43,058 nt of DNA from Deltaproteobacteria bacterium (GTDB lineage: Bacteria > Desulfobacterota > B13-G15 > RBG-16-54-18), in assembly GCA_019308925.1 (NCBI GenBank), contig JAFDHG010000010.1, positions 1 through 43,058 of the forward strand. Direction: 5' to 3'. The notes under the pieces were generated by a model. The model searched no databases. It saw only the letters and a list, made by a program, of their open reading frames with translations, and had not been told where the DNA came from. Both the position numbers and the translations under genes were made by a program. Of this stretch, positions 1 through 43,058 are shown piece after piece (within the stretch, counting starts at the first letter, position 1; every line of letters starts with the position of its first letter).

Positions 1-430
1 CGACCACCTTGACCACATGGGGGTTGTATAGATCGGCGCCGTTCGCCAGGGGGGCGATGAGGGTAGTCATTTGAATTGATGAGTCCTTCAGAAAGGGGGT
101 GATGGCACGGTCGATGTCCTCCGGCTTTATGAGGGGTTCGTCTCCCTGAACGTTCACAACGACATCGGATTCCACATCCGCCGCCACTTCGGCCACCCTA
201 TCCGTTCCAGAACGATGGTATGGAGAGGTCAACACGGCCTCCCCCCCGAATTCCCTTACCTTGGACAATATACGCTCATCGTCGATGGCCACGATTACCT
301 GTTGGACCGACGAGGCCTTAACCCGTTCGTAGACGTATTGGATAAGGGGTTTTCCCTTTACCTCTAGCAAGGGCTTGCCTGGCAGGCGAGTAGAACCATA
401 TCTTGCAGGTATAATGGCGGTTATCTTCAC
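1..430 (-). CDS. kdsB: 3-deoxy-manno-octulosonate cytidylyltransferase (CMP-Kdo synthetase), C-terminus cut off by the window edge
   Basis: This enzyme activates Kdo with CTP to give CMP-Kdo, the sugar donor for the lipopolysaccharide inner core; it acts in the cytoplasm. The visible 143 residues start with the nucleotide-binding signature AIIPARYGSTRLPGKPL (about residues 4-20). They continue with VAIDDERI and the metal/sugar-site segment VVNVQGDEPLI, all in the order and spacing of KdsB. The start is a GTG at 430-428, preceded by a purine-rich AAGGGTAAG. The C-terminal 100 or so residues lie outside the window. The gene points to an LPS-bearing Gram-negative cell. No linked LPS gene is visible on the right, where the next gene on this strand is a small unknown protein about 170 bases upstream. 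Confidence 0.95.
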   Translation of the reverse strand, partial: MKITAIIPARYGSTRLPGKPLLEVKGKPLIQYVYERVKASSVQQVIVAIDDERILSKVREFGGEAVLTSPYHRSGTDRVAEVAADVESDVVVNVQGDEPLIKPEDIDRAITPFLKDSSIQMTTLIAPLANGADLYNPHVVKVV

Positions 431-598
431 TTCTTACCCTTGCAAGAGTTGGGTGTTTATCAAGAAGAAATATCTCAATAATCCCCAACAGTCAATGAAT
501 TTAGAGGTCCTTTAAGGTGAAAAAATACAAGCAAAGGAGGTGAGGGCGACATACCCCCTTCTTCCCCCTGTAGGGATATAGGAGCACTCTAAGATGGG

Positions 599-847
599 TC
601 ACTCCTCCACTTCAATCTTGGTAACGCCCCTTTTTCTCGTCTTTTCCTTCTGCTTTTTGAGAAATTCTATCCTTTCATCGATGAGCGATTTGAACCCCTC
701 CAGAAATTCAATGCGGGCATTGTCCATATGCTCCCAAAACTGAGGTTTCTTTGCCTTACGACCTTTGATCCAACTGAGGAATGCATAAATAGGACACTCC
801 TCCATGGGCTCCCTCTCCTTGGTCCTGACTGTCTTGCGCCTAACCAT
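599..847 (-). CDS. small charged protein of unknown function, coupled to the ArsA-like ATPase
   Basis: I do not recognise this 82-residue protein. It has a basic N-terminus (MVRRKTVRTKER), a central CPIYAFLSWIKGRKAKKPQFW segment with one cysteine, and a helical, Glu/Lys/Arg-rich C-terminal half (about residues 38-82) likely to form an amphipathic helix or short coiled coil. An in-frame TTG exists 15 bases further upstream at 862, but the ATG at 847 has a GGAGGG ribosome-binding site at good spacing, so I chose it. The gene overlaps the 3' end of the ArsA-like gene by 8 bases, which suggests translational coupling and a shared function. No signal peptide or membrane segment is visible. Confidence 0.65.
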   Translation of the reverse strand: MVRRKTVRTKEREPMEECPIYAFLSWIKGRKAKKPQFWEHMDNARIEFLEGFKSLIDERIEFLKKQKEKTRKRGVTKIEVEE

Positions 848-2033
848 CTTTTTTCCCTCCAAAGCTTATAGTGAGATTTTCTCCTTTTATCTTTGCCCCT
901 AAGGGGGTAAGGTGGGCGATATTTTTGGGCAAAAGGATATGCCTCTTTACCCCTCCTATCCTGAGGATCAGTTCCTCCCCGCTTTTGCTCAGGTCTAAAT
1001 CCTCCTTGGTGGTAAAGGGGAGTTTGATGCTCAAATAGTAATTCCCGTCCTTTTTGCTGAACTTATAAGGGCTCTCCGCGAAAAACACCTCGGTGGGGTC
1101 TCTTTTCCCATAGAGCTGATGGGCCAACTCTTTTAGATCTTTCTCCCCAACTACTTCGTCCTTAAAGAGGGCCAGTTTAAATATGGGTACAGGATCAAAA
1201 TACCTTTCTGACTCTTGGATATGACGGCCTTGTGTCCCCATCCAGCGGTGGAAATAGGCGTCGGAGATCTCGTCCGGGAAGACCCTATTGATGATGACGG
1301 CATCTATACAAAGTCCGTAGAGTGAGAAATACATAAAGGCCCGCTGGGTCTCCTTGATCACGATCTTTTCGGGGTTGGTCGCCAACCTGACGGAGGTAAT
1401 CCGAGGGTTGGTGAGAAGTTTCTCTACCCCTTCCAGTCTTTGAAAAAGGATCTGTATGTTTTCAAAGTATTCATCTTCAGGAAGGGGGAGGTCATAGACC
1501 CTTTCCGCCACAGGCCGGACATATCTGGTCAGCTTTCTCTCGACCTTGAAGAGTTTTTTCATATACCATTCTAAGGCCGTGGGAATGCTGATAAAGCGAA
1601 TGGACTCTCCAGTGGGGGCACAATCTAGTAAGATAGTATCAAACTCATTTTGACTGGCGTATCGATTAATGTACAGAAGGCTGCTTACCTCTTCCATCCC
1701 TGGGATGATAGCCAATTCCTCAGCCAAGATCTCTTCAATACCTGAGGCACTGATCAGGGTGGCGGTGTATTGGTATACATCCTTCCAGTTTTTTTGGATT
1801 TCCTCTTGGGTGTCAATCTCTTGAATCCATAGATTTTCAGCTACTTGCGCAGGCCTCCCCTTGTTTATATCCATTAGCCTTTTGTCAAGGTCGAAGGAAT
1901 CGGAGAGGCTGTGAGCTGCGTCCAGGGACATGACCAAGGTTCGGTGTCCCAATTGGGCCGCTCGCAGGCCAGTTGCCGCCGCAATACTGGTTTTACCTAC
2001 GCCGCCCTTCCCCGCAAAGAGGATGATTCGCAT
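840..2033 (-). CDS. ArsA/Get3-family ATPase with C-terminal HSP20-like domain
   Basis: A cytoplasmic P-loop ATPase of the ArsA/TRC40 group, 397 residues. The deviant Walker A motif GKGGVGKTSIAA is at residues 8-19. The switch-like segment LLDCAPTGE (about 137-145) corresponds to the DTAPTGH motif of ArsA/Get3. Residues after about 315 (from FAESPYKFSKK) read as a small beta-rich alpha-crystallin-like domain, an arrangement known for bacterial 'ArsA family ATPase with HSP20 domain'. No arsenite-binding cysteine pair or arsB/arsC neighbour is seen, so arsenite export is unlikely; a chaperone or targeting role is inference. The start ATG at 2033 follows GGGGGAG. A palindromic motif at 2050-2071 lies just upstream. 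Confidence 0.88.
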   Translation of the reverse strand: MRIILFAGKGGVGKTSIAAATGLRAAQLGHRTLVMSLDAAHSLSDSFDLDKRLMDINKGRPAQVAENLWIQEIDTQEEIQKNWKDVYQYTATLISASGIEEILAEELAIIPGMEEVSSLLYINRYASQNEFDTILLDCAPTGESIRFISIPTALEWYMKKLFKVERKLTRYVRPVAERVYDLPLPEDEYFENIQILFQRLEGVEKLLTNPRITSVRLATNPEKIVIKETQRAFMYFSLYGLCIDAVIINRVFPDEISDAYFHRWMGTQGRHIQESERYFDPVPIFKLALFKDEVVGEKDLKELAHQLYGKRDPTEVFFAESPYKFSKKDGNYYLSIKLPFTTKEDLDLSKSGEELILRIGGVKRHILLPKNIAHLTPLGAKIKGENLTISFGGKKDG

Positions 2034-2049
2034 TATTACTCCCCCTTTT

Positions 2050-2071
2050 AAACCCTCATGAGGGTTTACCC
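2050..2071 (-). promoter_or_regulatory. palindromic motif upstream of the ArsA-like gene
   Basis: Read on the minus strand this is GGGTAAACCCT followed by CATGAGGGTTT; AAACCCTCATGAGGGTTT is an exact palindrome. A near copy (GGGTAAACCCT, then TATAGGGTT) lies directly before the uvrA start at 9259-9278, in the same orientation relative to its gene. Its function is unknown: an operator, or the border of the adjacent 8-bp repeat element. Confidence 0.45.
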
Positions 2072-2102
2072 TCAGTCCATGAAAATATCCCTTCCCTCAA
2101 AT

Positions 2103-2234
2103 AAGGGTTCAAGGATTCGAGGATTCAAGGGTTCAAGAGGGACCTTCAGATCGTCTACTTCAGGAGGCATTCCATAAAAAGGATCCAAAATTTGTTTTTT
2201 CACTGGAACCCTGGGCCCCTAGATCCCTGGAACC
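2103..2234. repeat. palindromic element made of tandem 8-bp units (copy A)
   Basis: The left arm (2103-2142) is five units in exact 8-base register: AAGGGTTC, AAGGATTC, GAGGATTC, AAGGGTTC, AAGAGGGA. The right arm (2203-2234) is four units CTGGAACC, CTGGGCCC, CTAGATCC, CTGGAACC. These are reverse complements of the same NAGGRTTC consensus, so the arms can pair around a spacer of about 60 bases. Copies with the same architecture are at 9141-9225 and 29166-29289. I see no open reading frame in it. It sits between lon and the ArsA-like gene. Confidence 0.7.
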
Positions 2235-2249
2235 CTGAGGGTCTTCAGT

Positions 2250-2286
2250 AAAAAAAGGGACCCTCTTTTGGCCCCCTTTTTTATTT
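2250..2286 (-). terminator. terminator downstream of lon
   Basis: On the minus strand an A-run, GGG-rich stem, loop, CCC and then seven T's form a classic rho-independent hairpin with an A-tract and T-tract on either side, starting about 15 bases after the lon stop codon. Confidence 0.7.
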
Positions 2287-2301
2287 TTTATACCAAAGGG
2301 T

Positions 2302-4653
2302 TCATGCCAGGGCTATCCTTACTACCTCGTCTATGCGCTGGACGAACCTAAATCTCAACCCCTCTTTGATATGATCTGCCAGTTCCTCTAGGTCCTTTTC
2401 GTTCTTTTTGGGCAGGATGATGGTTTTGATCCCCGCCCTCTTTCCCGCCAAGATCTTCTCCTTGATCCCACCGACGGGGAGGATCATCCCCCTCAGGGTG
2501 ATCTCCCCGGTCATGGCCACATCGCTGCGCACGGATTTGTTGGTCAGCAGTGAGGTAAGGGCTATGAACATGGCAATCCCTGCTGAGGGTCCGTCTTTGG
2601 GGATGCCTCCAGCGGGGACATGGATGTGGATATCGTGCTTCTGGTAAAAGTTCTCCTCGATCCCCAGCTCTTTGGCCTTGGATCTGACGTAACTGAGGGC
2701 GGCCTGGGCCGATTCTTTCATCACCTCACCCAGTTGCCCTGTCAGGGTAAGCCCCTTTTCCCCCTGCATCTTGGTGGCCTCCACAAAGATGATGTCACCT
2801 CCGGTGGGGGTCCAGGCAAGACCTGTGGCTACCCCTGGGTCAGAGGTCCTCTCTGCCACCTCGGGGAAGAACTTAACAGGGCCTAAAAACCCGTGCAACA
2901 TGTCAGGTCCCACAGTGACCTTTCCCTGTTTTCCTTCTGCCACCTCCTTGGCCACCGCGCGGCAGATCGCCGCGATCTCCCTCTCCAGGTTTCTCACCCC
3001 AGCCTCTCTGGTATAGGAATTTATGATCATCAGGAGGGCCTCATCTTCGAACTCCAACAATTCGGAGGAAAGCCCATGTTCGTTGAGTTGTTTGGCGATG
3101 AGGTGTTTTTTGGCGATCATCAGTTTTTCATCGTCCGAGTATCCAGGGAGTTCCAAGACCTCCATGCGATCTTTTAAGGACGGAGGGATGGTCTCGAGCA
3201 CATTGGCCGTGGTAATGAACATCACCTTCGATAGATCAAAGGGGACATCAATGTAGTGATCGGAGAACGAAAAGTTCTGCTCAGGGTCCAACACCTCCAG
3301 CAGGGCAGAGGATGGATCCCCCCTAAAATCGATGCCGATCTTATCCACCTCATCAAGCATGAAGATGGGGTTATTGCTACTGGTCTTTTTGATACCTTGT
3401 ATTATCCTGCCTGGCAGGGCACCGACATAGGTCCTTCTATGCCCCCTTATCTCTGCCTCGTCTCTAACCCCACCCAGGGAGATCCTAGTGAACTTTCGGC
3501 CCATGGCCCTGGCGATGGACCTCCCCAATGAGGTCTTCCCCACCCCAGGTGGTCCTACAAAGCAGAGGATAGGACCCTTCATGTCATTTTTCAACTTGCG
3601 TACAGCCAGATACTCTAATATCCTCTTTTTCACCTTTTCCAGGTCATAGTGATCTTCATTCAATATCGTCTGGGCATGGGGGATGTCGATCTTGTCATCG
3701 GTGCCCTTTGACCAGGGGAGCTCTACCAGCCAATCGAGGTAGGTCCTGGCCACGGTGTATTCTGCCGAGGCAGGAGGCATCTTAGAGAGCCTGTCCAGCT
3801 CCTTTTCCGCTGCCTTCCTTGCCTCTTCGGGCATCCTTGCCTCTTCGATCTTTTCTTTTAACTCCTTTAGTTCAGCACTATGTTCATCGGCCTCACCCAG
3901 CTCTCTTTTGATGGCCTTGAGCTGCTCCCTCAGATAGTACTCCCGCTGCGTCTTGTCGATATCCTCTTTGACCTGGGATTGAATCTTGTCTCCCAGCTCC
4001 AGTATCTGGAGCTCTTTGGTAAGCATGAAGTGGATCTTGCTGAGGCGGTCCTTTATTTTGAAGGTCTCCAGAACCTCTTGTTTTTCTGCCGGGTTCACAT
4101 TGAGGTTGGAGGCGATAATATCGGCCAAGATGCCGGGGTCCTTTATGTTCAGGACCATATTCTTCAGCTCCGCACTAAGGTAGGGTGCCAGTTCCACTGC
4201 CTTTTGGAAGAGGTTTTTCAGGTTCATGATCAAGGCATTGGTCTCTACATCTTTGGCCTCCTCCTCGGGGATCACTTCTACCTCGGCCACAAAATAGGGA
4301 TCATTTTTGATATAGCGCAGGGTCTTGATCCGCTCGAGACCCTGGACAATGACACGTTGGGTACCGTCAACCTCCTTCACCATGCGGACCAAGTGCGCTG
4401 CAACCCCTATGGTATAAAGCTCATTGGGGTGGGGGTCCTCGACTTCCGAGCTATGTTGGGTAACCACTCCTATGATCCTTTCCCCCTCCATAGCCTCATC
4501 GATCAATTTCACTGATTTCTTCCTTCCCACCATGATGGGGAGGATGAGTTCGGGGAAAAGGACAGTCCCCCTTAGGGGTAATATGGGCAAGCGGCTGGGG
4601 ATGGAGACCTTCTCCTTCCCTTTTCCATCTTTTGATCTGGGTACAAATATCAT
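2302..4653 (-). CDS. lon: ATP-dependent Lon protease
   Basis: A cytoplasmic AAA+ serine protease that degrades misfolded and selected regulatory proteins; 783 residues, the usual LonA length. The N-terminal substrate-recognition domain (about residues 20-210, LPILPLRGTVLFPE) is followed by a coiled-coil linker. The AAA+ module has Walker A GPPGVGKTSLG (about 366) and Walker B IFMLDEVDKIG (about 429). The protease domain has the catalytic serine in PKDGPSAGIAMF and the catalytic lysine in GGIKEKILAGKRAG. The start ATG at 4653 follows GGAGAAAGGG. It has its own promoter upstream and a terminator downstream, so it is probably monocistronic. Confidence 0.98.
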   Translation of the reverse strand: MIFVPRSKDGKGKEKVSIPSRLPILPLRGTVLFPELILPIMVGRKKSVKLIDEAMEGERIIGVVTQHSSEVEDPHPNELYTIGVAAHLVRMVKEVDGTQRVIVQGLERIKTLRYIKNDPYFVAEVEVIPEEEAKDVETNALIMNLKNLFQKAVELAPYLSAELKNMVLNIKDPGILADIIASNLNVNPAEKQEVLETFKIKDRLSKIHFMLTKELQILELGDKIQSQVKEDIDKTQREYYLREQLKAIKRELGEADEHSAELKELKEKIEEARMPEEARKAAEKELDRLSKMPPASAEYTVARTYLDWLVELPWSKGTDDKIDIPHAQTILNEDHYDLEKVKKRILEYLAVRKLKNDMKGPILCFVGPPGVGKTSLGRSIARAMGRKFTRISLGGVRDEAEIRGHRRTYVGALPGRIIQGIKKTSSNNPIFMLDEVDKIGIDFRGDPSSALLEVLDPEQNFSFSDHYIDVPFDLSKVMFITTANVLETIPPSLKDRMEVLELPGYSDDEKLMIAKKHLIAKQLNEHGLSSELLEFEDEALLMIINSYTREAGVRNLEREIAAICRAVAKEVAEGKQGKVTVGPDMLHGFLGPVKFFPEVAERTSDPGVATGLAWTPTGGDIIFVEATKMQGEKGLTLTGQLGEVMKESAQAALSYVRSKAKELGIEENFYQKHDIHIHVPAGGIPKDGPSAGIAMFIALTSLLTNKSVRSDVAMTGEITLRGMILPVGGIKEKILAGKRAGIKTIILPKKNEKDLEELADHIKEGLRFRFVQRIDEVVRIALA

Positions 4654-4701
4654 CCCTTTCTCCTCTTTTTGGCCTCGAGAATTTTGTGCAATTCCAAATA
4701 A

Positions 4702-4730
4702 AAAATAATCACCACTCCTTTGGCTGTCAA
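4702..4730 (-). promoter_or_regulatory. sigma-70-like promoter of lon
   Basis: On the minus strand TTGACA (4730-4725) is followed after 17 bases by TATTTT (4707-4702), about 50 bases before the lon start codon. The perfect -35 box and ideal spacing make it credible. No CIRCE or sigma-32 element was seen. Confidence 0.6.
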
Positions 4731-4854
4731 CTGTTAATCATTTAAGGTTGTAAGATGAAGAGATATTATTCTCTTTTTATGGAACTTTTCCCCTCGGAAG
4801 CTCTCCTCCCTCCATTTATAGAGGGGTATTTAGTGCTTGCCCTTTTCTCATGCC

Positions 4855-6423
4855 TCATCCCCATTCAGAGGTTGAGGCCAGGTATTCTTTAATCTTCCCC
4901 AAGACAATCTTGGGAATATCTTCTTTGTCCTTAATGTTAAAGAGGGAGATATTCTTTTTCGTCTCTGTCCCCTCCTTAGAGCGGGTGGGATGTACGTTGT
5001 GGCCCAAATGAACGGCTGTTACCCTATTTTCGATCTGATTGAAAAACCCGATGAGTTTTTCGAGATTGGTGATCTGCATATCCGTGATAATGAAGATATC
5101 GGGGTTGTCCGCACAGGACAACAGATATTGTATGTCGCCCAGATCCAAGGCTGTACCCCCGCCGAAGTATCTGCATATAGCCTGGTAAATCTGTTCTTTT
5201 TCTTGGTTGAAGTCCAGGACGATTTTATTCCCCCTCAAGGCATCACTGAAGTTATAGACAGCAGCTCTGGACTCATTCTTCAGGTAGGCGTTGCAAGCAC
5301 AGGCTGCCCCCAGGACCGCGTACGATAACCTCTCTCGGGGATTGATCATGCTTCCGGAAGAATCGATGATGATGAGACAGTCAGGGGTCCCTTCTAATTC
5401 CCCATAGGTCTCCCCCTCTCTTTTCATCCAAATTTGGGTTATGCCAGGCATGATCTTGCCGAAACTGGTCCAGACGTCTATATCAGCAAAGGGTTTTCCC
5501 ATCTCCCAGGGCATATGAGAATGGGGATGGAGGTCACCCCTCTTTTCTATGGGGAGTTTTCTTATGGGAAGGGTATAGCTCTCGGCCAGTTTCATATAAT
5601 AGAGGAGATTGGCATCGATGGGATTCCCCTTGCCCCTTCCCATTCCTCCGGTGGCATATCCCTTCTCCTCCAATTCCTCCCTTAAATCTTCCACCGTTTC
5701 CTTGAACTCCTGTAAATCCTGCACAGCAGAGGCGAAATCCCTCAATCCACGATCGATCTCATCCAAGGAGTAGTTGTCCAAAGAATGTTCCCCTAAGGGG
5801 TTGGGTCTTCTCTGGGGGTTCTCTTGCTCATTTTCTAATTCCTCTTCGAGGATATCCTGAATGACCTTGGTGAATTTTTTTATGCTTTCCTCCCATCTTT
5901 TTCGTTCCAGATAGGGAATACGGGAGAGGCGATTGACACGCTCATCGAAGCCTCCACCCCCCAGATCCACCCCCCAGATCTTTTCATAAAGGGAGGCCAG
6001 CACCTCATGGACCCCGGTCTTGGGGAGGTTTTTGTATAAATTAGGAATTTTTGTATCTTTTTCCTTTACACAATAGGTATCCGTTACCACATCCATAAAA
6101 TAGGTGGTCGCCTTTTGGGCTACCTCTTTCTTTCTCACCACCTTTTTGGCCTCGTTGTAAAGAGTGAGGTGGGTGTGGAAATCCCAGGGACAATACATAT
6201 AATGGGTGATCCCATGGTCGAGAACCGCTTCGACGATCTCTTCCCCCTCCATCGTATCCTTCAGCTTTTCATAAAAGGAATTGCTGATGAAGAGCTGCTT
6301 ACTCTTGATCTCCAGGGCCACCTCCTCTCCTCCCTCGATCACCTTCGGTGGGGGAATTTGGGGAAAGAGGTGTTTTTTCCTCACCTTGGGCCAAACCTTT
6401 CGAATGATCTTTTCGATTTCCAT
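4855..6423 (-). CDS. vWA-domain protein with metallopeptidase-like N-terminal region (third gene of the MoxR module)
   Basis: 522 residues, no signal peptide or membrane segment. The N-terminal half contains HGITHYMYCPWDFHTH (residues 70-85). This has the spacing of an HExxH-type zinc site but lacks the Glu, giving HxxxH, and is reminiscent of vWA-linked putative metallopeptidase domains. A Glu/Gln/Arg-rich helical linker follows (about 200-270). The C-terminal vWA domain has a complete metal-ion-dependent adhesion site: DSSGSM (about 353), a Thr in GGGTAL (about 421) and an Asp in IITDMQ (about 443). By analogy with MoxR/vWA pairs (established for CbbQ/CbbO, NorQ/NorD, RavA/ViaA) it would be the substrate adaptor for the ATPase at 7115-8458. 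It starts 9 bases after the GXGXG gene. The client is unknown. Confidence 0.8.
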   Translation of the reverse strand: MEIEKIIRKVWPKVRKKHLFPQIPPPKVIEGGEEVALEIKSKQLFISNSFYEKLKDTMEGEEIVEAVLDHGITHYMYCPWDFHTHLTLYNEAKKVVRKKEVAQKATTYFMDVVTDTYCVKEKDTKIPNLYKNLPKTGVHEVLASLYEKIWGVDLGGGGFDERVNRLSRIPYLERKRWEESIKKFTKVIQDILEEELENEQENPQRRPNPLGEHSLDNYSLDEIDRGLRDFASAVQDLQEFKETVEDLREELEEKGYATGGMGRGKGNPIDANLLYYMKLAESYTLPIRKLPIEKRGDLHPHSHMPWEMGKPFADIDVWTSFGKIMPGITQIWMKREGETYGELEGTPDCLIIIDSSGSMINPRERLSYAVLGAACACNAYLKNESRAAVYNFSDALRGNKIVLDFNQEKEQIYQAICRYFGGGTALDLGDIQYLLSCADNPDIFIITDMQITNLEKLIGFFNQIENRVTAVHLGHNVHPTRSKEGTETKKNISLFNIKDKEDIPKIVLGKIKEYLASTSEWG

Positions 6424-6432
6424 CGCCAGGTC

Positions 6433-7140
6433 TCAAAAGTAGAAGGGTTTTACTCCCTCATTGGGGAAGATGGGGTGTTCCCTCTCGAAGATCTTCCCCC
6501 CTACTATCTTTCCCAAACCTTTTATCCTCCCCCCTGCAATTATCTCACCCCCGGTCATGCCATGTCCTGTGTTAAAGCCGAGATTATGCCTTACGATGAT
6601 TTTTCCCCGCTTCATCCCCGCCCCCGTGTAATTCTTGCCGCTCCCCTCAATGATCAATTCTCCTCCATCCAGCCCTATCCCCGTAAAGTCGCCCACATTC
6701 CCCTCCACGATCAATTTTTTATTGGGGGGGAGGCGGTATCCCAGGAGGTTAATCTTGACATTGAGGTCTCGCAGATGGAGGGCGATTTCCTCCTCCTTGG
6801 CGTAGTTACAAAGGGTGGAGATATAGACCCCTGCAGGACCTGTTATCAGGTAGGGAATCTGGTCTGTGCGGTCTAGGGCATAACAAAACTCCTCTATGTC
6901 CTCGGCCGTATACTCTATCCCCTCTATCCCCTTCTCCGCTATGCTATAGGCCTTGATCACAGTACTATACTGCATCAGCCAAACCAAGTCTTTGGCCTCA
7001 TTTTTCAATAGGTCTTCGTATCCCTTGAGAACCTTAGAGAGAGTCTCTTCCTTGGATTTTAAGATCTTATCCAGGGGGATCTCGCGCTTGCGACTGCTGG
7101 TTTGGTGAAAGGCCTCAAAAGGATTTTTCATCTTTGGCAC
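6433..7140 (-). CDS. GXGXG-repeat protein (glutamate synthase alpha C-terminal / FwdC-like beta-helix)
   Basis: 235 residues. The C-terminal half (about 125-225) is a right-handed beta-helix of GXGXG repeats: VEGNVGDFTGIGLDGGELI, IEGSGKNYTGAGMKRGKII, NLGFNTGHGMTGGEIIAGG. This fold is known from the C-terminal domain of the glutamate synthase large subunit and from formylmethanofuran dehydrogenase subunit C, where it has a structural role. The N-terminal 110 residues are helical and unrecognised. There are no glutaminase or FMN domains, so it is not a glutamate synthase. It overlaps the 3' end of the MoxR gene by 26 bases and is followed 9 bases later by the vWA gene, so the three are almost certainly co-translated. 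It is probably an adaptor or substrate scaffold in this module (inference). Confidence 0.8.
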   Translation of the reverse strand: MPKMKNPFEAFHQTSSRKREIPLDKILKSKEETLSKVLKGYEDLLKNEAKDLVWLMQYSTVIKAYSIAEKGIEGIEYTAEDIEEFCYALDRTDQIPYLITGPAGVYISTLCNYAKEEEIALHLRDLNVKINLLGYRLPPNKKLIVEGNVGDFTGIGLDGGELIIEGSGKNYTGAGMKRGKIIVRHNLGFNTGHGMTGGEIIAGGRIKGLGKIVGGKIFEREHPIFPNEGVKPFYF

Positions 7141-8458
7141 CGATGTCTTTTTTTATCTCTTCATAAATGGGGTGATCTCCATCCAGGGGGGTTATCTCTT
7201 CCCCGGCAAAGGCCCTCCACCCTATGGAAAGTGCCTCCAGGAGATATTCTCTTTGCTCGTTGTATCTCTGAAAGATCTCCTCTGTTGCCTCCTTGGCCAA
7301 GTATATCTGAAATGGGTCATTCCTTCCCTCTCCCTCCTTTCTGGAGAGGTAGGAATCCTTCCACTGGATCCGATGGGCCAGGGTGTAGGGGATGACCAAC
7401 CTGACGTGCTCGATGTCTATCTCGTCATCCTCCAAGAACCAGGCCAAGGCCTGAGAATAATTCCTGATTGAGGTAGGGAGTCTATTGGAGGCACAGTTTT
7501 TGATGTGATGGCATAGATAGCCCGTATAGTGGCATCCCTCTTCACATACTTCTACCGACCTCTTCTGTCCGTACTTGTGGCAGAAGGAGAGCTCTGCCAG
7601 CAGCGTGCGCACAAAGGCGTTGGCATCGAGATCGAAATCTATATCTACCATCTCCTCCTTGATCTCGCTCCTCTCTCCTTTGTTTAGACCTTTTACCCCA
7701 AGGGTTTCCTTCATATGCTCGCCGACGAGGTCACAGATCTCCTCGGCCATGGCCATCTTTTCATCATAGGGTTTGTTTCCCCTGAGTATCTGGTATAGGT
7801 CCTTCTCATACTGGGGGTGCCGGAGGGGATGGTTCAGCCTCGTCTCCTTACCGATGGTGAAGGCTATGTTTGGACCTGGGTGTCTTGACTCCACCAGGAT
7901 GTCGAAACGGTCGATGAGGGGGGCGATGATGGTATTCGTTCCCCTGTCCTGATAGTTGGCCGTAGCAAAAAGGGAATATTCATCATTGATCAAGATCTCG
8001 TTGAGATATTCCCAGTTTCCCCGATCTACACCGTTCAAGATCATACTCTGTTTGGTCTCAGGGAGGCGGTTTATTTCGTCCACGATCTTCACGGGGATCT
8101 GTGCAAAGTTGGTCCAGACCACCTCTTCCTTTCCCTTGTTTAGTTCACCTAGATCGGGTCTGCCGATGATCTTTTCCTCTGTCTGTTCAGGGTGTCCGGA
8201 GACCTCACTCCCCCAGATCACTCCCAGGGGATACCGGTAGAGGATGGAACCCGCATATTCCGCTGAGGTTGTCTTGCCCAGACCAGGCTCTCCGATGATA
8301 AGCTCCTTGCCCCCATTGAGGCCTGTGAGGAGACAAAACAGGAGAGTAGAGTTGAATCTTTCTCCTTTTATATCTATGTCCGGTCTATTGAGATATAGGT
8401 TATCACTGATATAACCATATATATCTCTAATTCTTTCTTGATAATACCCATTTTTCAT
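7115..8458 (-). CDS. MoxR-type AAA+ ATPase with an internal cysteine cluster
   Basis: 447 residues, cytoplasmic. Walker A GEPGLGKT is at 56-63, Walker B VKIVDEI at about 123-129, sensor-1 ATAN at about 165, and the arginine-finger region LIDRFD at 181-186; this is the MoxR arrangement. In the lid region there are cysteines at about 293, 305, 309, 316 and 322 (CEEGC...YLCHHIKNC), a spacing able to bind zinc or an Fe-S cluster, and not a general MoxR feature. MoxR ATPases with vWA partners remodel or insert metal cofactors in enzymes; here the partner genes follow in the same operon. The start ATG at 8458 follows AGAGGAGC. The target enzyme is not identifiable from the window. Confidence 0.88.
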   Translation of the reverse strand: MKNGYYQERIRDIYGYISDNLYLNRPDIDIKGERFNSTLLFCLLTGLNGGKELIIGEPGLGKTTSAEYAGSILYRYPLGVIWGSEVSGHPEQTEEKIIGRPDLGELNKGKEEVVWTNFAQIPVKIVDEINRLPETKQSMILNGVDRGNWEYLNEILINDEYSLFATANYQDRGTNTIIAPLIDRFDILVESRHPGPNIAFTIGKETRLNHPLRHPQYEKDLYQILRGNKPYDEKMAMAEEICDLVGEHMKETLGVKGLNKGERSEIKEEMVDIDFDLDANAFVRTLLAELSFCHKYGQKRSVEVCEEGCHYTGYLCHHIKNCASNRLPTSIRNYSQALAWFLEDDEIDIEHVRLVIPYTLAHRIQWKDSYLSRKEGEGRNDPFQIYLAKEATEEIFQRYNEQREYLLEALSIGWRAFAGEEITPLDGDHPIYEEIKKDIGAKDEKSF

Positions 8459-8546
8459 TTATTAGCTCCTCTTTATGTCCCAGTTATATTTGGCTTCTTT
8501 TGCATAGGTTAACATCATCCGTAGCGGAAATCAAGAAATCTATCCT

Positions 8547-8606
8547 TTACTTTTTTCCGAGGGCGGTCTCGTTGAGGCCTTCGATCTCTATTTTCTTGTA
8601 GGTCAT
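8547..8606 (-). other. possible 19-codon ORF or gene remnant upstream of the MoxR gene
   Basis: ATG at 8606 to TAA at 8547 encodes MTYKKIEIEGLNETALGKK, with third positions that look codon-selected (AAG, ATC, GGC, CTC, AAC, GAG, ACC). The frame stays open upstream through SPSPL. It could be a short peptide gene or a remnant of a larger gene. No good ribosome-binding site is visible. Confidence 0.25.
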
Positions 8607-8635
8607 CAGGGGGCTAGGGGAAGTGCGGTGAGATC

Positions 8636-8941
8636 TCAATCCCTCCAATCGGCGACGGTGCGCACAAAGAGGTAGATATTTATGACAAAGGCGAATAATC
8701 CGAGGACAATGCCGGCAATGACCCTCTCTATGGATATCTGATAGATGTCGCCTTCTGCGAAAAAGGAACAGGCGGCGAGGATGGTGAGCACGATGAAGAT
8801 CAGAAAGATCCCCAAACGACCCCTGAAGTAAGTCAAGATGGCCAAGCCGATGCCGATACCTATGGATATCTTGACCTCAGGCAGGTGGTCCACCATCCCG
8901 TAGATGATATTTAATATCTCCTGCAAGACACCCTCGAGCAA
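8636..8941 (-). CDS. small membrane protein of unknown function
   Basis: About 101 residues with three likely membrane segments: VKISIGIGIGLAILTYF, LGIFLIFIVLTILAACSFF and VIAGIVLGLFAFVINIYLF. Between the first two is a basic loop (RGRLG). It contains no catalytic motif I recognise. No ATG is available at the 5' end. TTG at 8941 has GAAGGAG at a suitable distance, whereas an upstream TTG at 8959 would swallow that ribosome-binding site, so 8941 is preferred. It lies about 180 bases upstream of the MoxR gene on the same strand, and could be in the same transcript, but nothing ties the functions together. Confidence 0.6.
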   Translation of the reverse strand: MLEGVLQEILNIIYGMVDHLPEVKISIGIGIGLAILTYFRGRLGIFLIFIVLTILAACSFFAEGDIYQISIERVIAGIVLGLFAFVINIYLFVRTVADWRD

Positions 8942-9103
8942 CCTCTGTCTCCTTCTCAAAATATATGTTAAGTAAAAAGCAAAACCTGAAATTTGTCAAC
9001 CCTTTACTGACATCTGAATTTTTGTTAAAAAGTTATCGTGAAATTACGGTAAATAAATAGCACTAGATGATTAATAAGCGCTTAACGTCTGTTTTAATCT
9101 CAC

Positions 9104-9126
9104 TTCAGGGGGCTGTACCCCCTGAA
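9104..9126. repeat. perfect 9-bp inverted repeat in the uvrA upstream region
   Basis: TTCAGGGGG, loop CTGTA, CCCCCTGAA. It lies in the 323-base gap between the small membrane protein and uvrA (8960-9282), which otherwise contains the 8-bp repeat element and the GGGTAAACCCT motif and no gene. No T-run follows the hairpin, so it is not an obvious terminator. Confidence 0.5.
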
Positions 9127-9140
9127 ACCCCCCGAAAAGA

Positions 9141-9225
9141 AAGGGTTCTAGGGTTCAAGGATTCAAGTGGTTTCCCCTTTGCTAAAATCCTAGACCCCTC
9201 GAATCCTAGAATCCTTGAATCCCTC
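9141..9225. repeat. palindromic element made of tandem 8-bp units (copy B)
   Basis: The left arm (9141-9167) is AAGGGTTC, TAGGGTTC, AAGGATTC, AAG. The right arm (9190-9225) is CTAGACCC, CTCGAATC, CTAGAATC, CTTGAATC, CCTC, the reverse complement of the same unit. The arms keep the 8-base register and can pair around a spacer of about 22 bases. The architecture is that of the elements at 2103-2234 and 29166-29289. It lies upstream of uvrA. Confidence 0.7.
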
Positions 9226-9258
9226 TTTGGGAAATGGTATCTTCATGATCGGGGGTGT

Positions 9259-9278
9259 GGGTAAACCCTTATAGGGTT
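9259..9278 (+). promoter_or_regulatory. palindromic motif directly before the uvrA start
   Basis: GGGTAAACCCTTATAGGGTT ends four bases before the uvrA ATG and replaces a normal ribosome-binding site. It closely matches 2050-2071 upstream of the ArsA-like gene. AACCCTTATAGGGTT could fold over the initiation region; a regulatory effect is inference. Confidence 0.4.
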
Positions 9279-9282
9279 CATT

Positions 9283-11805
9283 ATGAACGAGGACAAAATA
9301 GTAATAAAGGGAGCGAGACAACACAATCTCAAAGATATAGACCTGGAGATCCCCAAGGGGCGAATGGTGGTGATCACCGGGATCAGCGGTTCGGGCAAGT
9401 CCTCCCTTGCCTTTGACACCATCTATGCCGAGGGGCAGAGGAGGTATGTGGAGTCCCTCTCTGCCTATGCCAGGCAGTTTTTGGAGCGGATGGATAAACC
9501 TGATGTGGACTCCATTGAGGGCCTCTCCCCCGCCATCGCCATTGAGCAGAAGGGGATAAGTAGGAATCCGCGCTCCACTGTGGGGACGGTAACAGAGATC
9601 TACGACTATCTCCGCCTTCTGTTCGCTCGAGTAGGACGCCCCCACTGCTATAGCTGTGGCCGGGAGATCAGGTCGCAGACCCCCCAGCAAATGGTAGATC
9701 AGCTCTTAACCCTCCCCGGGGGAAGCCGTTTGATCATCATGGCCCCCCTGGTGAAGGGGAGGAAGGGGGAGTATAAGAAGCTTTTGGATCAACTACGGGG
9801 GGAGGGGTTTGTCCGGGTGAGTATAGATGGGACCATCAGGGATCTGGGGGAAGAGATAGCCCTTGATAAGAACAAGAGGCACGACATAGAGTTGGTGGTC
9901 GATCGGCTCGTGATGCGTAAAGGGATCAAGAACAGGATCACCGAATCAATGGAGCTGGCCCTGAAGTATGGGGAAGGGGTGGTGAAGGTGGCAGTGGATG
10001 AAGGTGAGGAGCTTGTCTTCAGCGAGAGGTTCGCCTGCCTTGGATGCGGGGTGAGCTATCCCGAGGTATCCCCCAGGCTGTTTTCCTTCAACAGCCCCTA
10101 TGGGGCATGCCCCCGCTGTGGGGGGTTGGGGTTTCTCCCGAGGGAATCCTCGTCCCCCGAGGGATCGGGATGGGAGATGGGCGCCTTTCCGTGTCCTGAT
10201 TGTAGGGGGACTAGGTTGAGGAAGGAGGCGCTGCATGTGCGGTTTCAGGGAAAGTCCATCGCGGAGGTGACGGAGTGCTCCATTAAGGAAGCCCTCGCCT
10301 TTTTCCAGGAGGTGAGGCTCACCCCCAAGGAGGAGGAGATAGCCAGGTTAATACTGCGAGAGATCAGGGAGAGGCTCAGTTTCCTGATGAGCGTGGGGCT
10401 GGACTACCTCTCCCTAGAGAGGGCCTCCTCCACCCTCTCCGGAGGGGAGGGGGAGAGGATAAGGCTGGCCACCCAGATAGGATCGGGCCTCACCGGGGTC
10501 CTCTATATCCTGGATGAGCCAAGTGTCGGCCTGCACCTCAGGGACAACCTCAGGCTGTTGGTCACTTTGAGGCGATTGCGGGATCTGGGCAACACCGTCA
10601 TCGTGGTGGAACACGACCCTCAGACCATCCTCTGCGCCGACCATGTCATCGACATGGGGCCCGGGGCAGGTGTGCACGGAGGGGAGGTGGTATTTACCGG
10701 CACCCCACAGGAGTTGGTTGAGGATGAGGGATCTCTGACCGGAAAGTACCTCTCAGGTCGTCTCACCATCCCCGTGCCCCCAGGGAGGAGGCACAGGGAT
10801 AAGGGATTTTTGATCATCAAGGGGGCCAGGGCCAATAATCTGAAGGGGATCAGTGCCGAGATACCCCTGGGGGTCTTCACCTGTGTGACCGGGGTCTCCG
10901 GCTCTGGCAAAAGTACCTTGATCATCGATACCCTTTACCGTGTCCTGGCCCAACGCCTCCACAGTGCCAAGGAGAGGGCGGGGGAGTTTGAGGCCCTCAG
11001 AGGGATAGAAAAGGTGAACAAGGTGGTGGAGATCGACCAGATGCCCATCGGAAGGACTGCCCGCTCCAACCCCGCTACCTATACAGGGGTCTTTACCTTC
11101 ATCAGAGACCTCTTCTCCCAACTCCCCGAAGCGAAGGTTCGGGGCTACACCCAGGGTAGATTCAGTTTTAATGTGAAAGGTGGCAGGTGTGAGGCGTGCC
11201 AGGGGGAGGGGATCATCCGGATCGAGATGCACTTCCTCCCTGACGTCTATGTGACCTGTGATGAGTGTAAGGGAAAACGCTTCAACCGGGAGACCTTGGA
11301 GATACGATACAAGGGGAGGGATATATCAGAGATCCTGGAGATGACGGTGGAGGAGACCTTGGAGTTCTTTCGCCATATCCCTCTCTTGAAGAAGAGGCTT
11401 CGGATATTGGCCGATGTGGGGTTGGGCTATATCAAACTGGGACAGCCCGCGCCCACCCTCTCCGGGGGAGAGGCCCAAAGGGTGAAGCTGGCCAGGGAGC
11501 TGGGCAAGAGGGATACCGGCAGGACCGTCTACATCCTTGATGAGCCCACCACAGGGCTCCACTTTGCCGAGATCCAGAAGCTCCTTGATGTGCTTAATCG
11601 CCTGGTGGATGCCGGCAACACCGTCATCGTCATCGAACACAACCTAGATGTCATCAAGTGTGCTGACTACATCATCGACCTGGGACCAGAGGGGGGTGAT
11701 GAGGGGGGGGAGGTAATTGCCTTGGGTACCCCCGAGGCGGTGGCCGACATGCCCCATTCCTATACCGGACAATTTCTGAAAAAGGCATTGGGGGAGTGTC
11801 AGTGA
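9283..11805 (+). CDS. uvrA: UvrABC excinuclease subunit A, short form (840 aa)
   Basis: The DNA-damage sensor of nucleotide excision repair, a dimeric ABC ATPase that loads UvrB. It has two ABC modules with Walker [10 protein letters not shown] (about 32) and GVSGSGKST (about 535), and two signatures [12 protein letters not shown] and [12 protein letters not shown]. The UvrB-binding domain (about 130-220, [15 protein letters not shown]) is present, as is the C-terminal zinc finger CEACQ...CDECKGKRF. It is about 100 residues shorter than typical UvrA. The two cysteine pairs CPRC (about 275) and CPDC (about 302) are only about 25 residues apart, where in E. coli UvrA roughly 120 residues separate the equivalent pairs. 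So the insertion in the first signature domain is reduced, while the zinc ligands remain. Its stop is six bases from the stop of the convergent LarA-like gene. Confidence 0.96.
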
Positions 11806-11810
11806 TTTTT

Positions 11811-13241
11811 CTAACTTTGGAAGAGAGGTACCGCGTAAGGCCCTTCTTTAATAAAGGCAAGGGTGGGCTCTTTCCCTATCCTTTGGATCCGGTATACGGC
11901 ATGGATGAGGGCCCGCTGGATCATCAGTTGAGCCCTCTCCAGGAGGGGCTTTTTCATCTCCTCGTCCCCCAGGTAAACATAGCCGCTGACCCCGGGGATG
12001 ATCTTGTAACCCTGCGAATGGATATTAGGAGAGCAGTAGATCAGCCTTTCTGCTGAGACCCTACGCATGACCTTCGTCCACATCTCTGTTTCCCATTGAT
12101 CCTTGGTGAAGGTCCAGCTAGGTGAACGGATGAGGTCTAAGTATCCCTGTGGGCCTTGCATCTTCAACAGATGCAGCAACCTCTTGTATTCTGGCCCTCC
12201 AATGGGCTCGGGATCGAGATTGTTCGCGGCGATGATGATGGTTCCCCCCTCTTTGACGGCAGGCAGGGCCCCCACTGCTGCCTTGGCAGTCTGATAGTGA
12301 TTTATGCCGACATAACCCGCATGGGTGAGGACGATGTCGTAGGGATGGTCAATGAGGATGGCCACCTCTTCCCTCACCTTTTGGCAGGACTCCAGATGGG
12401 CCTGAACCAGATCTCCAGCGAAGATCCCGGTGAGCTTGAGGTCGCGGTTCAGCGTAACATTTAGGGTGAAGGCTACCCCCACGGCCTGGGCTATCTCCAA
12501 TGCCTCCTCATGACAGGGGTTTCCCTCCAGGACCAGATTGGCAGAAAGGGGATGCTCCAAGAGCTCCGGCCCATGAAAGCGTTCTATGGTCTGTTTATCC
12601 ACCAGACCAGGGCAGATTGCCTTTCTGCCACCAGAAAAGCCCGCCATGAAATGAGTTTCTACCAGGCCGGTGGTGATGCGCAGATCTGCCCTGTAGAAGT
12701 CTTTATCGATGAAGACCTGAGTCCCTCGGCTGGTCCTCCCTACATAGGCCAGGTTGGCCTGATCCTCGCAATCGTGATCTTTGATGGGGTAACGCCCCAT
12801 CACCTCATCTCCGAACATCTGAACCTTTTCCTCTTCAGTGCTAGCCCGATGCATACCTGTTGCGACCAGGAGCATGATATTCTCCCTCTTGATATTACAT
12901 GTCTCTAGGGCTCGAAGTAGCGGTAGGAGAATACCTCCTTTCCCCTGATAGGGGATTGGCCTGGTGATATCGGAGACGGCGATGCACACAGAGATTTGGT
13001 GAGGTGGCCTTCCCTTCCGCTTGATGATCTCCTGCAAGGCGGGGCTGGCAATGGGATGTTTTAAGGCCTCATCAATGGCCTTTTGTGGATCTGGGAGGGG
13101 AGGGATTTCCGTCATCTCCAGGACCTCAAGCTGGGGAGGGACGATGATCTCCAGCTCAGCTTTGCCGAACTCTACAGTTATCCTCTTCCAGCCCTGAATG
13201 TCTGTATTTTTCAGCGCCTCGCTGACCTCGTCCCACATCAT
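11811..13241 (-). CDS. LarA-like protein, nickel-pincer lactate racemase superfamily (DUF2088)
   Basis: It resembles lactate racemase LarA, which interconverts hydroxy-acid stereoisomers using a nickel-pincer nucleotide. LarA landmarks are present in order: SDITRP (Asp and Arg), LVATGMHR (His), ETHFMAGFSGGRKAICPG (His and the Lys that carries the cofactor in LarA), then a C-terminal DUF-like domain ending near LAFIKEGPYAVP. No larB, larC or larE is in the window, so the cofactor must come from elsewhere and the substrate is open; LarA homologues act on diverse 2-hydroxy acids. The frame is open to an ATG at 13412, but that extension has no ribosome-binding site and contains a 32-base palindrome (13299-13330). 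I prefer the ATG pair at 13241/13238 behind AAGAAGGGA; an annotation starting at 13412 (533 aa) is possible. Confidence 0.8.
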   Translation of the reverse strand: MMWDEVSEALKNTDIQGWKRITVEFGKAELEIIVPPQLEVLEMTEIPPLPDPQKAIDEALKHPIASPALQEIIKRKGRPPHQISVCIAVSDITRPIPYQGKGGILLPLLRALETCNIKRENIMLLVATGMHRASTEEEKVQMFGDEVMGRYPIKDHDCEDQANLAYVGRTSRGTQVFIDKDFYRADLRITTGLVETHFMAGFSGGRKAICPGLVDKQTIERFHGPELLEHPLSANLVLEGNPCHEEALEIAQAVGVAFTLNVTLNRDLKLTGIFAGDLVQAHLESCQKVREEVAILIDHPYDIVLTHAGYVGINHYQTAKAAVGALPAVKEGGTIIIAANNLDPEPIGGPEYKRLLHLLKMQGPQGYLDLIRSPSWTFTKDQWETEMWTKVMRRVSAERLIYCSPNIHSQGYKIIPGVSGYVYLGDEEMKKPLLERAQLMIQRALIHAVYRIQRIGKEPTLAFIKEGPYAVPLFQS

Positions 13242-13298
13242 TGATCCCTTCTTCGTATCTATTGCTATCACTTCGTCGTTTATTTTGTCAAACCCCTC

Positions 13299-13330
13299 GG
13301 CACGTGGTAAAGATGTCTTTGCCACGTGCC
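13299..13330. promoter_or_regulatory. 32-base near-perfect palindrome upstream of the LarA-like gene
   Basis: GGCACGTGG (13299-13307) and CCACGTGCC (13322-13330) are exact inverted copies. Between them AAAGA and TCTTT extend the pairing after one mismatch. It is placed 58 bases upstream of the preferred LarA-like start, with no T-run on either side, so it is more like an operator or a leader hairpin than a terminator. Confidence 0.5.
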
Positions 13331-13446
13331 CTTCCCAATTATGGAATAAAAAAGTTGGGGGGGTGTATTCGAGATCTGGAAAAATGCTCTGAAGATGGTC
13401 CTTGTGCACCATTTAGGTGCTTTATTGAAGAGATAGTTATGGTAAT

Positions 13447-13518
13447 TGGGATTTTTGAAATTTTTGAGGAAACTTCTGGGATTTTTGAGCTTGACTTTTA
13501 AAAACAGAAAGGTAATAT
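13447..13518 (+). promoter_or_regulatory. livJ promoter with upstream direct repeats
   Basis: TTGACT (13491-13496) and TAATAT (13513-13518) with a 16-base spacer lie about 65 bases before livJ. Immediately upstream, TGGGATTTTTGA occurs twice (13447-13458 and 13478-13489), 31 bases apart (three helical turns), a spacing suited to an activator. The regulator is not known. Confidence 0.5.
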
Positions 13519-13581
13519 AACAGAACGTTTTCCAGAACACATAATGATTTTATAACCACTTTAACAATAAGGAGGTGTCTT

Positions 13582-14859
13582 ATGAAGAGCAAGGTTTTTC
13601 GAGCAATCTTGGTTTTGTTTATAGCGGTAACAATGATAGGGGCTTTTGGGGTGATCAGCGCCAAAGCAGGAAAGAAGGGTAAACCTATAATTGTAGGATG
13701 TCCTGTTCCCCGGGCGAGTGCATATGGGCAAAATGGCGAACGGGGCATGATCTTAGCTGCAGAGGAAATTAATGCTGCAGGTGGGGTCAATGTCGGTGGT
13801 GTAATGCGTCCTCTTAAACTTGAAATAATCGATACCCGTGATGAAGAACCCGGTGTTCCTACTAGTGAAGTGCTTCTAGCAATAGAAAAGCTGATTTTAC
13901 AAAAAAAGTCAGCTGTTATCGTTGGTGGTCCTTGCATGTCAGAGTGTGGAATTGCAGCTATGGATTTATACGCAAGGTACAAGATAGTAGATATAGTCTC
14001 CATTGGGTGTTATACACCCAGCTGGGATAAAAAGGTAGCCAGTGATCCTAAAAAATATAAGTATTCCTTTAGGGCTAGCGGCAGTGTTAAGTGGTATATA
14101 AAAGAGGGAGTTGATTTGCTCCATAAAATCAAAGAGCAGTACGGCTTCAACAAGATGTTCATATCCATCGACGACAGTCTGATGTGCCGTAAGGCCGCGG
14201 GAATTGTGGAAAAGCTCGCAGTAAAAGATGGCTGGGAAATCGTAGGCCACGACAAACATCCCATTGGTACCACTGATTACTCTGTAGCACTGAGCGAATG
14301 CAAGAAATCAGGGGCACAAGTTTTGTTTATGTGGGCCTATTCACCGGAAACTTCCATTCTCTTGAGGCAGTGGGCTGAGATGGAGGTGCCGGCACTACCC
14401 ATTGGTTTCATCGGTGCTGCCGAGGACCCTGGTTTCTGGAAGGCAACCAAGGGCAAAGGCGCTTACACTGTGGTCACTCTTTCGGAGACTGGCTCTGTCC
14501 CCAGCAATGTAATGCCAAAGACCATGAAATTCTATAACGCCTTTAAGAAAAGGTGGGGTGTAGCACCTCGGAGCACTGGATGCGTAAGCGCCTATGAGGC
14601 ACTTTTTGTATTGAAAGATGCCATTGAACGGGCCGGAACCCTTAAAAAAGATGCCCTGATAGCTGCCCTTGAGAAGACAAATCTTCCAGCTGTTCGGGGA
14701 ACGATCAGGTTCGATCAAAACCATCAGATCATTTATGGCTATGATCCAAAGACGAGCGTATTAGGTTGTTGGATCCAATGGCAAGATGGTAAGAGGGTGT
14801 GTATCTTTCCAGAGGCAGCAGCCACTGGTACCATTAAGATGCCCCCTTGGCTAAAATGA
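13582..14859 (+). CDS. livJ: branched-chain amino-acid-type ABC transporter, periplasmic substrate-binding protein
   Basis: 425 residues. An N-terminal signal peptide (KSKVFRAILVLFIAVTMIGAFG, cleavage near AKA) sends it to the periplasm. The mature protein follows the LivJ/LivK type I periplasmic-binding fold: VGCPVPRASAYGQNGERGMILAAEEINAAGGV at the start of the first lobe, and KAGAQVLF-like and GFIGAAEDPGFW segments further on. The translation start at 13582 has a strong AAGGAGGT. It is the first gene of a livJ-H-M-GF operon, with its own promoter and a terminator-like hairpin after it. This arrangement normally gives excess binding protein over membrane components. The ligand cannot be read from the sequence; members of this family bind branched-chain amino acids, aromatic or other organic acids. 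Confidence 0.9.
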   Translation: MKSKVFRAILVLFIAVTMIGAFGVISAKAGKKGKPIIVGCPVPRASAYGQNGERGMILAAEEINAAGGVNVGGVMRPLKLEIIDTRDEEPGVPTSEVLLAIEKLILQKKSAVIVGGPCMSECGIAAMDLYARYKIVDIVSIGCYTPSWDKKVASDPKKYKYSFRASGSVKWYIKEGVDLLHKIKEQYGFNKMFISIDDSLMCRKAAGIVEKLAVKDGWEIVGHDKHPIGTTDYSVALSECKKSGAQVLFMWAYSPETSILLRQWAEMEVPALPIGFIGAAEDPGFWKATKGKGAYTVVTLSETGSVPSNVMPKTMKFYNAFKKRWGVAPRSTGCVSAYEALFVLKDAIERAGTLKKDALIAALEKTNLPAVRGTIRFDQNHQIIYGYDPKTSVLGCWIQWQDGKRVCIFPEAAATGTIKMPPWLK

Positions 14860-14886
14860 TATCAGTTCAAATAAATGATATTGGTT

Positions 14887-14914
14887 AGGCCCCCCGTCCC
14901 ATGCTGGGGGGCCT
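14887..14914 (+). terminator. attenuating terminator between livJ and livH
   Basis: AGGCCCCCC, a 10-base loop, GGGGGGCCT followed by ATTTCTC. A strong 9-bp hairpin with a weak T-run, in the only long gap of the liv operon, suggests partial termination after livJ. Confidence 0.7.
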
Positions 14915-14966
14915 ATTTCTCTTAGACCCTCTTTGCTAGTTTCCTTAAATATAAGTAGTATATCAG

Positions 14967-15851
14967 ATGCATATATTAATCTACGGAACAGTTAATAGTA
15001 TTACATTTCTCCTGATAGCTGTTGGCTTTACCCTGGTCTATGGAGTAAGCAGATTGCCCAACTTTGCTCACGGCGCCTTATATGTTTTGGCCGGCTTTTT
15101 AACCTGGAGTTTCGTGAATGATTTAAAGATAAATTACGCACTAGCTATCATCCTATCCTTGGTTATTGTGGCATTTCTTGGCTTTATTATATACCGTTTA
15201 ATTCTCATACGCCTAAGGGGTATGGCAACATCGGAGATTATCGCCTCATTCGCTGTTAGCTTAATCATACTGGAAGGTCTGCGCTTGCAAGGTATTGGCG
15301 GTTTCAAGGGCTTCATCGGTCCATTCTATGTTCTGGCGCCATTTATAGAAGGAAAAGTGAGCATATGCGGCGTGCTAGTGGACTTTCAGCGGCTTATCAT
15401 AATAGGGGGAGGATTGCTAGTCGTAGCATTGTTGTGGCTCTTCACCCACCATACGAATATAGGGTTATCCCTTAGAGCCATAGCACAAGATGAACGTGCT
15501 GCCATGATGCTCGGAATAAATTCTGATCGAACAGCGGAGATATCCCTATCCATCGGTTCTGCCTTAGCCGGCCTGGCTGCTTTGATCATCCTTCCTCTCG
15601 GTAATGTCACAGCCGAGGCGGGATACAGGGTCTTAATCTACGCCCTTGCAGTATGCATCATTGGTGGACTTGGAAGTTGGGCAGGTGTGGTACTGGCATC
15701 CTTCGTGCTTGGCTTTGCCATGATAATTAGCACAACCTTGCTCGGGGCTGTATGGGAGTCAGTGGTACTTGTTGGAGCCATTATATTGATACTGATATTC
15801 AAGCCTTCAGGTTTTTTGGGAAAACAGAAAGAACTTGAGGAGAGGGTTTAA
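14967..15851 (+). CDS. livH: branched-chain amino-acid-type ABC transporter permease
   Basis: 294 residues, an integral inner-membrane permease with about eight hydrophobic segments. Typical LivH text is present: FTLVYGVSRLPNFAHGALYVLAGF near the N-terminus, GLSLRAIAQDERAAMMLGIN (the ABC-facing coupling-helix EAA-like loop, about residues 165-184), and GGLGSWAGVVLASFVLGF near the end. The ATG at 14967 has only a weak ribosome-binding site. livM follows after two bases. It forms the transmembrane channel with LivM. Confidence 0.93.
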   Translation: MHILIYGTVNSITFLLIAVGFTLVYGVSRLPNFAHGALYVLAGFLTWSFVNDLKINYALAIILSLVIVAFLGFIIYRLILIRLRGMATSEIIASFAVSLIILEGLRLQGIGGFKGFIGPFYVLAPFIEGKVSICGVLVDFQRLIIIGGGLLVVALLWLFTHHTNIGLSLRAIAQDERAAMMLGINSDRTAEISLSIGSALAGLAALIILPLGNVTAEAGYRVLIYALAVCIIGGLGSWAGVVLASFVLGFAMIISTTLLGAVWESVVLVGAIILILIFKPSGFLGKQKELEERV

Positions 15852-15853
15852 TA

Positions 15854-16864
15854 TTGGTCACAAGGGATAGGCGCAAAGAGAGGCTGGACAGAGGCATAAA
15901 GGTGCGAACCGAGGGCCTATATGCCATCTCTTCCTGGAGGGGAATGGCTTATCTTGTCATACCGAGGTTCGTCTTAATCGCGGGTCTACTCTTGCTTCCC
16001 TTTGTTTTGAGCATGTACTGGCAAAGGGTCTTATGCTCAGCGGGGGTCTACGCATTGCTAGCCCTGGGCTTTGATTTCTTGGCTGAATACGTCGGGCTGG
16101 TTTGTTTGGGTGGGGCCTTTTTCATTGGAGCTGGCGGATACATATCGGGGATCTTGAACGCCTATCTTGGCTGGCCACCAGTCCTGACTATCCCTATTGC
16201 TTCAGTTGCCGGAGCTGTGATTAGCACCTTGGTCTTACTCCCTTGCCTCCGATTACGAGGTATCTATTTTGCCATCGTTAGCTTCATGTTTCCACTATTT
16301 GCGGTTTATATCATCGTTGCACTAAATGTTTTCAGGGGTACCGAAGGCATCAGTGCCCTTGCAACCTTCCCCAATGTATGGGTTGACCAGTATCTTATAC
16401 TGGGAATGGTTATCGTCTCGGTCTTTGCACTTAGAAGATTGGTCAACGAAGATGTTGGGTTGATTTTACGTGGCATAAAGGATAATGACCAAGCAGTCGA
16501 GGCCTCCGGTATTAGCATAACCTTATACAGGATTAAGGCAGTGTTCATAACATCGTTGATAGGGTGTTTTGCCGGTGCTTACCTTAGCCACCTTTATGGC
16601 TGGTTGGGTATATCCCTATTTGCTATGGACTTTTCTATACTCCCCATTGCCGCAGCTGTGATGGGCGGAATGGGAACCTTGGTAGGCCCGGTGCTGGGTG
16701 CCTTCATCCTAACCCCTATGTCCGAGGCATTGCGTGGTTTTGGCCAGCTCAGGGTAGTTCTCTATTGCCTCATCTTGATAGGCTTTATCGTATATAAGCC
16801 TGAAGGGTTAATGAACTACCTTCAGCGGAAGTATCATCAATTTGAGCATTGGATAGAGGTATAA
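15854..16864 (+). CDS. livM: branched-chain amino-acid-type ABC transporter permease
   Basis: 336 residues, the second inner-membrane permease. It starts with a TTG at 15854 behind GAGGAGAGGG, two bases after livH. About 35 hydrophilic residues precede the first membrane helix. The LivM core includes ALLALGFDFLAEYVGLVCLGGAFFIGAGGY, LRLRGIYFAIVSFMFPLF and GLILRGIKDNDQAVEASGI (the loop that contacts the ATPase, about residues 203-221), then MGGMGTLVGPVLGAF. It works as heterodimer with LivH. The fused ATPase gene begins two bases after its stop. Confidence 0.92.
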   Translation: MVTRDRRKERLDRGIKVRTEGLYAISSWRGMAYLVIPRFVLIAGLLLLPFVLSMYWQRVLCSAGVYALLALGFDFLAEYVGLVCLGGAFFIGAGGYISGILNAYLGWPPVLTIPIASVAGAVISTLVLLPCLRLRGIYFAIVSFMFPLFAVYIIVALNVFRGTEGISALATFPNVWVDQYLILGMVIVSVFALRRLVNEDVGLILRGIKDNDQAVEASGISITLYRIKAVFITSLIGCFAGAYLSHLYGWLGISLFAMDFSILPIAAAVMGGMGTLVGPVLGAFILTPMSEALRGFGQLRVVLYCLILIGFIVYKPEGLMNYLQRKYHQFEHWIEV

Positions 16865-16866
16865 GT

Positions 16867-18429
16867 ATGGGCGAGGAATTTCTCCTCCAGGTCAAAAATG
16901 TTAGTAAGTCATTTGGGGGCGTTAAAGCAATAAAGGATGTAAGCTTTGCATTGTCCAAAGGCGAGATTCTTGGGGTCATCGGTCCCAACGGCTCTGGAAA
17001 GACAACGCTGGTGAATCTCATTACTGGTTTTGTAAAACCTGATTCAGGGGAGGTTTTCTTCAGAGGCAAAAAGATTACGGGCTTACAACCACATAAAATT
17101 GCTAACGTTGGGGTTACAAGAACGTTCCAAGTAATGAGACCATATCATAGCTTGTCCGCATTCAAAAACCTCGTTGTCCCTTTAAACTCACCGCGAGTTC
17201 GTGGAACTAAGGAGGGAAAGCTTGGAGACACAGATACAGTGGCTATAGATGTTTTAGAAGAAGTTGGTTTTGAACGCGATGCCCGTGTTCCATATAAAAT
17301 TGCCGCATCTTTACCGCTTGGGTACCTTAAGCGTCTTGAACTTGCCAGGTGTATCGCGCTAAAGCCTGAGATAATAATATGTGATGAAATCTTTTCAGGT
17401 TTAAGCATGAGTGAGATAGCTAGTATGTTACCTCTCATAGAGAGGTTACAGATGGATGGCATTACATTACTTATGATAGAGCATAGATTGAGGGAACTAT
17501 TCAGGCTGGTCAATAGGGTAATTGTAATGAATTTTGGTGAAAAACTTGCCGAAGGTGTCCCAGAAGAGGTAATGGAGAAACAAGAGGTTAGGGAGGCTTA
17601 CCTGGGAGCAGGTCCCAGAAGGGGTCATCGAGAACTAAGAAGGCAGGAAGGATTACCTAAGAGCAGAGGTACTGAACCGATATCGTTAGAAGTTAAGGAT
17701 CTTATGGTATTTTATGAAAATGCGATAGCCATAAATAATGTTAATATAAGGTGTCGCAAGGGGGAAATCACAGGGGCATTTGGAGCTAACAGTGCCGGTA
17801 AATCCACGTTGATGTATACCATTTCAGGAATAATACTAGACATAAAGAGAAAAGAAGAAATGAAAGGGGGAGAAAGGATAACAGTACTTGGAAACATAGA
17901 ATATGATGGGTTGGATATCACCAATATGATGCCTAGCGAAAGGGCTGAGAGAGGGATTATTCTTTGTCCGGAAAGACGCAGGATCTTTCCAGAAAGCAGT
18001 GTATTAGAAAATTTGAAGATTGGCGGCCGTTTAGCTACAAGAGCTCAAGCCAAGAAAACACTTGATTTCGTTTTTACCATCTTTCCGGCCCTAAAGGGAC
18101 TGAGAAAGAGAGAGGGAGGGTTTCTCAGTGGTGGTGAACAGCAGATGCTTGCCATCGGGAGGGCCTTGATGGCCCAGCCGAAGTTGCTCCTATTGGACGA
18201 ACCTCTACTCGGGTTAAGCCCAAAAATAGAGGAAACGCTTGTTCAAGCAGTCGAAGAGATCAATAAGCAAATGGGAATTACGATATTGATCGCGGAGCAA
18301 TATGCCAGGCCAATCTTGCCTATTATAGATTACGGCTATGTGCTGGAAAATGGGGGGGCTGTTTTGGAAGGTACTTCTCAGGAATTGATGGACAATCCGG
18401 ATGTAAAATCCGCTTACTTTGGAGTTTAA
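16867..18429 (+). CDS. fused LivG-LivF ABC transporter ATPase
   Basis: 520 residues in one chain contain both ATPases usually encoded by livG and livF. Domain 1 has Walker A GPNGSGKTT (about 39), a degenerate signature PLGYLKRLELAR (about 149) in place of LSxGxxR, and an unusual Walker B IIICDEIFSGL instead of LLLDEPxxGL. Domain 2, after a basic linker (GHRELRRQEGLPKSRG), has Walker A GANSAGKST (about 306), signature LSGGEQQMLAIGRAL and a canonical LLLLDEPLLGL. The ATG at 16867 behind AGAGGT is preferred to the in-frame TTG at 16849. The open question is whether site 1 is catalytically weak. It is the last gene of the liv operon. Confidence 0.92.
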   Translation: MGEEFLLQVKNVSKSFGGVKAIKDVSFALSKGEILGVIGPNGSGKTTLVNLITGFVKPDSGEVFFRGKKITGLQPHKIANVGVTRTFQVMRPYHSLSAFKNLVVPLNSPRVRGTKEGKLGDTDTVAIDVLEEVGFERDARVPYKIAASLPLGYLKRLELARCIALKPEIIICDEIFSGLSMSEIASMLPLIERLQMDGITLLMIEHRLRELFRLVNRVIVMNFGEKLAEGVPEEVMEKQEVREAYLGAGPRRGHRELRRQEGLPKSRGTEPISLEVKDLMVFYENAIAINNVNIRCRKGEITGAFGANSAGKSTLMYTISGIILDIKRKEEMKGGERITVLGNIEYDGLDITNMMPSERAERGIILCPERRRIFPESSVLENLKIGGRLATRAQAKKTLDFVFTIFPALKGLRKREGGFLSGGEQQMLAIGRALMAQPKLLLLDEPLLGLSPKIEETLVQAVEEINKQMGITILIAEQYARPILPIIDYGYVLENGGAVLEGTSQELMDNPDVKSAYFGV

Positions 18430-18462
18430 TTTATAGACCTTACAGAAATACAATAAATCCGT

Positions 18463-20118
18463 TTACACCTTAATTGATTTCTTTCCCTTCGTTAACCGTC
18501 TTCGCTCCTCATCCCTTATCTCTCGCCTCAAGAGCTTCCCTACCTTGGATTTTGGAAGCATATCTCTAAATTCTATATACTGTGGAATCTTATAAGGAGC
18601 TAGTTTTTCCCGGCACCATTTAGTCAACTCAGCCCCGCTTACACCCCTCGCATCTTCCTTAAGCACTACTATTGCCTTGATACGTTCTCCTACCTTGGAA
18701 TCGGGAATACCCACCACGCATGCACCTATTACAGTGGGGTGATCTTGCAATACCGATTCGATTTCGGAACAGGAAACCCTATATCCCTTATACTTTATGA
18801 CATCTGCACTTCTATCGACATAGTATAGTTGCCCATCACTCCCCATTCGGACATAATCATTCATACGGTACCAGATTTTACCATCGATCTTCACATATGA
18901 AACAGCAGTCTCTTCTGGCTTATTCCAGTAACTCTTTGAGATATATTCAGAAGTAACCAACAATTCCCCAGACGTGCCAGGAGGAACTTCTTCCAGACTT
19001 TCCGGGTCTACAATCTTGATCTCCCTGGATGGTAGCGGAAGCCCAATGCTCCCCGGAGTAGGCTCCCTGTCCAGAGGGCTCATCGCGGTAAAACCTACCT
19101 CGGTTGAACCGTATACTTGGTGTATTGGCACAGCAAACCTTTTTTTCCACCTGTTAAATACCTCGAGGGGAAGGACATCACCACCGCTCCAGCAGTATCT
19201 CAGTGAGCTTAAATCATAAAAGTCTAACCTATCATTTTCCAAGATCATACGGTAAAGGGTTGGTGCGCCCAAAAATAGAGTCCCTTTGTATACCTGTACC
19301 GCATCTAAAATGCTATCCACTTGAGGTATGGGCATCAATACAGCAGTATTCCCTTTAGTTAAAACCATTCCCAAAATGATCCCCTGGGCCATCTGGTGGA
19401 AAAGAGGATTCACCATGATGAATACATCATCTCCCTCTGAAATATAGTCCTTACCTGCTGCACGAATCTCATCAACGAAGGATACCATACCTGTATGGGT
19501 AGACATGCAGCCCTTAGGGAAGCCGGTAGTCCCTCCTGTGTATAATATGTAGCTGAGTTGAGTTCTTGGGTTGATGTTAATCTTTGGTGGCTGAGGTGGA
19601 TATTTACGAATTAAGTCTTTGAAGAAATATATATTTTCACCTCGCTCAGTAATACCATCTGGTATTTTGTCAAACAAGATCCCGATGATACGCTTATACA
19701 TAGGGAGTAGATCCACATAGTTTGTAATGATAGCCCTCTTTAGGCATGTTCCTGGAAAGACCTCTTTGATATATCTAAAATTCGTGTCCTGGCATAAGAC
19801 AGTCTCGGCCCCAGCATCGTTGATGAGGTATCTTATCTCATAGGGTGTGTAAATAGGAGAGACCGGAACCGGTACAGCCCCAACCTGCTGAGCTCCGAAA
19901 TATCCTATAAGGAACTGCGGGCAATTTGGAATATAAATCATAACCTTATCATTATCCCTGACGCCTAACTCATATAAAGCAGTTGCAAATCTATCAATGA
20001 GTTCTCTCATTCTCATATAAGAGAACTTTTCACCAAGATATATTATCGCTGGCTTGTCGGAAAATTTCTCACATGCCCGATCAAATGCACTAATTACGAG
20101 TTCATCATATGCTCCCAT
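18463..20118 (-). CDS. AMP-forming acyl-CoA synthetase / CoA ligase
   Basis: 551 residues, ANL superfamily. It converts a carboxylic acid, ATP and CoA to acyl-CoA via an acyl-AMP. Motifs are complete: P-loop YTGGTTGFPKG (about 196-206), YGSTEVGFTAMSP (the adenine-binding region), YYVDRSADVIKYKGYRVS at the hinge (catalytic Asp/Arg), and PKSKVGKLLRRE with the C-terminal catalytic lysine. The substrate is not determined by these motifs. It is transcribed toward the Liv operon, with stops 33 bases apart. Import of an organic acid by the Liv system and its activation by this ligase is a reasonable inference, but the two are not one operon. The start ATG at 20118 follows AAGGAGG. Confidence 0.92.
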   Translation of the reverse strand: MGAYDELVISAFDRACEKFSDKPAIIYLGEKFSYMRMRELIDRFATALYELGVRDNDKVMIYIPNCPQFLIGYFGAQQVGAVPVPVSPIYTPYEIRYLINDAGAETVLCQDTNFRYIKEVFPGTCLKRAIITNYVDLLPMYKRIIGILFDKIPDGITERGENIYFFKDLIRKYPPQPPKININPRTQLSYILYTGGTTGFPKGCMSTHTGMVSFVDEIRAAGKDYISEGDDVFIMVNPLFHQMAQGIILGMVLTKGNTAVLMPIPQVDSILDAVQVYKGTLFLGAPTLYRMILENDRLDFYDLSSLRYCWSGGDVLPLEVFNRWKKRFAVPIHQVYGSTEVGFTAMSPLDREPTPGSIGLPLPSREIKIVDPESLEEVPPGTSGELLVTSEYISKSYWNKPEETAVSYVKIDGKIWYRMNDYVRMGSDGQLYYVDRSADVIKYKGYRVSCSEIESVLQDHPTVIGACVVGIPDSKVGERIKAIVVLKEDARGVSGAELTKWCREKLAPYKIPQYIEFRDMLPKSKVGKLLRREIRDEERRRLTKGKKSIKV

Positions 20119-20404
20119 GATACCTCCTTATTGCATTGGCTCAATAACTTTTCCCAGGCAACAACCTCTTGAGAGAAACTTCACCATGCCGGTACAAGGA
20201 AATGGTTGATGGTAGCTCATCAAGGTTCCTTTATTAATACTAGGTTACAATTCTTAATTTGAAAGCAGTCCTCTGTGCACACCAATTATAGGTACTTCAT
20301 GGAGTACTGTCAACAATTATGCATCCTTACCTCTTTCTTCTTTACTTCCCCTTAATTTTGTCTTACAATAATTTTAGAAAGTAAGAAAAAAGGGAGTGGG
20401 CTAT

Positions 20405-20632
20405 ATGGAAACGAGAGTAACCACCAAGGGGCAAATAGTGATACCTGCTGCACTGAGAAGGAGGCTGAAGATCCAAAAGGGTACGATATTTTCCGTTTCT
20501 GAGCGCGATGGCAAAATCATCCTTGAACCGATCTTTGATGATCCTATCAAGGCGGGTCGGGGTATGCTTTTGACTAGGGGAAAGGTCTTGAGACGGCTTA
20601 TTGAGGATAGAAAGGCGGAGTCAGAGAGGTGA
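20405..20632 (+). CDS. AbrB/SpoVT-type antitoxin (VapB-like)
   Basis: 75 residues beginning METRVTTKGQIVIPAALRRRLKI, the swapped-hairpin AbrB DNA-binding fold at the N-terminus, with a C-terminal helix (KVLRRLIEDRKAE) expected to bind the toxin. The ATG at 20405 is preceded by AGGGAG; an in-frame GTG lies nine bases earlier. Its stop overlaps the toxin start in a GTGA, so they are translationally coupled. In such pairs the antitoxin (or complex) represses its own promoter. Confidence 0.88.
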   Translation: METRVTTKGQIVIPAALRRRLKIQKGTIFSVSERDGKIILEPIFDDPIKAGRGMLLTRGKVLRRLIEDRKAESER

Positions 20633-21030
20633 AGGATTATGTCTTTGACAGTTTTGCGATAATTGCATTCTTTGAGGATGAGCCAGGGGCTGATGAGGTG
20701 GAGAATGTGCTGAGGGAGTTGTATGAAAAGAAGGCCAGGGGCTGGATGAGCGTCATCAATTGGGGCGAGGTCTACTACAGTACATATCGTGAGCAAGGGC
20801 CTGATGCGGCCGAGGCGGTGGTGTTCCAATTAGCCAAGTACCCGATCACACTGGTGGACGCAGATAAGGGCCTGACTCGTGAGGCTGCTGAGTTCAAAGG
20901 AAAGTACCCCATTGCCTATGCCGACTGTTTCGCCCTTGCACTGGTAAAGAGGAAAAGGGCCGAACTTCTTACTGGTGATCCTGTTTTTGGTAAGATTCGG
21001 GAAGACATAAAGCTCCGCTGGATCGTTTAA
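20629..21030 (+). CDS. vapC: PIN-domain ribonuclease toxin (VapC-like)
   Basis: 133 residues starting with GTG at 20629. The PIN acidic residues are visible: Asp in YVFDSFAIIAFFEDEPG (residue 7), Glu in INWGEVYY (about 46), Asp in PIAYADCFALAL (about 100) and Asp in LLTGDPVF (about 118). This is a complete Mg-dependent nuclease active site. VapC toxins cut specific RNAs, often tRNA; the target here is unknown. The pair lies between the acyl-CoA ligase and serS, just outside the obvious accessory region, so it may be a small independent acquisition. Confidence 0.9.
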   Translation: MKDYVFDSFAIIAFFEDEPGADEVENVLRELYEKKARGWMSVINWGEVYYSTYREQGPDAAEAVVFQLAKYPITLVDADKGLTREAAEFKGKYPIAYADCFALALVKRKRAELLTGDPVFGKIREDIKLRWIV

Positions 21031-21132
21031 CCCCGCAGAGGGATATCTCTCAAGTTGGGTCTTACCATTTTGACTTTCGGTTGATTTCGTTTTACCCTAT
21101 TATCGCTTGAGGAAGGTCAGAGGAGAGGATAA

Positions 21133-22416
<1,284 letters not shown>

Positions 22417-22503
22417 AATAAGTGAAATGGTTTGAGGAGTGGGTCAATCCCGTTTTAGAGTTTGAAAGAAAGAGCTAAAAGCTCAGGGCTAAGAGCAAAA
22501 AGT

Positions 22504-22522
22504 ATCCCGCCATAGGCGGGAT
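22504..22522. repeat. hairpin upstream of tRNA-Ser(UGA)
   Basis: ATCCCGCC, ATA, GGCGGGAT: a perfect 8-bp stem four bases before the tRNA. Related hairpins precede tRNA-Ser(GCU) (22811-22830) and tRNA-Ser(GGA) (28682-28700). It may be a processing or leader element. Confidence 0.5.
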
Positions 22523-22525
22523 CCC

Positions 22526-22614
22526 GGAGGGATGGCCGAGTGGTTTAAGGCGGCGGTCTTGAAAACCGCTTCCCCCAAAAGGGGACGGGGGTTCGAATCC
22601 CTCTCCCTCCGCCA
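22526..22614 (+). tRNA. tRNA-Ser(UGA)
   Basis: The acceptor arm GGAGGGA pairs with TCCCTCC, with encoded CCA. The anticodon loop CTTGAAA gives anticodon TGA, and the T loop GTTCGAATC is standard. It has the long variable arm typical of tRNA-Ser (CCCC-AAAA-GGGG). It lies downstream of serS. Confidence 0.95.
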
Positions 22615-22615
22615 G

Positions 22616-22636
22616 AAAATTTGCTTTGCAAATTTT
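22616..22636 (+). repeat. A/T-rich hairpin after tRNA-Ser(UGA)
   Basis: AAAATTTGC, TTT, GCAAATTTT, starting one base after the CCA. Hairpins in the same place follow the CGA and GGA tRNAs with different but still complementary stem bases. A related tail containing GCTTATAGCGATGA follows each one. It may act as terminator or 3'-end processing signal. Confidence 0.55.
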
Positions 22637-22810
22637 ACGAGTTGCTTATAGCGATGAACTTGTAGCAGTTTGACTTAGTAGTACTTTAGGGGTATCATGA
22701 TAAAGATTTAAGCCAGAACGTTGCAGAATGGGCATACGCCCTGGTTGCAGCAAGTGGCATCTTTACGAAACAAGCTGTAAGAAGAAAGCTACCTGCTAGA
22801 GGCTAAGGGT

Positions 22811-22830
22811 ATCTCCGCAGTTGCGGGGAT
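22811..22830. repeat. hairpin upstream of tRNA-Ser(GCU)
   Basis: ATCTCCGC, AGTT, GCGGGGAT, an 8-bp stem with one T-G wobble, three bases before the tRNA. It is similar in size and place to 22504-22522. Confidence 0.45.
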
Positions 22831-22833
22831 CGC

Positions 22834-22927
22834 GGAGAGATGGCCGAGTTAGGCTGAAGGCGCTCGCCTGCTAAGCGAGTATCCCGGGAAACCGGGATCG
22901 AGGGTTCGAATCCCTCTCTCTCCGCCA
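22834..22927 (+). tRNA. tRNA-Ser(GCU)
   Basis: The acceptor GGAGAGA pairs with TCTCTCC, with encoded CCA. The anticodon loop CTGCTAA gives GCT. The long variable arm is TCCCGG-GAAA-CCGGGA. A T-run follows the CCA, and the GalU-like gene begins 20 bases later. This gene lacks the A/T-rich hairpin found after the other three tRNA-Ser genes. Confidence 0.95.
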
Positions 22928-22946
22928 TTTTTTTGTCTTTAGGGAG

Positions 22947-23759
22947 ATGGAAAAGATCAGAAAAGGGATTATCCCCGCTGCAGGCATGGGGACCAGGATG
23001 CATTCCCTGGCGAGGGGGCAGATCAAGGAGATGCTCCTCATAGGGGGGAAACCGATGATCTCATATGCCGTCTGTGAGGCCGTCCTCTCTGGTTTGGAAG
23101 AACTATATATCGTGGTAAATGAACGAAAGGAATCCCTGCGCCGCTACCTCGAATCAGAGCAGTTACAGAAGGACTTACAAGCAGAGGGATGGAAGGGGAG
23201 GACTTTTTCTTTAAGGTTGACTTTTATAGATCAGCCGGCCCCCTTGGGGTCAGGTGAGGCCATATACAGGGTAAGGGAACTGGTAGGGGAGGAGCCCTTT
23301 GCCTTGATGATGCCGGACTTCATCTTCTTTGGCCGCACCCCTGCCTTGGACCAGATGATCCCTCTCTATCAGCGGTTTGAACTGGACACGATAGGGGTCC
23401 TCTCTCTGGGGGCAAGGGAGGCAAAGGGGTTCGGAAATGTCGGGATCATTGAGAAGAGAGAACGGAAGCCAGGGGTCGTGGAGGTCCGTGGCCTCTCGGG
23501 TAAACATCCAGGTGCTTTGATCCTCAAAGAAGATAAGAAGATCCTTAAGGGGGTTGGGAGGTGGATCCTCGGTCCTCACTTCTTCTCCTATCTGGAGAGG
23601 ACCAAAGGCTGGGAGGAAGAATGGGATGACACCCCTGCGCTGCAGATGATCTGTGAGGAAAGGGAGGTAATGGGAAAGGTCTTGGAGGGGAGGGGTTTCG
23701 ATGTGGGCAACCCCGTTGGTTACCGCGCAGCCCAGCGCTTTGCAGCAGGAGGGTCTTGA
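22947..23759 (+). CDS. GalU-like sugar nucleotidyltransferase
   Basis: 270 residues, nucleotidyltransferase family similar to UTP--glucose-1-phosphate uridylyltransferase. It has GIIPAAGMGTRMHSLARGQIKEML (nucleotide-binding GxGTR and the PKEML-like lysine region, about residues 7-30), GKPMISYAVCEAVLSG, APLGSGEAIYRV (GalU: xLGHAxAV, here GSG) and LMMPDFIF in place of the LPDD motif. These deviations make the exact sugar and nucleotide uncertain. The ATG at 22947 directly abuts AGGGAG and follows tRNA-Ser(GCU) by 20 bases, so read-through transcription from the tRNA is possible. Confidence 0.8.
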   Translation: MEKIRKGIIPAAGMGTRMHSLARGQIKEMLLIGGKPMISYAVCEAVLSGLEELYIVVNERKESLRRYLESEQLQKDLQAEGWKGRTFSLRLTFIDQPAPLGSGEAIYRVRELVGEEPFALMMPDFIFFGRTPALDQMIPLYQRFELDTIGVLSLGAREAKGFGNVGIIEKRERKPGVVEVRGLSGKHPGALILKEDKKILKGVGRWILGPHFFSYLERTKGWEEEWDDTPALQMICEEREVMGKVLEGRGFDVGNPVGYRAAQRFAAGGS

Positions 23760-23863
23760 CGCTGAAGTTTAAAGATGTTATTTAGAAAATAATCTTACTC
23801 GAATCCTTCTCCTCCCCTGGGGGGAGGGGATAAAGGGGAGGGGGAAATTAATTTTCAAAAAAA

Positions 23864-23940
<77 letters not shown>

Positions 23941-24014
23941 GTGATTTCAAGGGGTTAGCCAATTGAGCCTAATCCCATTTTTACTATTTGCTACCATTTT
24001 GCTACCATCTCAAA

Positions 24015-24409
24015 TTACCTTAGCCTTTTAAAGTTTAATGCGTATTTCCTGTTATCTCTGCTTCCCTCATATAGTTCTACATGACTTAGGTTATCCCTTA
24101 AACATTGAGTAATCTGTTTACGTTTTCGTTCTTCAATTTTACAACCTAGGTATATAGCTTCTATTTCCTGAGGCAAAAAGTCAAAAAATTCAAATAGCTT
24201 TCCATTATCTTCTTTTTTGCTACCAATACATCGCCATTCCTTTTCATATGCCCAGTGATCACTTTTAGTGCTCGCAAAACGAGGAAATAATTTGCTAGTA
24301 TCTATTCGCTGTTGTCCCGTTATATGTTTAATCCAATCATCCATGCTAGCGATAACTGGAACACGAGTTTGATATTTGATTGGTACCGCTGCACACAGAG
24401 AAATATAAA
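24015..24409 (-). pseudogene. DUF2971-family protein, 3' remnant
   Basis: The frame encodes HWAYEKEWRCIGSK...FFDFLPQEIEAIYLGCKI, the C-terminal signature of DUF2971 proteins, which often occur in mobile and defence regions. An internal ATG at 24344 would give 109 residues, but the frame is open upstream (CAAVPIKYQTRVPVIAS) to the end of the transposon at 24410. The N-terminal half is missing and not found beyond the transposon. It is probably a gene cut by the transposon or by deletion. Confidence 0.6.
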
Positions 24410-25418
24410 GTGTCAGGTCTACACTATTGACTCCAATAATTGCTTGAGCTTCAACACCTCCTTGGATAGCTTCTCGTCTGCCTTCAGGATCTCCTCAAAT
24501 CGTCGCGTGTTTTGGCTCACGCCTGAGGGACTGATCCCACCAAAAAACCCCCCGATTTCCCCCAAAGACCTCCCACTCAACCGATGACAGAGATACATCG
24601 CTGCCCTTCTCGCCTCAACCGCCCCCTTGCCAAATCTTTTCTCGCACTCCCTTAAAATGGAGGTACAATCTGGCCGCAAAGAAAGCTTCCCCAAAGCTGG
24701 AACATCACGATGGGAGGCCACCTTGCCAATCCATCTCTCCCTCACCCACGCCACAAACTCCTCAGAGCCCAAAAGGGTCGATGCGATCACCTTCTTTAGG
24801 GGATTCCCCACTTCCTCTCCCATTCCTTCCCTCACGTAATCCCGATACATCCTCCGAGCTCGCCTCTCATCCGAACTGAGCTGAGTCAATATGAAATCAA
24901 CCCGCAGCCACCCCCACCTCTTTCCCTTGCCTACGTAATCTATATAACTGCTCCAAGGGTACTGCGAGGGATTATCCACTAAATGCGCCCTGAGCGGATT
25001 TAAATGAATGTAACGCGACAGTTCCCAGGCGTAGCTATCCCTTTCAACCAAAATAGCCCGGTACCGCCCCTGAAAAAGGTGGCCCACCCTCCCTGTATTT
25101 CGGTTGAAATAGTTGGTGTAACTGGTGTTCAAATGGTGAAGGATGACGTGGAGATTGCCCCTCGGGGTCTCCAGGAGGAGATGGTAGTGATTGGGCATAA
25201 GACAGAAGCAGTGAATCTGAGCCCCATATCTCTCGGTCGCTGATTCCAAGTAACCTGTAAATCTCTCATAATCCTCCTTTGCCAAAAAGATGGGCCTTCG
25301 TTCATTACCCCGGGAGGTGACATGGTAAAAAGCGCCAGGATACTCAATCCTCAATGGCCTTCCCATGAAGATTTTATATCAAATCAGATAGGTTTTGTCA
25401 ATAGTGTAGGTCTGACAC
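24410..25418 (-). mobile_element. REP-associated (Y1/RAYT-type) transposon unit with inverted ends
   Basis: About 1.0 kb bounded by 22-base inverted ends at 24410-24431 and 25397-25418 that differ at two positions. The left end starts GTGTCAGGTC and the right end (reverse complement) starts GTGTCAGACC; both then read TACACTATTGAC. Each end can fold as GTGT/ACAC around a 7-base loop, a REP-like hairpin. The left end covers the transposase stop codon. It inserted next to the DUF2971 remnant. Confidence 0.75.
24419..25366 (-). CDS. REP-associated tyrosine transposase (Y1 / IS200-like domain)
   Basis: 315 residues. The N-terminal Y1 domain begins MGRPLRIEYPGAFYHVTSRGNER and has the metal-binding HUH motif in LMPNHYHLLLE (about residues 57-67). 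The probable catalytic tyrosine is in ELSRYIHLNPLRAHLV (about residue 124), preceded by GHLFQGRYRAILVE. The C-terminal part (LSLRPDCTSILRE, LCHRLSGRSLGEIGGFFGGISPSGVSQ) is a helix-turn-helix like that of DnaA domain IV, common in this group. The gene is intact, so the element may still be active. Confidence 0.92.
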   Translation of the reverse strand: MGRPLRIEYPGAFYHVTSRGNERRPIFLAKEDYERFTGYLESATERYGAQIHCFCLMPNHYHLLLETPRGNLHVILHHLNTSYTNYFNRNTGRVGHLFQGRYRAILVERDSYAWELSRYIHLNPLRAHLVDNPSQYPWSSYIDYVGKGKRWGWLRVDFILTQLSSDERRARRMYRDYVREGMGEEVGNPLKKVIASTLLGSEEFVAWVRERWIGKVASHRDVPALGKLSLRPDCTSILRECEKRFGKGAVEARRAAMYLCHRLSGRSLGEIGGFFGGISPSGVSQNTRRFEEILKADEKLSKEVLKLKQLLESIV

Positions 25419-25517
25419 CACTGACACTCTACGAACTACCTAAAAGTGCTAATTGATGCTCAGGGTGGCCATTTTTGTCACCCAAAACAGACCCCCCCCA
25501 ACTGGCTTGCAGCCCCC

Positions 25518-25727
25518 CTATTCACGGTATTCAACGGTATTCATTAGGTGGCCGTAGATATCCATTGTCACATTTATACTGCTGTGGCTCAAGTGACTTT
25601 GAATGTACTTGGGATGCTCCCCTTGAGCGATAAGCAGGTTTGCATAGGTATGTCTCAGGTGGTGGAATTGAATCTTCGGTAACTTTGTCCTTCTCAATGC
25701 GCGGGGCCCTCCGCTAGCCCCCCACAT
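25518..25727 (-). pseudogene. tyrosine-recombinase integrase, C-terminal fragment
   Basis: Only the last 60 or so residues remain. They include FHHLRHTYANLLIAQGE (the HxxR box), IQSHLSHSSINVTMD (the second His region) and DIYGHLM with the nucleophilic tyrosine. The first catalytic arginine and the DNA-binding arm domain are absent; the apparent N-terminus (MWGASGGPRALRRTK) is not family-like. Its orientation, with the C-terminus facing tRNA-Arg(ACG), suits an integrase of an element inserted at that tRNA. Confidence 0.75.
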
Positions 25728-25748
25728 TCAGTGATTACGGCTTGCTAA

Positions 25749-26567
25749 TTATATCTCCGTCAATTCTGCCGAATTGGTATACGGAATAAGTTCTCCCGAG
25801 GTCTTTCTCTCCCAAACTATTTCATTGTGAGTGGCTTGATATACCATGCTCTTTTTAGGAAAGGTTTTTGCAATTCTAGTGATAATCCTTTTTTCTTCAA
25901 CTGTAAGTGGTTCAGCCATTGTCTCGTCAGCATTCTTTATCTCATCAATCAGGTCTCGATAGTTATTAAGCTGTGGACCCCACGGGAGCCGGGCATAAGT
26001 AGAGCCGGTCATACTTTCCCCTAGCTCCCGAAAAGCCACCATATCTGCATACCACAAATACTTTGCTGCGTAGAGCATCCTGTCGTTCTTTACCAAAAGC
26101 CTTTTTCCCAGGATAGACTCAAATTGCCTCAAGACGAGTTTTATTCTTGGTATTGATAATACTCGGTTACCTGTATAAATATCTCCAACTGTCTGACCCT
26201 GGAGGGCTGTACGCAGGGCCTTGTCCATAGATTTGCTTTGGATCAGCCCCCCTTCCCACCTCTTTATGCTAGCGATACCAACACTCATCCGCCTTGCAAG
26301 ATCGTCTTGGGTTAAGCCCAGTTTTTTTCTACGTTCCCGTATTTCCTTGCCTGTCAGCAGACCAACCATTTTACGGTAGGCATCTGAAATCGCTCTCTGA
26401 GTGGCAGCCGCCTGGTCGATTGTACCCACCTCTATGCCGCAAACCAGGCATACGTAATATTCTGCTTGAAAAGTTATATCAACACCACGAAACGTTATAC
26501 TTTTATCCAATTTCTTAATCTGCATTGCCCCGTGGCCATTTGGGCAGTTCATAGCATTTTTCGTCAT
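25749..26567 (-). CDS. antitoxin with YgiT/MqsA zinc finger, XRE helix-turn-helix and Panacea (DUF4065) domain
   Basis: 272 residues from the ATG at 26567. The N-terminal MqsA-like zinc region has CPNGHG and YYVCLVCGIEV. The HTH is at about 75-125 (GKEIRERRKKLGLTQDDLARRMSVGIASIKRWE), the same order as MqsA. The C-terminal Panacea/SocA-like domain covers about 165-272 (RMLYAAKYLWYADMVAF, YARLPWGPQLNNY). Panacea is established as a versatile toxin-neutralising domain. The preferred ATG lies one base after the stop of the upstream toxin-like gene and has GAGAGGGA; an upstream in-frame ATG at 26618 would overlap that gene. The likely role is to neutralise that protein and repress the operon. Confidence 0.85.
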   Translation of the reverse strand: MTKNAMNCPNGHGAMQIKKLDKSITFRGVDITFQAEYYVCLVCGIEVGTIDQAAATQRAISDAYRKMVGLLTGKEIRERRKKLGLTQDDLARRMSVGIASIKRWEGGLIQSKSMDKALRTALQGQTVGDIYTGNRVLSIPRIKLVLRQFESILGKRLLVKNDRMLYAAKYLWYADMVAFRELGESMTGSTYARLPWGPQLNNYRDLIDEIKNADETMAEPLTVEEKRIITRIAKTFPKKSMVYQATHNEIVWERKTSGELIPYTNSAELTEI

Positions 26568-26568
26568 T

Positions 26569-26928
26569 TTATTCTCCCTCTCTATGCTGGTGAAAAGATA
26601 CAAGCCACATTTTGTCATCTTTGAGCGTAAACTTTAAATAGACCTCACAACCCAAACGCTTACTTACCCATCTAAAAGCGAAGAGCTCGCAATCCTTAAT
26701 TTTGTCCTCATAAGAACGTTGCGGAGGTCTTTGCCCTGCATAATCAGGCGGCGTTATTTCATTCAATACCTCATAAAGGACATTTTCAATATCTTCGATA
26801 AGGTGGCCTAGTTCCAAGGCATCGGCAGCAATGGAGACTGGATCTACAATACCAATGCGATCTTCTAATACTGCTTCCCTTGCCTGTCTGATCTTGTTGT
26901 TAAGTTCCTTATGAGAAGGTCTTTTCAT
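26569..26928 (-). CDS. putative toxin, MqsR-like C-terminal half
   Basis: 119 residues, first gene of a two-gene operon with the Panacea antitoxin. The C-terminal stretch GCEVYLKFTLKDDKMWLVSFHQ matches the core of MqsR (GQVYLKITV...VSF), an mRNA-cleaving RelE-fold toxin, in both sequence and position. The first 60 residues (EAVLEDRIGIVDPVSIAADALELGHLIEDIENVLYEVL) are helical and unlike MqsR. Because the partner carries an MqsA-like N-terminus, a divergent MqsR-type ribonuclease is the best guess. This assignment rests on motif resemblance and gene order only. Confidence 0.6.
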   Translation of the reverse strand: MKRPSHKELNNKIRQAREAVLEDRIGIVDPVSIAADALELGHLIEDIENVLYEVLNEITPPDYAGQRPPQRSYEDKIKDCELFAFRWVSKRLGCEVYLKFTLKDDKMWLVSFHQHREGE

Positions 26929-27077
26929 TTAAAGTATGGTATCAATTGATGCCTTTGTCAAGCACTTTTTGCCTTTTTATATCACTTTAGCTCTTTTATG
27001 CCACTTCCAACATACTGAGCATTAAAAAACCTTTAGTTTGCAGTAAGTTATCGATTTACTCGCTTTTTATAAAAATC

Positions 27078-27120
27078 ATGCCAGAAAACCCACAAGCTTG
27101 CTTGTGGGATGAAATGGCAT
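27078..27120 (-). terminator. nested hairpin terminator of the small membrane protein gene
   Basis: On the minus strand CCCACAAG, CAAG loop, CTTGTGGG is followed by TTTT. ATGCCA/TGGCAT (27115-27120 and 27078-27083) can pair outside it. A second hairpin with the same CAAG loop, ACCGAG/CTCGGT, lies at 27168-27183, just after the gene's stop. The 26929-27189 gap contains nothing else I recognise. Confidence 0.5.
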
Positions 27121-27189
27121 CCTTACAAAGCAGGGTTTTTAGGGGACGGCGATTAGCGGAAGAAGCAACCGAGCTTGCTCGGTGGTAGT

Positions 27190-27411
27190 TCACTTATTTT
27201 TGAGTGCAATAAAGATGGCCAAGGCGATTGCTATAATACCAACTGAATATGATAAAGCTGTAATAGGATTGCCAGACCAAAGACTACATATAATTTTTTT
27301 CCACCATGCCTTACCCCAAAGGGAATCGGGACATCCTAATTTGTCTCCCCAAAAATTTATAGCTAAGGCAACCGCTGCTAATGCAAGAACGATCCTTTGA
27401 TAAATATTCAT
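27190..27411 (-). CDS. small two-helix membrane protein of unknown function
   Basis: 73 residues starting MNIYQRIVLALAAVALAINFWG. The ATG at 27411 follows AAAGGAAG; a longer in-frame start at 27453 has no such site. There are two hydrophobic segments, near the N-terminus (IVLALAAVALAINF) and the C-terminus (GIIAIALAIFIAL), separated by a Trp/Cys/Lys-rich loop with two cysteines (LGCPDSLWGKAWWKKIICSLW). I do not recognise a family. It belongs to the accessory block downstream of tRNA-Arg. Confidence 0.55.
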   Translation of the reverse strand: MNIYQRIVLALAAVALAINFWGDKLGCPDSLWGKAWWKKIICSLWSGNPITALSYSVGIIAIALAIFIALKNK

Positions 27412-27647
27412 ACCGTCACTTCCTTTCCCCCCAAAATAGGGAGGCCGGGTCACCAGGTGGATGGTAGAAGAGAGGTTTAACGCATCTCCTCAATCTCGGA
27501 TCGCCGGCCAAGCTGTTGATAAAAAAGCCCCTCTTCAATTTCCCAATTTAACCATAGCACGGCAAGGGGGAAATGTCATCGTCTGATATCCCTTGACCCC
27601 TCATTGCTTTTCTGCTAGCATTTTTTATCGGAAGTATCGAAAACAAG

Positions 27648-28112
27648 GTGAAAAAAGGCTCATTGAAAGATAAAGAGATGATGGAGATGGCCATAGAGGA
27701 GGCCCTCAAGGCCTCGCAAGAGGGAGAGGTCCCTGTGGGTGCGGTCTTGGTCAGGGAAGGCGAGGTCTTGGCCAAGGAGCACAACCGTTCCCTTTCCCTC
27801 AACGATCCCACTGCCCACGCCGAGATCTTGGTCCTACGCGAGGGGGCCTCAAGGGTAGGAAATTACCGCCTGAATGGATGTGAGCTCTATGTTACCATTG
27901 AGCCCTGTCCTATGTGTGCCGGGGCCATTTTACATAGCCGGCTGGCCCGCCTCATCTTCGGGGCGAGGGACGAAAAGGCAGGAGCGGTAGAATCCCTCTA
28001 TCGCCTGCTGAACGATCCGAGGCTGAACCATCGGGTCCAAGTGACCGAGGGTGTGCTGGCCGAGCGTTGTAAGGAGATAGTACAGGCATTTTTCCAACTT
28101 CGGAGGGAATAG
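27648..28112 (+). CDS. tadA: tRNA-specific adenosine deaminase
   Basis: 154 residues, the zinc enzyme that deaminates A34 to inosine in tRNA-Arg(ACG) so that it reads CGU, CGC and CGA. The active site is complete: HAE in DPTAHAEILVLREGA (zinc His and proton-shuttling Glu), and PCPMCAGAI with the two zinc cysteines; VPVGAVLV is typical of the N-terminus. I kept the GTG at 27648, but ATGs ten codons later are possible starts. The stop lies two bases before tRNA-Ser(CGA), so the tRNA may be processed from a tadA transcript. Its substrate tRNA-Arg(ACG) is encoded 3.7 kb upstream. Confidence 0.96.
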   Translation: MKKGSLKDKEMMEMAIEEALKASQEGEVPVGAVLVREGEVLAKEHNRSLSLNDPTAHAEILVLREGASRVGNYRLNGCELYVTIEPCPMCAGAILHSRLARLIFGARDEKAGAVESLYRLLNDPRLNHRVQVTEGVLAERCKEIVQAFFQLRRE

Positions 28113-28114
28113 CA

Positions 28115-28207
<93 letters not shown>

Positions 28208-28209
28208 AG

Positions 28210-28230
28210 AAATTTAGCAAAGCTAAATTT
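28210..28230 (+). repeat. A/T-rich hairpin after tRNA-Ser(CGA)
   Basis: AAATTTAGC, AAA, GCTAAATTT: a perfect 9-bp stem. The following 60 bases (GGCTTATAGCAATGAGCTTTTAGCTGG...) align with the tail after tRNA-Ser(GGA). Confidence 0.55.
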
Positions 28231-28293
28231 CACTCTTGGCTTATAGCAATGAGCTTTTAGCTGGAGGATTTCATTGCCGCCCTGCTGTAAATT

Positions 28294-28650
28294 ATGAAAT
28301 TTAGATTCAAGAATTTTAGGGCTTACCAGGAAGCTAAGGATTATTGCAAGTTTTGCCGGGACGTCATTGAAAGATATGTTGAGAAAAAGGGCAAGGGGCT
28401 TACAAACCAATTGGAAAGGGCTTTAAATTCCATTGTGCTTAATATTGCCGAGGGATCGGCTGACAATTCCGACGCTGAGTTTGCCCGGTTTTTGAGCATC
28501 TCGATTAGATCGGCCTACGAATCGGTGGCCGGATTTGATCTTGCAACGCTCTACAGGTATATTGATGAAGATTTAAACCAAGAGATTGAGGATAAGGCAC
28601 ATAATCTTGTAAAGCAACTTTCTTTATTTCGCAACAAACTGAAAAAATGA
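28294..28650 (+). CDS. four-helix-bundle protein (23S rRNA intervening-sequence family)
   Basis: 118 residues with the family pattern: FKNFRAYQEAKDYCKFC at the start, then LTNQLERALNSIVLNIAEGSADNSDAEFARFLSISIRSAYESVAGFDLA in the middle. Proteins of this family were first found encoded within intervening sequences of 23S rRNA genes and fold as pentameric four-helix bundles; their function is not established. Here it lies between tRNA-Ser(CGA) and tRNA-Ser(GGA), enclosed by the repeated tRNA flanking modules, which suggests insertion into a duplicated tRNA segment. The ATG at 28294 has no evident ribosome-binding site. Confidence 0.9.
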   Translation: MKFRFKNFRAYQEAKDYCKFCRDVIERYVEKKGKGLTNQLERALNSIVLNIAEGSADNSDAEFARFLSISIRSAYESVAGFDLATLYRYIDEDLNQEIEDKAHNLVKQLSLFRNKLKK

Positions 28651-28681
28651 TGTTACGTGCCAAGAGCTATAAGCCAATTAT

Positions 28682-28700
28682 ATTCCCGCATAAGCGGAAT
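28682..28700. repeat. hairpin upstream of tRNA-Ser(GGA)
   Basis: ATTCC(C)GC, ATAA, GCGGAAT: a 7-bp stem with one bulged C, three bases before the tRNA. It is of the same type as 22504-22522 and 22811-22830. Confidence 0.4.
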
Positions 28701-28703
28701 CCC

Positions 28704-28796
28704 GGAGAGATGCCCGAGCTGGCCGAAGGGGCACGACTGGAAATCGTGTGTACCGGGAAACCGGTACCGAGGGTTCGAATCCCTCTCTCTCCGCCA
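28704..28796 (+). tRNA. tRNA-Ser(GGA)
   Basis: The acceptor GGAGAGA pairs with TCTCTCC, with encoded CCA. The anticodon loop CTGGAAA gives GGA. The long variable arm is GTACCGG-GAAA-CCGGTAC. With UGA, GCU and CGA it completes the usual set of tRNA-Ser species in about 6 kb. Confidence 0.95.
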
Positions 28797-28797
28797 G

Positions 28798-28820
28798 AAA
28801 ATTGAGCAAGGCTCAATTTT
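28798..28820 (+). repeat. A/T-rich hairpin after tRNA-Ser(GGA)
   Basis: AAAATTGAGC, AAG, GCTCAATTTT: a perfect 10-bp stem whose inner bases differ from the other two copies on both arms. Confidence 0.55.
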
Positions 28821-28936
28821 ACTCGTAGCTTATAACGATGAGCTTTTGGCTGGTGGTTTTTGTTACCAGTATGTTGTAACCTAAGAATATCGGCGAGAGT
28901 GCCTTATGCAGGACTCTGCGTCTATCAATAGCCAGT

Positions 28937-29042
28937 ATTGATAGCTGGGTCCTGCGCATTGGAGGGTTGCAAACCCCGTCAGGTCCGGGAGGAAGCAGCG
29001 GTAGTAACCTTATCTGGTGTCGCAGTAAACCTAGCTATCAAT
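28937..29042 (+). ncRNA. ffs: signal recognition particle RNA, small (4.5S) type
   Basis: The conserved SRP domain IV is visible as GTTGCAAACCCCGTCAGG and CCGGGAGGAAGCAGCGGTA. The ends ATTGATAGCTGGGT and ACCTAGCTATCAAT pair to close a single hairpin of about 106 bases, the small bacterial form without an Alu domain. It binds Ffh and directs ribosomes to the membrane. It stands upstream of dnaX, a common bacterial arrangement, and is followed by its own terminator. Confidence 0.93.
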
Positions 29043-29052
29043 AGTGGCTGTT

Positions 29053-29079
29053 GGGTGGCAGGGAGCTACCCTGCCACCC
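29053..29079 (+). terminator. terminator of the SRP RNA
   Basis: GGGTGGCAGGG, loop AGCTA, CCCTGCCACCC, then CTTTCCT. A perfect 11-bp stem directly after the SRP RNA. Confidence 0.85.
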
Positions 29080-29165
29080 CTTTCCTATTAAGTATGGATT
29101 TTCAATCTATGTGGATCTTCCCCAATTTAGTTGGTGGAGTTGAGAGGATTAAAGGGGTCAAAATG

Positions 29166-29289
29166 AAGGGTTTTAGGATTCCAGGATTCTAGGGCTTGCG
29201 GCGAGCTCAGCCGAGCGGTTCTAGTGTATTTCACTCGACCACTGGACCCCTTGGCCCCTGGAACCCTGGATCTATTGGCCCCTGGAACC
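29166..29289. repeat. palindromic element made of tandem 8-bp units (copy C)
   Basis: The left arm (29166-29197) is AAGGGTTT, TAGGATTC, CAGGATTC, TAGGGCTT. The right arm (29242-29289) is six units CTGGACCC, CTTGGCCC, CTGGAACC, CTGGATCT, ATTGGCCC, CTGGAACC, the reverse complement of the same NAGGRTTC consensus. The central spacer (about 44 bases) holds smaller inverted repeats, e.g. AGTG/CACT. With copies at 2103-2234 and 9141-9225 it forms a dispersed family. It lies between the SRP RNA terminator and dnaX. Confidence 0.7.
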
Positions 29290-29344
29290 CTATGAGATGA
29301 ATCCCTGGGCACTTTTTAACGGCTTTTTTGGAGATTAACCACTT

Positions 29345-31021
29345 ATGCCTTACCTTGTCCTGGCAAGAAAATGGCGACCGCAGATATTTGAAGAACTGGT
29401 GGGTCAGGACCATGTAACCAAGACCCTCCAAAACGCCATCTCTACCAGCAGATTGGCCCATGCCTTCCTATTTACCGGGCCCAGGGGGGTGGGGAAGACC
29501 TCGGCGGCCAGGATATTGGCCAAGGCGGTGAATTGCCAACAGGGTCCCACTCCAAGGCCATGTAACCAATGTGAGAACTGTAAAGAGATAGCTAACACCA
29601 ACTCTATCGATGTGTTGGAGATCGACGGGGCATCCAATACTGGGGTGGACAATGTGCGAGAACTTCGGGAGAACGTCAAGTACCTACCGGGCAAAAGCAA
29701 GTACAAGATCTACATCATCGATGAGGTCCATATGCTCTCCACCAGCGCCTTCAATGCCCTGTTGAAGACCTTAGAGGAGCCACCTCCCCATGTCCTGTTC
29801 ATCTTTGCCACCACGGAACCCCATAAGATCCCCCTTACCATACTCTCCCGTTGTCAGAGGTTTGACTTCAAGAGAGTCCCCTTAGCCCTGATCTTTGAAA
29901 AGCTGAAAGAGATTGCGATTGCCGAAGGAGTGAGGATAAGCGATGATACCTTGATGCTCATCGCCCGTGAGGCAGAGGGGAGCATGAGGGATGCCCAGAG
30001 CCTCCTCGATCAGGCCATCTCCTATGGGGGAGAGGAGGTAAAGGGAGAGGATGTCTTAGACCTGCTGGGAATAACAGATCGAAAGATACTTTTTGACATC
30101 TCCGCTGCCATCATCCAAGGAGATGCAAAAACGTGCCTGTATCTTGTAGATGAACTTTATAAAATCGGTTATGATCTTGGGCAGTTTTGCAAAGATCTCC
30201 TGAACCATTTTCGAAACCTCCTGGTGGTGAAGATAGAAGGGGGAGAAAGCCCCATCTTAAATGTACCTGATCATGAGGCCAATGACCTTTTGGATCAGGC
30301 AGCGGGGGTGGGTTTTGAGGATCTGTACAGGTGGTTTCAGATCCTTTTGAAGGGAGAAGAGTTGATGGCCCGCAGCCCCTTCCCCAAGGTCGTCTTGGAA
30401 ATGACTTTGGTGGAGATGGCGCGCCTCAGGTCTTTGCTCCCTGCAGAAGAGATCTTATCAAGGGTGGAGAGGTTAGAGGGCGCCCTCTCCCAAGGGATAG
30501 AGGGGGCAGAAGGGCCTCCCCTTGGACCAGTGGAGCAAAGGGAAGGTGGGCGAGTAAAGCAGGAGAATCTGCAAGACACCCCCACTGTGCAGCAAATGGG
30601 AAGGGAATTAGGGCAGGAAGACCTGGGGCAATGGGAGGACTTTCTTAAATTTTTGCGGGGTGAGAATCCCATCCTTGCCTCCTTTTTAAATCAGGGACGT
30701 CCTGTGCGCCTGGATGATTCTTCCATGGAGATAGGGTTCGCCAGGGGCTCCTTCGCCCTTGACAGGGTCTCCGAACCCGGTACTTTGAAGTCATTGGAGG
30801 AAGTATCCCAGCGCTATTTCAAAAAAGAGGTGAAGGTAAAGATTACATCCATAGACCCTACTGGCAAGGCAAATGGAGATCCAAATACTTTGGCTCAAGA
30901 TGAAGAGACCGATTTGACGAGGCACCTGAAAAAGGAGGCCCTGGCGAACCCCGTTGTAAAGGAGGTTGTTGAGATCTTTAAGGGGCGGATAGTTGGGGTT
31001 AAGGTAAAAGAGGGGTCTTGA
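29345..31021 (+). CDS. dnaX: DNA polymerase III subunits gamma/tau
   Basis: 558 residues, the clamp-loader ATPase. It begins MPYLVLARKWRPQIFEELVGQDHV, with Walker A GPRGVGKTSAARILAK (about 45-60), the zinc site NCQQG...CNQCENC (about 64-79), Walker B IIDEVHMLS and the sensor/arginine-finger SRCQRFDF. The region after about 370 is the variable tau extension that binds polymerase and helicase. It heads a dnaX-ybaB-recR operon. No E. coli-like frameshift signal (A AAA AAG plus stem) is convincing. The start ATG at 29345 has only GGAGATT upstream. Confidence 0.97.
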   Translation: MPYLVLARKWRPQIFEELVGQDHVTKTLQNAISTSRLAHAFLFTGPRGVGKTSAARILAKAVNCQQGPTPRPCNQCENCKEIANTNSIDVLEIDGASNTGVDNVRELRENVKYLPGKSKYKIYIIDEVHMLSTSAFNALLKTLEEPPPHVLFIFATTEPHKIPLTILSRCQRFDFKRVPLALIFEKLKEIAIAEGVRISDDTLMLIAREAEGSMRDAQSLLDQAISYGGEEVKGEDVLDLLGITDRKILFDISAAIIQGDAKTCLYLVDELYKIGYDLGQFCKDLLNHFRNLLVVKIEGGESPILNVPDHEANDLLDQAAGVGFEDLYRWFQILLKGEELMARSPFPKVVLEMTLVEMARLRSLLPAEEILSRVERLEGALSQGIEGAEGPPLGPVEQREGGRVKQENLQDTPTVQQMGRELGQEDLGQWEDFLKFLRGENPILASFLNQGRPVRLDDSSMEIGFARGSFALDRVSEPGTLKSLEEVSQRYFKKEVKVKITSIDPTGKANGDPNTLAQDEETDLTRHLKKEALANPVVKEVVEIFKGRIVGVKVKEGS

Positions 31022-31039
31022 TCATGAGGAGGTGGTGAG

Positions 31040-31354
31040 ATGAGCAAGGGGTTGGGGGATTTGATGAAACAGGCCCAAAAGCTGCAGGCTAAGATGATGG
31101 AGGTCCAGGAAGAACTGGCGACAAAGACGGTGGAGACCACAGCAGGGGGGGGCATGGTCACGGTGGTGGTCAATGGTAAGCAGCAGATATTGTCCATTAA
31201 GATAGATCCGGAGGTGGTAGATCGCCAGGAGATAGAGATGCTTCAGGACCTGATCGTCGCCGCGATGAATGAAGGGATAAGGAGGTCGCAGGAGATGTTG
31301 GCCGAGGAGATGAAGAAGATAACGGGTGGCCTGGCCATCCCAGGTTTGATCTAA
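31040..31354 (+). CDS. ybaB: YbaB/EbfC nucleoid-associated protein
   Basis: 104 residues. [28 protein letters not shown] is the N-terminal helix of the tweezer-shaped dimer, followed by a strand [23 protein letters not shown]. It binds DNA without strong sequence specificity. It stands 18 bases after dnaX and is followed one base later by recR, the conserved operon. The ribosome-binding site GAGGTGGTGAG precedes the ATG at 31040. Confidence 0.95.
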
Positions 31355-31355
31355 T

Positions 31356-31955
31356 ATGTCCACTTATGCCCCAGCAGTAGAAGCTCTGATAACTGAGCTT
31401 TCCAAGCTCCCGGGTATCGGTAAGAAGACCGCTACAAGGCTCGCCTTTCATATACTCCGTTCATCTAAGGAAGACGCCCAGGCCTTAGCGGGGAGTATCC
31501 TGCGGGTGAAGGAGAGGATAGGGCTCTGCCGGATCTGTTTTAATATCGCTGAAGGAGAGGTGTGCAGTATTTGCAGCAACCACCAGAGGGATCATTCTCT
31601 CTTGTGTGTGGTAGAGGAACCGAATGACCTCATGGCCATAGAGGCAGCAGGGATATTTCGAGGGGTCTACCATGTGCTGCACGGGGTCATATCCCCTTTG
31701 GATGGGGTGGGACCGCGGGAGTTGAAGATAGAGGAACTCTTGCAGAGATTGAAACAAGGCGGGGTCGCAGAGGTCATCTTGGCTACTAACCCTACAGTAG
31801 AGGGTGATGCCACCTCCCTTTACCTCGCCAAGGTCATCAAGCCCTTTGGAATAAAGGTAACCCGCATTGCTCAGGGGATACCGGCAGGGGGGGACATCGA
31901 GTATGTGGATGGAAAGACCATGAGCAAATCCCTGGATGGAAGGAGGGAGATGTAA
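31356..31955 (+). CDS. recR: recombination mediator protein RecR
   Basis: 199 residues, the usual length. The helix-hairpin-helix ALITELSKLPGIGKKTATRLAFHIL is followed by the zinc finger CRICFNIAEGEVCSIC (about 58-73), the TOPRIM domain LLCVVEEPNDLMAIEAAGIFRGVYHVLHG, and the C-terminal Walker B-like segment ending at IEYVDGKTMSKSL. With RecO/RecF it loads RecA on gapped DNA. Last gene of the dnaX operon. Confidence 0.97.
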   Translation: MSTYAPAVEALITELSKLPGIGKKTATRLAFHILRSSKEDAQALAGSILRVKERIGLCRICFNIAEGEVCSICSNHQRDHSLLCVVEEPNDLMAIEAAGIFRGVYHVLHGVISPLDGVGPRELKIEELLQRLKQGGVAEVILATNPTVEGDATSLYLAKVIKPFGIKVTRIAQGIPAGGDIEYVDGKTMSKSLDGRREM

Positions 31956-32091
31956 AGACCTTTACAAGTTATCTTATTCAGGGCAATGAGCAAAAAAGTT
32001 GCGGAAATATCAGAGAACAACAAATCTGAAAGGCTTTTCACTAATATGATTACGTTTTAACAAAGGTAGGTGAAAACAAAAAATTTTTTTA

Positions 32092-32129
32092 TTGACTTTT
32101 TGGTGAATCAACGTTAACGTTAACATTAA
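32092..32129 (+). promoter_or_regulatory. por operon promoter with overlapping palindromic operator
   Basis: TTGACT (32092-32097), a 17-base spacer, then TAACGT (32115-32120). GTTAACGTTAAC (32113-32124) is a perfect 12-base palindrome overlying the -10 region and resembles LacI-family operators with a central CG. The rest of the 31956-32215 gap is A/T-rich and holds no gene I can see. No regulator gene is adjacent. Confidence 0.5.
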
Positions 32130-32215
32130 ATAGGCTTTCAAAGATTGGAGGCAGAGTTCGCATAAATTTTTGGCAATAGTTGCCCATCTAACAGTTGAGA
32201 GAGAATGGGGAAAGA

Positions 32216-32764
32216 ATGATTGAGATAAGGCTTCATGGCAGGGGAGGGCAGGGGGCGGTCACCTCGGCGGAATTGTTGGCCTTGGCCGCCATCAAAGAGG
32301 GGAAATATGCCCAGGCCTTTCCGAGCTTTGGCCCGGAGAGGAGAGGGGCACCGGTGGTGGCCTTTTGTCGGATAAGTGATGAGAAAATTAAGGTTAGGTC
32401 CGTTATCTACCAACCCGATATCGTCTTGGTATTGGACCCTAGTATTCTGCGCTTGGTTGATGTTGCCAATGGTCTGAAAGCAGAAGGGATTTTGGTAACC
32501 AATACCCGGTTTTCTCCCGAAGAGATCAAGAAGGAGTTGGGAATACAGACGAGGTTGGCGACAGTGGATGCCACAAGGATTGCCAGGGAGGAGCTGGGGC
32601 TGCCCATCACCAATACTACCATGCTGGGGGCCTTGCTCAGGGCGGCGGAGGTGGCGGACAAGGGATCGATGATCGAGCCCTTACAAGAGAGATTTGGAAG
32701 GTTGGCCGAGAAAAACATCAAGGCCCTTGAGAGGGCCTACAATGAAACCAAGATATTGGAATAA
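32216..32764 (+). CDS. porG: pyruvate:ferredoxin oxidoreductase, gamma subunit
   Basis: 182 residues. It opens with MIEIRLHGRGGQGAVTSAELLALAA (the GRGGQG motif of the gamma domain), then AFPSFGPERRGAPVVAFCRIS. The gamma domain helps bind coenzyme A in this enzyme family. The ATG at 32216 follows GGGGAAAG; an in-frame TTG at 32195 is a weaker choice. It is the first gene of a seven-gene operon with gaps of 15 bases or fewer through 38317. Confidence 0.93.
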   Translation: MIEIRLHGRGGQGAVTSAELLALAAIKEGKYAQAFPSFGPERRGAPVVAFCRISDEKIKVRSVIYQPDIVLVLDPSILRLVDVANGLKAEGILVTNTRFSPEEIKKELGIQTRLATVDATRIAREELGLPITNTTMLGALLRAAEVADKGSMIEPLQERFGRLAEKNIKALERAYNETKILE

Positions 32765-32775
32765 GGGGGACAGAA

Positions 32776-33069
32776 GTGGCTAAGCCAGAGGACGAAATCA
32801 CCTGGAGGGACCTCAATGTAGGTTACGTAGTTGATGAACCAGGAAATGCCAGTATCTACCGCACCGGAGATTGGAGGTCGCAGCGGCCTGTGTACGATAA
32901 GGAACGATGCATTAAATGTGGCACCTGTTACATCTACTGTCCGGATATGGCCATCAAGATTTTAAAAGATGGGTATATTGAGCACGACCTCTATTACTGC
33001 AAAGGGTGCGGGATATGCGCTGAAGAGTGTCCTACAGGGGCCATCACCATGGTAGAGGAGGAAGAGTAA
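32776..33069 (+). CDS. porD: pyruvate:ferredoxin oxidoreductase, delta subunit (2 x [4Fe-4S] ferredoxin)
   Basis: 97 residues from a GTG at 32776. Two CxxCxxCxxxC(P) clusters, CIKCGTCYIYCPDMAIK (about 48-64) and CKGCGICAEECPTGAI (about 75-90), carry electrons out of the enzyme. The N-terminal 40 residues (ITWRDLNVGYVVDEPGNA) are typical of PorD. The stop is immediately followed by the porA start. Confidence 0.95.
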   Translation: MAKPEDEITWRDLNVGYVVDEPGNASIYRTGDWRSQRPVYDKERCIKCGTCYIYCPDMAIKILKDGYIEHDLYYCKGCGICAEECPTGAITMVEEEE

Positions 33070-34233
33070 ATGGCAACCAGGATAGGAATGGAGGTCTCCA
33101 TTGCTGCGGCAGAGGCGGTGAAGCAGGCGAATGTAGATATCATTGCCGCATATCCTATAACCCCTCAGACCCACATTGTGGAACACCTCTCCGAGTTGGT
33201 GAACAATGGTGAGCTGGATGCTGAGTTTGTCCCTGTGGAGTCCGAGCACTCGGCCATGAGTGTATGCTCAGGCAGTTCAGCCGTCGGGGCCAGGACCTTT
33301 ACCTGCACCAGCTCCCAAGGGTTGGCCTTGATGAGTGAGATCGTCTATGCTGTTTCGTCTCTCAGGCTACCCATGTTGATGATTCTGGCCAATAGATCCC
33401 TTAACAGCCCCTTGAGTATATGGAACGATCACTCCGACGTGATGTCCATCAGGGATTGTGGATGGATCCAGCTTTTTGTGGACAACGGACAAGAGGTCTA
33501 TGACCACGTCTTTATCGGATTTCGGGTGGCCGAGGATAGAAATGTCCTGACCCCCTTTATCATAAACCTAGATGGCTTTGTCCTCACGCATGTTATTGAG
33601 CCCATTGAGATGCTGGATCAAAAGGTAGTGGATCGTTACCTACCCCCATATCAGCCCCTTTACCGCTTGCACCCAGATCATCCTGTGAGCATGGGTTGTT
33701 TCGGTCCTCCTGTCCTCTTCACCGAGGCTAAAAAGGCTCAGGATGAGGCCATGAACAAGACCATGCCGTACATTATCCAGGGATGGCAAGAGTTTGGAGA
33801 TTTGACCGGGAGATACTATCACCCCGTAGAAACACACGAAACAGAGGAGGCCAAGATCATCGTTGTTACACAGGGGAGTCTGGGTGAGACGGCTTCTATT
33901 GCCATCGATACGATGAGAGAAGAGGATGAGCCTGTGGGGCTGGTGAAAATAAGACTATGGCGCCCGTTTCCCTTTGAGGAGTTCGAAGAAGCTGTCAAGG
34001 GGGCAGAACTGCTGGTGGTAATGGACCGGGCCATATCCTATGGAGGACCAGGAGGTCCCTTGGCTGGGGAGATTAGGTCTGCCCTCTACCATCAAGAGAG
34101 ACACCCACGGGTAGTGAACTTTATCATCGGGTTAGGAGGCCGTGATGTAGCCCCTGATGACTTTGCGCAGATGGTCCAGCAGGCCAAGGCAAGGCCCGGT
34201 GAGTGGTATGAGATATACGGAGTGAGGGAATAA
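33070..34233 (+). CDS. porA: pyruvate:ferredoxin oxidoreductase, alpha subunit
   Basis: 387 residues. It has AAYPITPQTHIVEHLSELV at the N-terminus, EHSAMSVCSGSSAVGARTFTCTSSQGLALMSE, and NRSLNSPLSIWNDHSDVM, a segment strongly associated with pyruvate rather than 2-oxoglutarate or ketoisovalerate enzymes. It contributes to the TPP pocket together with PorB, and catalyses pyruvate + CoA to acetyl-CoA + CO2 with reduced ferredoxin. The last base of its stop codon is shared with the first base of the porB ATG. Confidence 0.95.
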   Translation: MATRIGMEVSIAAAEAVKQANVDIIAAYPITPQTHIVEHLSELVNNGELDAEFVPVESEHSAMSVCSGSSAVGARTFTCTSSQGLALMSEIVYAVSSLRLPMLMILANRSLNSPLSIWNDHSDVMSIRDCGWIQLFVDNGQEVYDHVFIGFRVAEDRNVLTPFIINLDGFVLTHVIEPIEMLDQKVVDRYLPPYQPLYRLHPDHPVSMGCFGPPVLFTEAKKAQDEAMNKTMPYIIQGWQEFGDLTGRYYHPVETHETEEAKIIVVTQGSLGETASIAIDTMREEDEPVGLVKIRLWRPFPFEEFEEAVKGAELLVVMDRAISYGGPGGPLAGEIRSALYHQERHPRVVNFIIGLGGRDVAPDDFAQMVQQAKARPGEWYEIYGVRE

Positions 34234-35180
34234 TGGACACGTATTTAGACAGGTTAGGGGTCTATGCTGCGAGGCTGGTGCCACAAAAGGAATACCTTGT
34301 CCCCGGACATAGGGCGTGTCAGGGGTGTGCTGAGGTCTTGGCGTTGCGTCTGGTGGCCAAGGTCCTGGGGAGAAATAACATCATCGCCAGCGCCACAGGG
34401 TGCATGGAGATCGTTTCGTCACCTCTTCCCCTGACCTCATGGGACGTTCCCTGGATCCACGTTGCCTTTGAGAACACGGCGGCTGTGGCATCGGGGATCG
34501 AGGCTGGTTTGAAGGCGTTGATGCGCAAAGGAAGGCTTCCAAAACAGAAGATCACTGTTATGGGGATGGCTGGCGATGGAGGGACCAGCGACATCGGGGT
34601 TCAGGCACTCTCGGGAGCCATGGAACGGGGCCATAACTTCGTCTATGTATGCTTTGATAATGAAGCGTACATGAATACTGGCATTCAACGCTCGTCTGCC
34701 ACCCCTTTCGGTGCCTCCACCACTACCTCTCCCGCCGGCAAGGTGGTTCCTGGACAGACTACCTGGAAGAAGAATATGCCTGAGATCTGCGCGGCCCATA
34801 ACATACCCTATGTGGCCACAGCGTGTCCCAGTTATCCTTTTGATTTGATGGAAAAGGTGAAAAAGGCGGCCGATATCGAGGGGCCTGCCTACATCCATAT
34901 CCTCTCGGTCTGCCCCACAGGGTGGCGTCTGGCCCCGGAGTTGGCAATCCATGCAGGGCGTCTGGCCGTTGAGACGGGGGTGTTCCCGCTATATGAGGTA
35001 GAAAGGGGAAAGTATAAATTGAGCGTAGACCTCCCAGAACTCAGGCCGGTAGAAGAGTATCTCAAGATCCAGGGGAGGTTCAGGCACCTGACCCCCGAGC
35101 TGATCGATAAGATCCAGCAAAGGGTTCAAGAGGAATATACCAAATTGAAAAAGAAAGTACAGATGACGAACGAGGGCTAA
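34233..35180 (+). CDS. porB: pyruvate:ferredoxin oxidoreductase, beta subunit
   Basis: 315 residues. The TPP/Mg-binding motif is GMAGDGGTSDIG, with the distal Asn in CFDNEAYMNTGIQRS (about residues 112-160). Cysteines for the proximal [4Fe-4S] cluster include those in GHRACQGCAE and ATGCMEI, with a later one in VCPTGW. GASTTTSPAGKVVPGQTTWKK is typical of PorB. It binds thiamine diphosphate and passes electrons to PorD. A 4-base gap separates it from the NuoE-like gene. Confidence 0.95.
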   Translation: MDTYLDRLGVYAARLVPQKEYLVPGHRACQGCAEVLALRLVAKVLGRNNIIASATGCMEIVSSPLPLTSWDVPWIHVAFENTAAVASGIEAGLKALMRKGRLPKQKITVMGMAGDGGTSDIGVQALSGAMERGHNFVYVCFDNEAYMNTGIQRSSATPFGASTTTSPAGKVVPGQTTWKKNMPEICAAHNIPYVATACPSYPFDLMEKVKKAADIEGPAYIHILSVCPTGWRLAPELAIHAGRLAVETGVFPLYEVERGKYKLSVDLPELRPVEEYLKIQGRFRHLTPELIDKIQQRVQEEYTKLKKKVQMTNEG

Positions 35181-35184
35181 GGGA

Positions 35185-35637
35185 ATGAAGAAGGCTCAAT
35201 TAGAGAAGATCTTAAAGAGATACGACTATCTGGATTCAAACCTGTTGGCCATCCTGCAAGATGTCCAGGTCGAGGAGAACTATCTCTCCCGGGAGGCGTT
35301 AGAGGGGGTGGCCGAAAGGTTGGTTATCCCCCTAGCCAGGGTTTACAAATTGGCCACCTTTTATCGGGCCTTCAGTTTGACCCCTAGGGGACGTCATCTA
35401 ATAAATGTATGCCTGGGTACGGCCTGCCATGTGAGAGGGGCGACAAAGGTCTTGGAGAGGCTGGAGAGGGATCTGGGGGTAGAGGCGGGGGGGACCACGA
35501 AGGATCTCGGGTTTACCCTCGATACCGTCCGCTGCATAGGTTGTTGTAGTTTAGGGCCGGTGGTGGTCATCGATGGAGAGATCTTTGGCAAATTGAACCA
35601 GGGGAAGGCAGCCAAACTCCTTAAGGAGTATAACTAG
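35185..35637 (+). CDS. NuoE-like thioredoxin-fold [2Fe-2S] subunit
   Basis: 150 residues. Helical N-terminal domain (ALEGVAERLVIPLARVYKLATFYRAF) and a thioredoxin-like C-terminal domain with cluster ligands CLGTAC (C-x4-C, about 75-80) and CIGCC (C-x3-C, about 116-120), the NuoE/HydC/HoxE pattern. Such subunits accept or relay electrons beside the FMN subunit. The partners follow directly. No other complex I genes are in the operon, so it belongs to a soluble NAD(H)-linked module. Confidence 0.92.
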   Translation: MKKAQLEKILKRYDYLDSNLLAILQDVQVEENYLSREALEGVAERLVIPLARVYKLATFYRAFSLTPRGRHLINVCLGTACHVRGATKVLERLERDLGVEAGGTTKDLGFTLDTVRCIGCCSLGPVVVIDGEIFGKLNQGKAAKLLKEYN

Positions 35638-35669
35638 AGAAATGGGGGATGATGGGGAAAGGTGATAGT

Positions 35670-37580
35670 ATGAAGGTTAGAGGTCCAGAAGATCTGAGGA
35701 GGTTGAGAGAAGAGGGGCTTAAGAGGATCTATCCAGACCAGGCCAAGGTAACGGTGGAGATGGCCACCTGTGGGATCTCGGCCGGAGCCAACCGTGTCTA
35801 TGAGGCTATAAAGGAAGGGATCGAAAAGGAGAAATTGAGTATCATCCTTGCCAAGGCCGGGTGTCTTGGGTTTTGTCAGAGAGAGCCCTTGGTGGATGTA
35901 TGGAGACCAGGGTTTCCGAGGATCATCTATAAAGAGATGACTCCCGAAAAAGGGGTTGAACTTATCAGTGAGATAGTCAACGGAGGATTAAAGAAAGAAT
36001 GGGCCTTTTGCCGCATGGAGGAGGATGAGCTTCTGCTCGAAGATGAGGTCAGAAGGTATCAGCTCAAGGGAGGGATTGAGGATCGAGAGGCCATTCCCCT
36101 TTATCAAGAAGTGGGTTTTTATAAGAAACAGTTAAAGATCGCCCTCAGAAACTGCGGTTACATCGATCCAGATAGCATTGAAGAGTATATAGCCAGGGGC
36201 GGTTATTTTATCCTTTATAAAGTCCTCCACGAGATGAGGCCGGAAGAGGTTATTGAGGAGGTCAAGAGATCCGGGCTGAGGGGGAGGGGAGGTGCAGGGT
36301 TCCCCACAGGAAGGAAATGGGAGTCCTGTAGGGGAGCGAAAGGGGACAAAAGATATGTCGTCTGCAACGCCGATGAGGGAGATCCAGGCGCCTACATGGA
36401 TCGCAGCGTGCTGGAAGGGGATCCCCACAGCGTTCTGGAGGGGATGATTATCGGGGCCTACGCCATCGGGGCCCATGAAGGCTATGTCTATGTCAGGAAT
36501 GAATATCCCCTTGCCGTGAAAAACATCGGGATAGCCATCAAGCAGGCAGAGGAGATGGGATTATTGGGGGAGGACATCCTCGGGTCAGGTTTTGATTTTA
36601 CCATCAAGATTAACAGAGGCGGTGGGGCCTTTGTGGCAGGGGAGTCAACGGCCCTCATGGCGTCCATCGAGGGTTATGTGGCGGAGCCGAGGGCCAAACA
36701 CATCCATACAGTGGAAAGTGGTCTTTGGGATAGACCGACGGATCTAAACAACGTGGAGACCTGGGCCAATGTCCCGGTGATCATAGAGAGGGGGGCTGAT
36801 TGGTACAACAAAATCGGCACGGAGGGGAGCAAGGGGACAAAGGTCTTTTCCATGGTGGGGAAGGTGAACAACACTGGTCTGGTGGAGGTCCCTATGGGGA
36901 TCACCCTGCGGGAGATCATCTTTGATATCGGCGGGGGTATCCCCGGGGGTAAGAAGTTCAAGGCAGTACAGACCGGAGGGCCTTCAGGGGGCTGTATTCC
37001 CGGGGAATTGCTCGATCTTCCTGTGGATTTCGACGAGTTGACCAAGGTCGGTTCCATGATGGGCTCCGGTGGAATGATCGTTATGGATGAGTCCACCTGC
37101 ATGGTGGATGTGGCCAGATACTTCACGAATTTTCTCAAGGACGAATCGTGCGGGAAATGCACCTCCTGTCGGGACGGGACGTTGAGGATGTATGAGATCC
37201 TGGATGATATTACCAAAGGAAAAGGGAAAGAGGGGGATATAGAGCTCTTGGAGGAGCTTGGCTGGGTGACAGCAGAGGCATCCCTCTGCGCACTGGGGGG
37301 GACGGCCCCTAACCCGGTTCTGTCCACCATCCGCTATTTTAGAGATGAGTACGAGGCCCATATCAGGGATAAAAGGTGTCCTGCAGGGGTCTGCAGGGAC
37401 CTGATCACCTATACCATAGATACTGAGGCCTGCAACGGATGTGGGAAATGCAGAAGGGCGTGTCCTGTGGAGGCAATCTCTGGCGAAAAAAAAGAACCCC
37501 ATGAGATTGATCAAGATATATGTATTAAGTGCGGCACATGTATGGAGGTGTGCCCTGTTGATGCGGTGAGGGTGGAATAA
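35670..37580 (+). CDS. NuoF/HydB-like NADH-binding flavoprotein with ferredoxin domains
   Basis: 636 residues, the layout of HydB/HndC-type subunits. A thioredoxin-like [2Fe-2S] domain comes first (about 28-110, TCGISAGANRVYEAI, AKAGCLGFCQREP). The NuoF core has the FMN site GLRGRGGAGFPTGRKWE and the NADH site NADEGDPGAYMDRSVLEGDPH, then a [4Fe-4S] site ESCGKCTSCRDGT. Two C-terminal [4Fe-4S] clusters follow (CNGCGKCRRACPVEAI, CIKCGTCMEVCPVDAV). It exchanges electrons between NAD(P)H and Fe-S carriers. The ATG at 35670 follows AAAGGTGA; ATGs at 35649 and 35652 are alternatives. In electron-bifurcating hydrogenases this subunit partners a hydrogenase; here it follows pyruvate oxidoreductase genes. 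Confidence 0.93.
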   Translation: MKVRGPEDLRRLREEGLKRIYPDQAKVTVEMATCGISAGANRVYEAIKEGIEKEKLSIILAKAGCLGFCQREPLVDVWRPGFPRIIYKEMTPEKGVELISEIVNGGLKKEWAFCRMEEDELLLEDEVRRYQLKGGIEDREAIPLYQEVGFYKKQLKIALRNCGYIDPDSIEEYIARGGYFILYKVLHEMRPEEVIEEVKRSGLRGRGGAGFPTGRKWESCRGAKGDKRYVVCNADEGDPGAYMDRSVLEGDPHSVLEGMIIGAYAIGAHEGYVYVRNEYPLAVKNIGIAIKQAEEMGLLGEDILGSGFDFTIKINRGGGAFVAGESTALMASIEGYVAEPRAKHIHTVESGLWDRPTDLNNVETWANVPVIIERGADWYNKIGTEGSKGTKVFSMVGKVNNTGLVEVPMGITLREIIFDIGGGIPGGKKFKAVQTGGPSGGCIPGELLDLPVDFDELTKVGSMMGSGGMIVMDESTCMVDVARYFTNFLKDESCGKCTSCRDGTLRMYEILDDITKGKGKEGDIELLEELGWVTAEASLCALGGTAPNPVLSTIRYFRDEYEAHIRDKRCPAGVCRDLITYTIDTEACNGCGKCRRACPVEAISGEKKEPHEIDQDICIKCGTCMEVCPVDAVRVE

Positions 37581-38317
37581 TGGCTGATAATGAGATGGTC
37601 AGGTTTACTATCGATGGGCAGGAGGTTGAGGCTGAAAAGGGGACGATGTTGCTCCCCGTGGCCCTTGATTACGGTTTTGAGATCCCCCACCTCTGCTATC
37701 ACGAGGCCCTCTCACCTTATGGTGCATGCCGCCTCTGTTTGGTAGAGGTGACCACGGATGGCCGGACCAGGTTGACGACCTCCTGTAACTATCCGGTTGA
37801 TGAGGGTATAGAGGTTGCTACCAACACCGAAAAGGTCCAACGAGCGCGCCGAATGATCCTGGAGTTGTTACTGGCCCGTGCCCCTAATTCCGAAAGGATC
37901 CAAAAGATGGCTCAGGAGGCGGGGGTTCAGGAGACCAGGTTTAGTTTGATGGATGTTGGCGACTGTATCCTCTGCGGCCTTTGTGAGAGGGTATGCAGAG
38001 AGGTAGTAGGGGCCAACGCCATCACCTTCATCAACAGAGGAGACAGAAGAGAGGTAGCCCCCCCATTTTGGGATCCCCTGGCCTGCATCGCCTGCGGGGC
38101 CTGTGTATACGTCTGTCCTACGGACTGTATCAAGATGGAAGAGAGGGGAGATGAAAGGACCATCCTCCGGTGGAAGAGGACCTTAAAGATGCAACCGTGT
38201 AAATCCTGTGGGAAGCCCTTTGCTCCTCTGTTTCAATTGAACTGGATCATCGACAAGGCCAATCTACCCCAGGACTTTTACGAACTCTGTCCAGTCTGTA
38301 GGAAGGCAAAAAAGTGA
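37580..38317 (+). CDS. HoxU / NuoG-N-terminal-like iron-sulfur subunit
   Basis: 245 residues. An N-terminal plant-type [2Fe-2S] domain (HLCYHEALSPYGACRLCLVEV...TTSCNYP, about 38-75) is followed by a helical region and two [4Fe-4S] clusters (CILCGLCERVC, about 132-142, and CIACGACVYVCPTDCI, about 172-187). A C-terminal four-cysteine zinc-ribbon-like tail (CKSCGKPFAP...CPVCRK) completes it. No hydrogenase H-cluster or molybdopterin domain follows, so it is an electron-relay subunit. Its ATG overlaps the last base of the previous gene. It probably connects the NuoEF-like module with another redox partner, such as PorD or ferredoxin (inference). Confidence 0.9.
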   Translation: MADNEMVRFTIDGQEVEAEKGTMLLPVALDYGFEIPHLCYHEALSPYGACRLCLVEVTTDGRTRLTTSCNYPVDEGIEVATNTEKVQRARRMILELLLARAPNSERIQKMAQEAGVQETRFSLMDVGDCILCGLCERVCREVVGANAITFINRGDRREVAPPFWDPLACIACGACVYVCPTDCIKMEERGDERTILRWKRTLKMQPCKSCGKPFAPLFQLNWIIDKANLPQDFYELCPVCRKAKK

Positions 38318-38328
38318 CATAAGAGTAT

Positions 38329-39081
38329 TTAAACTCCAAAACCTATCTTAAATTTAGTCCATTCTTCGTTATAAGGGCAACATCTCGCCATAAACTCAAA
38401 TTCCGATCCACAGAGATAGAAAATTTTCCCATCTTTAGAGTAAAAAGGTCTATCATGTCCTGGGATAATTATATCTGCTACTTCTTTTATCTTTTCTATA
38501 GTGTTTTTTGAAACTTCTCTGTCTTCGGATATATCAACGGTGCCGGAGACAAATTCATACGCATTTTTTATTGCGTCCCCTGCGAGTATGACGCTTAATT
38601 CTCCATATTCAAGCAAACAGGAGATGCTGCCAGGGGTGTGTCCGGGTGTCTCTAGCAAGGTGATCTTCTCGTCTAGTTTGGTATCACCTTCAATAGGCGT
38701 TAATCTTTTTTGTATAGAATGCAAATAATCCCCCATAAACTCTGGAACAAACAGATCTCCACTGTTTCGAGATGCATATTCCAGTGCCGTTTTACTTAAG
38801 ATGATATTCGCCCTTTTAAAAAGGGGCAGATTTATGGAATGGTCAAAATGTAGATGACTTAAAATTACGATGTCGATATCTTCTAACTCTATCCCCTCTA
38901 CCTGGAGTCTTCTTATAAGCTCCTCTCTATCCCCCCAATTTCCGGTGTCAAAGAGAATTTTTTTGTCACGATTGACAAGAATAACGCTTGACCAACCGAG
39001 ATACCCCCTCTCTGCCCTCCCTGGAAAACCATGAAACAGGATTTTTATATCTCCAGGGAGTGCTATGCTTTTTTTAGGCAT
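38329..39081 (-). CDS. metallo-beta-lactamase-fold hydrolase
   Basis: 250 residues. The dinuclear metal site is complete: HLHFDH (about residues 91-96), the His in ETPGHTPGS (about 148), the Asp in LAGDAIKN (about 168) and a C-terminal His in IIPGHDRPF (about 210). The overall pattern resembles N-acyl-homoserine lactonase-type members, but the substrate cannot be assigned. Its ATG at 39081 is three bases after the stop of the symporter gene, so they are one operon, and it may act on the imported compound. Confidence 0.88.
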   Translation of the reverse strand: MPKKSIALPGDIKILFHGFPGRAERGYLGWSSVILVNRDKKILFDTGNWGDREELIRRLQVEGIELEDIDIVILSHLHFDHSINLPLFKRANIILSKTALEYASRNSGDLFVPEFMGDYLHSIQKRLTPIEGDTKLDEKITLLETPGHTPGSISCLLEYGELSVILAGDAIKNAYEFVSGTVDISEDREVSKNTIEKIKEVADIIIPGHDRPFYSKDGKIFYLCGSEFEFMARCCPYNEEWTKFKIGFGV

Positions 39082-39084
39082 GAA

Positions 39085-40560
39085 TTACTTGGTTTTCCCC
39101 CCATGTATTGCTGAAGTCAAGTAGCCATGGAATTTCTTTTGTTCTTCATAAGATACGGGCTTTGTTGCATACGTCAAAATCAGGAATGCAATTAGACCTG
39201 CAAGCATCCCCCAGAGTGTATTATGGACACCGAACGGGAACTTCCAAATTGCAAAGGTGACAAATGCAACTACGCCCGCGACAATTAAGCTCCATAGGGC
39301 GGCTGTTTTGCCCACCCTTGGCCAGAACAACACCCCTATCAATGGAAATATGTAAGCCGCGATACAGATACCAGCACCCGCTGTTCCCAGCACCACGATG
39401 AAGCCCGGTTTTGTTAAGACAAAGAAAAACATAAATACGGTGACCACTAACACAAATATTTTCCCAACCAGTGTCTCTCTTTTTGGATCAGCCTTTGGAT
39501 CGATGTATTTTACCCATATATCTCGCGTTAATAGTGAGCTTGCCGATATAAGTTGCGAGTCAAGGGTCGACATACCGGCGGCAAAGGCTGCAGAGATTAT
39601 CACCGCTCCCACATAGGGTGCGTATTTAGCAAGGAGGGCAGGAATGATGGCGTCCGTTGCCGCTCCCTTTAAGCCAGGCAGCAGAACCAATGCACTGATG
39701 CCGATCAACATAACCGTTACCGTCTGGAACCATGGGCTGAGGATGGCGATGCTTACAGCCGATTGGGTAATAGCCTTACCAGATTTAGCCATGAAGGCCC
39801 TTTGTATCATGTGGGGGAGCAGCGGTGCGAATCCCCAGGTCATGATGAAGCCGAACCACAAAGCCCATTTAAACCTCCCAGGGTCGAAGATCTCCGGATG
39901 CCTTTCGGCAATAATTCTAAAAGGATTTCCCCCTGTTAATTTAATAGCCCATATCGACAGGATTAATAAGACTACCAGGAAGAATAGGCCTTGTAAGACA
40001 TCGGTCCATGCCACTGCCCTTAATCCGCCGAAAAAGGTATACAAGGCGATGACTATTACCATGATTAACGCCCCAGCCCAAAAAGGGATGGCCCCGCCGG
40101 TGGCTGCCTCAAATGCCAGCCCACCGCCGAGGAGTTGAATGCTCATATAGGGGATGAGGGCGATTATACCGATAACTGAGGCGATTACCCTCATTGTCTC
40201 ACTCTTGTAATAATCGGCAAACATGTCAGATGGTGTTATATAGCCAAATTTTTTACCCAACAGCCAGATTCTAACGCCGAACACCCAGATCATTAAGGGC
40301 CACAATAGGTTCCATGTAATCATACAGGCCATAAATGAAGTCCCCAGCCGGTAGTTAGCACCCACTGCACCGAGAAAGGTCCACATACTAGCGTATGTAG
40401 CGATCAACGTTAAGGAGAGGACAAAGGCCCCTAAAGTCCTGCCGGCAAGGAAATAGTCTTCAGGGGTTAGCTGGGTTTTCTTCCAGCCAATATAACCGAT
40501 TATTGCGATTATGATGACATAGACAATAAATACAAGGATTACTGCTCCTGTAACAGTCAT
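39085..40560 (-). CDS. sodium:solute symporter family transporter
   Basis: 491 residues, about 13 hydrophobic segments, inner membrane. It opens with TGAVILVFIVYVIIIAIIGYIGWKKTQLTPEDYFLAGRTLGAFVLSLTLIATYASMWTF, the standard SSS N-terminus with the ExYFLAGR motif. AFAAGMSTLDSQLISASSLLTRDIW is the conserved SSS segment around helix 9 (sodium-site region). Family members take up pantothenate, proline, acetate and other solutes; the substrate here is not clear. The ATG at 40560 follows AGGAGG. It is preceded by a small membrane protein gene (29-base gap) and followed by the hydrolase gene. Confidence 0.92.
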   Translation of the reverse strand: MTVTGAVILVFIVYVIIIAIIGYIGWKKTQLTPEDYFLAGRTLGAFVLSLTLIATYASMWTFLGAVGANYRLGTSFMACMITWNLLWPLMIWVFGVRIWLLGKKFGYITPSDMFADYYKSETMRVIASVIGIIALIPYMSIQLLGGGLAFEAATGGAIPFWAGALIMVIVIALYTFFGGLRAVAWTDVLQGLFFLVVLLILSIWAIKLTGGNPFRIIAERHPEIFDPGRFKWALWFGFIMTWGFAPLLPHMIQRAFMAKSGKAITQSAVSIAILSPWFQTVTVMLIGISALVLLPGLKGAATDAIIPALLAKYAPYVGAVIISAAFAAGMSTLDSQLISASSLLTRDIWVKYIDPKADPKRETLVGKIFVLVVTVFMFFFVLTKPGFIVVLGTAGAGICIAAYIFPLIGVLFWPRVGKTAALWSLIVAGVVAFVTFAIWKFPFGVHNTLWGMLAGLIAFLILTYATKPVSYEEQKKFHGYLTSAIHGGKTK

Positions 40561-40589
40561 TTTAACCTCCTTTCTTCTTTTTAAATGTT

Positions 40590-40808
40590 TTATCCAATTC
40601 TTTTAATAAAATCCTTCCACAGGAAATATATCCCTACGATTGCGATTGTAGATATTAGGGAGAGCAACAAAACGAAGAAGAGCGAGAATGGCAATCCGAG
40701 GACAAAGGGATCCACTGATTTGGCAATGATCCTGAAATTCTGAAGATTCATGAGGATAACGAAGACGATGATCCAGATGAAAACCACTTTACTTCCCGTA
40801 CTTGTCAA
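40590..40808 (-). CDS. small membrane partner of the symporter (DUF3311/DUF997-like)
   Basis: Up to 72 residues with two membrane helices: VVFIWIIVFVILMNL and GLPFSLFFVLLLSLISTIAIVGIYFLW. The FVLGLPFSLFF segment before helix 2 is typical of small proteins encoded just upstream of SSS transporters, such as YhdT beside PanF. The start is uncertain: TTG at 40808 has no ribosome-binding site, while GTG at 40787 follows GGGAAG. It is presumably an accessory subunit. Confidence 0.65.
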   Translation of the reverse strand: MTSTGSKVVFIWIIVFVILMNLQNFRIIAKSVDPFVLGLPFSLFFVLLLSLISTIAIVGIYFLWKDFIKRIG

Positions 40809-40848
40809 TAGTTTTTCATGAAGTAGCCTGGAAGGAGGAAACTTTTTT

Positions 40849-40877
40849 CTTGAAAGGTGGAAAGGGATGATTATGTT
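40849..40877 (+). promoter_or_regulatory. hsp20 promoter, heat-shock-like -35 box
   Basis: CTTGAAA (40849-40855) matches the sigma-32 -35 consensus, and TATGTT lies 16 bases later (40872-40877), fitting a sigma-70-like -10. The sigma-32 -10 (CCCCAT) is not evident, so which sigma factor is used is open. Confidence 0.4.
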
Positions 40878-40917
40878 TCCAGTAAGGAAGATGAATTAAG
40901 GAAAGGAGGTGCAGGTG

Positions 40918-41361
40918 ATGGCCGTAACAAGATGGGAGCCTTTAAAGGACCTTATGGCCCTACAGGAAAGGATGAACAGGCTCTTTGAGGAGACCTTCTC
41001 CAGGGGGCCTAAGGAGGCAGAGGTGGGTGTTTGGTCGCCTGCCGTGGATATCCTGGAGAAAGGTGAGGAGATTATCCTCAAGATGGAGGTCCCTGAGGTA
41101 GATCAGAGGGATATAGATATCAAGATGGAGGGGAATATCCTCACCATAAAGGGCGAGAGGAAGTTAGAGGAGGGGACCAAAAGGGAGGATTACCACAGGC
41201 TGGAACGTCCGTACGGGAATTTTAACCGCTCTTTCAGCCTTCCCAACACCGTAGATCAGGGGAAGATAAAGGCAGGCTATAAGGATGGGGTGCTGAGGGT
41301 GATTCTCCCCAAAAAAGAGGAGACCAAACCGAAACAGATCGAGGTAGAGGTCGAAGAGTGA
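40918..41361 (+). CDS. Hsp20/alpha-crystallin small heat-shock protein
   Basis: 147 residues, an ATP-independent holdase in the cytoplasm. It begins MAVTRWEPLKDLMALQERMNRLFEE. The alpha-crystallin domain spans about 35-130: WSPAVDILEKGEEIILKMEVPEV, IDIKMEGNILTIKGERK, and RSFSLPNTVDQGKIKAGYKDGVLRVILPK with the conserved GVL motif. The C-terminus KPKQIEVEVEE holds the I-x-V anchoring motif for oligomerisation. The ATG at 40918 has AAAGGAGGT; an in-frame GTG at 40909 lies too close to it. Confidence 0.95.
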   Translation: MAVTRWEPLKDLMALQERMNRLFEETFSRGPKEAEVGVWSPAVDILEKGEEIILKMEVPEVDQRDIDIKMEGNILTIKGERKLEEGTKREDYHRLERPYGNFNRSFSLPNTVDQGKIKAGYKDGVLRVILPKKEETKPKQIEVEVEE

Positions 41362-41362
41362 T

Positions 41363-41386
41363 GGGTTGGGGGAATACCCCCAACCC
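41363..41386. terminator. bidirectional terminator between hsp20 and the transaldolase gene
   Basis: GGGTTGGGGG, AATA, CCCCCAACCC followed by AACTTTTTATTT on the plus strand. It serves hsp20, and the symmetrical stem could also end the convergent transaldolase transcript. Confidence 0.8.
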
Positions 41387-41392
41387 AACTTT

Positions 41393-42040
41393 TTATTTCT
41401 TCGGCACCTTGGCCCAATCCTCCAAAAAGCGTTGGATCCCAATATCCGTCAAAGGGTGTTTTGCCAACTGTTTTAAGACCTTGAAGGGGATGGTGGCAAT
41501 ATCGGCCCCCATGAGGGCGGCCTCCACCACATGAAGGGGATGTCTTACGCTGGCCACAATCACCTGGGTGGGGAAATCGTAGTTTTCAAGGATGGTGATG
41601 ATCTGCTCCGTTAGTTCCATCCCCGGGGTGGATATATCATCCAGCCTCCCCACGAAAGGGCTTAAATAGGTGGCCCCCACCTTGGCGGCGAGCAAGGCCT
41701 GTGAGGGGGAAAAGACCAGGGTCACATTGGTGTTAATACCCTCGGCGCTTAGCCTCTTTACAGCCTTAAGACCTTCCTCAATCATGGGGATCTTGACCAC
41801 CACGTTGTCCCCAATCTTGGCCAGTTCTCTGGCCTCCTTTACCATTCCTTCGGCCTCAAGGCTGGTGGCCTCCAGGCTGACCGGTCCTTCCACCAAGCGG
41901 CATATCTCGGTGACCAGGGCGCGGAACTCCATCCCTTCTTTAGAGACCAAGGTGGGGTTGGTGGTAACCCCATCGACCACCCCCATCTCCAGACCCTGTT
42001 TGATCTCCTCCAGGTTGGCAGTATCGATAAAGAACTTCAC
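41393..42040 (-). CDS. tal: transaldolase, small TalC/Fsa-type
   Basis: 215 residues, class I aldolase of the pentose phosphate pathway. [32 protein letters not shown] opens the barrel, and the Schiff-base lysine is in NVVVKIPM (about 84-86). Two residues separate transaldolase from fructose-6-phosphate aldolase in this family. Here SLEAT has Glu (FSA has Gln) and [10 protein letters not shown] has Phe (FSA has Tyr), which favours transaldolase. The ATG at 42040 has AGGAGG. It is a single-gene unit. Confidence 0.93.
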
Positions 42041-42142
42041 GTGAAACCTCCTCCTTTACAATAGAGATCTTTACTAAGTGGTGTACTTATTGCTCTCTTT
42101 TAGGCCGAGGATAAAACGGCTGGGCGAAAAAGACAACCTTTT

Positions 42143-43058
42143 TCAGCGGAGTTTTTTCCGCAAAAACTCCTCCAGCACCCCCTCGATCCCTCGCTCTATG
42201 AACCTCGTGCTGATCCCCACTTCTGGATTCTTCAGATCCCCCCTCAGGGTAAAAGGGATGGTAAGCCGTCCCCCTTCGTCTTTAAAATACCTCCATCCCT
42301 TCCCAGAAAGATCTTTGGTCGCTGAGGGGGGTAGGTGGGCCTCCCCTTCCACCTTAAGCTGCAGGTCTAGGTCCATATCCCCCCACATCCTGATCTCCAT
42401 ATCTTTGTGGGAGATGAGGAGGTCCGGGAAGGAGACCTTCCCTCTCTGGACGATAAAGGAGGTGGATAGATCTTCAAAGGTAGTCTTCTCCTTCTCCCAC
42501 CCCTTACCGCCCAGGGCTCGCACTATCTGGGCGACGATGTTCAACCAGGACAACTCCCCCTCCCTTACTCGAATCTTACCCTTGCCTGTGAGATCCCTCT
42601 TTAGGGAGGCGAGAGAACCCCCTTTCCCTTCTAGAGACATACGCCCATAAAGCCTCCCTTTCATCATTCCCTTCCATGAGGTGAGGTCACTCAGGACGGC
42701 ATTGACGTCTACCCCTGTTATTTGGGTCTTAATTTGGAAGGGGAAAGAGTCTTTTCCCCTATCGATCCCCCCGGAGCCCCCCAACTTTCCCTTGAAGGCT
42801 GCCAAAGAGAACTTCTCTATCTTCAATTCACCCCCCTTCATCTCTTCTCCAGCGAGGAATAGATCCTGGAAACCAACTCCCTGAAACCTCCCTTCCTTCA
42901 CCCTGAACATCCCCTTTACATTGAGCCTGTTGCGCTTTGTGGCCTTTCCCCCCTTTTTAGTTCTTCTCTCCTGGGGAATTTCTTTCTCCCCTTCTTCCTT
43001 TTTATTTCGAACTAGAGCGATCTCCATTTGGGAGGAGTTGGCTTCCAGGGAGAGGACG
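42143..43058 (-). CDS. AsmA-family protein, C-terminal part (continues beyond the window)
   Basis: The frame is open to the window edge, so the N-terminus (with the expected membrane anchor) is missing; an internal ATG at 43027 is not the start. The visible 305 residues are beta-rich repeats: KIEKFSLAAFKGKLGGSGGIDRGK, VNAVLSDLTSWKGMMKGRLYGRMSLEGKGGSLASLKRDLTGKGKIRVREGELSWLNIV, then FIVQRGKVSFPDLLISHKDMEIRMWGDMDLDLQLKVEG. This is the AsmA C-terminal pattern. Such proteins form bridge-like beta-grooves between inner and outer membrane and are linked to lipid transport and outer-membrane assembly. A Lys/Glu-rich insert (about residues 20-45) is unusual. Confidence 0.82.
   Translation of the reverse strand, partial: VLSLEANSSQMEIALVRNKKEEGEKEIPQERRTKKGGKATKRNRLNVKGMFRVKEGRFQGVGFQDLFLAGEEMKGGELKIEKFSLAAFKGKLGGSGGIDRGKDSFPFQIKTQITGVDVNAVLSDLTSWKGMMKGRLYGRMSLEGKGGSLASLKRDLTGKGKIRVREGELSWLNIVAQIVRALGGKGWEKEKTTFEDLSTSFIVQRGKVSFPDLLISHKDMEIRMWGDMDLDLQLKVEGEAHLPPSATKDLSGKGWRYFKDEGGRLTIPFTLRGDLKNPEVGISTRFIERGIEGVLEEFLRKKLR

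Follow-up and report, generated by a model that had tools for sequence, protein, structure and literature searches.

MoxR-vWA machines are widespread, and how most of them choose their targets is an unsettled question. In the described pairs NorQ-NorD and CbbQ-CbbO (PMC13036017), a MoxR-type AAA+ protein is served by a vWA co-chaperone with a MIDAS. DUF2201 proteins (Pfam PF13203), which join a metallopeptidase to a vWA domain, occur with MoxR in a jumbo-phage pair (PMC7824862), and in the short DUF2201 loci examined such members adjoin MoxR-like genes. The MoxR-vWA-VMAP and related ternary conflict systems (PMC7159879), including retroelement-linked ones (PMC10907252), have three components with a variable third, which in some is diversified by retroelements.

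A three-gene locus of the MoxR-vWA ternary kind

The window, that is, the whole 43,058-nt stretch of contig JAFDHG010000010.1 from a Deltaproteobacteria bacterium (GCA_019308925.1), encodes an AAA+ ATPase, a GXGXG protein and a vWA protein (Table 1). The window sequence confirmed all three ORFs on the minus strand at the positions given by a sequence-only reading, together with the tight spacing that it had reported: the first two genes overlap by 17 nt (26 nt with the alternative GTG start at 7140, which is also open, giving ORF 6433-7140), and 9 nt separate the GXGXG gene from the vWA gene. ATG 7131 is the more likely start of the GXGXG gene, because relatives begin MKNPFxxF or MINPFxxF.

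Table 1. Coordinates of the trio and its motifs in the window
Feature	Position	Strand	Basis
MoxR/Mg-chelatase-type AAA+ ATPase, 447 aa	7115..8458	-	AAA_5 above Pfam cut-off; MoxR 2r44 and ChlI/BchI nearest solved relatives; invariant motifs
Walker A GEPGLGKT, residues 56-63 of AAA+ protein	8270..8293	-	sequence
AAA+ lid Cys cluster C293-x11-C305-x3-C309-x6-C316-x5-C322	7493..7582	-	alignment
GXGXG protein, 232 aa from ATG 7131: N-terminal motif, helical domain, FwdC-like beta-helix	6433..7131	-	ORF, profile, model
NPFEAF, the N-terminal NPFxxF motif (proposed docking motif)	7108..7125	-	alignment, model
Beta-helix part of GXGXG protein, about residues 139-219 counted from GTG	6484..6726	-	profile to FwdC, model, Foldseek to FwdC
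Degenerate zincin-vWA protein, 522 aa	4855..6423	-	ORF, profile match to DUF2201, model, Foldseek
Former HExxH site DHGITHYMYCPWD, Glu to Gly	6181..6219	-	alignment
Asp111 (FMDVV), aligned with DxxIN of DUF2201	6091..6093	-	alignment
MIDAS DxSxS (D354-S358) of vWA domain	5350..5364	-	alignment
MIDAS Thr424	5152..5154	-	alignment
MIDAS Asp448	5080..5082	-	alignment

The trio is undescribed as a unit, and we found no characterized counterpart in the literature, in agreement with the sequence-only reading; it is a variant of the MoxR-vWA ternary kind. Like NorQ-NorD and CbbQ-CbbO it combines a MoxR-type AAA+ protein with a MIDAS vWA protein, but it lacks a client operon, has a different N-domain and adds a beta-helix protein. 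With the DUF2201/MoxR pairs it shares the AAA+ neighbor and the arrangement of N-terminal zincin and C-terminal MIDAS vWA domain, whereas the window's vWA protein has no Pfam match and has lost the catalytic Glu, the AAA+ lid carries a Cys cluster, and no GXGXG third gene was seen in the short DUF2201 loci examined. Unlike the MoxR-vWA-VMAP systems of multicellular bacteria, the trio occurs in anaerobic bacteria and archaea, is devoid of VMAP, STAND/iSTAND, FtsH, beta-propeller or effector domains, has a beta-helix as its third component and a metallopeptidase fold in its vWA protein. The beta-helix itself resembles FwdC/FhcC and the GXGXG domain of glutamate synthase but is shorter, follows an unrelated helical N-domain and an NPFxxF motif, and is encoded outside any enzyme operon.

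The association of the three genes is not due to chance, given that the vWA protein is present in 34 of the 297 genomes of the phylum, the order AAA-GXGXG-vWA holds in 30/30 fetched main-clade loci, and all three genes are adjacent in 64 of the 80 named loci with the AAA+ gene. In most of the remaining named loci a contig end truncates the trio or the missing genes lie elsewhere in the genome, and the two genomes followed in which the AAA+ gene lay apart still contained all three. The 80 named records include no isolate. The earlier proposal that the trio acts as a unit is thus upheld by genes that are co-linear and stay together across phyla, rather than being scattered among unrelated neighbors as the same reading had allowed. 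Nanoarchaeal genomes of about 1 Mb also encode the family. All three genes are strongly conserved, with a dN/dS ratio of 0.02-0.10.

Domain assignments and a former protease site

The AAA+ protein scores 26.1 bits with AAA_5 (Pfam cut-off, 22) and stays below the cut-off of the curated MoxR model PF07726 (AAA_3; 13.4 bits versus 27); despite this, MoxR 2r44 and ChlI/BchI are its closest solved chains. Alongside Walker A it has Walker B IVDEINR and sensor 1 FATANY, as in MoxR clade 7, and a vWA partner gene lies near the AAA+ gene in the fetched and named loci, as is typical of MoxR. The motifs GHPEQTEEKI and DEINRLP are invariant. Four Cys of the lid cluster are kept in subfamilies I and II; the cluster is present in most other loci and absent from some nanoarchaeal ones. 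The earlier placement of the trio in the MoxR-vWA world is supported.

For the GXGXG protein, the Pfam score is below the cut-off (PF01493, 19.1 bits versus 32.5), and the assignment is secured by the family profile, which matches the FwdC structures 5t5i, 8rja and 7bkb at an E value of 7e-30. The NPFxxF motif is invariant in the GXGXG proteins of 30/30 main-clade loci and falls in a low-confidence stretch of the structure model; subfamily II proteins begin differently and lack it. Loci with two GXGXG genes were seen in Archaeoglobi. The sequence-only reading had considered that the gene might be a decayed glutamate synthase, which is ruled out by its low dN/dS and its own N-domain, and because a search of the window's genome found no other GXGXG protein and no GltB or FwdC.

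Similarly, the vWA protein scores 25.2 bits with VWA_2 (cut-off, 27), and its assignment is secured by a structure model that matches vWA folds at E < 1e-3 in Foldseek, including NorD of the NorQD complex (9qhe_G; E = 9.6e-4), a match driven by the vWA domain. Searching solved structures by sequence returned only chance coiled-coil matches; the protein has no hit to PF13203 at E ≤ 1, and the window's genome encodes no PF13203 protein. The family is nevertheless homologous over its full length, in both domains, to the DUF2201 metallopeptidase-vWA proteins (hhalign probability, 93.5; E = 2.2e-7, with only 3 rows on the DUF2201 side). On this alignment, the N-domain is a degenerate zincin. The HxxxH site that the sequence-only reading had compared with HExxH is indeed its homolog, reading HGITH instead of the catalytic motif in the window and HHELNHWAKHPYD in subfamily II. 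H70, H74 and C78 are conserved throughout the window's subfamily (subfamily I), every member of which has H(G/A)xxH and retains both His and Asp111, the probable third metal ligand by alignment. On the tree the HExxH Glu was lost at least four times, and the motif is intact in most nanoarchaeal, Muiribacteriota and several Nitrospirota relatives. The MIDAS residues DSS(T/S)D are common to all rows of alignment A3 (one residue in one row was unreadable). Three vWA loci contain internal TGA codons, which proved to be ordinary C-terminal stops rather than selenocysteine, and an apparent GXGXG-vWA fusion in locus L038 was an ORF-caller artifact whose N-part lies in another frame.

Varied third components and the search for a client

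Nanoarchaeal loci carry several third-slot paralogs (8 in L217, 6 in L197, 5 in L212 and 4 in L216), and these tandem paralogs mostly have an N-terminal motif in common while the rest of the protein varies. The genes found between AAA+ and vWA in L207 and L208 are targets of diversity-generating retroelements, spaced by 4-nt overlaps or 1-22-nt gaps. Nearly all differences between their variable repeats and the template fall on adenines (7-14 A changes against 0-1 at other bases in each repeat; p as low as 1.5e-9), and a reverse transcriptase gene adjoins L207 and L211. No retroelement signature was seen in the variable C-termini of L196/L197, where the changes are not adenine specific. In the tree, L208, L209 and L211 form a group with the window's subfamily (support, 100/99.6); two of the nanoarchaeal loci with multiplied or retroelement-type third slots fall beside it. 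No GXGXG domain is recognizable in the third-slot proteins of L206-L208 and L211, so that gene position, and not homology, is the basis for equating their role with that of the GXGXG protein.

In about 100 loci, no enzyme gene was conserved beside the trio across families. The absence of any conserved neighbor outside the trio means that no client is indicated, as the sequence-only reading had stated, and a client enzyme in the operon, of the NorQD type, was likewise absent. Lon, UvrA, ArsA/Get3 and LarA, encoded near the window's trio, were rejected as clients because they do not recur across families (Lon and UvrA recur only within the window's own), and an HD-domain gene adjoining the trio was rejected because it is confined to a Syntrophaceae-like group. 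As for co-occurrence, all 34 trio genomes have an aldehyde:ferredoxin oxidoreductase (AOR)-type gene, compared with 197 of the 263 others (Fisher p = 2.4e-4, kinship ignored). However, the AOR family is present in 78% of the phylum, so that the association may reflect lifestyle, and AOR was rejected as a client on this ground.

A putative remodeling machine with a recognition subunit

We propose, with a probability of roughly 45%, that the trio is a MoxR-type AAA+/vWA remodeling machine in which one subunit, the GXGXG adaptor, is devoted to recognition. The AAA+ protein would form an ATP-driven ring, with the vWA protein as its co-chaperone by analogy with NorQ-NorD, CbbQ-CbbO and Rea1. The vWA N-domain was probably once an HExxH metallopeptidase; with the catalytic Glu gone and the putative metal-binding residues kept in the window's lineage, it should bind metal and polypeptide without cutting. 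The GXGXG protein may dock on the AAA-vWA engine through its N-terminal NPFxxF...PLD motif and bind the target or target complex with its beta-helix, whereupon ATP hydrolysis would pull or twist the target into another conformation. That the GXGXG part picks the target is suggested by the rapidly mutating recognition proteins that distant nanoarchaeal relatives hold in its place; we infer an adaptor fixed in the window's lineage and diversified in nanoarchaea. Counting against the adaptor model, the GXGXG protein of the window's subfamily is single and strongly conserved, which would suit a fixed target or a structural part, the NorD match comes from the vWA domain, and subfamily II lacks NPFxxF.

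The sequence-only reading had inferred a machine for cofactor insertion or quality control of a flavin or Fe-S enzyme. Insertion dedicated to one such enzyme is not supported: about 100 loci show no conserved enzyme gene at the trio, carriers include nanoarchaea with genomes near 1 Mb, and the third slots of these vary. Quality control or remodeling may still apply. A dedicated maturation chaperone, inserting metal, Fe-S or a molybdo/tungsto cofactor into one enzyme as NorQD/CoxDE do, with the GXGXG protein mimicking an enzyme subunit, would agree with MoxR-vWA precedents, with the conserved His/His/Asp and Cys sites and with the distribution of AOR; in three genomes, from two families, an AOR-type gene is also found about 5 kb or less from the trio. 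We consider it unlikely, as no enzyme gene accompanies the trio, AOR is common in the phylum, and small nanoarchaeal genomes encode multiple or hypermutated third-slot proteins, as would be expected if varied targets, and not a single enzyme, were recognized. The same proteins bear on whether the GXGXG protein is itself the client or building block of an AAA-vWA pair that folds, assembles or disassembles beta-helix proteins: tandem beta-helix-like families sharing an N-terminal tag beside one such pair, and the paired Archaeoglobi genes, would fit, but some third-slot proteins have retroelement variable domains instead of beta-helices, and hypermutation suits binders better than substrates, making this idea improbable.

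A conflict or defense system whose third component senses an invader, as in the MoxR-vWA-VMAP systems, is suggested by the three-part layout and the retroelement-diversified partner. It seems more doubtful still, since PADLOC gave no match for the window proteins, VMAP, STAND, FtsH and effector domains are absent, the trio has housekeeping neighbors such as Lon, UvrA, guanylate kinase and DXS, and the window's lineage keeps one unvarying third component at a dN/dS of about 0.05; defense and phage libraries gave nothing specific, and viral contigs searched with a DUF2201 query gave no match. An ATP-regulated metalloprotease, conceivable where relatives keep HExxH, is very hard to reconcile with the Gly or Ala found in every subfamily I member, the window's HGxxH included.

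Extending the adaptor reading to the whole family, we speculate, more tentatively, that these are ATP-driven remodelers with exchangeable adaptors, in which a MoxR ring and a (pseudo)metallopeptidase-vWA protein take up third-slot proteins by a short N-terminal tag. Multiplied or hypermutated adaptors could then give nanoarchaea a programmable intracellular unfoldase or protease, whereas the window's lineage would have frozen one beta-helix adaptor and lost protease activity. The family offers a natural series from active protease to dead protease with a metal site to loss of that site, and another of fixed, multiplied and hypermutated third components, so that recombinant proteins could be used to test which part selects the target. 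The presence of retroelement-diversified genes between nanoarchaeal AAA+ and vWA genes also suggests that some archaeal retroelements serve a cellular function; a DPANN retroelement group has been reported without conflict-system domains (PMC10907252).

Layout and conservation of the trio

The genes of the trio overlap or lie 9 bases apart, as the sequence-only reading had it: GXGXG and AAA+ overlap by 17 nt when GXGXG is read from ATG 7131, its likely start because relatives begin M(K/I)NPFxxF, and 9 nt separate it from the vWA gene. Pfam scores were above cut-off for AAA_5, slightly below it for VWA_2, and far below it for GXGXG; no NCBIfam model matched the AAA+ or vWA protein, and the GXGXG protein gave only subthreshold FwdC matches.

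Coordinates of the trio, other window features, and features at loci of relatives (L-numbers)
Feature	Location	Strand	Remark
AAA+ gene	window 7115-8458	minus	first of three co-directional genes in 4855-8458
GXGXG gene	window 6433-7131 (or to 7140)	minus	second gene
vWA gene	window 4855-6423	minus	third gene
ArsA/Get3-type ATPase	window 840-2033	same as trio	C-terminal HSP20-like domain; downstream of trio and Lon
LarA-like nickel-pincer racemase family protein	window 11811-13412		named-subfamily cut-offs far from reached
tRNA-Ser x4 (anticodons TGA, GCT, CGA, GGA) + tRNA-Arg	window 22526-28796		within 6.3 kb
Tandem paralogs	L217:4880-15508		eight, with beta-helix-like repeats, next to single AAA-vWA pair
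Template repeat	L206:5338-5481		retroelement, targets in AAA-vWA operon
Template repeat	L207:6261-6406		retroelement, targets in AAA-vWA operon
Template repeat	L208 near 5990-6124		retroelement, targets in AAA-vWA operon
Template repeat	L211:5810-5894		retroelement, targets in AAA-vWA operon

Within the window's phylum, 34 of 297 genomes encode the vWA protein. The order AAA-GXGXG-vWA holds in 30/30 fetched main-clade loci (51-100% identity, the window's own locus counted), and again in subfamily III (one archaeal group); the more distant subfamily II (27-30% identity) has AAA-vWA-GXGXG. An AAA+ profile scan of GTDB contigs returned 168 relatives. The best 80 of these, every record titled MAG, span Desulfobacterota, Nitrospirota, Latescibacterota, Tectomicrobia, Gemmatimonadetes, Muiribacteriota, Archaeoglobi, and Woesearchaeota; the three genes lie side by side in 64 of the 80 loci, and most of the remaining 16 reach a contig end or have the pair elsewhere in the genome. 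Wider profile searches in the phyla of one Woesearchaeota and one Archaeoglobus locus found relatives in 24/279 and 15/197 genomes, respectively. Two Archaeoglobi loci (L062:12770-14295 and L069:3685-5198) carry two GXGXG genes behind the vWA gene. At a Thermodesulfovibrionales locus (L054:11429-12163), GXGXG directly follows AAA+, and no vWA gene stands between them or behind.

The possibility that GXGXG is a decayed glutamate synthase fragment is contradicted by selection. Against four near relatives, dN/dS was 0.02-0.07 for GXGXG, 0.04-0.09 for AAA+, and 0.03-0.10 for vWA (simple Nei-Gojobori, synonymous sites partially saturated); the GXGXG gene shows no decay. No other GXGXG-domain protein was found in the window's genome (99% complete), which leaves no glutamate synthase or formylmethanofuran dehydrogenase that could be source or client of the GXGXG protein.

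The third slot

The informative part of the system is the third slot, the place beside the AAA-vWA pair that GXGXG occupies in the window. Nanoarchaeal pairs come with tandem paralogs, which at a given locus mostly have one N-terminal motif in common and differ beyond it: eight in L217 (GIEKREKKE-like starts), six in L197 (GKPEEKK-like starts), five in L212, and four in L216. Several have beta-helix-like repeats and three match the GXGXG profile (E 2e-5 to 2e-8); one L197 paralog joins the same motif to another C-terminal domain, and the one L217 paralog scanned reached no Pfam cut-off. The slot proteins at L206/L207 (one genome), L208, and L211 terminate in variable repeats, for which the template of a diversity-generating retroelement lies nearby. 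Each repeat core has 7-14 changes on template adenines and 0-1 on other bases (p 1.6e-4 to 1.5e-9), a bias that trimming by a score lenient to A changes pushes slightly upward but is insufficient to create. Reverse transcriptase (PF00078) adjoins in L207 and L211 (E 1e-26 and 3e-22). In L207 and L208 a target gene sits between AAA+ and vWA (4-nt overlap or 1-22-nt gaps), exactly the position of GXGXG in the window, and a tree excluding long branches has a branch (support 100/99.6) that separates the window's subfamily together with L208/L209/L211 from the rest. The equivalence of the slot proteins of L206/L207, L208, and L211 to GXGXG is one of position, as no GXGXG domain was detected in them.

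MoxR with metallopeptidase-vWA is already known in jumbo phages (PMC7824862), as are retroelement-diversified MoxR-vWA ternary systems in multicellular bacteria (PMC10907252); conflict-system domains were not found in the DPANN group of the latter study. The freely accessible literature yielded no paper linking GXGXG to an AAA+ chaperone, in line with the earlier remark that no characterized system with this trio is known. In that literature a trio whose third component is a beta-helix appears undescribed, as do its counterparts in nanoarchaea, where the slot proteins are tandem or hypermutated.

Putative mechanism and protein features

In known MoxR-vWA pairs, the AAA+ ring holds a finger of the vWA protein, and the partner bound at the MIDAS is remodeled upon ATP hydrolysis (PMC13036017; PMC7159879). 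We infer that the trio engine works by this same mechanism, with the third component as its adaptor. The flavin or Fe-S enzyme proposed as client was not supported: no neighbor gene common to trio loci across families was found, and AOR (aldehyde:ferredoxin oxidoreductase)-type genes, present in 34/34 carrier genomes, also occur in 197/263 noncarriers (p 2.4e-4, kinship uncorrected).

The GXGXG protein comprises a helical domain and a FwdC-like beta-helix (model pLDDT 86), and its family profile retrieves FwdC chains (E 7e-30). NPFxxF is invariant in 30/30 main-clade loci and residues 1-20 have low model confidence, a combination typical of a docking peptide, as which this region may act. The solved chains nearest to the AAA+ protein, in which GHPEQTEEKI is invariant, are MoxR 2r44 and Mg-chelatase ChlI. 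Its lid cysteines (C293, C305, C309, C316, C322), four of them common to subfamilies I (the window's own) and II, may bind Zn or an Fe-S cluster; the pattern is missing in some nanoarchaeal members.

In the vWA protein the MIDAS residues are complete across alignment A3, and the N-domain is a degenerate zincin. The HxxxH site noted earlier, DHGITHYMYCPWD in the window and HHELNHWAKHPYD in subfamily II, does align to HExxH of nanoarchaeal relatives. In a profile comparison the two domains align with those of the metallopeptidase-vWA family DUF2201, with HExxH and DxxIN falling within the alignment (probability 93.5, E 2.2e-7; three proteins on the DUF2201 side, their genes adjoining MoxR-like genes in 2/3 loci). 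A tree of 69 vWA proteins places at least four losses of the HExxH Glu: to Gly/Ala in subfamily I, to Leu in subfamily III, to Gln in a Thermodesulfovibrio-like pair, and to Ala, or together with the entire site, in Archaeoglobi. Because H70, H74, C78, and D111 are retained in subfamily I, its vWA protein likely binds metal without catalysis. The AlphaFold2 model (mean pLDDT 82) retrieved vWA domains in Foldseek, one of them, at E 9.6e-4, being NorD from the NorQD complex. In several Archaeoglobi the zincin site of the vWA protein no longer has its first His.
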